Positions 1-64,000 of a stretch of 64,000 bases of DNA are shown piece by piece. Position 1 is the stretch's first letter. Each line of letters opens with the position of its first letter. The stretch comes from Adineta ricciae (lineage: Eukaryota > Rotifera > Eurotatoria > Adinetida > Adinetidae). The translations under genes were made by a program, and so were the position numbers. Under the pieces are notes generated by a model, which did no database searches, was not told where the DNA came from, and saw nothing but the letters and a program-made list of their open reading frames with translations. The DNA is taken from positions 124,001-188,000 of the forward strand of contig CAJNOJ010000124.1 of the NCBI GenBank assembly GCA_905250025.1, written 5' to 3'.

Positions 1-359
1 AACAATTGGTAAAAAAATGGTTAAAGGTGAAATGTGTCTCTATAAATATTATGACTATTTGTGAACAGCTGAAACAAATCATTCGTCGACATGAGCTCAA
101 TGACATTCCCATGAGTTTCGTACAACCTGGCAAAAGACCAGATCAACTTGATCCATCATTCATGTACACTCAAATCATCAAAGAAATATTGTTGACCATC
201 AGATTCGAACATAAACACATCAAAGAATATGTGGATTTCTATTGTGACAAGTTTGTTGACAATGACATTGATCGAAAGAAGGTGAAGCAACTGGAAGATG
301 AATATGACAAGCACACACCCATTTGGTGGTACACAACAGAGAGATTTTTGTATGGTATG
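1..359 (+). CDS. ART-TPR protein, internal fragment (allelic copy)
   Basis: Open in one frame with no start or stop. It matches 5877-6235 almost base for base, so it is a second haplotype copy of the ADP-ribosyltransferase-TPR gene at 5531. It covers the end of the N-terminal module and the helical stretch just before the ART core. The fragment begins at the window edge and is cut by the N at 360. Small differences (for example Ile for Val in the 'DN[IV]DRKK' segment) show that it is not a literal duplicate of the same read set. It adds no function beyond the fuller copy. Confidence 0.8.
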
Positions 360-360
360 N
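360..360. other. Assembly junction (single N)
   Basis: Left contig ends inside the ART-TPR gene at the equivalent of 6235. Right contig starts inside PSME4, upstream of the same ART-TPR gene. The two therefore overlap in true map position and the order here is a scaffolding artefact. Confidence 0.85.
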
Positions 361-3300
361 TCGCGTGTCTTCTCAACGTAAATTCGAGGTGGTTTCTGCA
401 AACGACAGACAGTCGATAGAAAACTCGCGGCCATCTAAACAACAATATGAACAAATCGTTGTCTGATGGAAGTATCAACTCACAAATCGTAATTCAATGT
501 TATCATGGATGAATAGATCCATTCCTGTTTGAATACACGAAGTAGGTAAAGGCACTCGTTTTTGAAGAAGCATAGCAATGAAGTTTATCATTGTTTTTTG
601 TTGATGCCAAGTTCTAAATACTGGACGAGATGAAAACGAGCTCTGTTCGTTGAATTCATACGTACAAATGAATATCATTCGATGTAAAACTCAGTACTTT
701 CATCAGATTTGTGTATGATTGAACATTTTCCTCGTTGGATTTCGCTCGATTCTCATTGCTGATTTTCATCTCTTCAGATTCTAATTCACGCCAAAGATTA
801 ATCGCTGCACGTAATGCTCGAGGATTTGTTTCTTCAATAATTGCTGGAGCATTGAATCGTTCGAAAATTTTCTGCCGAATTTGCATGATTAAATCTTGTG
901 TACTTGCCCTGGTTGCATGTTCGGTATATGCTATCGCAGGCCAGAGCTTTTCAAGTAACGGCCATGAACGTTTTTCTGGTAAGAAAAACGAGTCAGTACC
1001 CAGTAAGATGTACAAACAACCCTAATAATAATGAAATGAATTGGTGACTCAATAGAAAGCATACAAACTTTGAATTCATCGTGATTCACTTCTTCGGATG
1101 CATTCAGAAGTTCCAAAAGGCGATTGACAATTAGTTCATAGGATAAATGATAACGGTTCAAAAGCACAAATAAAGATTGTTGAGCATTTGCACGAATCTA
1201 CAAAACATATCTATACAAGTTGATATCTTACACAGTTGATGTCTTACATCACTATATCGATTCATAGATAATTCTACTACTTTATTCACAACTTGTTTAT
1301 CCATTTCCGTGAATGGTTCGGAATAAAACAGAGAAAACAACTATTGAAACAGTAAATTTCTTTTTGTTAAGTTTCTTCACTTACATCGAGTTGTTCATCG
1401 ATACATTGGATTAGAATGAAACGAGGATAGGATCGTTTGTTCTTAATTTCACTTTCATATGAATAGATCGATGAACTTAATTCATCGGATATTCGCTCAC
1501 ATTCGTTTGCTAAGAAGCCATAATAACATGAAGGTAACGAATAAACCTAAATTGAATTCGGAGAGTAGGAGTTGATTTATAGAATTCTTCGATGTACTTG
1601 TAAAGCAAGCGAAATCGATGCTGTATCATCGGGATGCTTATCAACGAGTTCGTCTGAAACAGAGAAACACGTTCGATGTTATTTGCTCCTGAACACGAAA
1701 ACGAACCAAGTAGATTTCCGATATCGATAGCCAGACGACGTCGCAAATTCTCTTGAAATTCTAAACAATCAAACTCCATTGGAAACTTCTATTGAAATCA
1801 CTTTGTCTATTCTCACTTGGTTCACCAGCATAGGTTATAAGTGGAAGTTTATATTTAGATTCGAGAGAGATCATCGACGATGTGCTAGTGCGGTCAGCGA
1901 CTTCTTCATCATTGATCTTGGGAACCATTCGCAAAAAGCCAGTTGTAATAGAAGAGATTAGTCGCAGTGATCGAAGCCGTTCGTCTTTGGATATTTCCGA
2001 ACATTTCTCCGTTAGCAAAGCCAATTCTGGATAAAGAAATGTTTCAGCAAATTCACAAGCAAACGTGATTTCCTCCTGATTGGGAATATGAAATTGGGGA
2101 TGAACATCATCGACGTTGATATGTTGGCCCCACGACTAAACAACTTTCGAACATCGTTCTCTTATTCAAACGATCAACGAAAAACTTACCCGGATAGGAA
2201 GAAAATTGTTGAATGGTTCGTTGATACTTTGCATTGTTATACGATATTCGGTTGGATAAACATACGAAAGACTCCGAAGGAGGTATTGCGCCGCATCTGC
2301 TACAGCTCCGTATGATTCTCGGTGGATAATGCGAACTGATCGTTGGAAAATCGAGAAAATCATTGGTTTATAAACGATCAACGAGTCTCCACGCGCTCGA
2401 AGAAGTTCAGAAAAGAGAATCAAATACCAAGTAAGTTCCGCATCTCCTTGATAATCCGTGAAAATCGTCGTTTTCAAATCATCAACGATCTTCTCAATCC
2501 GTTCGCATGTTTGCGGTAAAAGAGATTTCAATGTTTCATGTGAGTTTGCTTGCAAAAGTGGTCGAACGAGAATCGTCATCAGATTATTCACTTTTGAAGT
2601 CATCGATGAAACGGCGAGAAAGTTCGTGATTTTGTTTCGAAGGACTTCGAAAAGTTTGTCACTACATTGTTGAACAATCGCGTTGATCACCGATGTTAGG
2701 TCGCTGACGATATTATTTTCATCGAAATTTGTGACTGTATCAGCGTCGGATTCGATCGTTGAGAGATGATCAATGATTTGAAAACATCGACTGAGAAATT
2801 CAGTTAGAAAATCTTCGAATTTACTTGTGGATAGACAGACTTCCTTTTCGATCTAAATTATATTAAGATTTGTTCGAAGTGTTCGCGATTTGCTTGGTTT
2901 TTCTTACTTCAGTCAGATCATTTCGAATTTGAACTGCTGCTGAACAATCCACGCAAGTGATCAATGATAACATCGACTTAAGAAACTGTAAAGTAACACT
3001 GGTTTTATCGAAATCATTCGAATCAATTCCAGGCAAAACAGCAATCAACAATGGAAGAACATATGTCGGCTTTTGTGTGGCAATTTCCAATGTCACATTT
3101 GTTAAACAATACAAAATCGATGTAAAACGATGCGGTTCGATCATGTTATCGATAGATAGAAACAATCTACGATTAAAACCGAATAAGATATTTTCAAAGG
3201 CATGGAAAACAGAACGAACTGTTCGATGAGATTTGGAATGATCTGTTCCGGACGAAGCATTGCTAGATTCCGAAATGCTCGAGCGGCATTGTCAAGATCT

Positions 3301-4798
3301 GTTTTGTTAAAGATTGAAATGTAAACGCATTCTTTAAGCGAATCGACAAATTCATCGATATCTTTGTCGGTTAACCGAAAAGATGCGCGCACTTGGAAGT
3401 ACCAGGTTTGTTCGATATTCTTCTCTCTTTCATTGATTAAAGATTACAAAATTCAAAACGAGAAGTTGCAACTTACTGGCAAACACGTTCAAGAAACTGA
3501 TTGGTTAATTCGGTGAGAAATTCGACGATATTTCCTTGGAAATACTCGGTATTTGATAGATGATAAAAACTCTTAATTGACCTAAAGAAATCTTTGATAT
3601 GCTCGAGACATGAACTCCCGTTTCCAATCATCGCTACGATTAATGTCGCTATGGTACTTGACAAATAAGGAGTATTCAAGGATGTTGTTGAAAGATTACC
3701 AACTGGAAGAGATAGATTTCTCAGAAAACGTGTAAAAATCTAAAAGAAGCGAATGAAATGGCATTACAATACATAGTTAACCGTACCTGAGAAATCCATG
3801 GTTCCCAGTCGATATATCCAATATTATGCCATGCCACGACAGAAAATAGGTTAATAAAATACTAAAATTCTCATTCGAATTCAACGAAACATGATTTCAT
3901 TGGAAAGAAAACCTAATCTACCTGTTCCCAATTAGGATAAAACCGCTGAATACTCTCCCATATTCCAAGAAATTCGAGCAGCCATAGTCTAAATCCGAAC
4001 GAACAATCATGGAAAACCAAAGTAGAGAACATTACTTAAATCCTTGTTCATGTAAATCAGACGGTAAATGAATCGGCAGGAAAATCTGGAAGAAATATAG
4101 TGCATCTTCAAATGCACTATCAAAAGGGCACAACCACGGTCGAAGTTTATCCAATATTTCTTGTGTTGCTGTAGACGAAAAATAACAACGGCAAACATGC
4201 ATGCAATCGAAAAAGACTTGTTGCATATCACTGTCGGAAAGAACGAAATGAAGATTTTACCCGATGAAATTTCAAGATTTACTTTGGCATTGTGACTAAG
4301 GCATAGTTTTCATCATGATGAAAACGAATTAATTCACCCCAATGATACAATATTCGCCAGTCGATGGTTAACTCATCTCGAGTGATCAATTCAAGTTCTC
4401 TTAAATACGAAATAAGTGAGATTTTCCCGGGGAAATGTTGTGCTTTGCAATTGTACGAACCGTAAGAGTAGGCGAAGTTGATTGAAACATGTTCTAACGT
4501 GTGTATAGTTTAAATTATCAATGGTGAGGATGGAAAGATAGTAATTAACCAGTTTGATATGATCATTTTTCGTAAAATAAAAACCGTAGAGTGTAATGAA
4601 ATCTGCTAATTTATTTGACCAAAATGAAAATCCGGATTCAATTTCACCGAATTGAATAAGACGAGACAGTTGCGATTTGATTTCGTCAAACATTTTAGGT
4701 GCTTGCTTTTGAATGGAATCATAGATTGGAGTATATTTGTTGTAAATATTTGCTTGCTGGATGTTCTGATCATTGGCTGATTCTGTTTCATAGATCAT
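361..4798 (-). CDS. PSME4: Proteasome activator PA200/Blm10 (PSME4-like), 3' truncated
   Basis: This is a multi-exon minus-strand gene. Translated pieces line up in order with the Blm10/PA200 family, a HEAT-repeat ring that caps the 20S proteasome in the nucleus and is linked to acetylated-histone turnover and DNA repair. Recognisable blocks: the N-terminal exon with 'FWSNKLADFITLYG'; 4032-4160 with 'CPFDSAF' and 'FLPIHLPSDLHEQGFK'; 3141-3392 with 'FRNLAMLRPEQIIPNL'; about 2900-3070 with 'LLIAVLPGIDSNDF'; about 2200-2250 with 'YVYPTEY'; 475-1015 with 'KLWPAIAY' and 'LLQKRVPLP'. The ATG at 4798 is chosen because the longer frame opens with GTG. The gene runs into the N at 360, with its last visible exon at 361-431, so roughly the C-terminal quarter to third is missing. 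Exon limits inside the gene were not all resolved. Confidence 0.87.
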
Positions 4799-5530
4799 TT
4801 TCAAGAATATATGACGATTGAAAGTCACGAAGTGTAAACAGAATAATACTTGATATCGAAGGAGATCAAAACAAAAAATAGATATTTCTTTCTTTCATTT
4901 ATCGTAACCAATAATAACCACCTGCTGCTTTTTCTTTCGTTCTGCATCAAATCAACGAAAATCATTTGTCCTATTGATCAACACAAGTATTTATGAATCT
5001 GCTAACAAGGTATTGTACAGAAAATATAGGTGTCTCAGCTTCTATTCTGACTCATCATCATAAGATACATAGAATAACTTATTTGAGAGGAAAACATTTT
5101 TTCAATGGCTTCTTTTATTTCAATTCAGAATTGAAGTTTGATTCTTTTGCTCTGTTATTACAATCGTAAATGGAAAATGTGAATTATCAGCGTTTTTTTC
5201 TCTCAAAGTGGAGCGAACAACGTTAAATACAAACAGAAGAACACGTTGTATGCATCTTGTCACGAATAGTCGACTGCTACTTTTGAGTGGCATGTCTTGT
5301 CGTTCTTTCAACGTCTCGCACCGGCAGTGTAATCTTGTAACTGACTCAACCTATTGGAATTTGCAGCGTCGTTTCATTTTGATGGCAAAATAAGTATATA
5401 GGTAGAGAAGAGAATTTTTCTTTCAATTCATAAATTTCCAAGTTATAAATTCTGTCGATCGTTCGTCGATAAAACAGTCTTTTCACCCATCGCATAGTAT
5501 TTACATCGAAAATAACGAGAACTTACCACA
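4799..5530. promoter_or_regulatory. Intergenic region between divergent PSME4 and ART-TPR genes
   Basis: This 732 bp gap separates two divergently transcribed starts, so it must hold both promoters. It is AT-rich. Short reading frames at 5120-5393 overlap on both strands and show no family resemblance. No TATA box or other defined motif could be assigned. Confidence 0.5.
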
Positions 5531-7528
5531 ATGACGAATATGAATGAGCCGAGAAAAGTCATTTTACCAGAAATATATCAACATAATCGTATGAATATTG
5601 ACGAAACGCAAGGTTTTCTTGTAGTCTGGCTCGACACTCATATTCACACCAACAATCAAGATTATCGGCATGCAATCACACAACTTCAACATATTGTCAC
5701 TGATATTCCCATATTCACCGACAATGATCAATGTGTTGAATTTATTCTCAACAGCATCCACTCAAAAGTGTGTCTCATCACTTCAGGATCAATTGGACAG
5801 TTTATCCTATCATGTGTACACGACATTCCAAACATTGATTCCATGTTCATCTTCTGTAACAACCAAAATCGACATGAACAATTGGCAAAAAAATGGTCAA
5901 AGGTGAAATGTGTCTCTATAGATATTATGACTATTTGTGAACAGCTGAAACAAATCATTCGTCGACATGAGCTCAATGACATTCCCATGAGTTTCGTACA
6001 ACCTGGCAAAAGAACAGATCAACTTGATCCATCATTCATGTACACTCAAATCATCAAAGAAATATTGTTGACCATCAGATTCGAACATAAACACATCAAA
6101 GAATATGTGGATTTCTATTGTGACAAGTTTGTTGACAATGACGTTGATCGAAAGAAAGTGAAGCAACTGGAAGATGAATATGACAAGCACACACCCATTT
6201 GGTGGTACACAACAGAGAGATTTCTGTATGGTATGCTGAATCGTGCACTACGAGTGATGGATGGTAAGGTGATGACTTTGATGGGCTTTTTCATTAGTGA
6301 TCTTCATCGACACATCGAAGAACTACACAAACAACAGTTCAGAGACAAAGCCAGTGTCGAAACGTTCACAGTTTATCGTGGTCAAGGTTTGTCAAAGAAA
6401 GCTTTTGATGAGTTGGTGGCATCGAAGGGTGGACTGATGTCATTCAACAACTTCCTGTCAACCAGTAAAAATCGCGATGTCTCTCTCATCTTCACTCTAG
6501 GGAGTGAAAAGAGCGGAGATGTTGTAAGCGTCCTGTTTGTCATGACAATTAATTCAAAAGAATCAACGGCAGTTTTAGCTTCCGTTCGTGATATCAGTCA
6601 GTTTGCACAAGAGGAAGAAGTTTTGTTTTCGATGCACAGCATCTTTCGCATCAATGATGTAAAGCCAATGCAAGGAAATGAGGAAGTGTATGAAGTGGAG
6701 CTGTCGCTGACAAGTGACAATGATGAAGAGTTGCGTGTGCTAACTGAGCAAATTCGAAAAGAGAGTTTTCCAGATGCCGAAGGATGGAAGCGATTAGGCC
6801 TGGTGTTTAGTAACATAGGACAGTTAGATATTGCTGAACAAATCTATAAAGTTACAGTCAATGAAAAATTTGCTGGTTGCCTTCAAGCGGATACCTATAA
6901 TCAACTTGGTACAATTAAATATCAGCAAGGGCAACATGAAGAGGCTATAATACTTTATCAGAAAGCTCTTGAACTTCAACAACAATCACTTCCCTCCAAT
7001 CATCCTGATGTGGCCAAATCCTACAACAACATCGGTGCAGTGTATTCGAGCATGGGTGATTATTCCAGAGCCCTTTCGTCACATGAACAAGCTCTCAATA
7101 TTAGACAACAATCACTTCCCTCCAATCATCCTGATGTGGCATCATCCTACGGTAACATCGGTACAGTGTACAGACACATGGGTGATTATTCCAGAGCACT
7201 TTCGTCATATGAACAAGCTCTCAATATTAGACAACAATCACTTCCATCCAATCATCCTGATGTGGCATCATCCTACGGTAACATCGGTAATGTGTACAGA
7301 CACATGGGTGATTATTCCAGAGCACTTTCGTCATATGAACAAGCTCTCAATATTACACAACAATCACTTCCCTCCAATCATCCTGATGTGGCATCATCCT
7401 ACAACAACATCGGTGCAGTGTATTCGAGCATGGGTGATTATTCCAGAGCCCTTTCGTCACATGAACAAGCTCTCAATATTAGACAACAATCACTTCCCTC
7501 CAATCATCCTGATGTGGCATCATCCTAC
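5531..7528 (+). CDS. ADP-ribosyltransferase-TPR protein, 3' truncated
   Basis: This is one long exon. Residues 1 to about 130 form an alpha/beta module ('FLVVWLDTHI', 'IPIFTDNDQCVEFI', 'FIFCNNQ'). About 190-380 are a mono-ADP-ribosyltransferase fold of the arginine-specific R-S-ExE class: Arg in 'VYRGQGL' (283), the 'FLSTSKN' strand (about 310), and 'QEEEVLF' with E361-E363. All expected catalytic positions are present, so the domain is probably active on protein arginines using NAD+. From about 445 come TPR helices, then 42-residue kinesin-light-chain-like TPRs encoded by 126-bp near-identical units. The start at 5531 has an adenine-rich ATG context. The reading is cut at the N at 7529; the 3' end is seen in the next contig. 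The target is unknown; the TPRs probably bind a partner. Confidence 0.82.
6989..7528 (+). repeat. 126-bp tandem coding repeats (TPR units)
   Basis: Four full units start at 6989, 7115, 7241 and 7367, with a partial fifth from 7493. Each encodes a 42-residue TPR beginning 'LPSNHPDVA'. Units differ by only a few bases. Because 126 is a multiple of three, a second frame also stays open across the array and should not be called. Confidence 0.93.
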
Positions 7529-7529
7529 N
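7529..7529. other. Assembly junction (single N)
   Basis: Sequence after the N restarts at the equivalent of about 6567, in the same gene. The near-identical 126-bp repeats probably prevented the two contigs from being merged. Confidence 0.85.
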
Positions 7530-8675
7530 TCAACGGCAGTTTTAGCTTCCGTTCGTGATATCAGTCAGTTTGCACAAGAGGAAGAAGTTTTGTTTTCGAT
7601 GCACAGCATCTTTCGCATCAATGATGTAAAGCCAATGCAAGGAAATGAGGAAGTGTATGAAGTGGAGCTGTCGCTGACAAGTGACAATGATGAAGAGTTG
7701 CGTGTGCTAACTGAGCAAATTCGAAAAGAGAGTTTTCCGGATGCCGAAGGATGGAAGCGATTGGGTCTGGTGTTCAGTAACATAGGACAGTTAGATATTG
7801 CTGAACAAATCTGTAGAGTTACACTAAATGAAAAATTTGCTGGTTGCCTTCAAGCGGATACCTATAATCAACTTGGTATAATTAAATATCACCAAGGGCA
7901 ACATGAAGACGCTATAATACTTTATCAGAAAGCTCTTGAAATTCAACAACAATCACTTCCATCCAATCATCCTGATGTGGCATCATCCTACGGTAACATC
8001 GGTAATGTGTATAGAAACATGGGTGATTATTCCAGAGCCCTTTCGTCACATGAACAAGCTCTCAATATTAGACAACAATCACTTCCATCCAATCATCCTG
8101 ATGTGGCCAAATCCTACAACAACATCGGTGCAGTGTATTGGGACATGGGTGATTATTCCAGAGCACTTTCGTCATATGAACAAGCTCTCAATATTAGACA
8201 ACAATCACTTCCATCCAATCATCCTGATGTGGCATCATCCTACAACAACATCGGTAATGTGTATACAAACATGGGTGATTATTCCAGAGCCCTTTCGTCA
8301 CATGAACAAGCTCTCAATATTAGACAACAATCACTTCCATCCAATCATCCTGATGTGGCATCATCCTACAACAACATCGGTGCAGTGTATTCGAACATGG
8401 GTGATTATTCCAGAGCACTTTCTTCACATGAACAAGCTCTCCATATTAGACAACAATCACTTCCCTCCAATCATCCTGATGTGGCCAAATCCTACAACAA
8501 CATCGGTGCAGTGTATTCACACATGGGTGATTATCCGAATGCCTGCTTATTTTACGAATACGCTCTGCAAATTGGTCAACAAGTGCTACCATCAACACAT
8601 TCTCATCTTCAACTGTACAAGAGAAACGTGGAAGAAACACAACATATTCTCACTGTACTTGGTTTTCTTAAATAG
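7530..8675 (+). CDS. ART-TPR protein, 3' part (allelic copy, complete C-terminus)
   Basis: The frame opens at the N with 'STAVLASVRDISQF', equivalent to 6567 in the previous contig. It therefore repeats the end of the ART domain, including the ExE motif 'QEEEVLF', then continues through five 42-residue TPRs and a degenerate final half repeat ('LPSTHSHLQLYKRN') to a TAG at 8673. This supplies the true C-terminus missing from the 5531 copy. The number of TPRs in either allele cannot be trusted because the repeats meet a contig break. Function is as for the 5531 entry. Confidence 0.82.
   Translation, partial: STAVLASVRDISQFAQEEEVLFSMHSIFRINDVKPMQGNEEVYEVELSLTSDNDEELRVLTEQIRKESFPDAEGWKRLGLVFSNIGQLDIAEQICRVTLNEKFAGCLQADTYNQLGIIKYHQGQHEDAIILYQKALEIQQQSLPSNHPDVASSYGNIGNVYRNMGDYSRALSSHEQALNIRQQSLPSNHPDVAKSYNNIGAVYWDMGDYSRALSSYEQALNIRQQSLPSNHPDVASSYNNIGNVYTNMGDYSRALSSHEQALNIRQQSLPSNHPDVASSYNNIGAVYSNMGDYSRALSSHEQALHIRQQSLPSNHPDVAKSYNNIGAVYSHMGDYPNACLFYEYALQIGQQVLPSTHSHLQLYKRNVEETQHILTVLGFLK
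7956..8585 (+). repeat. 126-bp tandem coding repeats (second array copy)
   Basis: Five complete units start at 7956, 8082, 8208, 8334 and 8460. The last unit diverges ('MGDYPNACLFYEYALQIGQQ') and is followed by a truncated unit, the usual decay at the end of a TPR array. Confidence 0.92.
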
Positions 8676-10619
8676 GAAGGTAAAATATGTGAACGTAAAA
8701 CCGGTATGAGCACACTGGAAAAAGACTTTTGACTTCGGTTATTCACTGAAATATGATACTATTGCGGTATGATAGTAGTTGAACAAAATTTGAAAGATGC
8801 ATGAAGTAAAAAGAATATTGAGGACAGATGTTTCTTTTTCTAATAAATGGTTAAGACTATATAAAAAGAAGTAGCCAAGAATCAGGAGAACACAAAAACA
8901 ATTGTCAGTATATATTTCGCGTATTTCAGTGGCATCAGTTGGCTAGTTTCGATGAGGTTTTATCGAGTTAAATATATTACTTTCACAAATTGAATTCGAA
9001 TCTTATCAGCCAACATTTTCGTCTTTTAAATAGACACGAAAGTAATCATATGAAAATTTGCTTCTTCAAAACTGAAACAAAGACCAAAAATGAAGTATCT
9101 CTATGTGTTTCATCCTGTTATTATGAAAAACTTGAAAATCTTTCCCGTATAGAAGCATGATGTTAATCGAGAAATTAATCAAGAATAAGCGTAAGACATT
9201 GAATTGATTTTCCGATATATTTTTCTGTGAAGTTTGTATTGAATGAATCATGGTATATGGATGACTTTTCTCTTTTAGAAGTTCCTCTTGAAGAAAAGTT
9301 ATTAGGAGAAGATAAACTGAACCCGTATGTGGAACAGTACATGGAATTTCAGTTGCAATTTTAGCTGCCTACATAATTTCCTTAAATATAATTCTTTAAC
9401 ATCATCATCAATGTAAACGGCGAATGCCTCACTTATATTGATTCAAAAATTAAACTTGATAATCTCTCTTAATGAGTTTTGGGCAAATTTCAGACTTCGT
9501 TAATTCAAACAGCGATATTCATTCACGACAAATATATTCTGTTATTTGAAATGAGTCTTTATACACTTGTTGAAGGATGAGGTTAAGAACAATAAAGGAT
9601 TGAGTCACCGGAGAATCCAACATGACGACGAATTCAAAAATATAACAGACAACATCTGTACCTCATTCATGAACGAAGTGTGCCATTCAATCGACAACTT
9701 ATACAAACAGATGATGCATTCATCATCATCGTAGCCTTTGCACCGGTATACTTCCACAGATGCAATATTCTTAATTAGAGAGCTTCTACGAATCAATGCA
9801 TTTTCGAAAAATGATTTTTCCCGCGAAATCATACTCTTCGTCATATGAATGACAGTTTTGATTATAATCAATTTCTCTTACACTGAACATATTCTGAAAT
9901 ACAGTGAGAGTGTTTTTCCACGCTATTCAATAGCGTATCGAAACAGTGTGTATATTTTTCTTATTTGTTTACTTTTCCAATTTGTACGTTGGAAAGGTCT
10001 TCCCACGATTTGAAATATTTGTAAAGATTCTTATTTGCAGTGTTGTAATCATTTCCCAACAAAACATATGCATACTATGCATGTATATAAACAATTTATA
10101 CTGCTTCCAGTTCTTTGCCTTTTTTTAGCTATATATATTCCACAGCAGTAGGACTTAATGGCGTCTATTCGTAGATATTCAATTAAATGTTTTTTTTTCA
10201 GTGGAGTTTTATTAATTAGCTTTATTAGGATGTATTCTCGTCAAGAACGTGCTGTGCATTTCGAAGTGTCGTGTGTAAAATTAGATTCGCACTATCTGCT
10301 TTGGTCATCCAACAACACGTTTTGGTGTTCGTTTGAAAATTCGCTGCATGCCGTTTGCATCGTCTTGAAAAGCAAAAATGCCAGAATTAAAGAGAACTGC
10401 TACGGATTTCTTGCTTTCATATCGAAGGGCATGAACGCCATTTCCCCTAAACACGCATTCATATCTTCGTCACTGAATGACCTTACTTGTCAATTACGAA
10501 ATACCGGATGATTTACAGCATACACCTGACTCGATAGTTCGGGAAAAACCAGATGGTACGCGAAGTTATTTGCATGCATTTCCAGTTTTCATGTTGAATA
10601 AAGGTGTTTTGACACTATT
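8676..10619. other. Gene-poor stretch without a recognised gene
   Basis: About 1.9 kb downstream of the ART-TPR stop, very AT-rich. Reading frames exist (9605-9871 minus, 9946-10128 plus, 10158-10511 plus, 10477-10722 plus overlapping the next entry), but none shows a recognisable motif, consistent splicing or a second copy to test. The 10158 and 10477 frames overlap in different phases. I see no mobile element ends or terminal repeats. Confidence 0.55.
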
Positions 10620-11450
10620 ATGTGGAGAAACAAGTAGCCTACCGTTAAAAATTGAATGCTGTGCGAGGAGAGAAGTGCAGCTGATTCTAAAACGAAATCG
10701 AAAATTTCGCATTCAGTACTAGGTTATTCCTTTCGACCCTGTGTAGTTTTATTGCCGTGAAACGATCACAGAGTGCTTCTCACGACTTGTTCGAGCGAAG
10801 TCACTCATCACTAGAGACTTTCAACATACATAAATTCTAAAATAGTTTTTAGCAAAACATTTGAACATTCCTCTCCAGTGTTGTCTCATAGTCGATCTGA
10901 GAAAGTCATGTTTTATCTTCTTGGATCGTTCTTCCTAAGTAAAAAATGAAATGAAATTCAACTCTTGTAGCTTCATGATCCATGATCAACGAAGCCGAAA
11001 CGTTGAAAGACATAGATTTAAAAGGAAGAGAGAGTATCTACATGAAAAACATCTGAAAACAATTTCTTTTTTCTCACAGAAAGAATTCAATCTACTCTTC
11101 TTTCTAGTTTTAGATTCTACGATGAACATTTCGTATAAAATACTATATTTTCGTTACGACGTCACCGCCAGCACTGCTTCTGAATAGTCTTTTTATCTTC
11201 TATCTCGTTGCTGATCGAACACTTCGTGGCACTCTTCACTATCATGCCGTTTTAGTATTACTCATCGTCAATTTTCTCAACAACTTCATCGAAATATCTT
11301 CACTGCTGCCAGAGATCGATTGTTGTATCACTATAAGGAATTCGTCTGCATGACATGCTTGCCAGAAGTGCGCTGAAGAAGACGACGCGTAGTATGGCAC
11401 GACGAGAAAGACGAGACAACGGGATAATGCCTTTTGTGCGCCCTTGGCGT
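10620..11450 (+). pseudogene. Broken GPCR copy (deletion-ridden duplicate of the gene at 12725)
   Basis: From about 10620 the sequence is a degraded copy of 12302 onward; the 5' flank 10800-11120 is nearly identical to 12410-12720. The coding part starts at 11122 with the same 'ATGAACATTTC', then loses about 57 bp. After the first transmembrane segments it jumps at 11280-11310 to the segment matching about 13336, losing several hundred bases. It jumps again at about 11335 to the segment matching about 13840, before the tail with 'ATGGCACGACGAGAAAG'. Most of TM3-TM7 is gone and the frame is not maintained. This is a tandem duplicate that decayed by internal deletions, not a functional receptor. 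Confidence 0.82.
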
Positions 11451-12301
11451 ATTCGCACTATACATAGACGTGCTTTTCACATATGGAACTATTTGGAAGG
11501 CTAAACTAGCCTCATAATCAATAAAGAAAAGTTGGAGTATAATTATGGGAGCTGTACGCTAGAATATAATTCAATAGGAAAATTCCAGGAGTAACAGTGT
11601 AACAGAGCATCTCTCATCGCATGAATATGAAATTATATTTATAGTTTGCGGAAATGACAACTATAGTTACTTTTCTATTGTTTTGTCGGTTGTATTCGAA
11701 TGTACTTTGTTGGAATTGTGTGAAATACGCAATTATTCTGTCTTTAGAAGAATGCGTTGAGTATTTAGGTATGTATTTATTCTTAATGTATCTTTTTTGA
11801 ATTCTCGTTAGCCCTACAACTTAGACAATAATCCGTCATGCAGATTGTGATTTTAGATGTGCATCTAGAAGAGAGAAAAGAACATCATGCATTACTCTAA
11901 CGTCTATGTACATCATTTGTATATACTTTATTGCTCGTTTACGTTTCAGTTGTTGAGCTGCTGACATAATCGCGTAAATAAAGTAAAGCAAAAGCTTCCT
12001 CATTCCCTTGAAATTTATGTCAACTGCGTCAATTGAAATATTCTCATGATTAGTTGTTTTTTAATGTTTGACATTTTTACAAAAGTTTTATATGCATGTA
12101 AATTCGCTCGAGTTGTCGATCGAAAACTTCCGGTACACTTCGCTAAGCAATTTTCATGCAAAAATATGATTCTGACAGTAAGAACGGGTGTAGTGTGTTG
12201 TAAGTAATAGAGAAAGTGTCAAGAAAATGCTCAAAAGCATTCTAAAACAACTTTTTCAAGATTTTCTCATCATGAAAGTAAGAAAAGTGCGATGGAAACA
12301 T
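11451..12301. other. Spacer between GPCR pseudogene and intact GPCR
   Basis: About 850 bp of AT-rich DNA with no sustained reading frame, no tRNA-like fold and no repeat noticed. It separates the two members of the GPCR tandem duplication. Confidence 0.55.
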
Positions 12302-12724
12302 ACTGTGAGAGAACAACTAGCCTAATGTTGAAAATCGAACGCTGAGCGACATCAAAGAGTTAGGACTATCACAGAGCGTTTCTCACGAATTGTACGAACG
12401 ATGTCACTCATCACTAGAGACTTTCAACATACATAAATTCTAAAATAGTTTTTAGCAAAACATTTGAACATTCCTCTCCAGCGTTGTCTCATAGTCGATC
12501 TGAGAAAGTCATGTTTTATCTTCTTGGATCGTTCTTCCTAAGTAAAAAATGGAATGAAATTCAACTCTTGTCACTTCATGACCCACAATCAACGAAGTCG
12601 AAACGTTGAAAGATATAGATTTAAAAGGAAAAGAGAGTATCTACATGAAAAACATCTGAAAACAATTCCTTTCTTCTCACAGAAAGAATTCAATCTATTC
12701 TTCTTTCTAGTTTTAGTTTCTACG

Positions 12725-13063
12725 ATGAACATTTCAGAGAACAGTTCCATAGAATCGTCATCCACCTATGAAACTCCACATTCGAGAAGTATAAAATACT
12801 ATATTTTTGTTACGATGGCACCGCCAGCACTGCTTCTGAACAGTCTTCTTATCTTCTATCTCGTTGCTGATCGAACACTTCGTGGCACTCTTCACTATCA
12901 TGCCGTTTTAGCATTACTCATTGTCACTTTTCTCACTAACTCTATCGAAGTACCACGCATCATTCATTATCTGCACTTAGGCATTGTTTTACCACAAACC
13001 GATCTCAACTGTTTGATATGGCAATGTTGTGATTATCTCTTGGTCAGCGCTGTCACGGTTCGC
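12725..13063 (+). CDS. Rhodopsin-like GPCR, 5' part
   Basis: The start at 12725 gives a short N-terminus with glycosylation-type sites ('NISENSS'), then TM1 ('[16 protein letters not shown]'), the intracellular loop 'ADRTLRGT', TM2 and the start of TM3. A longer frame opens at 12554, but its extra residues are basic and look like leader, so 12725 is preferred. The contig stops at the N at 13064; the rest of the receptor is in the next contig. The last 25 bases before the N differ unusually from the other copy, possibly from low-quality contig-end sequence or a paralogue. Ligand is unknown. Confidence 0.72.
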
Positions 13064-13064
13064 N
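13064..13064. other. Assembly junction (single N)
   Basis: The following contig restarts about 230 bp back, at the equivalent of about 12834, inside the same GPCR gene. The 'fused' frame across the N is an artefact. Confidence 0.82.
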
Positions 13065-13958
13065 CTTATGAACAGTCTTCTTATCTTCTATCTCGTTGCT
13101 GATCGAACACTTCGTGGCACTCTTCAATATCATGCCGTTTTAGCATTACTCATCGTCACTTTTCTCACCAACTCTATCGAAGTACCACGCATCATTCATT
13201 ATCTGCACTTAGGCATTGTTTTACCACAAACCGATCTCAACTGTTTGATATGGCAATGTTGTGATTATCTCTTGTTCAGCTCTGTCAATGTTCTCATGTG
13301 TTGGACATCGATCGAACGGTATCTCTTCATTTTTCATCGAAATCTCTTCACAACTGCCAGAGGTCGACTGTTGTATCATTACATACCATTTGTGATCATC
13401 ATCGTCTATCTCGTTCTTTTCTACATTGGAGTTATTTTCATCTACCCGTGTGATGCACAGTTCGATTTCAGTCAACCACTCTGTGGATTCCCATGTTACA
13501 CAACTCAAGCAGTCATCTCATTCTATGATCTGTTTGCTCACAGTTTCTGTCCGATGTGTGTGGATGTTTCACTCAACGTAGTGCTGATCATTCGTGTGTT
13601 GTATCGAAAACGAGTTGGTCTCCTGCAACAACAACAACACCATCACGCCAAAGAATGGCAGAAAAATTGTAAAATGATTGTTCAACTATTGTTCATCACA
13701 TGCACGTATTTGGTGTTTCAAGTGCCTTTTGACACGATGGTGCTGCTGCTGGTGTTTGTTAGTTTACCGGAATGGGCGATTCGTCTGCAAGCAATGTATT
13801 TTTATTATTTTTTCTGGTGGTTGACATTAGTTTTACCATTCGTGTGCATGATATGCTTGCCAGAAGTGATGAAGAAGATGAAGAATAGAATGGCACGACG
13901 AGAAAGAAGAAAGAATACAGTGATGCCTATGACTCTTACTCGGTACAATAAAAACTGA
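13065..13958 (+). CDS. Rhodopsin-like GPCR, 3' part (complete C-terminus)
   Basis: A single open frame from the contig start (TM1) to the TGA ending at 13958. It carries TM3 with the DRY-like 'SIERYLF', an extracellular pair of cysteines ('YPCDAQF', 'LCGFPCY'), TM5, a basic third loop with a glutamine/histidine run ('[13 protein letters not shown]'), TM6-TM7 and a basic tail ('[15 protein letters not shown]'). It is a plasma-membrane class A receptor. Together with 12725-13063 it gives a complete gene of about 400 residues without introns. The ligand cannot be predicted; such orphan, peptide-receptor-like GPCRs recur in this window (20066, 57285). Confidence 0.77.
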
Positions 13959-14431
13959 AAATCTTCTACATCGTTCTATAGTATTCGAATTCAAAGACAT
14001 CTCCAAATAGTATAGACCCTTTATCTTATTTTGCTACACTCTGTTCATACATGTTTGAATGATTTGTCATCTAGTGCCATCTTTCGTTCTCTTTTGTCAT
14101 TATAAACCACGAGGAAGAAACAAAGAAATAAGACATTTTTTTCGTTCTTCGTTAATAAATTGAAGCAAATAAATACCGAGGAGAGAAACACGTGTGATGC
14201 ACAACTCGCAATGCACATACATGTTACTCTTTGTAATAAGTAGATACGCCTCACTTTCCTTCTGTCGACACTGTGATATGAATAAAGTTCAATAAATTTT
14301 GCTATATAAAAAGGTAAGTCAGTAGGCCAGATCTGAAAATAAACCATCAATGAGACAAAGTCGTAGAAAGGATCTGTCTTATTTAGTAGTTAAAGCCAGG
14401 GAACGATCAAACAGATCTTCGACGTGGAAAT
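13959..14431. other. Intergenic region upstream of ceramidase
   Basis: 473 bp, AT-rich. A minus-strand frame at 14045-14350 has no recognisable feature. The region probably holds the GPCR 3' end and the ceramidase promoter. Confidence 0.5.
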
Positions 14432-15418
14432 ATGCTTTCGTGGACTTTAGTTTTGCGCATATTATTTAGTACAACACTATGGCAAATTATGGCTGATGCC
14501 CGAACAGTTGTAACTAGTCACCAAAATCCGTCCGATGTAAAACATTTCGAACACAAATTAGACACAAATATAGGCTATTGGTCACCAAGTACCAGTTCGA
14601 TCGATTGGTGTGAACGTAATTATGTTGTAACTCAATATATTGCTGAATTTTGGAATTGCATTTCGAGCTTTTCCATGTGCATATTGGGTGCAATATTATT
14701 CGTCCGAGGTTTATATAACAAACTCGAAACTCGATTTCTATTATCTAGTTTGGGTTTTGCTTTCGTTGGACTTGGCTCGGCATATTTTCATGGTACGTTA
14801 ACACACTTGGGTCAAATGTTCGATGAACTGCCGATGGTCTATTCGATGATTGTTTGGTGGTTTATATTATTCCGAATGAACGATTCGAAAACGATCAAAA
14901 GTATCATCTTCGCGATTGATTTATCAGTTCTTTTTGGCGTCTTTTACGGATTGCTTTGGACTTATGTGCATAGTTTACAGACATTTGTGTTGGTATTTCA
15001 AGCACATATGAGCTTGATGGTTATTGGAGCCATAATGAAACTGATTTATTTGTATCGTCAGCCGTATCATCACATCTATCAACTTAAATACATCATCATC
15101 GTCTATATTGTTTTGTTAATCTCCGCATTCGTCTCTTGGACTGTGGATCAACAATTATGTGAAACATTCAATAACAAAAGTCCATTCAATCCACAATTAC
15201 ATGCTTGGTGGCATGTACTCGGTGCTTTTCATTGCCATCTTGGAATAGTATGCAGCGAGGCGATGCGTCTTCTGACAATTAAATATAAACAACATAAGAG
15301 TAGAAACCCGAAACAACCGTTCAAGCCAGAAAATAATATACAATTTGTTCTCTATTTGGGATTACCTTATGTTGATTATTCGAAAGAAACACAAACGCCT
15401 GAAAGAAAAATTCAGTAG
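14432..15418 (+). CDS. ACER: Alkaline ceramidase
   Basis: An intronless 328-residue membrane hydrolase that cleaves ceramide to sphingosine and fatty acid in the ER/Golgi. The family signature is clear: 'GYWSPSTSSIDWCERNY' near residues 48-64, 'AYFHGTLTHLGQMFDELPM' with the metal-binding His and Asp, and 'HAWWHVLGAFHCHLG' near the C-terminus with the remaining zinc histidines. About seven transmembrane segments are visible, and the length is slightly above the usual 260-280 because of an N-terminal hydrophobic leader ('LVLRILFSTTLWQIM') that may act as signal peptide. All catalytic residues are present. Which ACER paralogue it is cannot be decided by eye. Confidence 0.9.
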   Translation: MLSWTLVLRILFSTTLWQIMADARTVVTSHQNPSDVKHFEHKLDTNIGYWSPSTSSIDWCERNYVVTQYIAEFWNCISSFSMCILGAILFVRGLYNKLETRFLLSSLGFAFVGLGSAYFHGTLTHLGQMFDELPMVYSMIVWWFILFRMNDSKTIKSIIFAIDLSVLFGVFYGLLWTYVHSLQTFVLVFQAHMSLMVIGAIMKLIYLYRQPYHHIYQLKYIIIVYIVLLISAFVSWTVDQQLCETFNNKSPFNPQLHAWWHVLGAFHCHLGIVCSEAMRLLTIKYKQHKSRNPKQPFKPENNIQFVLYLGLPYVDYSKETQTPERKIQ

Positions 15419-15818
15419 AAATCTTCGCGTTGTTTGATTTAAACTAAAGAAAGACTTTTTTCCCTTTTTTTTGTTACTACCAGATTTGTATGTCGCTGAA
15501 AATAAACTTCAAGGATATGATCAATAATGATTCACGAATTTGACGTAATGCTGTCTTTGTGCACTCACAGTATGATTCCTTCAAAGAAAAAAAAATCGTT
15601 AAGGCCTGTCGTTCTCTTGTTTTTATTCTAAAATGAATCATCGAGAAACTGCGCGTTGTGATAGAAGAAAAAGTTGTCGTAGTTAAATGACGAAGGAAAG
15701 GAAATAAACTCATGTTTTTTTTTATTGTATTACTGTTGTCCTTATAAAAGCTTACGACGAAAGAGAACGACAGTCAAACTGAGTAAAGTATACAATTTTT
15801 TAACGAACATAAATCAAA
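15419..15818. other. Intergenic region upstream of papain-like protease
   Basis: 400 bp with T- and A-runs. The minus frame at 15477-15713 has no family resemblance. No regulatory element could be defined. Confidence 0.5.
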
Positions 15819-17570
15819 ATGGGTTTCAAAACTTACCTAATGAATCGATTTAATTCTCGACGATTTCGTCTCAATGGGATTCTGCCATCGACACGACTTC
15901 CAAGCAAACAAAAGCTGTGCTTAGCTTTCCGAGATCACGTACAGTATAATGCTGCTCAACTTCCACCCAAGGTTGATCTGCGCAATGATATGACGCCCGT
16001 TGAAGATCAATCGAAGATCGGTAGTTGGTAATGCAGTTTAAAGACATAAACTATCACCAATAAATCTTTATTTCTTTATTTAGCGTAGCTAACTGTCTTG
16101 CTGGTAAGACAATTGATAAGAGTTTTTCTGTTTTTCATGATGCTTTTTAAATTCAGGAGCGTACGAATACTTGACAAAGAAAAGTGATGGACGAAACACG
16201 GATGTTAGTCGTTTATTTATCTATTACAATAGTCGAGCTAAAGATGGTCGATCAGGACTATCTGATTCGGGTTGCTCGATGACCAGTGGTATCGAAGCAT
16301 TAGAAGAATTCGGTACCTGTCTTGAATCTCTTTGGCCTTATAACGTTGTGGATGTCAATGCACGACCCAGTGATCAAGCTTATCAAGAAGCAAAAAAGCA
16401 CACGATCAAGGAAGCGCTTCAGATCGATATTGATTTGCACGAAATGAAATCGTGTCTTGCCCAAGGCTTTCCATTCGCATTTGGATTGAGATTGTATCGG
16501 TCGTTTGATCGAGCGTCTACAACAGGTGTTGTTCCAATGCCGAATACATCCGAACGAATACGTTCATCACACGGAAGGTTCGTAGAGTTTTTTTGTTCAT
16601 CATCGGCATCGATGTTTGTCTTTCCATCTTATAGTCATGCGCTATTAGCTGTCGGTTACAGTGATCATTCCAGATCGTTCATTGTTCGAAATTCATGGGG
16701 AGCAGATTGGGTAAATCAGATGGTTTTTATTGATATTCTCTGAGATTGCATAACTACGTTTAGGGAGATCAAGGATATTGTTACATACCGTACGATTATA
16801 TGACAAATCCCAAGCTGTGTTTTGATGCTTGGGCAGTTCGAAAATTATCCAACGATAGTTTTGGAAAAGAACATTGGGATAATGTCGATGCGATCAATTA
16901 TCTCAAAGCTGCTGTCATGGAACTGATGTCAATGGTAAGCAATGATTATACTTCAATGATTACTAGGTCATTATCTAATCGATAGGATAATAGTAACGAT
17001 GATGACAACCTTGCAATTGAACAGGTAGTTGAAGATGACGAACCACGTCAAGGTCAATACGGTGCTAATAGCGGTTATCAGCATCATCCATGGCCGAACA
17101 ATGGTGGTGGATTTCCTCCACCTCCTCCTGCTTGGCATCAACCACATGGTATGAGTAAATTCTCATCGGTGTTCGCCGGACAATATATCATTCGTTTAAC
17201 TATTCTTTCAGGCTATCCCTATCAGGGAAATAATATGCCACCGTATCCTAATCAACCACAACCGTATGGTGGAGGATACGGGGTCCCCAACTATCAACAT
17301 CAACCTGGTTTTCCACCATACAATAACTCTGGCGGTTATTTTCCAAATCAGTATCAAAGTATAGCCCTATTTTAAGCGAGTTAGCAGAGTCTGTACAAAT
17401 TTCTTTTTTCTCTAGATAATTTTCCACCAGTCAATCCAAATTATCCGAACAACTTTCCACCGCATCCGGCTTCGCTCGCTGATTTTATGAATTCCGAGAG
17501 TCAAAATCAACCATTCGGAATGGCACCGAATTACAACCGTGGTCCATATAATAATCCGAATCAATATTAG
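15819..17570 (+). CDS. Papain-family (C1A) cysteine protease without propeptide, proline-rich tail
   Basis: Exons 15819-16027, 16084-16103, 16157-16577, 16635-16710, 16764-16934, 16986-17148, 17212-17358 and 17416-17570 join in phase to 453 residues. The mature-enzyme start motif 'LPPKVDLRND' sits only about 50 residues from the initiator, so there is no inhibitory prodomain and no signal peptide. Catalytic residues are intact: Gln and Cys in 'EDQSKIGSCVANC' (split over two introns), His in 'SHALLAVGY', Asn in 'VRNSWGADWG'. The tail after about residue 320 is Pro/Gly/Tyr/Asn-rich ('PPPPPAWHQPHG', 'PYGGGYG'). The 57-bp intron 16578-16634 is a multiple of three and could be retained. Poly(A) signal AATAAA at 17625. 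Its substrate is unknown, and lack of prodomain and signal suggests cytosolic action or unconventional control. Confidence 0.85.
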
Positions 17571-18180
17571 ATCTTATTATAAACCACGATAGTTCTTTTT
17601 CTTTCCTGAAATCGCATCAACTATAATAAATGTATATTAAAAACTAGATCAAAGGAGTGAGCTCACTCTCCTCTGGAAATGAATCCATATCTTCGTAACT
17701 TACGTTCTCCAAAACATATTCTAACATTATACTGTACACATCGATCGTTTATTCTTTTTAAACGATAGTGCTGAGAGAACAATAGTGGTTAATAGATGTT
17801 CAGTGCAATGTCCAAAAGAAATCCTATCAATTATTGTATTCAAGGCAGCAAATCTAGCTAAAACTGATTGCTATGCTGTTATCTCACTTGAACCATTCAC
17901 AGAAACCGATCAGAAGACACAAATCCAATATTCAACGAAAAATTTGCATTCCCTACACTGGATAAACTAGACGCAAACCGTCGCAAAAGACTATACGGAC
18001 ATTCTTGATTATATCGACATCTTCATATTCTCGTGTTGTAGTAGTCAAAATCAATCCTATTCGCGACTATGCATCATTTCGTCATATACCAGACAGGAAA
18101 GAAAGAAAAAGTCGACACACGTGCTTCTGTATCTTTGTTTTTGGTCAACTTCTTTCTCTTTAACGCATATAAACATCATC
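17571..18180. other. Intergenic region with a decayed C2-domain-like coding relic
   Basis: Around 17785-17970 a short frame reads 'IVFKAANLAKTDCYAVISL', then 'KTQIQYSTKNLHSLHW'. This resembles the first strands of a C2 domain (hydrophobic strand, 'NL.KTD', 'Y..I.L', 'KT....', final Trp). It ends after the Trp with a stop and no continuation. The allelic copy at 27690-27914 keeps the same stretch. Probably a dead exon; the 3' part serves as promoter for the MDR gene. Confidence 0.4.
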
Positions 18181-19364
18181 ATGCCGTTCGCTTTAGTCGT
18201 ACGTGAATTAAAAAAACTCGTCTTAGAGGAACTTCCTGTAAATAAAGATACTTGTTACTTCACTTTCACGTATCTGTATATCTGTAGCTTCCCTACTGTG
18301 GATTCAAGGATCTTTTGATCAAAGTAACCCATGTTGCTCAGAATCCGACCGATTGGAAATCGCTTCATTTCGGCGCAGCAAAACCGGGATCTATTGTTGG
18401 TTGTGATTTTGCCGGTGAGGTAGTCGAAGTCGGAAAAGAAGCTATTGGTTAGTATGAGTATTTGCATGTTCATTGCATATCATCAGGTTTTATAGGTAAT
18501 TATCGGAAGGGAGAACGAGTAGCTGGCTGTGTTCCTGGTGGTGTACCTGCTGACTTGGGTCTTCGTGGTGCATACTCTGAATATGTTGTTCAAGAAGCGT
18601 CACTTGTCTTTCGTTATCCATCGAGAATATCGCCTGCTGAAGCGGCTACAATTCCACTTGCTTCGATCACAGCGGCTCTCGGTCTCTTTCATGAAATGGG
18701 CTTGCCTTTACCACCAGCGACCACCAAATCTAAAACGCCAGTTCTCGTTTGGTCCGGTAGTACAAGTGTCGGACAATATGCCATTCAGTTAGCTAAAATC
18801 GCGGGTTGTTTTGTTATTACAACAGCATCGCCGGCACGACACAATTATTTGAAGGAACTCGGTGCTGACGTTTGTTTGGATTACAAAGACGTAAATACTG
18901 TCTCACAAGTTAAAGAAATCACCAAAAATGAATTAGCGTATGCTATCGATTGCATTTCAGAAAAGGAATCCATTAAACAAGTATGTGCTGCATTAACTGG
19001 CAAAGATGCGCAAGTTGTCACAATTCTACCTCGGGTATCGAATGAAATACCATCACATGTCAAGGAGCGTAGTGTCCTGATGTATACAATCTACGGTCAT
19101 GAATTACATGCTTTTCGTCGAGTCTATCCGGCTAAGCCAGAAGACAAGAGCTTTGCTGAACATTTCTACAGATTACTTTCTGATTACTTATTACCGAATG
19201 GCCTTTTGAAACCAAACAAAGTCACTCGAATGCCAGGCGGTCTCAATGGTGTTGAGGAAGGGTTTAAACGAATGATGGAAAATAGAGTAGCATGTGAAAA
19301 GCTCGTTTATACACTAGCAGAGACAAAGAAAGCGAACGATATAAAAATAAATTCAAATTTGTAG
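18181..19364 (+). CDS. Medium-chain dehydrogenase/reductase (quinone/enoyl reductase type)
   Basis: Exons 18181-18237, 18288-18447 and 18496-19364 give 361 residues. The N-terminal GroES-like half has 'HVAQNPTDWKSLHFG', 'PGSIVGCDFAGEVVEVG' and 'KGERVAGCVPGG'. The Rossmann half carries the cofactor loop 'SGSTSVGQYAIQLAKIAGC' (GxxxVG variant) followed by 'ELGADVCLDYKD'. Structural zinc cysteines are absent, as in the zeta-crystallin/quinone oxidoreductase and trans-enoyl reductase branch, so it is probably a zinc-free NADPH-dependent reductase in the cytosol. The closest known architecture by eye is the fungal zinc-binding-oxidoreductase-like/toxin-cluster enoyl reductase group, which would suggest transfer, but only a tree can show this. 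A complete allelic copy is at 28087. Confidence 0.85.
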
Positions 19365-20065
19365 AGATTTTTGTAGATCTCGTTCAAAAAGAAGAAAGAT
19401 TCATGACATCTTTGACTTTCCTACGATAACTTGTCCGTATGAATTATGATTTTCTTGTCGCTCTTGTAAAGAAGGCACTCACCTAGTCTTCTATTAATAG
19501 AATTAATTATAGAAATACAATAGTCTAATTATGCAGAGACAAATATTCTACGAGGATTCACGTGCAGTAAATGAAAATTCGAGAAAGTTTCAACACTATC
19601 TTCGAACTTTATGAACATTTTCTACGTTTTTTATCCATTGACTGCTTATCTAATTCAAATTTGCAATCGGTGTGTCAAAAAAACGTTAGACAAAGCAGCA
19701 GTTTTCTAAATTCACATGGGCATGTACGAATTTACTTTGGTGAAAAATGTTCTCAAAGCTGCGAAATCTAATCAACCGTTGTCAGAGAGTAGGATCATCT
19801 TTTTAATATGAAAAAGAACACTCCGAAGCCTTTTCTCTTTATTCATGACAGTATATAGTATAGATACTTGTATAATCACCATTTTTAATTACGATAAGGA
19901 TGTATCGTCTCATATAAGGTAAGATGACTTTTGATAATCCACAGGCTATTTTAATCAGCAGATTTATATGCTGCAGCTATTCTACTCTTTCTAGAACGTT
20001 CAGCATTGCACTTATACACCGTGCATTTGTATTTTGTTTGCTTTTCAAACATCATCATACAAGCA
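19365..20065. other. Intergenic region between MDR reductase and GPCR
   Basis: About 700 bp. Small frames (19571-19771, 19924-20065) show no domain. The same region in the other haplotype (29271-29982) carries scattered substitutions and indels, as expected of non-coding DNA. It probably contains the GPCR promoter and 5' leader. Confidence 0.5.
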
Positions 20066-21070
20066 ATGCCAGTAACAGGTTTGCCAGCATTACAACAAGA
20101 CATAATACGCTATGGTTTGTCCGTTTACTTTGCACTGGGCTTGCTAGGCAATATTTTCAATTGTCTTATGTTCACACGATCATGTTATCGTCGCATACCA
20201 AGCTCAGTATATTTTCTGGCCCTTTCAAGCTTCGGTATTATCTACATCATTTGGACCATGTTTCCATTGATGTATACACTTAATAATCCTGATCCTCAAG
20301 CAAACTCGGCAATTTATTGTAAAACACAAAAATATGGTATTCATCTTCTTGCTCTCTATCTTCGCTATACCATCGTTTTTGCTTGTATCGATCGATTCCT
20401 GATCACTAGAACAAATGTTCGCCTTCGCTCACTGAGTTCCGTTAAAACAGCAATTATCTCGCTCATTGTCATGGTTCTAACAGGTTTCTTCATAGCAGTT
20501 CATATATTGATCTACACGGATATCAACAGTGGTGTTTGTACCATGACTGGATTATATAAGTTAGTTTATGCCATTTATCAAATCATGGTTGTTTCGATTA
20601 TACCACCATCATTAATGAGTATCTTTAGTGTTCTCACTATTCGTAGTCTTCATCAACGGAATTCTACGACGCAGGTGTCCAGCAGAAGAAAAGATCATCA
20701 TATGGTTCGAATGGTTCTCGTCGAAGTTGCGGTTAATGTTTCCACTTCTATTCCGTATTCAGCTAGTCTTTTCTATGGTGCAGTCACCTACGCTCTGAAG
20801 AATAAAAGTCTCGAAAGAATGGAGATCGAGTCATTTGTTACGTTCATCACACAAATTCTGGTATATTCTTTAAGTGTTGTTCCTTTCTATCTGTTCGTAT
20901 TAACATCGAAGCCATTTCGCAAGGACTTTATCAAACTACTTCGACATTTCTGGAATAAGTTTGTGATGCGTCGAACACAAATTATTCCAATTAATGATCA
21001 AACTTATTCGACAACCAACGTTGGTACGCTGACACGATATAAACAACAGAAAACTACGTCCAAAAACTAA
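20066..21070 (+). CDS. Rhodopsin-like GPCR (orphan), complete
   Basis: Intronless, 334 residues from the ATG at 20066 ('MPVTGLPALQQD'); an upstream in-frame ATG at 20006 would add 20 residues that look like leader. Seven hydrophobic segments are visible: TM1 with 'LGLLGNIFNCLMF' (conserved GN), TM2, TM3 ending in 'CIDRFLIT' (DRY variant DRF), TM4, TM5 with 'SIIPPSLMSIFSVL' (conserved Pro), a basic third loop 'SSRRKDHHMVRMVL', TM6, and TM7 running into 'VLTSKPFRKDF' (helix 8). The C-terminus is polar. The conserved extracellular cysteines are present ('IYCKTQKYG', 'SGVCTMT'). It resembles invertebrate peptide-receptor-like class A GPCRs; ligand unknown. A truncated allelic copy is at 29983. 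Confidence 0.8.
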   Translation: MPVTGLPALQQDIIRYGLSVYFALGLLGNIFNCLMFTRSCYRRIPSSVYFLALSSFGIIYIIWTMFPLMYTLNNPDPQANSAIYCKTQKYGIHLLALYLRYTIVFACIDRFLITRTNVRLRSLSSVKTAIISLIVMVLTGFFIAVHILIYTDINSGVCTMTGLYKLVYAIYQIMVVSIIPPSLMSIFSVLTIRSLHQRNSTTQVSSRRKDHHMVRMVLVEVAVNVSTSIPYSASLFYGAVTYALKNKSLERMEIESFVTFITQILVYSLSVVPFYLFVLTSKPFRKDFIKLLRHFWNKFVMRRTQIIPINDQTYSTTNVGTLTRYKQQKTTSKN

Positions 21071-21217
21071 AACGGAATCTGTTCCTTTTTAAATTTAATA
21101 TTGAAACTAAAATAAATCGCGTAATCTTAATTATTATTAAAAACAAGCTTACGCTCAACAATAGACTCTCTTAATTTAATTCATATGATCACCCCATTTC
21201 TCCAAAGTATACAACAC

Positions 21218-21289
21218 CTCCTTGTGCTGTAATGGTTAACATGTCTGATTGTAGCTCAGGCGATCTCGGTTCGATTCCGAGCGAGGAGA
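21218..21289 (+). tRNA. trnY: tRNA-Tyr (anticodon GTA), no intron
   Basis: Folds as a 72-nt cloverleaf. Acceptor CTCCTTG pairs with CGAGGAG, with C1-G72 and A73, the eukaryotic Tyr identity pair and discriminator. Anticodon stem TCTGA/TCAGG with loop TTGTAGC gives GTA. T arm is CTCGG-TTCGATT-CCGAG. The D stem has a C-T mismatch at 10-25. An internal B box (GGTTCGATTCC) and a downstream T8 run at 21297-21304 support Pol III transcription. There is no intron, although nuclear tRNA-Tyr genes of most eukaryotes have one. Confidence 0.83.
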
Positions 21290-21296
21290 TATGTTC

Positions 21297-21304
21297 TTTT
21301 TTTT
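21297..21304 (+). terminator. Pol III terminator of tRNA-Tyr
   Basis: Run of eight T residues starting eight bases after the tRNA 3' end. Confidence 0.75.
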
Positions 21305-21438
21305 ACTATTGAGGAAAAGAATGAGTGATGCAATAATTTATGTCAATGTTACACACGCTGTTTTCGTTTTTTATTTTTCGGTGAAAAAGAGAATAATGAT
21401 GCAATTGCGTTGATGAAGTAGCGGTTGAGTGATGCAAC

Positions 21439-21446
21439 AAAAAAAA
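21439..21446 (-). terminator. Pol III terminator of tRNA-Glu
   Basis: Run of eight A on the plus strand, i.e. T8 on the transcribed strand, two bases beyond the tRNA-Glu 3' end. Confidence 0.75.
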
Positions 21447-21448
21447 TC

Positions 21449-21520
21449 TATCCGTGCCGGGATTTGAACCCGGGTATTGGCGTTGAAGGCGCCACATCCT
21501 AACCGCTGGACTACACGGAT
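21449..21520 (-). tRNA. trnE: tRNA-Glu (anticodon TTC), with C33 and A1-U72
   Basis: On the minus strand this folds as a perfect 72-nt cloverleaf. Acceptor is ATCCGTG/CACGGAT; D arm GTCC-AGCGGTTA-GGAT; anticodon stem TGGCG/CGCCA with loop CCTTCAA giving TTC; T arm CCCGG... with TTCAAAT loop; A73. A box (TAGTCCAGCGG) and B box (GGTTCAAATCC) are intact. Two features are odd: position 33 is C rather than the near-universal T, and the first pair is A-T where nuclear tRNA-Glu normally has T1-A72. It lies tail to tail with the tRNA-Tyr gene. Confidence 0.8.
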
Positions 21521-21778
21521 ATGGTATTGTAGATACGTACAGTTGATGTCGGAATAATCAAGAGTATACTCACAGTTACCTGCAAAATAGTATAGACTTT
21601 TTTTCTTCCAACAATATTTACCACGTCTGTTTGATTTTGATATCGACTTCAATAGCTCCCATTCTTCTCTACAAGATTCAGTATTATAAAAAAAGAAAAC
21701 CTGCATTTGCATTTTTGGCTTATGGTTGAATATGACTGAATCCTTTTTACTTTCAGATTTTCAAGAGCAATACCAGCA

Positions 21779-22383
21779 ATGGCACTACAACGCGCAAATG
21801 ATATCATCGGCAAGTCACGCGATGAATACCAATGCAATCATGTAGTCAATTACGTTTTAAATGGCGATAAAACCAAAGGTGGGTTAGCAAGAAGCTATCT
21901 GAATTATGGTGAAGTAGTACTAGTAAGTTGTTTCGTTGTCATTTTGTTATGTCATGCACTTTCCTCTTTTATCTGGTAAAGACACCTCAGGCACTCGATG
22001 TTGTCGTTGATAAAGACGGTGTTCATTGTGGGACCTTCATAGATAGTGGAAATTTTATACATTCTTCAACCAAAAGACATCAAGTGATTAAGGTTGGACT
22101 AGAACAGCTTGACAAAGTTTTTCCCCGTGGTTATACAATTCGTCGAAAGTAGTTGAGCCGTTGAACTCAAGTTATTACTTTTATTTTACGTAGAAAAATT
22201 CGACTTATTCATGTAATTAAGAATTTCTTTTTCAGTGAAACTTTTGTTGGTATAGAAATTGCACAAGAAGAGAGTCGACAAAACACATTCCGTATTCTTC
22301 GCACGTCTTCAGACGAGATTGAAAACATCTATGCTTTTCATTATACAAGGAGTTTTTTTAAAATAAACATCGCATGCTTATGA
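21779..22383 (+). CDS. NlpC/P60-like cysteine peptidase, small
   Basis: Exons 21779-21922, 21982-22148 and 22236-22383 join in phase to exactly 153 codons (152 residues plus TGA). Near the start is 'DEYQCNHVVNYVLNGDKTKG', a nucleophile-Cys helix in the style of NlpC/P60 enzymes, followed by 'VVVDKDGVHCGTFIDSGNFI', the beta strand with the catalytic His, and then 'HSST'. The Cys-before-His order fits NlpC/P60 rather than the permuted LRAT group. In bacteria these enzymes cut peptidoglycan stem peptides. No signal peptide is obvious; an extra upstream exon is possible because a splice-acceptor-like tract precedes the ATG. The family is bacterial at root, so lateral acquisition followed by intron gain is likely but not proven. 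Confidence 0.68.
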
Positions 22384-22631
22384 GAAAAAAATGCGCACAT
22401 GTTTTTCTTTTTCATTCCTTTTTCTTCCGAGAGAAAACCCAATTTGAATTGTGACTTATCGTTGGAAGACTCCAGTTTATACGCAGAATCATCTTGTTGC
22501 TACACGTTTATTTAGACAAGAAACGAAAAAAGAGCTGTCACTATTCAAGCTCTCGCTTTTCCGCTACCTCGCGCAGTATAATTCGAAATTGTGGACATCG
22601 CATTTCTACAATAATCTGACTTTTTTCAGAT

Positions 22632-25600
22632 ATGGAGACAAATGACAAGTGTAGTTTCTGCGGCAAAAAGATTCAAGAAGGGGAAACCATAAAGAAGATG
22701 ATAGGTGGTCTGCTCTGCCATCAAGCATGCTTAAAAAAAAATATGGTAAGCAAAATAATCTTGTAAATGTGCTTGTCAGAATTATTTAGATTCTCTTATT
22801 CTTTTAGGATACCCCTACGCAAGTGTACAACCCAAATGAAGTCAGAAATCCGCTGAGTTCAAGTGAATCCATTGTGCATACAATACAGATAGATGAAAAT
22901 CATTGGAAATGCAAAGATTGTTCGACGCAAAATGTCAATTCAACTAGACGATGCAGAGGGTGTGGTAAAACACGATCTAATCAAAATACATCCGGCAGTA
23001 GTGCGTGGAACACGACACTAAACGAGGAAGAGTATGGGTGCACATCGACACCCGGTGCACCGAAATCTTCTGAACGATACCCATCTGCGAAATCAGATAA
23101 AAAAGGTAATTAATAGTTCTGATTGATGTCACCGTAATTCAATCTATTTGCAAGTAATTATCGTTTCTTTTTTGTCATATTTATTTATTTAGGCACCTAC
23201 GATGATGATGATGATGATGATGATGTGCAGTATGAATCGAAAAGTTCTTCAGGTAAAAACTCAAATCCTCAACATCATCAAGATAAAATACTTGCCGAAG
23301 GAAAGAAACATCGAAAACCAGTAAGTTATGAAGACGATGACAGTGATGATTCCGAGCCGAAAGTCGCATCTAGCAAGAGGCTATATCCTGAACTTCCTCA
23401 AGATGAAAAGCCTATCAAAGAGAAAAAAACGTCAAAACCAAGCCACCATTCTGATGATGATGACGAAGATCGGTCGACTGCAAAGTCGAAAAAACCAATA
23501 CCATCAACAGGAAAGAAGTCAGGAAAAACTCGCAGCCCATCGCCATCCACGTCGAAACAATGGGCAACGGTTTATATTACTGATTTGCCAGTGCATATAC
23601 AGAGCAATTCTAAAATGGAAGCACTAATTAGTAAGCGAATAGAAGACATGCTGCAAAGTAAGCCAAAGGAAGTCAAATGCTATTCAAAATTAGGCATCGG
23701 TTTTATTTGCGTGGCCAATAATGAACTGAAAAACCGTCTGTTAAACACATTTGGTAGAATTGTATTAGATCCGAAAGATGGAAAAAGTTACATTGTATTT
23801 GTCGAAGACATTGAAATTATTTCATATATGGTTCTTGAAGTTACAAAAGAAGAAGAGAACCAAATGTTACCAACAGCAACTGACATATCGCGTCGTTGGG
23901 TCGAACTACATAAAGGAGAAAGGCCAGTATCGTGTGACGTATTAAGCGCTCAGTTTCCAAATATTTATCGAGTTACTTCGTCATCGTTGGAGGAACTTAC
24001 CAATTCAACACTTGATGGAGCTTTTCGTATGAACAAATTCCTAGGTCACATATATTATTGTGCAGATTGCTGTTTCTTTGATGATTTACCTCGTACAATC
24101 ACAAAGCAACATATACACGACGCGATTGCTATGAAAATTAAACAGCCAAGCCTTTCCCAGGCTTCTCTCTATATTCAAGTAAATAAACGATCGGATTCTG
24201 TGTGCGTTATTTCTGCAGATGAAGCAAGATCATGGTCAGCAGAAAGTTTCATTACTATCGATAAAACTACGTTACAAAAGAAAACTAATCTTCCATGTCG
24301 ATTAGTAATACATCCAATTCCAGAATCATACTCTATTCAAAATATCATTAAACATCGACAATTTCAAAATGCTGTAACGTCTCATAAGCTTGTTGGAGAT
24401 CGTCTTATTCTGGAAGTCTCCGATAAAAATGTGTTTGACCAATGTTTAGATCGTGGTGCACTTCGACTTGATAGTGGCAATGTTCTCAGTATAGATCTTT
24501 GTAATTCCTTAAATAATCCAGATGGAAGCGACATTGACGAGGAGACATGGTATAGAGCGGACATGCTACAAATGAAACCGGATATAATGCAATTTTTAAA
24601 TAATCTTAAACATAAAATTTTTCGTCTTCGATGGAATGCACAGCTCTGGAGTGAGCAGTTCGAACGCGTAGCAAAACAAAAACATGATCCAAACAATCCA
24701 ACATCGGATCAGATTCGTCATTTACTTCGCGTCACTGTCATGTTAAATACACTTGCTGTAATGCAAAAACGAAGCTTTATGATCAAGGATCGTGAAATAC
24801 AATTGAGATTGAAAAATCAGTTGGAGACTATCGTATATAATCATAAGTCAACGATCGAAAAAACAGGAAAATTACCGTTAAAGAAAATGCCATACTCTCG
24901 GACTAAGATTCGTGTTGTTCGTAATGATTGCTTGATTGAATATGAAAATATGGTCAAGAAGGGAAAACGACCTGTTCTTCTTAATATGGCAAGTGCAACC
25001 AGTCCCGGTGGTGGTTTTCGCAAAGGTGATGGTGCACAAGAAGAGAATATTTTTCGTCGATCTGACTATTGTCGAAGTCTTGATGTTGGTCTTGACGATT
25101 TTCTTCGAGAACGTGCTGATCGTTTTTATTGTTCTTCTGACTGTCGTCTTGATCGTGTATCGGATCCGAATAGTATGTATCCAATGGATGAATATGGTGC
25201 TATTTATACAACAGGTATCACCGTCTTTCGACAACCAGAAGAAACGGGTTATGCGTTTATGGAAAAACCACTAGAAGATGTTTGCTCAATTGCAATGGCT
25301 GCGTATCGTGATCCTGAACTGAAGGGCAATTTCTTAGCACCAAAATACGCCGTAGGAACAAGAAAAAAGATCGAAAATATTTTTGCTATTGCCCATCATC
25401 ATAAACATGACTGTTTAATTTTATCAGCCTTTGGCTGCGGAGCGTTTAAAAACCCACCTGAACATGTCGCCAAACTCTTCCATTCGGTTATCGAACAATA
25501 TGCTGGCCTTTTTGATACTATTGTTTTCGCCATCGTTGATGATCATAACGCTGGTCGTCAGCTTAATCCAGATGGGAACTTTAAACCTTTCGCTCATGTC

Positions 25601-26231
25601 TTAGATGATCAATATGTAGAACCACCTGCATCAATAGATAAGCCAGACACCATAATAGGTCCATATCTACTTTTAAGTGATGGAGTAGCTGTTGCTGATG
25701 TGAAAATATTCCACCAAACACCTTGTAATCATGGTCCTAAGTGCGTTGAAATGTACGATTCTCACCATAATAATCAGTTCTCTCATCCACCACTTTGTAT
25801 TCAAGCAGCTATTGATGGAAAATGCAAGCGAACAGATGATGTTATTCATATGACATCATTCGTTCATCGAAATCAATGTCGAGATGGTGGTTTATGTAAA
25901 AAGGTCAATGATGAAAGTCATAGCCGAGAATTCGAACACCCAAACTATTGCCCCGAAGAAGGTCGTTGTCAGAATCAAGAAGGCGTCCATTTAAAACAAT
26001 ATCGACATTTACCTCTTTGTGAAAAGGGGCTCAAATGTATGGAATATCAAAGAGAAATTGCCAGTCATTGCAATAAATGTCGTCACTGTGCTCCACAATG
26101 TTCCCATGGTGGTCTATGCGCGATGTTTCATGACAGAGAACATGTCGAAGAGTTTAAACATCCGTTTGCTTCACCCTGTCCTCGAACACCATTTGATTGT
26201 CCTCATTTCATAGCCTTATCGGAAGCCAACA
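22632..26231 (+). CDS. PARG macrodomain protein with PBZ-like finger array, allele A (3' truncated)
   Basis: Exons 22632-22745, 22808-23105 and 23193-26231. The first exon holds a short CxxC...C zinc motif ('CSFCGKKIQ'). The second holds a RanBP2-type finger ('HWKCKDCSTQNVNSTRRCRG'), and the third opens with an Asp run and a Lys/Ser-rich linker. Two RRM-like alpha/beta stretches ('WATVYITDLPVHI', 'CRLVIHPIPESYSI') precede the PARG catalytic macrodomain with 'SPGGGFRKGDGAQEE', the GGG-x7-QEE signature of poly(ADP-ribose) glycohydrolases. Next come PBZ-like fingers of form C-x5-C-x6-7-H-x5-H from about 25718. The reading breaks at the N at 26232 within the array; the apparent continuation into a protease frame is false. 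It lacks an eight-residue segment present in allele B near 32830. Confidence 0.85.
23201..23224 (+). repeat. GAT microsatellite (8 units) coding poly-Asp
   Basis: Eight GAT codons directly after the third-exon start. The other allele has nine (31347-31373), so the locus is length-polymorphic. Confidence 0.9.
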
Positions 26232-26232
26232 N
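26232..26232. other. Assembly junction (single N)
   Basis: The left contig ends in the PBZ array (equivalent of 34404). The right contig starts in the cysteine protease (equivalent of 16299), almost 10 kb back on the map. A false 1,150-residue frame (23225-26677) spans the junction. Confidence 0.9.
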
Positions 26233-27504
26233 ATTAGAAGAATTCGGTACCTGTCTTGAATCTCTTTGGCCCTATAACGTTGTAGATGTCAATGCACGAC
26301 CCAGTGATCAAGCTTATCAAGAAGCAAAAAAGCACACGATCAAGGAAGCGCTTCAGATCGATATTGATTTGCACGAAATGAAATCGTGTCTTGCCCAAGG
26401 CTTTCCATTCGCATTTGGATTGCGATTGTATCGATCGTTTGATCGAGCGTCTACAACAGGTGTTGTTCCAATGCCAAATACATCCGAACGAATACGTTCA
26501 TCACACGGAAGGTTCGTAGGTTCTTTCTGTTCATCATCGGCATCGATATTTGTCTTTCCCTCTTATAGTCATGCGTTATTAGCTGTCGGTTACAGTGATC
26601 ATTCCAGATCATTCATTGTTCGAAACTCATGGGGGGCAGATTGGGTAAGTCAGATGGTTTTTATTGATATTCTCTGAGATTGCATAATTAAGTTTAGGGA
26701 GATCAAGGATATTGTTATATACCGTACGATTATATGACAAATCCCGAGCTGTGTTTTGATGCTTGGGCAGTTCGAAAATTATCCAACGATAGTTTTGGAA
26801 AAGAACACTGGGATAATGTCGATGCGATCAATTATCTCAAAGCTGCTGTCATGGAACTGATGTCAATGGTATGAAATAATTATACTTCAATGATTACTAT
26901 GTCATTATCTAATCGATAGGATAATGGTAACGACGATGACAACCTTGCAATCGAACAGGTAGCTGAAGATGACGAACCAAATCAAGATCAATATGGTGCT
27001 AATAGCGGTTATCAGCATCATCCATGGCCGAACAATGGTGGTGGATTTCCTCCACCTCCTCCTGCTTGGCATCAACCACATGGTATGAATAAATTTTCAT
27101 TGGTGTTCGTCGGACAATATATCATTCGTTTAACTATTCTTTCAGGCAATCCCTATCAAGGAAATAATATGCCACCGTATCATAATCAACCACAACCGTA
27201 TGGTGGAGGATACGGAGCCCCCAACTATCAACATCAACCTGGTTTTCCACCATACAATAACTCTGGTGGTTATTTTCCAAATCAGTATCAAAGTATAGTC
27301 CTATTTTAAGTGAATTAGCAGAATCTGTACAAATTTCTTCTTTCTCTAGATAATTTTCCACCAGTCAATCCAAATTATCCGAACAACTTTCCACCGCATC
27401 CTGCTTCACTCGCTGATTTTATGAATTCCGAGAGTCAAAATCAACCATTCGGAATGGCACCGAATTACAACCGTGGCCCGTATAATAATCCGAATCAATA
27501 TTAG
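26233..27504 (+). CDS. Papain-family cysteine protease, allelic copy (5' truncated)
   Basis: Second haplotype copy of the gene at 15819, starting at the equivalent of 16299, after the catalytic Cys. It keeps the His exon ('SHALLAVGY'), 'VRNSWGADW', the same intron positions and lengths, and the Pro/Gly/Tyr-rich tail, and ends with TAG at 27502. The 57-bp candidate intron is again 57 bp but has several substitutions, more than the flanking exons, which favours it being a true intron. Differences from the other copy are scattered, mostly silent or conservative. Confidence 0.83.
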
Positions 27505-28086
27505 ATCTTATTATAAATCACGATAGTTCTTTTTCTTTCCGGAAATCACATTAACTGTAATAAATGTATATTAAAAACTAGATCAAAGAAATGAATTCAT
27601 ATCCTCGTACGTTCTCCAAAACACATTTTAGCATTACTGTACACATCGATCATTTATTCTTTTTAAACGATAGTACTGAGAGAATAACAGTGGTTAATAG
27701 ATGTTCTGCAGTGCAATGTCTAAAAGAAATCCTATCGATGATTGTATTCAAGGCAACAAATCTAGCTAAGACTGATTGCTATGTTGCTATCTCACTTGAA
27801 CCATTCGCAGAAACCTATCAGAAGACACAAATCCAATATTCAACGAAAAATTTACATTTCCTACATTGGATAAACGAGACAAACCGTCGAAAAAGACTAT
27901 ACGGGCATTCTTGATTATGTCGACATCTTCGTATTCTCGTTTTGTAGTAGTCAGAATCAATTCTATTCGCGACTATGCATCGTTTCGTCATATACGGGAC
28001 AGAAAAGAAAGAAAAAGTCGAAACACGTGCTTCTGTATCTTTGCTTTTGGTCAACTTCTTTCTCTTTAACACATATAAACATCATC
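27505..28086. other. Intergenic region, allelic copy, with C2-like relic
   Basis: Equivalent to 17571-18180. The C2-like stretch ('FKATNLAKTDCYVAISL') is kept at about 27740-27880 and here reads on past the Trp ('HWINETNRRKR'). In the other allele a base change closes the frame. The difference between alleles supports a non-functional relic. Confidence 0.4.
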
Positions 28087-29270
28087 ATGCCGTTCGCTTT
28101 AGTCGTACGTGAATTAAAAAAGCTCGTCTTAGAGGAACTTCCTGTAAATAAAGATACTTGTTACCTCACTTTCACGTATCTGTATATCTGTAGCTTCCCT
28201 ACTGTGGACTCAACGATCTTTTGATCAAAGTAACCCATGTTGCTCAGAATCCGACCGATTGGAAATCGCTTCATTTCGGTGCAGCAAAACCGGGATCTAT
28301 TGTTGGTTGTGATTTTGCTGGTGAGGTGGTGGAAATCGGAAAAGAAGCTATTGGTTAGTATGGAGATTTGTATGTTCATTCCATATCATCAGTTTTTGTA
28401 GGTAATTATCGGAAGGGAGAACGAGTAGCTGGCTGTGTTCCTGGTGGTGTATCTGCTGACTTGGGTCTTCGTGGTGCATACTCTGAATATGTTGTTCAAG
28501 AAGCGTCACTTGTCTTTCGTTATCCATCAAGAATATCGCCTGCTGAAGCTGCTACAATTCCACTTGCTTCAATCACAGCGGCTCTCGGTCTCTTTCATGA
28601 AATGGGCTTGCCTTTACCACCAGCGACCACCAAATCTAAAACGCCAGTTCTCGTTTGGTCCGGTAGTACAAGTGTCGGACAATATGCCATTCAGTTAGCT
28701 AAAATCGCGGGTTGTTTTGTTATTACAACAGCATCGCCGGCACGACACAATTATTTGAAGGAACTCGGTGCTGACGTTTGTTTCGATTACAAAGATGCAA
28801 ATACTGTCTCACAAGTTAAAGAAATCACCAAAAATGAATTAGCGTATGCTATCGATTGCATTTCAGAAAAGGAATCCATTAAACAAGTATGTGCTACATT
28901 AACTGGCAAAGATCCGCAAGTTGTCACAATTCTACCTCGGGTATCGAATGAAATACCATCACATGTCAAGGAGCGTAGTGTCCTGATGTATACAATCTAC
29001 GGTCATGAATTACATGCTTTTCGTCGAGTATATCCTGCTAAGCCAGAAGACAAGATCTTTGCGGAACATTTCTACAGATTACTTTCTGATTACTTATTAC
29101 CAAATGGTCTTTTGAAACCAAACAAAGTCACTCGAATACCAGGTGGTCTCAATGGTGTTGAAGAAGGGTTTAAACGAATGATGGAAAATAGAGTAGCATG
29201 TGAAAAACTCGTTTATACACTTGCAGAGACAAAGAAAGCGAATGATATAAAAATAAACTCAAATTTGTAG
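28087..29270 (+). CDS. Medium-chain dehydrogenase/reductase, allelic copy (complete)
   Basis: Exons 28087-28143, 28194-28353 and 28402-29270, the same structure and 361-residue length as the 18181 copy. The cofactor loop 'SGSTSVGQYAIQLAKIAGC' is unchanged. A handful of amino-acid changes (for example Leu to Phe in 'DVC[LF]DYKD', Ala to Pro in 'GKD[AP]QVV') do not touch conserved sites. This entry adds an allele, not another gene. Confidence 0.84.
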
Positions 29271-29982
29271 AGATTTTTGTAGATCTCGTTAAAAAACAAG
29301 AAAAATTCATGACATCTTTGACTTGCCTACACTAACTTCTTTGTATGAATTATGATTTTCTTGTTGCTTTTGTCAAGAAGGCACTCACCTAGTCTTCTAT
29401 TCATAGAATTAATTATATAATTACAATTGTCCAATTATTCAAAGACATTCTATGAGGATTCACTTGTAGTAAATGAAAATTCCAGAAAGTTTCAACGCTA
29501 TCTTCGAACTTTCTGAACATTTTCTACGTTTTTCTCCAGCGACTGCTTATCTAATTCAAATTTACAATCGGTGTGTCAAAAAATGTTAGACAAAGCAGTA
29601 GTTTTCTAAATTCACATGGATATGTACGAATTTACTTTCATGAAATTATCTTCATGGTGAAAAATGTTATCAAAGCTGCAAAATCTAATCAATCGTCGTC
29701 AGAGAGTAAGATCATATTTTTAATATGCAAACGAACACCCCTAAATCTTTTCTTTTTACTCATGACAGTATAGTAAAGATACTTGTATAATTACCATTTT
29801 TTAATTACGATAAGGATGTAACGTCTCATGAGGTAAGGTAGCTTTTGATGATCCACAGGCTATTTTAATCAGCAGATTTATATGCTGCAGCTATTCTACT
29901 CTTCTTTCTAGAGCGTTCAGCATTGCACTTATACACTGTGCATTTGTATTTTGTTTGCTTTTTAAACATCATCGCACAAACA
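29271..29982. other. Intergenic region, allelic copy
   Basis: Counterpart of 19365-20065 with substitutions and indels. No gene recognised. Confidence 0.5.
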
Positions 29983-30523
29983 ATGTCAGTAACAGGTTTG
30001 CCAACATTACAACAAGATATAATACGCTATGGTTTGTCCGTTTACTTTGCACTGGGCTTGCTAGGCAATATTTTCAATTGTCTTATGTTCACACGATCAT
30101 GTTATCGTCACATACCAAGTTCAGTATATTTTCTGGCTCTTTCAAGCTTCGGTATTATCTATATCATTTGGACTATGTTTCCATTGATGTATACACTTAA
30201 TAATCCTGATCCTCAAACACAATCGGCAATTTATTGTAAAACACAAAAATATGGTATTCATCTTCTTGCTCTGTATCTTCGCTATACCATCGTTTTTGCT
30301 TGTATCGATCGATTCCTGATCACTAGAACAAATGTTCGCCTTCGCTCACTGAGTTCCGTTAAAACAGCAATTATCTCGCTCATTGTCATGGTTATAATAG
30401 GCTTCTTCATAGCAGTTCATATATTGATCTACACGGATATCAACAGTGGTGTTTGTACCATGACTGGATTATATAAGTTAGTTTATGCCATTTATCAAAT
30501 CATGGTTGTTTCGATTATACCAC
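29983..30523 (+). CDS. Rhodopsin-like GPCR, allelic copy (3' truncated)
   Basis: Matches the receptor at 20066 from its ATG through TM5 ('VYAIYQIMVVSIIP'), with few changes (for example 'NPDPQTQSA' against 'NPDPQANSA'). It is cut by the N at 30524, which corresponds to 20606. The residues read after the N belong to an unrelated contig and must not be added. Confidence 0.8.
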
Positions 30524-30524
30524 N
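30524..30524. other. Assembly junction (single N)
   Basis: The right contig starts at the equivalent of 22391, just upstream of the PARG-PBZ gene. The tRNA and NlpC/P60 region is therefore missing from this haplotype's sequence. Confidence 0.88.
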
Positions 30525-30773
30525 ATGCGCACATGTTTTTCTTTTTCATTCCTTCTTTTTCTTCCGAGAGAAAACCCACTTTGAAGTATGACTTATAGTT
30601 GGAAGACTCCAGTTTATACGCAGAATCATCTTGTTGCTACACGTTTATTTAGGCAAGAAACGAAAAAAAAAACAGCTGTAACTATTGAAGTTCTTACTTT
30701 TTTTACTTCCTCGCGCAGTATAATTCGAAATTGTGGACATCGCATTTCTACAATAATCTGACTTTTTTCAGAT

Positions 30774-33700
30774 ATGGAGACAAATGACAAGTGTAGTTTG
30801 TGCGGCAAAAAGATTCAAGAAGGGGAAACCATAAAGACGATGGTAAACGGTCTGCTCGGCCATCAAGCGTGTCTAAAAAAAATTTTTGTAAGCAAAATAA
30901 TCTTGTAAATGTGCTTGTCAGAACTATTCATATTTTCTGATTCTTTTAGGATATCCCTACGCAAGTGTACAACCCAAACGGAGTCAGAAATCCGCTGAGT
31001 TCAAGTGAATCCACTCTGCATACAATACAGATAGACGAAAATCATTGGAAATGCAAAGATTGTTCGACGCAAAATGTCAACTCAACTAGACGATGCGGAG
31101 GGTGTGGTAAAACGCGATCTAATCAAAATACATCTGGCAGTAGTGCGTGGAACACGGCACTAAACGGGGAAGAATGTGGGCCCACATCGGCACCCGGTGC
31201 ACCAAAATCTTCTGAACGATACCTGCCTGCAAAATTAGATAAAAAAGGTAATTAATAATTCCGATTGATGTCACCGTAATTCAATCTATTTGCAAGTAAT
31301 TATCGTTTCTTTTTTGTCATATTCGTTTATTTATTTAGGCACCTACGATGATGATGATGATGATGATGATGATGTGCGATATGAATCGAAAAGCACTTCA
31401 GGTAAAAACGCATATCCTCAACATCATCAAGATAAAATACTTGCCGAAGAAAAGAAACATCGAAAACCAGTAAGTTATGAAGACGATGACAGTGACGATT
31501 CCGAGCCGAAAGTCGCATCTAGCAAGAGGCTATATCCTGAACTTCCTCAAGATGAAAAGCCTATCAAAGGGAAGAAAACGTCGAAACCAAGCCACCATTC
31601 TGATGATGATGACGAAGATCGATCGACTGCAAAGTCGAAAAAACCAATACCATCAACAGGAAAGAAGTCAGAAAAAACTCGCAGTCCATCGCCATCCACG
31701 TCGAAACAATGGGCAACGGTTTATATTACTGATTTGCCAGTGCATATACAGAGCAATTCCAAAATGGAAGCACTAATTAGTAAGCGAGTAGAAGACATGC
31801 TGCAAAGTAAGCCAAAGGAAGTCAAATGCTATTCAAAACTAGGCATCGGTGTTATTTGTGTGGCCAATAATGAACGGAAAAATCGTCTGTTGAACACCTT
31901 TGGTAGAATTGCATTAGATCCGAAAGATGGAAAAAATTACATTGTATTTGTTGAAGACATTCAACTTATTTCATATATGGTTCTTGAAGTTACAAAAGAG
32001 GAAGAGAACCAAATGTTACCAACAGCAACTGACATATCGCGTCGTTGGGTCGAACTACATAAAGGAGAAAGGCCAGTATCGTGTGACGTATTAAACGCTC
32101 AGTTTCCAAATATTTATCGAGTTATTTCGTCATCGTTGGAGGAACTTACCAATCCATCACTTGATGGAGCTTTCCGTATAAACAAATTCCTAGGTCACAT
32201 ATATTATTGTGCGGATTGCTGTTTCTTTGAAGATTTACCTCGTACAATCACGAAACAACGTATACACGACGCGATTGCTATGGAAATTAAACAATCAAGC
32301 CTTTCTCAGACTTCTCTCTATGTTCAAGTAAATAAACGATCGGATTCTATGTGTGTTATTTCCGCAGATGAAGCAAGATCATGGTCAGCAGAAAGTTTCA
32401 TTACTATCGATAAAACTATGTTACGAAAGAAAACTAATCTTGCATGTCGATTAGTAATACATCCAATTCCAGAATCATACTCTATTCAAAATATCATTAA
32501 ACATCGACAATTCCAAAATGCTGTAACGTCTCATAAACTTGTTGGAGATCGTCTTATTCTGGAATTTTCCGATAAAAATGTGTTTGACCAATGTTTAGAC
32601 CGTGGTGCACTTCGACTTGATAGTGGCGAAGTTCTCAGTGTAGATCTTTGTAATTCCTTAAATAATCCAGATGGAAGCGACATTGATGACGAGACATGGT
32701 ATAGAGCGGACATGCTACAAATGAAACCGGATATAATGCAATTTTTAAATAATCCTAAACATAAAATTTTTCGTCTTCGATGGAATGCACAGCTCTGGAG
32801 TGAGCAATTCGAACGCGTGGCAAAACAAAAACGTGATCCAGCTCATGGTGCAGTACATGATCCAAACAATTCAACACCGGATCAGATTCGTCATTTACTT
32901 CGCGTCACTGTCATGTTGAATACACTTGCTGTAATGCAAAAACGAAGCTTTATGATCAAGGATCGTGAAATACAATTGAGATTGAAAAATCAATTGGAGA
33001 CTATCGTATATAATCATAAGTCAACCATCGAAAAAACAGAAAAATTACCATTAAAGAAAATGCCGTACTCTCGGACTAAGATTCGTGTTGTTCGTAATGA
33101 TTGCTTGATTGAATATGAAAACATGGTCAAGAAGGGAAAACGACCTGTTCTTCTTAATATGGCAAGTGCAACCAGTCCCGGCGGTGGTTTTCGCAAAGGT
33201 GATGGTGCACAAGAAGAGAATATTTTTCGTCGATCTGACTATTGTCGAAGTCTTGATGTTGGTCTTGACGATTTTCTTCGAGAACGTGTTGATCGTTTTT
33301 ATTGTTCTTCTGACTGTCGTCTTGATCGTGTATCGGATCCGAATAGTATGTATCCAATGGATGAATATGGTGCTATTTATACAACAGGTATCACCGTCTT
33401 TCGACAACCAGAAGAAACGGGTTATGCGTTTATGGAAAAACCACTAGAAGATGTTTGCTCAATTGCAATGGCTGCATATCGTGATCCAGAACTGAAGGGC
33501 AATTTCTTAGCACCAAAATACGCCGTAGGAACAAGAAAAAAGATCGAAAATATTTTTGCTATTGCCCATCATCATAAACATGACTGTTTAATTCTATCAG
33601 CCTTTGGCTGCGGAGCATTTAAAAACCCACCTGATCATGTCGCCAAACTCTTCTATTCGGTTATCGAACAATATGCTGGCCTTTTTGATACCATTGTTTT

Positions 33701-36455
33701 CGCCATCGTTGATGATCATAACGCTGGCCGTCAGCTTAATCCAGATGGGAACTTTAAACCTTTCGCTGATGTCTTAGATGATCGATATGTAGAACCACCT
33801 ACATCAATAGATAATCCAGACACCATAATAGGTCCATATCTACTCTTAAGTGATGGAGTAAATGTTGCTGATGTGAAAATATTCCACCAAACACCTTGTA
33901 ATCATGGTGCTAAGTGCGTTGAAATGTACGATTCTCACCATAATAACCAGTTCTCTCATCCACCACTTTGTATTCAAGCAGCGACTGATGGAAAATGCAA
34001 GCGAACAGATGATGTTATTCATATGACATCATTCATTCATCGAAATCAATGTCGAGATGGTGGTTTGTGTAAAAAGATCAATGATGAAAGTCATAGCCGA
34101 GAATTCGAACACCCAAGCTATTGTCCTGAAGAAGGTCGTTGTCAGAATCAAGAAAGCGCCCATTTAAAACAATATCGACATTTACCTCTTTGTGAAAAGG
34201 GACTCAAATGTATGGAATATCAAAGAGAAATTACCAGTCATTGCAATAAATATCGTCACTGTGCTCCACAATGTTCCCATGGTGGTCTATGCGCGATGTT
34301 TCATGACAGAGAACATGTCGAAGAGTTTAAACATCCGTTTGCTTCACCCTGTCCTCGAACACCATTTGATTGTCCTCATTTTATAGCCTTATCAGAAGCC
34401 AACAACACTCAAGGTCTCCCTCATTCTATTCAAGAACATTGTATTAAGTATGCCCATGTATGCAGAAAGGGCCGTTACTGTACTGATAACACTTCATTAC
34501 ATTTATCTAAGACAATTCATGTCGCTCGTAACGAGTGTTCATCTGGAGATCGATGTAAACGGCTAGCTGACGAAGAACATTTAAACTCATTTTCACATCC
34601 CAATGTTCCCGATGTTCGACCAGTCTGTCAGTATGGGGACAAATGTCGCGAACAGCATAAATTTGATCATAAAGTTAGTTATCGGCATCCATCAACAAGT
34701 GCAGACGGGGTAGTACAATATTATGGTTCGAATGAGGATACTGATTTTGTACAAAATCAAAAGCGAAATGTACTGGCAGTTGAAGACTTCATTTCAAGAA
34801 ATAATTGGAAACCCTTACCGTCAGGGTCAATTCCTCATGAGATTCTCCATTGGGTGCGTACCGTAAAACCTATTCACCGATGCAGTCCGCTTATATTTGA
34901 GTCAATATTTTTACACGGTCATGTGATGAGTCGTGAATACATGGAACACTTGAAAGATCCGGCTTTCGTTGCTAATTCTGTTTTGCATCATACTCGGATA
35001 CGTCGTATCGAAGAACTCAAGGAATGCGAAGATGATGCTAGACTATATGTAACTGCATTGGTCGCATTAGAATTTGAGAATAAAGGTTTTCATGCAGGAA
35101 CTGGAGTTCCTATAGATTTGTTCAAGACAGACGCAGGTAAAGATGTTTCAGGTTACTCTAACAAACAAATATATGAATACGCCATCAAGAAGAAAGAAGC
35201 TCGTCTGATACATTTAATACAAAAAAAGGATCTAGCTGTTTTGCGCGAGAAAGCTATCGAAATTGCTCAAGCTTCAATTGAACTTCATTCAACACCAGCT
35301 GGTATTGGTCATCCACCTGACAAAGCGTTGGGCACTGATAAACAGGTGTTCAGCGTTCTTGGACCGAACTTCGGTCACTATTATGGTGATGTTATTATTG
35401 TTTTCAAACGAGAAATCTTACATCATCCTGACGCAAATTACTCCATGCAAGCAGCCACAATGTTTCCCAGTGGAAATGTTTACAAATTGCGACCGTGGCT
35501 AGGTCCTGATTCTGGTGATGTTACAGAACGAATAAAACATTATCACCGAACGAAGCTGCATGCATCCATACCAGGATATGAGTATGCTACCGCTCTCGAA
35601 CTCATAGCACTAATTAGTCATCAGAAAAGATCAAAGAAAATGGATATTAGTCTTGATGAAATTTTTGATCAATGGCTTCAAAATGATGCTCATCACAATA
35701 TTGAAGCACATTTACCGCAGCTGATTCCGCTCGATTATATTGATCACATTTATATACCAAAAAATTTGTTTGCTGCGCTTAGTGAAAAAACTAAGCAAGC
35801 AATTGATGCTCTTTTCAAACATCACATTACTCTTGTCCCACACGATGGCGTAGCTAATCATGAAAGGGGACCATTCGGACCAAACCCAAGAATACCATCA
35901 CGATCAAAATATCAAGATTTTGTAGCTAAGAAATTAATCGAAGAATACAAAGATAATGACATTCATTCTTCAACACATTCCGTCGAAGGTGCAGTTATTA
36001 CTGTTCCTTCATCAGCTTTTGATGATCATTATCTTCTACCTCTAACGATATCTCAAGCATTTGCACAATATCGTATTGAAAAGGCACATCACACATCTAA
36101 AGACAACATTACCTATATCTATTGGAAGGCTATGCATGGAGATATGATGTTAACATTATCCAACGAACAGATCAGTAACGATGAGAATCAGCCAAATCTT
36201 CGTTGTTTGATTTGCTACATTGCACCAAAACCTGCAATCAGTGATGACGACGATTATCATGAAGAAATTTCCTATTTGGCGGCTGCACATCCATTCAAAC
36301 ATGTGATGATTCTCAGCAAAAGATCATATAAAGCTAAATCAAATACTTTCTATCGTGGCTGTAACGGTCAGGATTTTATGACATTTTGCTTACAAATTCA
36401 TCGGTCAACAGGAAAAGTTATTCTGTCACATGCTGGCCCAAATGGAATCTATAAT
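30774..36455 (+). CDS. PARG macrodomain/PBZ-array protein, allele B (most complete copy, 3' truncated)
   Basis: Exons 30774-30887, 30950-31247 and 31339-36455 give about 1,840 residues before the N. Order: CxxC motif; RanBP2-type finger (about 60-85); acidic and Lys-rich linker (138-230); two RRM-like stretches; PARG macrodomain with GGG-x7-QEE near residue 751 and the 'LSAFGCGAFKNPP' loop; ten PBZ-like fingers (about 990-1255), e.g. 'CRDGGLCKK...H.....H' and 'VCQYGDKCREQHKFDH'. Then comes a 580-residue region of unknown fold ('GPNFGHYYGDVIIVFKREI', 'ASIPGYEYATALELIAL'). PARG enzymes hydrolyse poly(ADP-ribose), and PBZ fingers bind it, so one chain would read and erase the polymer, probably in the nucleus. 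The reading stops at the N at 36456; the C-terminus is in the next contig. Confidence 0.87.
31347..31373 (+). repeat. GAT microsatellite (9 units) coding poly-Asp
   Basis: Nine GAT codons, against eight in the other allele at 23201-23224. Confidence 0.9.
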
Positions 36456-36456
36456 N
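36456..36456. other. Assembly junction (single N)
   Basis: The right contig begins at the equivalent of 34902 in the same gene and overlaps the left one for about 1,550 bp (36455 matches 38010). Confidence 0.9.
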
Positions 36457-39016
36457 TCAATATTTTTACACGGTCATGTGATGAGTCGTGAATACATGGA
36501 ACACTTGAAAGATCCGGCTTTCGTTGCTAATTCTGTTTTGCATCATACTCGGATACGTCGTATCGAAGAACTCAAGGCATGCGAAGATGATGCTAGACTA
36601 TTTGTAACTGCAGTGGTCGCCTTAGAATTTGAGAATAAAGGTTTTCATGCAGGAACTGGAGTTCCTATAGATTTGTTCAAGGCAGACACAGGTAAAGATG
36701 TTTCAGGTTACTCTAACAAACAAATATATGAATACGCCATGAAGAAGAAAGAAGCTCGTCTGATACATTTAATACAAAAAAAGGATCTAGCTGTTTTGCG
36801 AGAGAAAGCTATCGAAATTGCTCAAGCTTCAATTGAACTTCATTCAACACCAGCTGGTATTGGTCATCCACCTGACAAAGCGTTGGGCACTGATAAACAG
36901 GTGTTCAGCGTCCTTGGACCGAACTTCGGTCACTATTATGGTGATGTTATTATTGTTTTCAAGCGAGAAATCTTACATCATCCTGACGCAAATTACGCCA
37001 TGCAAGCAGCCACAGCGTTTCCCAGTGGAAATGTTTATAAATGGCGACCGTGGCTAGGTCCTGATTCTGGTGATGTTAGAGAACGAATAAAACATTATCA
37101 CCGAACGAAACTGCATGCATCCATACCAGGATATGAGTATGCTACCGCTCTCGAACTCATAGCACTGATTAGTCATCAGAAAAAATCAAAGAAAATGGAT
37201 ATTAGTCTTGATGAAATTTTTGATCAATGGCTTCAAAATGATGCTCATCAGAATATTGAAGCACATTTACCGCAACTGATTCCGCTCGATTATATTGATC
37301 ACATTTATATACCAAAAAATCTGTTTACTGCACTTAGTGAAAAAACTAAGCAAGCAATTGATGCTCTTTTCAAACATCACATTACTCTTGTCCCACACGA
37401 TGGCGTAGCTGATCATGAAAGGGGACCATTAAGACCAAATCCACAAATACCATCAAGATCAAAATATCAAGATTTTGTAGCTAAGAAATTAATTGAAGAA
37501 TACAAAGATAATGACAATCATTCCTCAACACAATCCGTCAAAGGTGTAGTTATTACTGTTCCTTCATCAGGTTTTGATGATCATTACCTTCTACCTCTAA
37601 CGATATCTCAAGCGTTTGCACAATATCGTATAGAAAAGGCACACCACACATCAAAAGACAACGTCATCTACATCTATTGGAAGGCTATGCATGGAAATAT
37701 GATGTTAACATTATCCAACGAACAGATCAGTAACGATGAGAATCAGCCAAATCTTCGTTGTTTGATTTGCTACATTGCACCAAAACCTACAATCAGTGAT
37801 GACGACGATTATCATGAAGAAATTTCCTATTTGGCGGCTGCACATCCATTCAAACATGTGATGATTCTCAGCAAAAGATCATATAAAGCTAAATCAAATA
37901 CTTTCTATCGTGGCTGTAACGGTCAGGATTTTATGACATTTTGTTTACAAATTCATCGGTCAACAGGAAAAGTTATTCTGTCACATGCTGGTCCAAATGG
38001 AATCTATAATCATGAAGAAATATCATGCACATTCGATCGATCAGAACTTGATTTAAATAAGATGGAATATATTCATGTCAGTGCTGGCTCACACTCAGAA
38101 GCTGTTCGAAATTTAATTGTCTGTTTTGAGAAGCAATCGAGCATGCATCCAACATTTGACACAGATTACGAGAGAGATTTTGCTCCTGCAACAGAAAACA
38201 AACCACGCAAAGAACATTCAGATACCGATCATCGTAAACCGAATAAAGATCCTCATGACGTGCCAGCAAAAGCATCTGCTAAGGACGAGCCAGAAGAGGA
38301 AGGATTGATCACGAAAGCACTTAATTTTTTCAAAGGTAGTAACAATTCAGGGACAAAGCTGTGTTCAGACAATGTCAACTGTTTGAAACAATATTCAACT
38401 GATGGAAGAGAGCATAATGCTAAGTTCGTTCATCCATGTCCTTTTTCAGAAAAATGTCGCGATAAAGATTCGCATACAACACACACTCACGAACCACACG
38501 ACGCGCCTAGATGTTCCTACGATAGAGACTGCAAGAAATTAAATGATCCTTATCATCGAGCTGCTTACCGACACACAGGTCGTCCAGATTTTCTACAACC
38601 GTGTCGTTATCAAAAAGGTTGCAGGGATAAAACCTATGATCATCGCATGAAATATTCTCATGGTGAAGAGGTATTCACAAAATCATCATCATCATCAGCG
38701 GCAGCAGCAGCAGCAGCACCTTCTAAAGGTAAATTATTATTCTCTCTCTTTTTTTGAAAAATTATTTATCAATTCATTTTTCGTAGAAGAAAGTGAAAAA
38801 CATGAATCCCACGATCATAGTGAGCAAACACCATGCAGAGACGGACGTAGCTGTCGTGACATCTCAACTGATCACCGAAAACAGTTCTCACATCCGTCGA
38901 CTACAACAGCTAATCGTGCAGGAAATAAAAGCAAAACTCCATGCAAATTCGGCGTGAAATGTCATAATTTCGACACGGACCATCGAGCCGACTATAGTCA
39001 TCCTGATAAATCATAA
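36457..39016 (+). CDS. PARG/PBZ-array protein, 3' part with C-terminus
   Basis: Exons 36457-38728 and 38787-39016 (TAA). The first 1,550 bp repeat the unknown central region of allele B; the remainder is new. It holds a beta-rich stretch ('EYIHVSAGSHSEAVRNLIV'), a charged linker, and six C-terminal PBZ-like fingers. The last three are textbook: 'CRYQKGCRDKTYDHRMKYSH', 'CRDGRSCRDISTDHRKQFSH', 'CKFGVKCHNFDTDHRADYSH' (C-x5-C-x6-H-x5-H with the aromatic before the last His). A Ser/Ala homopolymer run sits just before the final intron. With allele B this gives a protein of about 2,160 residues and about 16 fingers. It ends tail to tail with the DED-chitinase-like gene. Confidence 0.86.
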
Positions 39017-39331
39017 CATTCAGGGTTAATCTAATGTATGTGCGTGTGCGTAAGCTCTAGTAATTCTTTTCGACATTTACAATAAATTTTTACTGACATA
39101 TTTGATTTCGCCAAGAAAACTTTATATAGTCGTGTACAACTAAATCTGATACAAAATATTTATTGAGGAAAGAGAGTGTCTCCTAAGATTTCATATTTAT
39201 TGGAAGAAAGAATTTTTCTTAATTTACATACGCGCTCAACATTTACTATTGCTCTCTGTTCTCTCTGACACTTAGCTATATCACATGAGCAAAACACAGA
39301 TTATCGATTTCGATAAATGAAAAAAAAAACA
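39017..39331. other. Convergent 3' intergenic spacer
   Basis: 315 bp between the stop of the PARG/PBZ gene and the stop of the minus-strand DED-GH18 gene. It is AT-rich and holds both 3' ends, including an AATAAA near 39081. The counterpart is 40914-41228. Confidence 0.6.
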
Positions 39332-40439
39332 CTATACGCGAGTTGACGCTGTTGATACTGATATATATTCGAGTGACCAGAGTGAATTTTCAGCAGGTGG
39401 TGTTTGATCGACTACCGACTTGTGCGAACGAATACATCGATAAATTTTATCATCATATTTCACGTGATCATCAACATAATACTGTGCATTTGCTTTCCAC
39501 GAACGAAGTCGATTCATAGATAGAACATCAATATCCTTGTTCAATGCATTAAATGTCGCTCCAATCAGTTCACCTTTGCGATCTTTACTCAGTTCCCAAA
39601 AGAAGGCACCAGCTAATCGATATTTTTTCATATAATCACATTTCCATTTAACTGATTCGAGATCTTCATAGCTAATCCAAATTCCTGTTGAACTATTGAA
39701 AAGGAATGGAACTTTAGATTGGTCATCCCAATAACGTGTGTACGAGCGAATCACGTCATTTTTTATATCGTCATAATCGAACGAACCATCGCCCCAAGTG
39801 CCATTTGGAGGAACACTCGATGCAGCTTGTAAAAATCCGTTCAAAGTCGTATTGGTTACTTCTAAAAAGAGATTTCATTGTTATGAACAAAATCAATATG
39901 CACAAAACAGGTCATATCGACAACCTTGCCAGCCGTGTCCATATAAAGGAATGCCCATGACGATCTTATTCGGTGGCACTCTCGCCGAGAGATATGCTTG
40001 AATAGCCGCATGACAATTCATTTTCGATGTATATGATGAAGCCGACGCGTCATCTAAGGTTTCATTGTCGTTTTTGTACAAAGGAGCATTGTGGCCAGTC
40101 TGTAATTCTTGATTATCTACGTGAAACAGATGGAAAATGAGTATATCGCCAAGAGATTGTTATTTACTATGGAAATTGTAGGTAACGACATTGATCCAAT
40201 CGACAAAATCAATGATCTTCGGCAAATTCATTTTACTAATATGATCAGGATTGACTCCAGTACTAAAACATTGAAACGAAAATGAAATCTTTGGCTTTGA
40301 ATGAACCTCTTGCCGCTTACGCTAAAGTTAGAAAGTATTTCGTATCCAATTGTCGACGAAGTTCTTTCAAGAAAAGGTAGAGATTTCGTTGTTTATCTTC
40401 TAAACTTCCACTATGGTTCGGCCAACTGTCCGACATCGG
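39332..40439 (-). CDS. DED-TM-GH18-CBM protein, C-terminal part (allelic copy)
   Basis: Exons (minus) 40439-40321 (partial), 40262-40168, 40116-39925 and 39861-39332 match exons 6-9 of the complete gene at 41229-43689. They encode the second half of the GH18 barrel ('VPPNKIVMGIPLYGHGW', 'AGAFFWELSKDRKGEL') and the CBM5/12-like chitin-binding tail ('SWKANAQYYVDDHVKYDDKI'). It is truncated at the N at 40440, just after the position of the lost catalytic residue. One donor site reads A|GT rather than G|GT and remains usable. Confidence 0.84.
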
Positions 40440-40440
40440 N
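40440..40440. other. Assembly junction (single N)
   Basis: The right contig restarts at the equivalent of 38543 (last PBZ fingers); the left end 40439 matches 42337. Confidence 0.9.
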
Positions 40441-40913
40441 ATGATCCTTATCATCGAGCTGCTTACCGACACACAGGTCGTCCAGATTTTCTACAACCGT
40501 GTCGTTATCAAAAAGGTTGCAGGGATAAAACCTATGATCATCGCATGAAATATTCTCATGGCGAAGAGGTATTCACAAAATCATCATCATCATCATCAGC
40601 AGCAGCAGCAGCAGCACCTTCTAAAGGTAAATTATTATTCTCTCTCCTTTTTGAAAAATTATTTATCAATTCATTTGTCGTAGAAGAAAGTGAAAAACAT
40701 GAATCCCATGATCATAGTGAGCAAACACCATGCAGAGACGGACGTAGCTGTCGTGACATCTCAACTGATCACCGAAAACGGTTCTCACATCCGTCGACTA
40801 CAACAGCTAATCGTGTAGGAAATAAAAGTAAAACTCCATGCAAATTCGGCGTGAAATGCCATAATTTCGACACGGACCATCGAGCCGACTACAGTCATCC
40901 TGACAAATCATAA
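40441..40913 (+). CDS. PARG/PBZ-array protein, last fingers (allelic copy)
   Basis: Exons 40441-40626 and 40684-40913 repeat the last four C-terminal PBZ-like fingers and the TAA. The Ser/Ala homopolymer length differs from the 38700 copy, another allelic microsatellite. It gives no information beyond the fuller copy. Confidence 0.84.
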
Positions 40914-41228
40914 CATTCAGGATTGATCTAATGTATGTGCATGCGCGTGAGCCGTAGTAATTGTTTTTGATATTCAAAATAAATTTTTACTGACATATTC
41001 GATTTCGTCCAGAAAACTTGATTATAGCCGCTTACAGCTAAATCTGATACAAAATACTTATTGAGGAAAGAGAGTGTCTCCTGAGATTTCATATTTATTG
41101 GAAGAAAGAATTTTTCTTAATTTACACACGTGCTCAACATTTACTATTGCTCTCTGTTCTCTCTGACACTTCGCTATATCACATGAACAAAACACAGATT
41201 ATCAATTTCGATAAATGAAAAAAAAACA
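40914..41228. other. Convergent 3' intergenic spacer (allelic copy)
   Basis: Counterpart of 39017-39331; no gene. Confidence 0.6.
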
Positions 41229-43689
41229 CTATACGCGACTTGCCGTTGTTGATACTGATATATATTCGAGTGACCAGAGTAGATTTTCAGCAGGTGGTGT
41301 TTGGTCGGCTACCGACTTGTGCGAACGAATGCATCGATAAATTTTATCATCATATTTCACATGATCGTCCACATAATACTGTGCATTTGCTTTCCATGAA
41401 CGAAGTCGATTCATAGATAGAACATCAATATCCTTGTTCAGTGCATTGAACGTCGCTCCAATCAGTTCACCTTTGCGATCTTTACTCAGTTCCCAGAAGA
41501 AGGCACCAGCTAATCGATTTTTTTTCATATAATCACACTTCCATTTAACTGATTCGAGATCTTCATAACTAATCCAAATTCCTGTTGAACTATTGAAAAG
41601 GAATGGAACTTTAGATTGGTCATCCCAATAACGTGTATACGAGCGAATCACGTTATTTTTTATGTCGTCATAGTCGAACGAACCATCGCCCCAAGTACCA
41701 TTCGGAGGAACACTCGATGCAGCTTGTAAAAATCCGTTCAAAGTCGTATTGGTCACTTCTAAAAAGATATTTCATTGTTATGAACAAAATCAATATGCAA
41801 AAAAACAGATCATATTGCCAACCTTGCCAACCGTATCCATATAAAGGAATGCCCATGACGATCTTATTCGGTGGCACTCTCGCCGAGAGATATGCTTGAA
41901 TAGCCGCATGACAATTCATTTTCGATGTATAAGATGAAGCCGACGCGTCATCCAAGGTTTCATTGTCGTTTTTGTACAAAGGAGCATTGTGGCCAGTCTG
42001 TAATTCTTGATTATCTACGTGAAACAGATGGAAAATGAGTATATCGCCAAGAGATTGTTATTTACCATGGAAATTGTAGGTAACGACATTGATCCAATCG
42101 ACAAAATCAATGATCTTCGGCAAATTCATTTTACTAATATGATCAGGATTAACTCCAGTACTAAAACATTGAAACGAAAATGAAATCTTTGGCTTTGAAT
42201 CAGCCTCTTGCCGCTTACGCTAAAGTTAGAAAGTATTTCGTATCCAATTGTCGACGAAGTTCTTTCAAGAAAAGGTAGAGATTTCGTTGTTTATCTTCTA
42301 AACTTCCACTATGGTTCGGCCAACTGTCCGACATCGGATCTCGCCTATACATCAAAATGATAATCTTCTTCAGCGATCTCCTGATTTTATTTACCAATTC
42401 AGATCAATCCCATCGAAATGATATTTTTCCATAAAATCGATACATGACGATGCAAAGATCGATCGACTACGATTGCTCACAATAACCTTCTTGAAGTTTT
42501 CTTGAAAGGTCTTCGAAAAAGAAAAAACGAAACAAGTCACACACCCACACCCAACTCAATTATAACTTACATCTCCACCAACAGAAATCAGTGTTCGTAG
42601 ATGTGGATATTGATTTTTCAGTTCAATTATTTGTTTTAGATTCTCCGGCATTTGCGCGTCACTTTGGTTGATATTTGTCATATTTTCTGCTGACGTATGT
42701 TTATTGAGAGCAATTCGCCCTCGTGCATCAACATATGCAAAAGCATAATTTAAATGAGTAATCTTATTGACTGGTATATCGTCAACACTATAATTCCTAT
42801 CGACCCACCATGAAAGATAATAAGCGAGAACGATCGGACTTTTTGACACTGTATCTTGATTGTGAAACAAACGACAATCATTCGAATCTAGGATATGAAA
42901 TTCAAATCAAAATAAACGTTTTGATTCATATGGAATGCTGTTTACCGGATCCGCCTGATGGTATGATTTGTACACGAATAAAGAGTGCGATGATTGAGGC
43001 AATAATAAACAAAATACTGATTATATTGAAGATAATCAATCTACGACAGGAAATACACGCTTTGAGCGTTTCTCGAAATTTTAATCTGATTAACTGATTA
43101 GGAACACTAGCCGCTTCACGAACGTTTTCTGTTACTCTCGACAGTGAATTTGGAGCAGTATTAGCAACTGGTGAAGTTGATAATTGCTCGCTGTCTTTCA
43201 AGGCTAAAAACGGCAATTGTACTTTCGTTTCATATGCCCAAAACCTACCATTGTAGCAGACTCTATCCTCTTCATTGTCACTCATCATTTGTCGCCACAA
43301 TGTTGTTTCATCTTTGCTTTTTAGTGTGTCGCCTGTTTGAGCTAAACGGAAAAAAACAAACAAACTATGATTTCAAGAACGAAAGGTGCAAATGCATTGA
43401 ACTCACATTCCAATCGTTGAACAATATCATGACGCTGAATTTGTCGAAACGCCTGTATAAGATAATCAAAATCTTGGTCATTTATCAATCCACGATCAAA
43501 TAAAGACTCCAACAGATTCAATGTGCCACCTATCGAAGGATCGTCACGCAATCTTCTCGGTATAACATTACCGAATAAAAAATGAAGACGACATCGATCC
43601 GTATCTGTTAAACTATCCTGTAACTTCAAAAGTAATCCGCGAAAATGCAATTCTTGCTTCACCAGATCGTCCTCAGTCACTCCTGACAT
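41229..43689 (-). CDS. Death effector domain - transmembrane - chitinase-like (GH18) - chitin-binding protein
   Basis: Nine minus-strand exons (43689-43407, 43341-43249, 43203-42946, 42887-42571, 42510-42395, 42344-42219, 42160-42066, 42014-41823, 41758-41229) join in phase to exactly 670 codons. Residues about 12-93 are a death effector domain ('HFRGLLLKLQDSLTD', 'FLFGNVIPRRLRDD', 'LFDRGLI', and the RxDL-like 'QRHDIVQRLE'). Residues 180-201 are one transmembrane helix ('LIIFNIISILFIIASIIALF') with Arg/Lys on its N-side, predicting a type II protein with DED in the cytosol. Residues about 229-600 are a GH18 barrel ('THLNYAFAYVDA', 'LRTLISVGG', 'GAFFWEL'). The catalytic motif reads DGIDLNWR, where active chitinases have DxxDxDxE, so hydrolysis should be lost. 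Residues 614-657 are CBM5/12-like. Best reading: a surface chitin sensor coupled to death-fold signalling. It is divergent from the F-box gene. Confidence 0.86.
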
Positions 43690-44392
43690 TGAACTGTTTT
43701 GTTTACATGCGACAGTCAATGATATACATTTTTCTTTCTTTGGTTATTCAACATGGCGTGACTAAACCAATGAAATTTTTCAACTTTACAAACAATGATC
43801 GAATAGTACATAAGCTGCAATTTAAACCAATCGATAACTGTTCATATGTTCAAAATCAATGAGTCAAACATAGTTCAAAGGAAAATGCTTATCGTATCAA
43901 AAGAGCATGATTATTGTGTTTTGTAGATTACAAAACATAGATCAATGCATGGAAAGAGTCATCGTTGACCTTTATACAGTTCAGTATTTGGAATAAGTTC
44001 TCAATGAGTAACGATTCGCACACTGTCAACCTGGAGGATCTTTGTATAATATTAAATATGATAATATATTACTACTCAATGGCTGAATAAACGAGAACAT
44101 ATGATATCACAATGAACACGAGTATTCAGTTACTCTAGATAATTCCTCTAGCGACACCTAGTTATGATCACATTTTTCAGGAATATAAAAACCATGGAAT
44201 ATTTATTTACAACGCTATTTTTCTGTGAATTTTATTCTTTAGATTATGTACACCGAATAAAGTCGGCCACTAGTCACGTTCGGTATCACCTTAACTACTG
44301 TTTTCTATTCATCTTGCGTAGAACAAATGAAAAACTTGCAACTTATTTTAACTGCTATAAACGTTGCTCTACATGAATATTGAAAAAAGGAC
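43690..44392. promoter_or_regulatory. Divergent promoter region, DED-GH18 gene and F-box gene
   Basis: About 700 bp between two divergent starts. It is strongly conserved with 47905-48601 in the other haplotype, including a 12-bp ATAATATATTAC-type AT core near 44060. A small frame at 44164-44376 is shared but has no domain. No specific factor site is assigned. Confidence 0.5.
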
Positions 44393-46093
44393 ATGGCCAA
44401 ACTCGAGTGTTTACCGAACGAACTCTTTCTTGAACTATTCGATTATTTTGATGGTACTGACCTTCTACATTTATTCTTTGGTCTCAATTCTCGTTTCAAT
44501 CATCTTCTCTACGAACAAGTTCAACATTACCGGTTTAAATTCACTTCAGTGTCAAAACGTCGCTTTGATACTATCTGTCAGCAACATTTACCATGCATTG
44601 CCTGTCGGACTACAACTCTTTTGCTGTCCAATCATGATGATACACCTGAACAGATCGATTTCTTCCTCTCCTACGTACCATCGTGGAAATCGTTCACGGA
44701 TTTACAGTCGCTCTCTCTTGCACATGTTTCATCATATCAAACGTTGTTAGAAGTCGTGCGTCGATGTTCTTCTCTTGTTAATCTCAACAGTTTGACATTG
44801 GATAGTTGCGTTTTAGAAAGCAATCAATCGGATCTCCAAGTCATGCTTGACATGATCTGGAGTTTAGCAAAACTGAGATTTTGCCAGCTTGGTATCTTAC
44901 TTGCGGACGAGCCGTGGATATTTGCATCTACAAAAGTGTCTTTATGCTTGGAACAACTTCTGATTTACTGGAAATCTTTTGAACTAAACGAACTGAATAG
45001 GGTCTATGAATGCACACCGCACCTCAAGCATCTTTCGGTTTTGATTGCTCCCTCGTTAAAAAAGTGTTCGCTGAAATCGAACTTTTCAACGCTAGTCAAC
45101 TTGAATATGCGCCTTTATGAACGATCGAACGATTTAATCACTGAAATTCTTCAAACTACACAGAATGTACGCTACTTAGAAATGACTTTGTTAAACAATC
45201 TGATTGATGGCCACCGATGGGAACAGATTATTCGAACTAATTTGTTAAATCTGACGACATTTCGATTACGAATGAAGGATACCTTACCTAAAAACGATCA
45301 TCTTCAGGAGCGTCTGAATAATCTATTTTATTCGTTTCAAAGTCGATTTTGGATCCATGAACGCCAATGGTTTATTCGATGTTTAACGTGGGATTCAACT
45401 ATTCATCTCTATACATTGCCTCGTAAAGTGAATTATTACGAACGAAAGCTACCTGATTCCCGAAGATCGACAAGTCCACACGATGATGATGACGAATTTT
45501 ACAACAATATAACAAATATTCATGACGAAACGTTTTTCGATCAATCGATTCCATATCCAATGCATTTGTCAAAGATCAAACATCTCCGGATAAAACTTCC
45601 TATCAACAAGCAGTTTTGGTCGATCGTTTCGAGTTTAAAAAAATTAATTTCCTTAACAATCGAGTCATACACAGATGTCTTTCAGTGGCAAGTACAGACA
45701 TTACTTGATCGAGCATGTCACTTACAAAACTTGAGTATCAAACAAGATGCGTCACTGCCTCTGCAGTCATCGTTATTCGATTGTACAAATACGTCACTTA
45801 ATGAACTCGACTTAGGAGATTTGAATTATACTTTCCATGAAAATGAATGTATTCGACTAGCTCGTTCTCCATTAGGCTCTAAATGTCATATCCTATCGAT
45901 CGTCGTCCAAGAGCGCCAGAACGTTGTCACTCTTGTTCGACATATGAAGAATCTTCAAACATTGAAAGTTCACCTGAAAGATGGAAGTAACGACGACAGT
46001 GCTGTTCGATGGCTAAGAAATAATTTATCGTCAACTTATGTGATCATAAAAAGTAAAGATGATGCCACAGATTATATTTTAATCTGGATGTAA
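44393..46093 (+). CDS. F-box protein with leucine-rich C-terminal region
   Basis: An intronless 566-residue protein. The first 40 residues form an F-box ('LECLPNELFLELFDYFDG', then 'LLHLFFGLNSRFNHLL'), which docks on Skp1 in SCF ubiquitin ligases. The rest has irregular leucine-rich segments ('FTDLQSLSLAHVS', 'LVNLNSLTLDSC', 'LQNLSIKQDASLPL') expected to bind a substrate. A polar insertion with an Asp/Glu run ('PHDDDDEFYNN') lies near residue 360. Poly(A) signal AATAAA near 46138. Substrate is unknown. The full allelic copy is at 48602. Such F-box/LRR genes are expanded in bdelloids, in my recollection. Confidence 0.85.
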   Translation: MAKLECLPNELFLELFDYFDGTDLLHLFFGLNSRFNHLLYEQVQHYRFKFTSVSKRRFDTICQQHLPCIACRTTTLLLSNHDDTPEQIDFFLSYVPSWKSFTDLQSLSLAHVSSYQTLLEVVRRCSSLVNLNSLTLDSCVLESNQSDLQVMLDMIWSLAKLRFCQLGILLADEPWIFASTKVSLCLEQLLIYWKSFELNELNRVYECTPHLKHLSVLIAPSLKKCSLKSNFSTLVNLNMRLYERSNDLITEILQTTQNVRYLEMTLLNNLIDGHRWEQIIRTNLLNLTTFRLRMKDTLPKNDHLQERLNNLFYSFQSRFWIHERQWFIRCLTWDSTIHLYTLPRKVNYYERKLPDSRRSTSPHDDDDEFYNNITNIHDETFFDQSIPYPMHLSKIKHLRIKLPINKQFWSIVSSLKKLISLTIESYTDVFQWQVQTLLDRACHLQNLSIKQDASLPLQSSLFDCTNTSLNELDLGDLNYTFHENECIRLARSPLGSKCHILSIVVQERQNVVTLVRHMKNLQTLKVHLKDGSNDDSAVRWLRNNLSSTYVIIKSKDDATDYILIWM

Positions 46094-46248
46094 AAGCGTT
46101 GATCTCTTTTCTTTGTCCCGTAGAACGTAGATTTCATAATAAATAAAGGACATCTCCTATACTCAAAAACAAGGGTAAATATTGAGAACGTAATATTCAT
46201 ACCGATACTTATATTTGCAAGATTATATTATAGTTAGAGTACAGTAAT

Positions 46249-46430
46249 TTAGCATAGAGTGTCATATATTCTTTTCCATCGCGGCCATGCCATGCGTTCG
46301 GCTCTTTCTTCATCAATGAGCTGTTGAGTGTCAATTTGCCGTCTTCCCGTATCCAAGTCGATAGTGCTAGGTCGCATAAATGGAGTTTTTTTCCATACTT
46401 TCCATACTATATAGAAAACAAGAATGAATG
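46249..46430 (-). CDS. YAT-type amino-acid permease, C-terminal fragment (allelic copy)
   Basis: The minus frame ends in 'RWKRIYDTLC' and a stop at 46249-46251, identical to the end of the complete permease at 50455. It is cut by the N at 46431 after about 60 residues, in the last transmembrane segment. It shows that the permease follows the F-box gene in both haplotypes. Confidence 0.8.
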
Positions 46431-46431
46431 N
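46431..46431. other. Assembly junction (single N)
   Basis: The right contig restarts at the equivalent of 42217, inside the DED-GH18 gene; the left end matches 50636. Confidence 0.9.
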
Positions 46432-46433
46432 AC

Positions 46434-47904
46434 GCTAAAGTTAGAAAGTATTTCGTATCCAATTGTCGACGAAGTTCTTTCAAGAAAAGGTAGAGATTTC
46501 GTTGTTTATCTTCTAAACTTCCACTATGGTTCGGCCAACTGTCCGACATCGGGTCTCGCCTATACATCAAAATGATAATCTTCTTCAACGATCTCCTGAT
46601 TTTATTTACCAATTCAGGTCAATCCCATCAAAATGATATTTTTCCATAAATTCGATACATGACGATGCAAAGATCGATCGACTACGATTGCTCACAACAA
46701 CCTTCTTGAAGTTTTCTTGAAAGGTCTTTGAAAAAGAAAACGAAACAAGTCAATGATCTTCCAAACTCAATTATAACTTACATCGCCACCAACAGAAATC
46801 AGTGTTCGTAGATGTGGATATTGATTTTTCAATTCAATTATTTGTTTTAAATTCTCCGGCATTTGCGCGTCACTTTGGTTGAGATTTGTCATATTTTCTG
46901 TCGATGTATGCTTATTGAGAGCAATTCGTCCTCGCGCATCAACATATGCAAAAGCATAATTTAAATGAGTGATTTTATTGACTGGAATATCTTCAACAGT
47001 ATAATTCCGATCAGTCCACCATGAAAGATAATAAGCGAGAACGATCGGACTTTTTGACACTATATCTTGATTTTGAAACGAACGACAATCATTCGAATCT
47101 AGTATATGAAATTCAAGTCAAAATAAACGTTTTGATTCGTATGGAATGTTGTTTACCGGGTCCGCCTGATGGTATGATTTGTACACGAATAAAGAGTGCA
47201 ATAATTGAGGCAATAATAAATAAAATACTGATTATATTGAAGATAATCAATGTACGACAGGAAATATATGCTTTGAGTGTTTCTCGAAATTTTAATTTGA
47301 TTAACTGATTGGAAACAATAGTCGTTTCACGAACGTCTTCTGTTACTCTCGCCGGTGAATTCTGAGTAGGATTGGCAACTGATGGAGTTGACAATTCCTC
47401 GCTTTCTTTCAAGGCTAAAAACGACAATCAAATTACACTTTCGTTCTATACACGTAGAACTTACCATTGTAGCAAACTCTATCCTCTTCATTGTCGTTTA
47501 TCATTTGTCGCCATAACGTTGCTTCACCTTTGCTCTTTCGTGTGTCTCCTGTTTGAGCTAAACAGAAAAAGCGAACAAACTACGATTTCAAGAACGAAAG
47601 GTGCAAATGCATTGAACTCACATTCCAATCGTTGAACGATATCATGACGTTGAATTTGTCGAAATGCTTGTATAAGATAATCAAAATCTTGATCATTTAT
47701 CAATCCGCGATCAAATAAAGACTCCAACAGGTTCAATGTGCCACCTATCGAAGGATCATCACGCAATCTTCTCGGTATAACATTACCGAATAAAAAATGA
47801 AGACGACATCGATCCGTGTCTGTTAAACTATCCTGTAACTTCAAAAGTAATCCGCGAAAATGTAATTCTTGCTTCAACAGAACGTCCTCAGTCGCTCCTG
47901 ACAT
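46434..47904 (-). CDS. DED-TM-GH18-CBM protein, N-terminal part (allelic copy)
   Basis: Exons (minus) 47904-47622, 47557-47465, 47414-47157, 47098-46782, 46725-46610 and 46559-46434 correspond to exons 1-6 of 41229-43689, with identical exon lengths. In this allele the second intron contains an in-frame stop, proving that it must be spliced out; in the other allele it could have been read through. The DED, the transmembrane helix and the altered GH18 motif (DGIDLNWR) are all conserved, so the unusual architecture and the loss of the catalytic Glu are fixed in both haplotypes. Confidence 0.85.
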
Positions 47905-48601
47905 TGAACTGTTTTGTTTACATACGACAGTCAATGACATACATTTCTCTTTCTTTGGTTATTCAACATGGCGTGACTAAACCAATGAAATTTTTCAACT
48001 TTACAAACAACGATCGAATAGTACATAAGCTGCAATTTAAACCAATCGATAACTGTTCATATGTTCAAAATCAATGAGTCATAATTCAAAGGAAAATGCT
48101 TATCGTATCAAAAGAGCATGATTATTGTGTTTTGTTGATTACAAAACATAGATGAATGCATGGAAAGGGTCATCATTGACCTTTATAAGTCCACTATTTA
48201 GATTAAGTTTTCAATGAGTAACGATTCACACACTGTGAAACCGGTAGGATCTTTGTATAATATTAAATACGATAATATATTACTACTCAATGGCTGAATA
48301 AACGAGAACATGATATCACAATGACCACGAATATTCAGTTACTCTAGATAATTCCTCTAGCGACACCTACTTATGGTCACATTTTTCACGAATATAAAAA
48401 CCATGGAATATTTATTTGCAATGCTATTTTTCGGTGAATTTTATTCTTTAGATTTTGTACACCGAATAAAGTTGGCCACTAGTTATGTTCGATATCACCT
48501 TAACTACTGTTTTCTATTCATCTTGCATAGAACAAATGAAAAACTTACAACTTATTTTAACTGCTACAAAACGTTGCTCTACATGAATATAAAAAAAGCA
48601 C
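47905..48601. promoter_or_regulatory. Divergent promoter region (allelic copy)
   Basis: Counterpart of 43690-44392 with high identity and a few indels. Confidence 0.5.
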
Positions 48602-50299
48602 ATGGTCAAACTCGAGTGTTTACCGAACGAACTCTTTCTTGAACTATTCGATTATTTCGATGGTATTGACCTTCTACATCTATTCTTTGGTCTCAATTCT
48701 CGTTTCAATCATCTTCTCTACGAACAAGTTCAACATTATCGTTTTAAATTCACTTCAGCGTCAAAACGTCGCTTTGATATTATCTGTCAGCAACATTTAC
48801 CATTCATTGCCTGTCGGACTACAACTCTTTTGCTGTCCAATCATGATGATACACCTGAACAGATCGATTTCTTCCTCTCCTACGTACCATCGTGGAAATC
48901 GTTCACGGATTTACAGTCGCTCTCTCTTGCACATGTTTCATCATATCAAACGTTGTTCGAAGTCGTGCGTCGATGTTCTACTCTTGTTAATCTCAACAGT
49001 TTGACATTGAATAGCTGCGTTTTAGAAAGCAATCAATCGGATTTCCAAGTCATGCTTGACATGATTTGGAGTTTAGCAAAACTGAGATTTTGCCAGCTTG
49101 ATATCATGCTTGCGGAAGAGCCGTGGATATTTGCATCTACAAAAGTGTCTTTGTGTTTGGAACAGATTCTGATTTACCGGAAATCTTTTGAACTAAACGA
49201 ACTGAATAGGCTCTATGAATGCACACCTCATCTCAAGCATCTTTCGGTTTTGATCGCTTCCTCGTTCAACACGTGTTCGCTGAAATCGAGCTTTTCAACG
49301 CTAGTCAAGTTGAATATGCGCCTTTATGAACGATCGAATGATTTAATCGAGGAGATTCTTCAAACTACACAGAATGTACGCTGCTTAGAAATGACTTTGT
49401 TAAACAATCTTATTGATGGTCACCGATGGGAACAGATCATTCGAACTAATTTGTTAAATCTGACGAAATTTCGATTACGAATGAAGGATACCTTACCTAA
49501 AAACGATCATCTTCAAGAGCGTTTGAATAAACTATTTTATTCGTTTCAAAGTCGATTTTGGATCCATGAACACCGATGGTTTATTCGATGTTTAACGTGG
49601 GACTCAACTATTCATCTCTATACATTACCTCGTAAAGTGAATTATTACGAACAAAAGCTACCCGATTCCCGAAGATCGACAAGTCCACACGATGATGATG
49701 AAGAGTTTTACAACAATATAACAAATATTCATGATGAAACTTTTTTCAATCAACCGATTCCATATTCAATGCGTTTGTCACAAATCAAACATCTCCGGAT
49801 AAAACTTCCTATTGACAAGCAGTTTTGGTCGATCGTTCCGAGTTTAAAAAAGTTAATTTCGTTAACAATCGAGTCATATATGGATGTGTTTCAATGGCAA
49901 GTACAAACATTACTTGATCGAGCATGTCACTTACAAAACTTAAGTATCAAACAAGATGCATCACTGCCCCTGCAATCATCGTTATTCGATTGCACAAATA
50001 CATCAGTTGATGAACTTGACTTAGGAGATTTGAATTATACGTTTCATGAAAATGACTGTATTCGACTAGCTCATTCTCCGCTATGCTCCATATGTCACAT
50101 CCTATCGATCGTCGTTAAAGAGCGTCAGAACGTTGTCACTCTTGTTCGACATATGAAGAATCTTCAAACGTTGAAAGTTCAACTGAAAGATGGAAGCAAC
50201 GACGATAATGTTATTCAATGGCTCAGAAATAATTTATCGTCAACTTATGTGATCGTAAAAAGTAAAGACGATGCAAATAATATTCTAATCTGGATGTAA
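48602..50299 (+). CDS. F-box protein with leucine-rich region, allelic copy (complete)
   Basis: 565 residues, intronless, the same F-box ('LECLPNELFLELFDYFDG') and leucine-rich body as the 44393 copy, with scattered substitutions. The stop is one codon earlier after a 3-bp deletion near the end ('DDANNILIWM' against 'DDATDYILIWM'). Most changes lie in the LRR part, where substrate contacts would be, but they do not look like an excess that could be judged by eye. Confidence 0.85.
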   Translation: MVKLECLPNELFLELFDYFDGIDLLHLFFGLNSRFNHLLYEQVQHYRFKFTSASKRRFDIICQQHLPFIACRTTTLLLSNHDDTPEQIDFFLSYVPSWKSFTDLQSLSLAHVSSYQTLFEVVRRCSTLVNLNSLTLNSCVLESNQSDFQVMLDMIWSLAKLRFCQLDIMLAEEPWIFASTKVSLCLEQILIYRKSFELNELNRLYECTPHLKHLSVLIASSFNTCSLKSSFSTLVKLNMRLYERSNDLIEEILQTTQNVRCLEMTLLNNLIDGHRWEQIIRTNLLNLTKFRLRMKDTLPKNDHLQERLNKLFYSFQSRFWIHEHRWFIRCLTWDSTIHLYTLPRKVNYYEQKLPDSRRSTSPHDDDEEFYNNITNIHDETFFNQPIPYSMRLSQIKHLRIKLPIDKQFWSIVPSLKKLISLTIESYMDVFQWQVQTLLDRACHLQNLSIKQDASLPLQSSLFDCTNTSVDELDLGDLNYTFHENDCIRLAHSPLCSICHILSIVVKERQNVVTLVRHMKNLQTLKVQLKDGSNDDNVIQWLRNNLSSTYVIVKSKDDANNILIWM

Positions 50300-50454
50300 A
50301 AGCGATAATCACTTTTCTTCGTCCCTTAGACAGTAGACCTCATAATAAATAAAGGACATCTCCTATACTCAAAAAGAAGGATAAATATTGAGAACGTAAT
50401 ATTTATACCGATACTTATACTTGCAAAATTATATTATAGCTAGAGTACAGTAAC

Positions 50455-52200
50455 TTAGCATAGAGTGTCATATATTCTTTTCCATCGCGGCCATGCCATG
50501 CGTTCGGCTCTTTCTTCATCAATGAGTTGTTGAGTGTCAATTAGACGTCTTCCCGTATCCAAGTCGATAGTGCTAGGTCGCATAAATGGCGTTTTCTTCC
50601 ATACTTTCCATACTATATAGAAAACAAGAATGAATGGTACAGCAAGGTATGCTTGGAAAAATTCTTCCGCGTTGGGACTGGAATCGAGTGGAAATACGGC
50701 CAAATAGAATTGAGCAACGAGACAGAGAATATTAAGTACGAGACCTATCACACTCCCCCAGACACCAAATGGTGCCACAAAGGCCAGTTCATCCAATGTG
50801 TGACCTTGTGCTTTCCACGCCAGTCGAAACATAATATGACAGGCACAGATGGAACCCCATGTGAAGAACGAGGATAAACCTCCCATAGCCAACAGCCAGT
50901 GAAATACTTTTGAGCCAACTTCGGCACAGTTGATGTACGCGACAAAACCCAAAAGCATCGACAAGGCAACCGCGGACAGTGGCCGACCTTTACGATCGAT
51001 ATAAGTGAATATTTTCGGCGCTTGACCATTCTCAGCTAGTGCACATAGAGTTCGAGATGCACCATACACTGACGAATTACCGACAGAAAGTACGGCGCAG
51101 AGAATCAGAGCATTGAATAGAGAAGGCAAAACTGAAATACCTGCGTCTTCAATGGCAATAACGAAGGGTGACGCAGAGGCATCGTAATCTGAAGATTTAT
51201 TCAGCAGGCGTGGAGATGTATAAGGGACCAAGCAACCGATAAGTGTTAATGATCCAATATAAAAAATCAAAATTCTCCAAAAGACTTGTTTTGTTGCTCG
51301 GGGAATCGTCTTTCTTGGATCATCTGCTTCAGCTGCAGCTAAACCAACGAGTTCAGTGCCGGCAAAGGCAAACGCAGCAACAACGAATGTGGAACAAATA
51401 CCTTTGAAACCATTAGCAAAGGCACCTGGATCACGCCAATATTTTCCTCCCAAATATTCATGTTTAGGACCACCACCAAAGACTAAAACGATACCAAGAA
51501 TAATAAAACCAACTACACCAATCACCTTAATCAGAGACATAACGAATTCGATTTCTCCATATCCGCGTACGCCAAATAAATTGATGATGAGAAGCGCCAC
51601 CAAGAAAACAGTGATCCATACAGCAATATTAATCGACGTTGTCCAATAATTAATAACTAGTCCAGCCGCTGTTATCTCAAGCGGCATGATAAGCAGCCAA
51701 CCAATGGCATAATTCCATCCCATAGCAAAACCCCAAGCAGGATCGAGAAATCGAGTGCTATGTGCAGCAAATGAACCAGAAACAGGAAATACAACACTGA
51801 GTTCACCAAGTGCCATACATACATTAAAAAGCATGACACCGATGATAGAAAAATCGAGAATCAGTGCACCGGGACCACTGGATGCTAGAGCTAAGCCTGA
51901 ACCAACAAACAGACCAGTACCAATCGATCCACCAATAGCAATCATCTGCAAGTGTCGATTTTTTAGCTTTCGATGTAAGCCATTGCTTTCTTGTTTGACT
52001 TCATCGTTGTGATCCTCTTCGGAAGCTGTTACCTTCATTTCGTACGAACCACTTGTAGAAGATGGTTCTCGTTTAAACGAGTCAAACATTCGTTGGCATA
52101 GATTTCCTTTCCTGTTTGCATAAGATGTTGTAATAATTTGAGTGTGCATATCGTCGTTAGCATCTGTCCAGTGTTCGTCAAGGCGTGTGGCTGATGACAT
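50455..52200 (-). CDS. Fungal-type amino-acid permease (YAT family)
   Basis: Intronless, 581 residues from the ATG at 52200 (the longer frame opens with GTG). A polar cytosolic N-terminus of about 85 residues is followed by the permease core of 12 hydrophobic segments. The signature 'HLQMIAIGGSIGTGLFVGSG' marks TM1 of the APC superfamily. The segments 'EIEFVMSLIKVIGVVGF', 'GGKYWRDPGAF', 'FAGTELVGLAAAEADDPRKT' and 'SVYGASRTLCALAENGQAPK' are typical of yeast amino-acid transporters (GAP1/AGP/DIP5 group, YAT family). It should import amino acids with protons across the plasma membrane. Animal APC transporters (SLC7, SLC36, SLC38) look different, so transfer from a fungus is the simplest explanation; absence of introns in an intron-rich neighbourhood agrees. 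Confidence 0.88.
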   Translation of the reverse strand: MSSATRLDEHWTDANDDMHTQIITTSYANRKGNLCQRMFDSFKREPSSTSGSYEMKVTASEEDHNDEVKQESNGLHRKLKNRHLQMIAIGGSIGTGLFVGSGLALASSGPGALILDFSIIGVMLFNVCMALGELSVVFPVSGSFAAHSTRFLDPAWGFAMGWNYAIGWLLIMPLEITAAGLVINYWTTSINIAVWITVFLVALLIINLFGVRGYGEIEFVMSLIKVIGVVGFIILGIVLVFGGGPKHEYLGGKYWRDPGAFANGFKGICSTFVVAAFAFAGTELVGLAAAEADDPRKTIPRATKQVFWRILIFYIGSLTLIGCLVPYTSPRLLNKSSDYDASASPFVIAIEDAGISVLPSLFNALILCAVLSVGNSSVYGASRTLCALAENGQAPKIFTYIDRKGRPLSAVALSMLLGFVAYINCAEVGSKVFHWLLAMGGLSSFFTWGSICACHIMFRLAWKAQGHTLDELAFVAPFGVWGSVIGLVLNILCLVAQFYLAVFPLDSSPNAEEFFQAYLAVPFILVFYIVWKVWKKTPFMRPSTIDLDTGRRLIDTQQLIDEERAERMAWPRWKRIYDTLC

Positions 52201-54102
52201 CTTTGTCTTGCTTGATCGTAATACAACTCTCACGAGAAAGAAATGAAAAGACTAGAGTCAGCCGTGTAAATCAACACTCTTATTTTGCTAATATTCTTCT
52301 GCTTAATTTCGTACTTTTACTTGAATATCCGGTGAATATATTTATTACTTTCTCCTTTTCGACCCGCCTTGAAATTTGTTATGACACAGTGCGTATGATG
52401 CGATTTGCGAAGAAAACGATGTATCGACACGTGTTTTTCTTTCTGTGTTTCTAATCAATAGAGCGAAGCGTTACAATTTTTGACATGACTTGATTACTCA
52501 GAAAGGAAAAAGAAGTATTTTTTTATATAAAGTTGACTGCTCACCATAAAAAGGATAAAAATAAAACAGAAAAAAACTAATTTGCTTAAAATAGTACCGT
52601 TTATTGTGAACAACTGTTTTAGAATTAGATATACTTTCGTAAAAGCAATTTACATAGTATGTGTCAAAAAGAATATTAAATTTCGTTACATCATATGTAA
52701 AAGACGACTGAACTGATATGGTATAACATCTGGGAATTTTCAATGTATACTATTTAAGTTTTGCTTACCATTTTATCAGGCTTTTCACGCATCTCTCCTA
52801 AAGTGCTCATGAATTGATGAAATGCTTTATAGGATATTGCTCTTTCATTAACAACACTACGTCTTTCTCCTTGATTTTACTATTTTCAGATATACCGCTG
52901 TGAAGATGCGGGGACAATGGGAGGAGACTTCATCCACTTCAGATAGTATTTGAAGTACAAATGAAATATTTCATTTCTGAAGCAGTGCTTTTCCCCTTTG
53001 CCATCATCTTACTCTGCTTCGAATCCAGTATCAAATCGCTTTCGATAGCGGTGCACTGTTACTTCTTCTAACAGTGCTACTTGTCACTTATTGTGCACCT
53101 CGTATAGTATACTCGTTACTAGAACCATGTGATAGTGTAACATACACCTGTGTATCATATCAATTGATGTGCCTTGTGAACTCATGTTACTCATCACATC
53201 CAATATGTTCGCGATTGGTTGCGATCGATTTTTGTATATCGGATAAGTGATACATGCGATTCGAATTTACAAAGAACACTACTAAACTGTGGAAAAGATT
53301 AAATTAGGCGCACTCAGTCGTTGTAAATTTGTCCGATAATCCAAATTTGAATAAATCAAACCTCTTGTGTTGAACCGTAAACTATACTCTAAGTGAAAAT
53401 TACTGATTTTGAATTTTCCACAATATCTTTAGAATGGTTCACAACTGATAACATGAAATATATACACAGCGTCTGTATTACATAATAGGAATGTGCTCGT
53501 GACTGGTAGATACAGTAGTGTTAATGACTCTTCGAATACTGCAGAAATATTCAATTAATCTTGACTGAACGATGTGCTCTCGTGCATAGTTCATGAATTT
53601 CTACGCGCTATAATAAACGTTCTATATAGGAAAAGATGATCTTGAACTTTGGTTGTTTTTCGACGTGCAACAAGGAAGTGTTTATATATACAACTTCTTT
53701 CTCTGCTTACTAAGTTAATGGATTTCTTTCCGCTTTACTGCAAATATTGGGCAGATAATTTCCTTCATTGTGCAAGGCATGTATTCATGTGATGAGCGAA
53801 AGCATAAAACTACCAGATAAAAAGAATCTATAGTATCTTCTAAGTGATCTATTTAAGTTCTCATTGGAGAGCTATGCTTTCTTGACAAACTTGACAGTAG
53901 GAGAGCAAAAGAAAGTGGATATGCGCGCGACCGGCACACTCTTGACAACAAGTAAATATAAGATCAAATCGTTATTATTTTCCATCAAACGAAAGTATGT
54001 TTTGTTGTTCTAGTAAACTTCCTTTTCTTTGTCTCTATCTGCTCGTATATTCCTTTGAGATTCTTTTTTAGGTACACTAGTGACACATCTATTCAAATCA
54101 CC
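52201..54102. other. Long intergenic region between permease and glutamate receptor
   Basis: About 1.9 kb, divergent genes on both sides. Frames at 52185-52454 (plus) and 52498-52743 (minus) are low-complexity and unrecognised. A T-rich splice-acceptor-like tract at 54062-54071 just before the receptor suggests a 5' UTR intron. No transposon ends, tRNA or repeats noticed. Confidence 0.55.
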
Positions 54103-56751
54103 ATGATCGAATTGTGTTGGCTAAGGATAATCTTCTTTCAATATCTTTTTGGGAATGTTCAAACCGATTGGCCATCGTTGAACTCATCTAATATTGATCT
54201 GTTGGGTATTTTTCCCTACATAGCCAATCAATCCGAGCCGACACAATGGTCAATACAATCTCATGCGATGTTCAAATCAGCTATTCTACTTTCCCGTCAA
54301 TACGATATACGAATCCAAGGAGAACTGGTCGGTTATGAAACAATTGAAAGCAAGGGCGATGTTGTTACTGCTTTCGGTGACACGTGTGAATTTGTTTCGA
54401 ATTCAACAATAATTGGCATCGTCGGACCATCATTCTCACGCGAATCCCAATATATCGGTCCACTCGTTGGAAAAATCGGTATTCCATTCATTTCGTATAG
54501 TTCAACTGATCCACAACTATCCGATCGACATACATATTCGTCGTTTTACCGACTAGTTCCATCGGATAGCATCGCTGCATCTGCAATAGCTGACCTATTC
54601 CTTCAGTACGAGTGGACAGCCGGAATAATCATATGTCAAAGTGATGTTTTCGGGTCGAACGGTGCCAAATCGATTTCCGATGAATTCACACGGAGAAAAC
54701 TAAGCATCACCGCAACAGTACAATTTGATATAAACACATACGAAATCAAAGGTGATTTAACGTCGATTTTGACCTTTAGTTCAACACGAATTATACTCGT
54801 ATGGGCTGAACCACTCTATATAAATATGATCTTGGCAGAAGCACTCGAGAGGAGTCTTGTCGGTCCACAATTCCTCTGGATATTAAGCACACCAATTTCA
54901 TTAAATTACTTCAATAAAACGTTCAACGAAAATCTGAATGGACTATTCGTTATCGAGTCCGTTACTGGCAATGTGGTCAATGCACCAACCAATGACACTT
55001 TATTGAAATCTGCATATGAAATTTGGCAAACATACGAACCAGAGACATTTCCTGGCTCACAAAATGTAAATTATTTTGCCCTGTTTGCTTTCGATGCCAC
55101 ATGGACATTGATCAAAATGTATGAAAAATTCTGTTCAAATGTTTCATCACCGTGCATTGAGTTTCTCAATAATTCATCCTGCTTCGATCAACACTTACAA
55201 AATTCGGACTCAGTGCTCAATCTAATGAACAGTATGAACTATCTCGGCGTATCAGGTTTAATTGAATTTAATGAGAATACAGCTGATCGAGTCACCGGCA
55301 TTTATTATATTATAAAGAATCTACAACTATCTTCGAACGTTTTGAATTATGTACCCATTTTAGTATGGTCACACGCAACAAATTGGAATTTTTATTCGTC
55401 AACTAGTGTGATCATATGGCCAGGTAATTCTCTAATCGCACCATCTGGTTCTGCTTCGCTTCAAAATGTTCATCTACGACTAGTCGTTACCGAAACTGCA
55501 CCATTCACCATGTCATCGCAATTCATCAATGAATCTGGAGAAAGTCAAATGAAACTAGTTGGTTACATACCTGATCTTATCGAACGATTGAGAATTCGAT
55601 TAGGATTTATACCAGAAGTAACATTAATAGCAAACAAAACATTCAATGAAATTATTGACTTAGTTGCCAATGATGCCTACGATCTATTTCTCGCTCAGAC
55701 AACGATCACCGCTGCACGAAGCGAAAAGGTTTCGTTCTCAAACTCTATCTATGATAACTCACTACGTATTCTCATCAGGAAAGAATTAAAGACTGACATT
55801 GATCTATTAACATATTTAAGATCGTTTTCTATTCAACTTTGGTTGGCTGTCCTTTTCGCGTGTATCTACGCGTCATTGCTTTTGTGCGTATTAGAGCGAC
55901 GAGAAAACGATGCATTACGACATAGATCCATGATTTCATTAATCGCAATGAGCATTTGGTATTCGATTGGCACACTGGTTGGCTACGGTGTTGATTTCCA
56001 TGTTGTCACAGCAGCCGGAAGAGTCTTAACTGTCGGATTGTACTTGTTAAGTATAGTCCTTGTCGCAGCGTATACAGCTAATCTAGCATCGGAATTGACA
56101 ATTTCGAAATCGCAAGATATTATCGATGGTCTTGATGATATTAAAAACGGTAAACTGTCATACAGTCGCATTGGAATACTTGTTGGATCGTCACTGGAGG
56201 ATTATTATTTGCGAGAAATATCCGGTGGAAATAAAAACTTTTATCCATTGAAAACTAAACAAGAAATTTATGATGGTTTACTGAATAACGTCATTGATGC
56301 ATCGATAGTCGATGGAAGCGTTTCGGAATACATTGTTAACAACATTTATTGTAATTTAACATTAGTCGGCAAAGATTTCAATACGAACGCATTCGGAATT
56401 GTTTTTCAGAAAAATTGGCAGTACAAAAATATATTCGACAAAGCGGTTTTATTATTAAGAGAATCTGGTAACATTGATGAACTAAAACGAAAATGGTTTA
56501 AAACAACCGTTTGTTCAGAAACGGCGCAAACAACGTCTCAAGCAATGACCATCGAATCCATGGCGGGCTTATTTGTCACATTCATAATCATCAGTCTACT
56601 CGCGATTATTGTGTGTTTATGGAAACATAGATCGTGTCTCAATTTAACATATATCAAAAAGCTTTTTCTGAAACGAAATATGTACAAAGAGAAACATTCA
56701 ACAGAAATTTCCCGCACGAATCCAACGACAGTAGAAAAGTCCTTATTTTGA
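54103..56751 (+). CDS. Ionotropic glutamate receptor with potassium-channel-like filter
   Basis: Intronless, 882 residues from 54103, where a hydrophobic signal peptide begins ('IELCWLRIIFFQYLF'); an in-frame ATG at 54055 is less likely. About 25-440 is the amino-terminal periplasmic-binding-like domain ('GIVGPSFSRESQYIGPL', 'IPFISYSSTDPQLSD'). S1 has 'LFLAQTTITAARSEKVSFSN' with the agonist-binding Thr/Arg, then M1, the pore loop, M3 with 'AYTANLASEL' (SYTANLAAF variant), S2, and M4 near 835-860. The pore loop reads 'GTLVGYGVDF' around residue 627, carrying the VGYG of potassium channels instead of the usual Q/R-site loop. The bdelloid receptor AvGluR1 is known for such a filter. Predicted: a ligand-gated, potassium-preferring channel at the plasma membrane. 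Confidence 0.87.
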   Translation: MIELCWLRIIFFQYLFGNVQTDWPSLNSSNIDLLGIFPYIANQSEPTQWSIQSHAMFKSAILLSRQYDIRIQGELVGYETIESKGDVVTAFGDTCEFVSNSTIIGIVGPSFSRESQYIGPLVGKIGIPFISYSSTDPQLSDRHTYSSFYRLVPSDSIAASAIADLFLQYEWTAGIIICQSDVFGSNGAKSISDEFTRRKLSITATVQFDINTYEIKGDLTSILTFSSTRIILVWAEPLYINMILAEALERSLVGPQFLWILSTPISLNYFNKTFNENLNGLFVIESVTGNVVNAPTNDTLLKSAYEIWQTYEPETFPGSQNVNYFALFAFDATWTLIKMYEKFCSNVSSPCIEFLNNSSCFDQHLQNSDSVLNLMNSMNYLGVSGLIEFNENTADRVTGIYYIIKNLQLSSNVLNYVPILVWSHATNWNFYSSTSVIIWPGNSLIAPSGSASLQNVHLRLVVTETAPFTMSSQFINESGESQMKLVGYIPDLIERLRIRLGFIPEVTLIANKTFNEIIDLVANDAYDLFLAQTTITAARSEKVSFSNSIYDNSLRILIRKELKTDIDLLTYLRSFSIQLWLAVLFACIYASLLLCVLERRENDALRHRSMISLIAMSIWYSIGTLVGYGVDFHVVTAAGRVLTVGLYLLSIVLVAAYTANLASELTISKSQDIIDGLDDIKNGKLSYSRIGILVGSSLEDYYLREISGGNKNFYPLKTKQEIYDGLLNNVIDASIVDGSVSEYIVNNIYCNLTLVGKDFNTNAFGIVFQKNWQYKNIFDKAVLLLRESGNIDELKRKWFKTTVCSETAQTTSQAMTIESMAGLFVTFIIISLLAIIVCLWKHRSCLNLTYIKKLFLKRNMYKEKHSTEISRTNPTTVEKSLF

Positions 56752-57284
56752 ATACCGATGGCCTGTCATGCTCTATGTAACTCGACAAACGAATGTAATT
56801 CTTTTTTGTGAATAAATGACGTTGACGGTGTGTTCGATGTTAGTACGAGGGCTGTTAGAGTTGTGCAAGTAGTAAATCAAATTTAATTATCTTCTTTGCA
56901 ACATCTGCACGAGACACCTGTCTGTGCAAGTCATGTGGTGCATTTCGAGGACAAATAAGAGATATCACTGTTTTTGAAAGATTAAATTCGACAGTATTTA
57001 TTCGAATTAATCGTTGAGCGCGTATTAACAGTTCAGAGTTTTCGACGCAGAAAGAATTAATTGATAGATATGCTATTTTTTCCGTAAAATCATCGATATA
57101 GACATCAGAGAGTTTCCTATTTTGTTCAAACGAACAGTGACATATAAATGAATATATGCTCATTATTCCAGTTCAGCTAACTCGTGATATTTTTTGTCTT
57201 TAAATAGAAGCGGATTCAGAGAATTTAAATCTTATTCGTTCTGACAAAACTTAAAATAGGTTTTAGATTATCAAGTGATTTGTC
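56752..57284. other. Intergenic region between glutamate receptor and GPCR
   Basis: About 530 bp. A minus frame at 56855-57163 (102 codons) has no recognisable domain and may be chance. AATAAA near 56811 fits the receptor poly(A) signal. Confidence 0.5.
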
Positions 57285-58295
57285 ATGTCATTAGCGTACC
57301 TAAGTCAACAAACAACTATCTATGTGGGGTTGTTTCTCATTGTTACTGGTGTCATAGGAAATAGTTTAAATGTTTTAGTGTTTTCAACTGTTCGTTTGTA
57401 TCGGAGAAATCCTTGTACGTTTTATTTCCTAATACGTTCGGTTGACAACATGGGCTTCATTCTGGTTAATCTGACCGTACGGATTATTAGTGTTGGCTAT
57501 GGATACGATCTAACTCGTACGTCTGTTGTTTGGTGTAAAGTTCGGCAATATCTTCTACTTATTCTTGGTTTAATTTCATTCATGTTATCGTGCTTAGCTG
57601 TCATCGATCAATTTCTCGCAACATCAAGAAATGCTAATTTACGTCGTGTGAGCAACATATCGTGGTCACACCGAATTGTATGTGTAGTGCTAATTGTCTG
57701 TTGTTTGTATGGAATACCTGCTCTTGTATTCGTGGATATTTCACCGAATCTCAAAATCTGCGTGATTGCCAATGCTAACTACGCAATTTATATTTCAGTA
57801 CACGTTTTGAGTTTTACTTGCATTATTCCAGTGTTGGTAACGGTTATTTTCGGATATTTGACATATCGTTCCATCCATTCGACACGAGTCCTTGTAGAGC
57901 AGCAAGTCGATCGACAATTAGTGCGTATGGTCTTATCGGAAGTTGCAATTATCGTTGTATCCATTACTCCATATGGCGTTAACACAGTTTATAGTTTAAT
58001 AACAAGCGGTATGGCAAAGGATACAAATCGGTTGTCTATAGAATCGTTCGCCTCGACAATTACCAGTTTGTTATGCTATTTTTATTACACAGTATGTTGA
58101 AATATCTGCGCGTGTTTACATTGTTGTTTCTGCTTGTTATTTTTTTAGGGAAGTTGCTATTTGTTTTTGCTTTCATCAAGTCGGTTTCGCCAAGCAGTCC
58201 AAAATCGAGTCTTGTTCTGGAAAAAAGAGAGAACAATATACCCATCCAGAGCTTTGGTTACTATGAAAAAGCTCACATTGACGATGGAGAGGTGA
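57285..58295 (+). CDS. Rhodopsin-like GPCR (orphan), two exons
   Basis: Exons 57285-58091 and 58149-58295 join in phase 0 to 317 residues. TM1 has 'GVIGNSLNVLVF' (conserved GN). TM3 ends in 'CLAVIDQFLAT', where the DRY motif is changed to DQF. TM5 carries 'FTCIIPVLVTVIFGYL', and TM6 'EVAIIVVSITPYGVNTVY'. TM7 is interrupted by the intron and continues as 'YLFLLSSSRFRQAV', the helix-8 start. Without splicing the protein would stop prematurely in TM7, so the intron is required. The loss of the DRY arginine (Gln instead) may alter G-protein coupling. Ligand unknown; the fold resembles invertebrate FMRFamide-like receptors. Confidence 0.78.
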
Positions 58296-58955
58296 ACCGG
58301 GTTACTTGACATTTCATTTGTTTTTTTCTTCGTCACATTTGTTGTAAAATTACATGTTTCAAAATGCATTTTTCTTTCTAATTCATGCGTTTGCGTCATA
58401 GCTTCATCTAATTACTTTTTTAATAGATTTCAGTAATTACAAGCCCTGATGAATTTGTTGCCATTTCAGTTCGATGTATGTTGTTGAAGAAGACGATGTA
58501 AAATATTATCTATATCTCAACATTCACGGCGAAAGTACTATGCATGTATATAAGAAAACAGTCGAAAAAAGATTACTTTTTAGAAAAGAACATTATTTAT
58601 GGAATATTGTATATTGTTTGATTATTTAATATTAATAACTTTCTTGAGTATTCTCTTCCGTCCATAATAGATTTCCTTAACCAACATTTCCAGTTGCTAA
58701 ACTTATTTACATTCGACAGGAGCATATACGTATTTTGCACTGATTTGTTTATTCTTTCTAAAACAACATCAAAAGATCGTTCGCCTCATGTGAAACGTTC
58801 TCGAATAAAATATTGACGAGCTTTATATTTAAGAATCTGAGCCTCGTCAAACATTTTGAGTTAGGACATCAACATTTCTCTAGTTTTAGAAAAATAAAAA
58901 ATACTTCTTGTTTCTTTAAAAGCATACGAAACAACTAAACTATTCACCTGGAACG
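58296..58955. other. Intergenic region upstream of mucin-like gene
   Basis: 660 bp, very AT-rich, no recognisable gene or repeat. Confidence 0.55.
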
Positions 58956-60283
58956 ATGAATCTTCTAAAGCTGTTTTGGATAATAACTATCATTGATTCA
59001 GGTTCCTCGATTTTTATTGGATCAATATCTAACGCAACATTCATAGCAACGAACATAATTGAAACATTTTACAACTTAACTTGTCAACAATGTACGTGTG
59101 AAGCTTTGAATATATCGGTCGTTGGATGGAATTATTTTACCTTAAATAACACCTGTCAACTGATTAATAATTACACAGTAAATGATCCTGGACTTATAAA
59201 TTCGACGCATTCGATATTTTTCTTCCGACAAATTCCGTATGAACCGACTTCGACTACAAGTAAATACAGTAGTATTCAACTTCGCGTAATATTTTTAACT
59301 ATTCGAGCTCAGTTCGCGTTAGCTTCTTCCATTTCATTTCCGTTTATTGTAACACTCTTCTCATCTATGATTGAAGATTTACTGATAGGAAATTTATTTC
59401 GTTCTGTTGCAGCCTCATCAACAACATCCACATCGACCTCCACGTCCACCTCCACTTCAACAACATCCACATCGACTTCCACGTCAACCGCCACTTCAAC
59501 AACATCCACATCGACTTCCACGTCAACCTCCACTTCAACAACATCCACATCGACTTCCACGTCCAGCTCTACCTCAACAACATCCACGTCAACCTCAACC
59601 TCGACTTCCACCTCAACAACGTCCACATCAACTTCCACGTCCAGCTCTACCTCAACATCATCCACGTCAACTTCAACCTCAACCTCTACTTCTTCTTCGA
59701 CAACTTCGACAACAACATGTAAGTTTCAAGAAAGACTGATTTTTATTTTAATTTGAATCCATCCGATATTTAAATATTTTGAATAGCGCCATCATGTTCA
59801 ACTCCATCTACAACAGGACAGATTTTCAGTTTTAATTCTGGTTCCGTTGCACTAACTACCTACACGTATAACGCATATACATTTATTGCTAATAATTCTT
59901 TCGCCACCTTAACTTTTGTTATAAAAGGCGAGAAAGGTGGTCAACAGAAATATTGGTTACTAGATGACATATCAGTGACCTATGGGAATACGGGCGTTAA
60001 TGTATTAGCGAATGGTGATTTTGAAACGGGGAATCTATCCAATTGGACACAGTTCTGTGCGACAAATACTAATTGTCAAGGAACGAATGATCGATATGGC
60101 CAAATTACAGGATCAAGCTGCCGTACAGGATCATTTTGCTACGTTGACAAATGCGACAATTACGATTATCTGGTTCAATCATTTCCAACTGTCCGTGGTG
60201 GACAATATATTATAGTTTTTTATTTGAAACTTAACAATGACGGTGCAGCAGATCGATATGTCTACGTACTGTTGAACAATTGA
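58956..60283 (+). CDS. Secreted mucin-like lectin (apple-like domain, Ser/Thr stalk, jelly-roll domain)
   Basis: Exons 58956-59259, 59413-59718 and 59787-60283 give 368 residues. A signal peptide ('LLKLFWIITIIDSGSS') leads to an apple/PAN-like segment with several N-glycosylation sites ('LTCQQCTCEALNIS', 'GWNYFTLNNTCQL'). The whole second exon is a Ser/Thr repeat stalk of about 100 residues, expected to be O-glycosylated. The third exon is a beta-jelly-roll of the galactose-/carbohydrate-binding type with 'NGDFETGNLSNWTQF' and 'GSFCYVDKCDNYDYLVQSFP'. No membrane anchor is seen, so it is probably secreted to the surface coat or gland secretion. Exact sugar unknown. Confidence 0.77.
59413..59718 (+). 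repeat. Ser/Thr-coding TCN-ACN microsatellite filling one exon
   Basis: Purine-poor coding strand built of TCCACNTCNAC-type units, with an 18-bp or longer superperiod. One exon, symmetrical phase 1-1, so length change by whole codons or even exon skipping keeps the frame. The reverse strand gives an open Val/Glu/Asp frame that is a shadow. Confidence 0.9.
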
Positions 60284-60547
60284 ACAAACTATGTTTTTTG
60301 AGTAATAATGTCTGGTTTTCAATTTTACTTTTCATTTGTCTAATAAAAAGCATTTTTCTTCGTCTTCATTAATAAAATGAGTTCGCGACGTTTACTTTAG
60401 TTCTGAATATTGGAAGTGACGATGTGTAATAAAAATAAATACACGTGCTTTTTCTTCATCAAGACTCATGTCATTGATAAGCCATTCCTTTCATATATCT
60501 GTAATCAACCGTTGTAGGTAGATAGTCATTTGCTATCTTTGTCTACC

Positions 60548-63500
60548 ATGTACATCGTTGGTGTTGATGTAGGTGGAACAAATACAGGTAAAACTTTTTT
60601 TGTACTTTGATGAAATCTGTACTTTCGGAATTGTTGTCTATAAGATGCGGTTCTCGTACGAATCGAGCCGGGAATTTGTGAGTGAATGCGGTATATTTTA
60701 TTTGCGTTGTTAAACCTTCCTTTCTTACACATAAATATAGCGCCAGTAATCGTAGCCACAAATAAAACAACGACGACTGCCGATGTATTTTCTGGTATGC
60801 TTCATTCTGTTCGACAAGTCGTTCAAGATGTTGAAGTAACTGCGGTGATGGCTGGCACGACTCACTTCATCAACGCTCTTATTCAGCGACGAAACCTCGC
60901 AAAAGTGTGCATCCTGCGTCTCTGTGGACCAGCTACACATTCCCTTCGGCCGATGTCCAACTGGCCAGATGATTTGAGGCAACAGGTAAAACATGATACA
61001 TGTTCAGTTTTTATCTGAGACGAGAGGTATCGCATAGGTTGATGGTATAACAGCACTGGTCTCTGGTGGATATTTCTATGATGGATCGCCCATTGCTTCT
61101 TTGGATGAAGAGGAGATTCGTAGGATTGTTCGACAAGCTCTTGCAAAGAATATTCAGTCGTTTTGCGTTTGTGGTGTGTTTTCTCCATGTCGATCCGATC
61201 AAGAGAAACGTGTTGCGGAAATCATTCGTGAAGAATCGTCGGATGTGTACATTACAGTTTCGCATGAGATCGCTGGTCTCGGTTTAATTGAACGCGAAAA
61301 TGTATCGATCCTCAATGCATGTCTTCGTCCATTAGCACTTCGTACAATGAAAGCATTGAAACAGGCACTCCCACATGGTTTGCCATTATTTCTTACCCAA
61401 AATAACGGCACTCTATTATCATTGGAACAGTGCGCTCGTTTACCTGTTTTCACTTTTGCAAGTGGATCAACGAATTCTATGATTGGCGCAGCACACCTGA
61501 CAGGTATACAGAATGGTATTGTTATTGATATAGGAGGCACATCAACAGATATCGGAGTAATTATTAATGGTCGCCCAAGACAAACACACGCAGTTAGTTT
61601 CATATTCAGTGTTCATTTCGTATTTAAACTGATTTTCGTGTTTTTCTTTTTGTGATCAGAAAGTTTATCTAGTCGACGAGATTCGTGTGAATGTGAGCAT
61701 GCCTGACGTAGTTTCGTTACCCTTGGGAGGTGGTACAGTCATCCATATTGATGAAGATAACGATACGATTTGTGTTGGACCTGATAGTGTAGGATATGAA
61801 TTACAAACACAAGGATTGGCTTTTGGCGGCCAAACGATGACTACCACTGACATAGCTCTAGCTGCTGGATTGATCACGAAAGTAAGCTTATGCGTCTCCT
61901 TCGATAGAAATACTATGAAGTTTAATTATAGATTGGCCACTCAACTGTAGAAATACCAACATCAGTAATTCGACAAGTACTTGATCACATCAAAAGTACA
62001 ATCAATCGAGGAATTGACCGAATGAAAACGAATCAAGAACCAGTATCTGTCATTCTTTGCGGCGGAGGATCGATCCTTGTTGATATCAAAGAATCATTTA
62101 CTGATGTCACAGAAGTATAAGATTTACTCTGCTTTTCGTTTTCAAAACCTTCTAAAAGGTATTTATTCTGCTTTAGATTATTCGACCACCTCATTTTGCA
62201 GTGTGTAACGCTGTCGGTGCAGCTCTCTGTTCAGTGAGTGGTACCATTGAGTCAATTGTCGATCTTTTACCTTCGTCCATGGATGGAGGATTTCAACGTA
62301 AATTTGAACTTGATCGATTGACGCAAGCTGTTCAACGAAAATGTGTACAGAATGGTGCGCGTTCAAGTACAATTCGTTTAGTCGATATAGAACAAGTTCC
62401 TTTGACATATTATCCAGGTGGATACAAACATCGAGTTCTGCTTAACGCTATTGGCGAGCTTGATCTAATGAAATTAAAAGAGCAACATCAAGAAACTACA
62501 GAGCATTTTTCGTTAACTGATGTGTCACAAGATTTACCAAAAATCCGTCAGTCGTTGAAGTATGCAGTGATAGCCGATAAACAACCGAGATTTGACGAAG
62601 ACGGTGCATGGATCATTGATTCGACTGATATCGAGTACATTGCGTATGGTGTTGGCATATTAGGTTGCGGTGGTGGTGGCGAATCATATCATACGAAATT
62701 ATCGTGTTTAGAAATGTTAAAGACGAATAATGGCAAGATGCGTGTCATACCGCCAGCTGCACTTCATCCATCGTCTGATTTGGTGGCCGTTATTGGTTTT
62801 ATGGGAGCACCAACAGTCTCACATGAACAGTTACCGAGTGGCAATGAATGTTTACTGGCTATCGATACTATTGAAAAGTATCTTTCGAAGAAAATAACAG
62901 CTGTATTTAGCGCCGAGATGGGCGGCGCAAATGGCCTTCGGAATTTATTAGTTGGAACGGTGAAAAATATACCCTGCGTCGATTGTGACAATATGGGACG
63001 TGCATTTCCAAGACTTGATCAGAAACTACCATTTATTCTTGGGCAGAGCGTCACACCTGCGTGCATGTGTGATGTTCGTGGACGCACAGTCTTATATACA
63101 GAGGAAACGATTAAAGACGCACATGAATTGGAAGATGTTTTAAGAAAAGAATGCATTAAGATGGGCTTAAGAGGAGGATTATGTATGCCACCCCTAACTG
63201 GCGAACAAGTTCAAAAATATTCAATACACAATAGTCTGTCTCGTGCATGGTTCTTGGGTAAGTTCATGATTACTTAACTACCAATATAAAAATGAATAAA
63301 ACTAGGTCGAGCAAAGTTTAGTCACCAGAAAGATGTGATCAGAGCAGTGGTAAGAGCAGGCAATGGTCGTATTCTAATATCCGACGGTAAAGTGACAAAC
63401 GTCGAACGATACACTAGCTCTGGTTTTGCTCGAGGCCATGTTGAAATCGAAACGATCTCAGGAAAATTGATAACTATTGATTTTCAAAATGAAAACTTAG

Positions 63501-63778
63501 TAGCTCGATGTGGCGATGAAATTCTTGCTAGTGTTCCCGATCTAATCACTTTAGTTGAACAAGATTCCGGTGAACCATTGTCAACAGAGACTGTGAAATA
63601 CGGTTGTCGTGTCTCGGTGCTTCTTCTCCCGGCACCAGAATCAATGACAACACCGCAAGCACTGAAATATGTTGGACCTGCTGTTTTTGGTTATAATCAT
63701 GAGTTTGACATGCAATTGTTACCTCGCTCTGCAATTCAGTCTGTATGGGATGTGTATTACGAAAACTCTTCTGCGTAA
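60548..63778 (+). CDS. Hydantoinase/oxoprolinase (HyuA) fused to DUF917
   Basis: Exons 60548-60587, 60645-60677, 60741-60985, 61038-61592, 61660-61881, 61932-62114, 62177-63257 and 63306-63778 join in phase to exactly 944 codons. The N-terminus has the ASKHA phosphate loop 'VGVDVGGTNTDAVL'. Then come 'VMAGTTHFINALIQ', the second phosphate motif 'GIVIDIGGTSTDIGVI', and 'VSVILCGGGSILV'. From about residue 580 a DUF917 domain follows ('GVGILGCGGGGESYHT', 'AEMGGANGL', 'DCDNMGRAFPRLDQ'). The enzyme should act on 5-membered cyclic imides such as hydantoin or 5-oxoproline with ATP in the cytosol. Animal OPLAH carries a HyuB half instead; HyuA-DUF917 fusions are found in fungi and bacteria. It therefore looks acquired, with introns gained later. 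AATAAA at 63819. Confidence 0.87.
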
Positions 63779-64000
63779 TTCGAATGGTTGGAGCTATTTT
63801 TCAATGATTTTCCTCTTCAATAAATTTCATTAACACGTATACTCGATCTAGTCTAGACTATATTTTGACAGTCTCTTATATCTCGTCTATACAAACTTAG
63901 GTCAGTCTCATAACTACAGCATTTATCCATCAAAATACTATTTAGTATCATTACTGAAATGGAAGTGGATAAATATCTGTTTACTATACATCATAATTAC
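63779..64000. other. 3' flank of HyuA-DUF917 gene
   Basis: 222 bp holding the poly(A) signal AATAAA at 63819-63824. Nothing else recognised before the window ends. Confidence 0.6.

Follow-up and report, generated by a model that had tools for sequence, protein, structure and literature searches.

Organisation of the DED-GH18 gene and its two copies

We report that the window, i.e. the 64,000-nucleotide stretch of Adineta ricciae DNA analysed here, carries on its minus strand (43689-41229) a gene of nine exons, which are read as one frame of 669 codons followed by a stop. The predicted protein comprises a death effector domain (DED), a putative membrane helix, a GH18 barrel and a CBM5/12 tail. 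This gene (copy A) lies between the two halves of a second copy (copy B), and the features, with the basis for each assignment, are as follows:

43407..43689, minus strand: exon 1, start codon and DED (residues 16-94 = 43644-43408); splice reading, Pfam and structure comparison
43249..43341, minus strand: exon 2, linker with an acidic DNEED stretch; splice reading
42946..43203, minus strand: exon 3, encoding a linker, a basic stretch and the putative membrane helix (residues 181-199 = 43039-42983); hydropathy
42571..42887, minus strand: exon 4, stalk and start of the GH18 barrel (residue 232 = 42828); Pfam
42395..42510, minus strand: exon 5, GH18, containing the start of the degenerate catalytic motif (DGIDLNW); alignment
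42219..42344, minus strand: exon 6, GH18, codon 42343-42341 encoding Arg at the position of the expected catalytic Glu; alignment
42066..42160, minus strand: exon 7, GH18, VTYNF replacing MTYDF; alignment
41823..42014, minus strand: exon 8, GH18; splice reading
41229..41758, minus strand: exon 9, remainder of GH18 (to 41478), CBM5/12 (41396-41274) and stop; Pfam
46434..47904, minus strand: exons 1-6 of copy B, ending at a single N (46431); splice reading
39332..40439, minus strand: exons 7-9 of copy B and, once more, part of exon 6, interrupted by a single N at 40440; splice reading

All introns of the DED-GH18 gene are of the GT...AG type and 45-65 bp long, the two that follow the DED exon and the membrane exon are in phase 1, and the surrounding stretch (40441-46430) is free of N. 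We also used a simple self-written gene finder based on codons and splice sites and anchored in the DED exon. It also ran from the DED through the helix into the GH18 part, while retaining the 45-nt in-frame intron 2 and swapping the last 46 nt for a false final exon. The single 669-residue frame of nine exons proposed in an earlier note on this DNA is thus borne out by the GT-AG splicing, the gene finder and a deposited protein (P0001, see below), and at the level of the sequence the fusion of DED, membrane helix, GH18 and CBM5/12 into one gene is confirmed.

Copies A and B have exon lengths of 283, 93, 258, 317 and 116 nt (exons 1-5) in common, as had been noted before for a second haplotype, and the agreement extends to exon 6 (126 nt). 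Since the halves of copy B are on both sides of copy A, the scaffold sets the copy A segment between them, and the segment 40441-46430 between the halves of the other allele is likely a misjoin. Spliced across this misjoin, copy B is identical in 669/669 residues to P0001, a protein deposited for A. ricciae; hence, other annotators made the same DED-GH18 join. Judged by a dS of 0.165 over the whole coding sequence, the two copies look like alleles. That the second copy represents a truncated gene was considered and rejected, its 3' half being present at 39332-40439 and the joined halves giving P0001.

Single-N scaffold joins are present in the window at 360, 7529, 13064, 26232, 30524, 36456, 40440 and 46431. 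Two long plus-strand open reading frames, 44384-46093 and 48593-50299, adjoin copies A and B; they are very similar to each other, likely alleles, and by eye have an F-box-type look.

Domains, predicted topology and loss of the catalytic residues

Pfam analysis of the 669-residue protein placed a DED at residues 16-94 (40.1 bits; curated cut-off 35.9), GH18 at 232-587 (252.3 bits; cut-off 29.6) and CBM_5_12 at 615-655 (33.3 bits; cut-off 26.2). The Pfam list of this protein includes no caspase domain, death domain, kinase or TRADD-N, although the NCOA6-type TRADD-N may have no Pfam model. With a hydropathy threshold of a 19-residue mean >1.6, a single peak was found between the DED and GH18, best at residues 181-199 with a mean of 2.95. 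These scores and the single peak agree with the previously proposed order of DED, membrane helix, GH18-like barrel and CBM tail.

The helix is flanked by five basic residues before and one after it in the window copy, and by four and one in P0001. The single hydrophobic helix and its more basic N-terminal side predict a type II topology, i.e. with the DED inside and GH18 and the CBM outside; for this orientation at the plasma membrane the imbalance of basic residues is a hint only. Sequons were also tried as evidence for the topology and proved weak. Strong homology of the linker to other DED-lectin proteins was seen for P0121 and P0122 only.

The predicted structure of the DED is a six-helix death fold, which is nearest to the DEDs of FADD and caspase-8, with PEA-15 also among the structural matches. 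Failure of profiles to score the N-terminus as a death fold had been named beforehand as a refutation of the earlier reading; the N-terminus scored above the cut-off and the reading was not refuted on this point. When the DED sequence was compared with PDB chains, the matches were weak (FADD at E 0.7 and an unrelated chain at E 0.2), and this comparison was dropped as proof. The charge triad of DEDs, which we take to be an acidic residue together with RxDL (after E19, R72 and D74 in FADD), is present in the GH18-linked DED (D31, R86, D88 and I89). At the Arg position of RxDL, Cys is found in every other bdelloid DED aligned (33/33 in alignment A3 and 22/22 in A2, with the DED-helicase DEDs outside both alignments), and by its residues the GH18-linked DED, with Arg instead of Cys, is more like canonical DEDs. 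By eye, the DED-helicase exons read GRIDL and NREDC at this position.

Active GH18 chitinases carry the motif DxxDxDxE with the catalytic Glu. This motif is conserved in the aligned GH18 relatives (40 of the 119 others among the matches listed), whereas the A. ricciae DED-GH18 barrel reads D-x-x-D-x-N-x-R. Compared to the 40 relatives the catalytic Glu is replaced by Arg and five more near-invariant positions are changed, the changes including two neighbouring Asp to Asn and the Met of MTYD to Val, while W582 is retained. Between copies A and B, dN and dS were 0.014 and 0.15 for the barrel, 0.014 and 0.18 for the DED, and 0.13 and 0.26 for the linker, respectively; dN/dS is thus low in barrel and DED, and the barrel is under purifying selection. 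With the catalytic residues gone and the sequence under purifying selection, the barrel is therefore predicted to bind rather than to cleave.

In the structure comparison the best match of the barrel is ChiA1 (1itx), and in the predicted model 23 of 37 ten-residue blocks have a mean pLDDT ≥90. In a 41-row tree the barrel falls inside a bdelloid group (support 100/100) and is enclosed by two more forks with support (96/89 and 100/99); its branch is long (0.99), which makes its exact neighbours unsure. Among the 18 bdelloid rows 15 carry bdelloid names, while P0004, P0007 and P0014 are labelled bdelloid from the tree grouping, and 16 of the 17 bdelloid rows other than the barrel keep the catalytic Glu. 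The rows outside the bdelloid group include bacterial ones and a single fungal one. From the tree we infer that bdelloids acquired a bacterial chitinase, one descendant of which was captured by a DED-membrane cassette. The chitinase-like ectodomain of the earlier note thus stands with respect to the GH18 fold and the CBM, whereas the catalytic loss and the bacterial type had been missed. The catalytic Glu is also missing in P0016 of Rotaria sp. Silwood1, a GH18 protein without a DED and with the motif DLQWV.

The DED repertoire of bdelloids and the search for partners

A profile search of the A. ricciae genome gave at least 46 DED matches. Of the 49 DED positions listed, 37 were modelled and 12 were skipped without a locus (two of these are the window's own copies and one was modelled later). 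The 37 models correspond to 34 distinct ones, which include alleles and paralogues and of which some run into neighbouring genes. Pfam labels were obtained for 10 of 17 trimmed models (one shortened to 596 residues and one to 520): the partner of the DED is Jacalin in four of the ten, NHL repeats in three, and TPR, DM9 and a DEAD-type helicase in one each, the DED itself scoring above the Pfam cut-off in four. Database proteins, which are independent of our genome models, agree with them: proteins with DED and Jacalin occur in Rotaria as well as in A. vaga and A. ricciae, and one combination of DED and DM9 is seen in the last of these. The DED was above the cut-off in 3 of 14 database proteins (P0001 counted), and a helix is predicted in 14 of 20 database DED proteins examined, chosen from at least 81 plus P0001. 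TRADD-N is absent from the Pfam lists of the bdelloid DED models and the database DED proteins, with the same caveat on the NCOA6-type model. The fusion of DED and GH18 had previously been taken alone; the fusion itself stands, while the other bdelloid DEDs with other C-terminal parts had been missed.

Exon shuffling classically involves symmetric exons of phase 1. In our gene models, introns are in phase 1 after 31 of 35 DED exons (a number including double counts; a hand count of distinct exons gave 28/32) and after 19 of 22 helix exons, the phase-1 share of the other introns in the same models being 52/112. Three models, L054, L056 and L016, read DED-helix-TPR (by Pfam for L054); an outer TPR array would be unusual.

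For possible signalling partners, the genome gave 81 caspase-domain and 23 Death-domain matches; the searches were run exon by exon, so that the counts are lower bounds, and the profiles may miss divergent members. No caspase-domain match lies within 11 kb of any of the 49 DED positions (the nearest is at 11.9 kb), and no Death-domain match within 159 kb on the same contig, which counts against the apoptosis part of the earlier reading. At two loci, L001 and L007 (G000 C210, where G000 is the A. ricciae genome), DED exons, once in tandem, adjoin helicase sequence (Pfam DEAD/ResIII for L007). A further locus, L061 (G000 C73:331700-334700), encodes a short predicted DED-only protein of 114 residues, which is a possible adaptor; several caspase-domain matches lie in its neighbourhood, the nearest at approximately 17 kb. 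With neither a DED-caspase nor a FADD-like gene found close to the DED positions, the DED-helicases and the DED-only protein are the candidate partners.

Known systems, proposed function and alternatives

The DEDs of FADD, caspase-8, cFLIP and PEA-15 are similar to the A. ricciae DED in predicted fold and charge positions. These four proteins are soluble, whereas a membrane helix is predicted in the A. ricciae protein. Bacterial GH18 chitinases of the ChiA1 type and the bdelloid relatives (P0002-P0018) have the same barrel fold, in many cases with CBM5/12; in the A. ricciae barrel, in contrast, the catalytic residues are lost and the barrel is fused to a DED and a helix.

The previous statement that DEDs are known only in cytosolic proteins is too strong, given the DED membrane proteins published for oysters. 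According to PMC8195603, approximately 50 Crassostrea virginica proteins, a lineage-specific expansion, have a Cys-rich ectodomain, a TM helix and an intracellular DED with TRADD-N. Like the bdelloid DED set, these proteins form an expanded family with a single TM helix, a part outside the cell and the DED inside (in bdelloids, by prediction). The oyster proteins have their Cys-rich ectodomain at the N-terminus, and their DED is accompanied by TRADD-N and a variable C-terminal tail, whereas in A. ricciae the DED is N-terminal, no TRADD-N is reported by Pfam and the variable part is the C-terminus past the helix.

Plants have GH18 receptor-like kinases, e.g. CHRK1 in tobacco, with GH18 outside and a kinase inside (reviewed in PMC5485988). 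CHRK1 and the A. ricciae protein would both combine an outer GH18 with an inner signalling domain, the topology being predicted in A. ricciae. The differences are the kinase in a plant, with a GH18 that the review expects to be enzymatic, as against a DED and lost catalytic residues in A. ricciae. Amphioxus hybrid receptors (TNFR-caspase and DED-NACHT, as given in parts of PMC2575513) likewise have a recognition part fused straight to a death-pathway part without an adaptor; they differ in being TNFR-caspase across the membrane or DED-NACHT, and these parts of the paper hold no DED combined with a lectin or chitinase. DED-bearing RIG-I-like receptors are present in lophotrochozoans (PMC8998645), where the DED is likewise grafted to a recognition module, with a helicase instead of a helix and an ectodomain. 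L001 and L007 resemble these receptors.

As a kind, receptors that combine recognition with a death-fold tail are already known. No DED-GH18 or DED-jacalin protein was found in the literature searched, from which subscription journals were mostly excluded; jacalin and the death effector domain both occur in PMC7148315, where they are named in separate proteins. Within this literature, the DED-GH18 combination, the order with an N-terminal DED and the bdelloid repertoire are new.

The DED, predicted membrane helix, catalytically dead GH18 and CBM5/12 are encoded as one protein that we consider, on balance, to be a cell-surface receptor that binds chitin or chito-oligosaccharides outside and clusters its DED inside. 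Chitin, from parasitic fungi or the animal's own, might gather such receptors outside the cell, since it is repetitive; the DEDs of gathered receptors would stack, as DEDs do, and might recruit other DED proteins, with the DED-helicases and the DED-only protein as candidates. The phase-1 introns after the DED exon and the membrane exon would let the DED-membrane cassette acquire new ectodomains; in the present gene this would have been a chitinase of bacterial type, which was domesticated and afterwards lost catalysis. In its wider form, which we put forward tentatively even if it is not far from an even chance, bdelloids would carry modular DED-tailed single-pass receptors, in which a phase-1 DED-membrane cassette takes up interchangeable sugar- or pattern-binding ectodomains. 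A bacterial chitinase gained by horizontal transfer, catalytically dead and kept as a chitin sensor, would be the present case, such that microbial gene transfer feeds a receptor repertoire directed against microbes.

Among the alternatives, the one that we regard as having a real if minor chance is a membrane-anchored chitin-binding protein in adhesion, scavenging or cuticle handling, where the DED is a PEA-15-like module for docking or trafficking and gives no death or immune signal. Rotifers possess chitin of their own, PEA-15 is among the structural matches of the DED, and neither a DED-caspase nor a FADD-like gene was found near any of the 49 DED positions, all of which would fit a docking role; other bdelloid DEDs are, on the other hand, joined to lectin, propeller and DM9 parts, a repertoire typical of recognition more than of one structural task, and the DED retains the FADD-like charge positions. 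An inhibitor or decoy that damps signalling by binding chitin or sequestering DED partners, like cFLIP or decoy receptors, appears improbable. The GH18-linked DED alone having Arg where the others have Cys (see above), its partners may differ, but this difference brings it closer to canonical DEDs and nothing shows inhibition.

Two further explanations concern the gene and the barrel. That annotation has fused two genes, one with the DED and membrane exons and one with the GH18 exons, or that these are joined in a minor transcript only, is highly unlikely: the deposited and the self-made gene models may both be predictions only, but the GH18 exons have no start codon upstream of the barrel (the first Met past the helix is residue 281, within the barrel), the intron that separates the membrane exon from the first GH18 exon is 58 bp, GT-AG and of the same phase in both copies, P0001 matches the joined model, and the order DED-helix-lectin recurs in other bdelloid DED proteins. 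We give equally little credence to a barrel that still cleaves chitin by an altered mechanism, i.e. a membrane-bound chitinase with a signalling tail; its fold looks intact in the predicted model, with ChiA1 as the best match, but at positions near-invariant in the 40 relatives Arg replaces the catalytic acid, Asn replaces two Asp and Val replaces the Met of MTYD.

Bdelloids reproduce largely asexually and are attacked by parasitic fungi. In a study of the response of A. ricciae and A. vaga to a fungal pathogen, metazoan genes were, by its own account, not closely explored, and the authors suggest that recognition receptors might be found among acquired genes directed at the fungal wall (PMC11258130). 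For the sensing of fungi, the bdelloid proteins in which a DED is linked to a lectin-like part or a dead chitinase are concrete candidate receptors. If this is true, they would also be a case in which horizontal gene transfer has provided an animal signalling receptor with its recognition part. In a survey of rotifer secretory lectins the candidates had to lack transmembrane regions and chitinase-like lectins were left out (PMC8878817); by these criteria the bdelloid DED-lectin set would therefore have escaped it.
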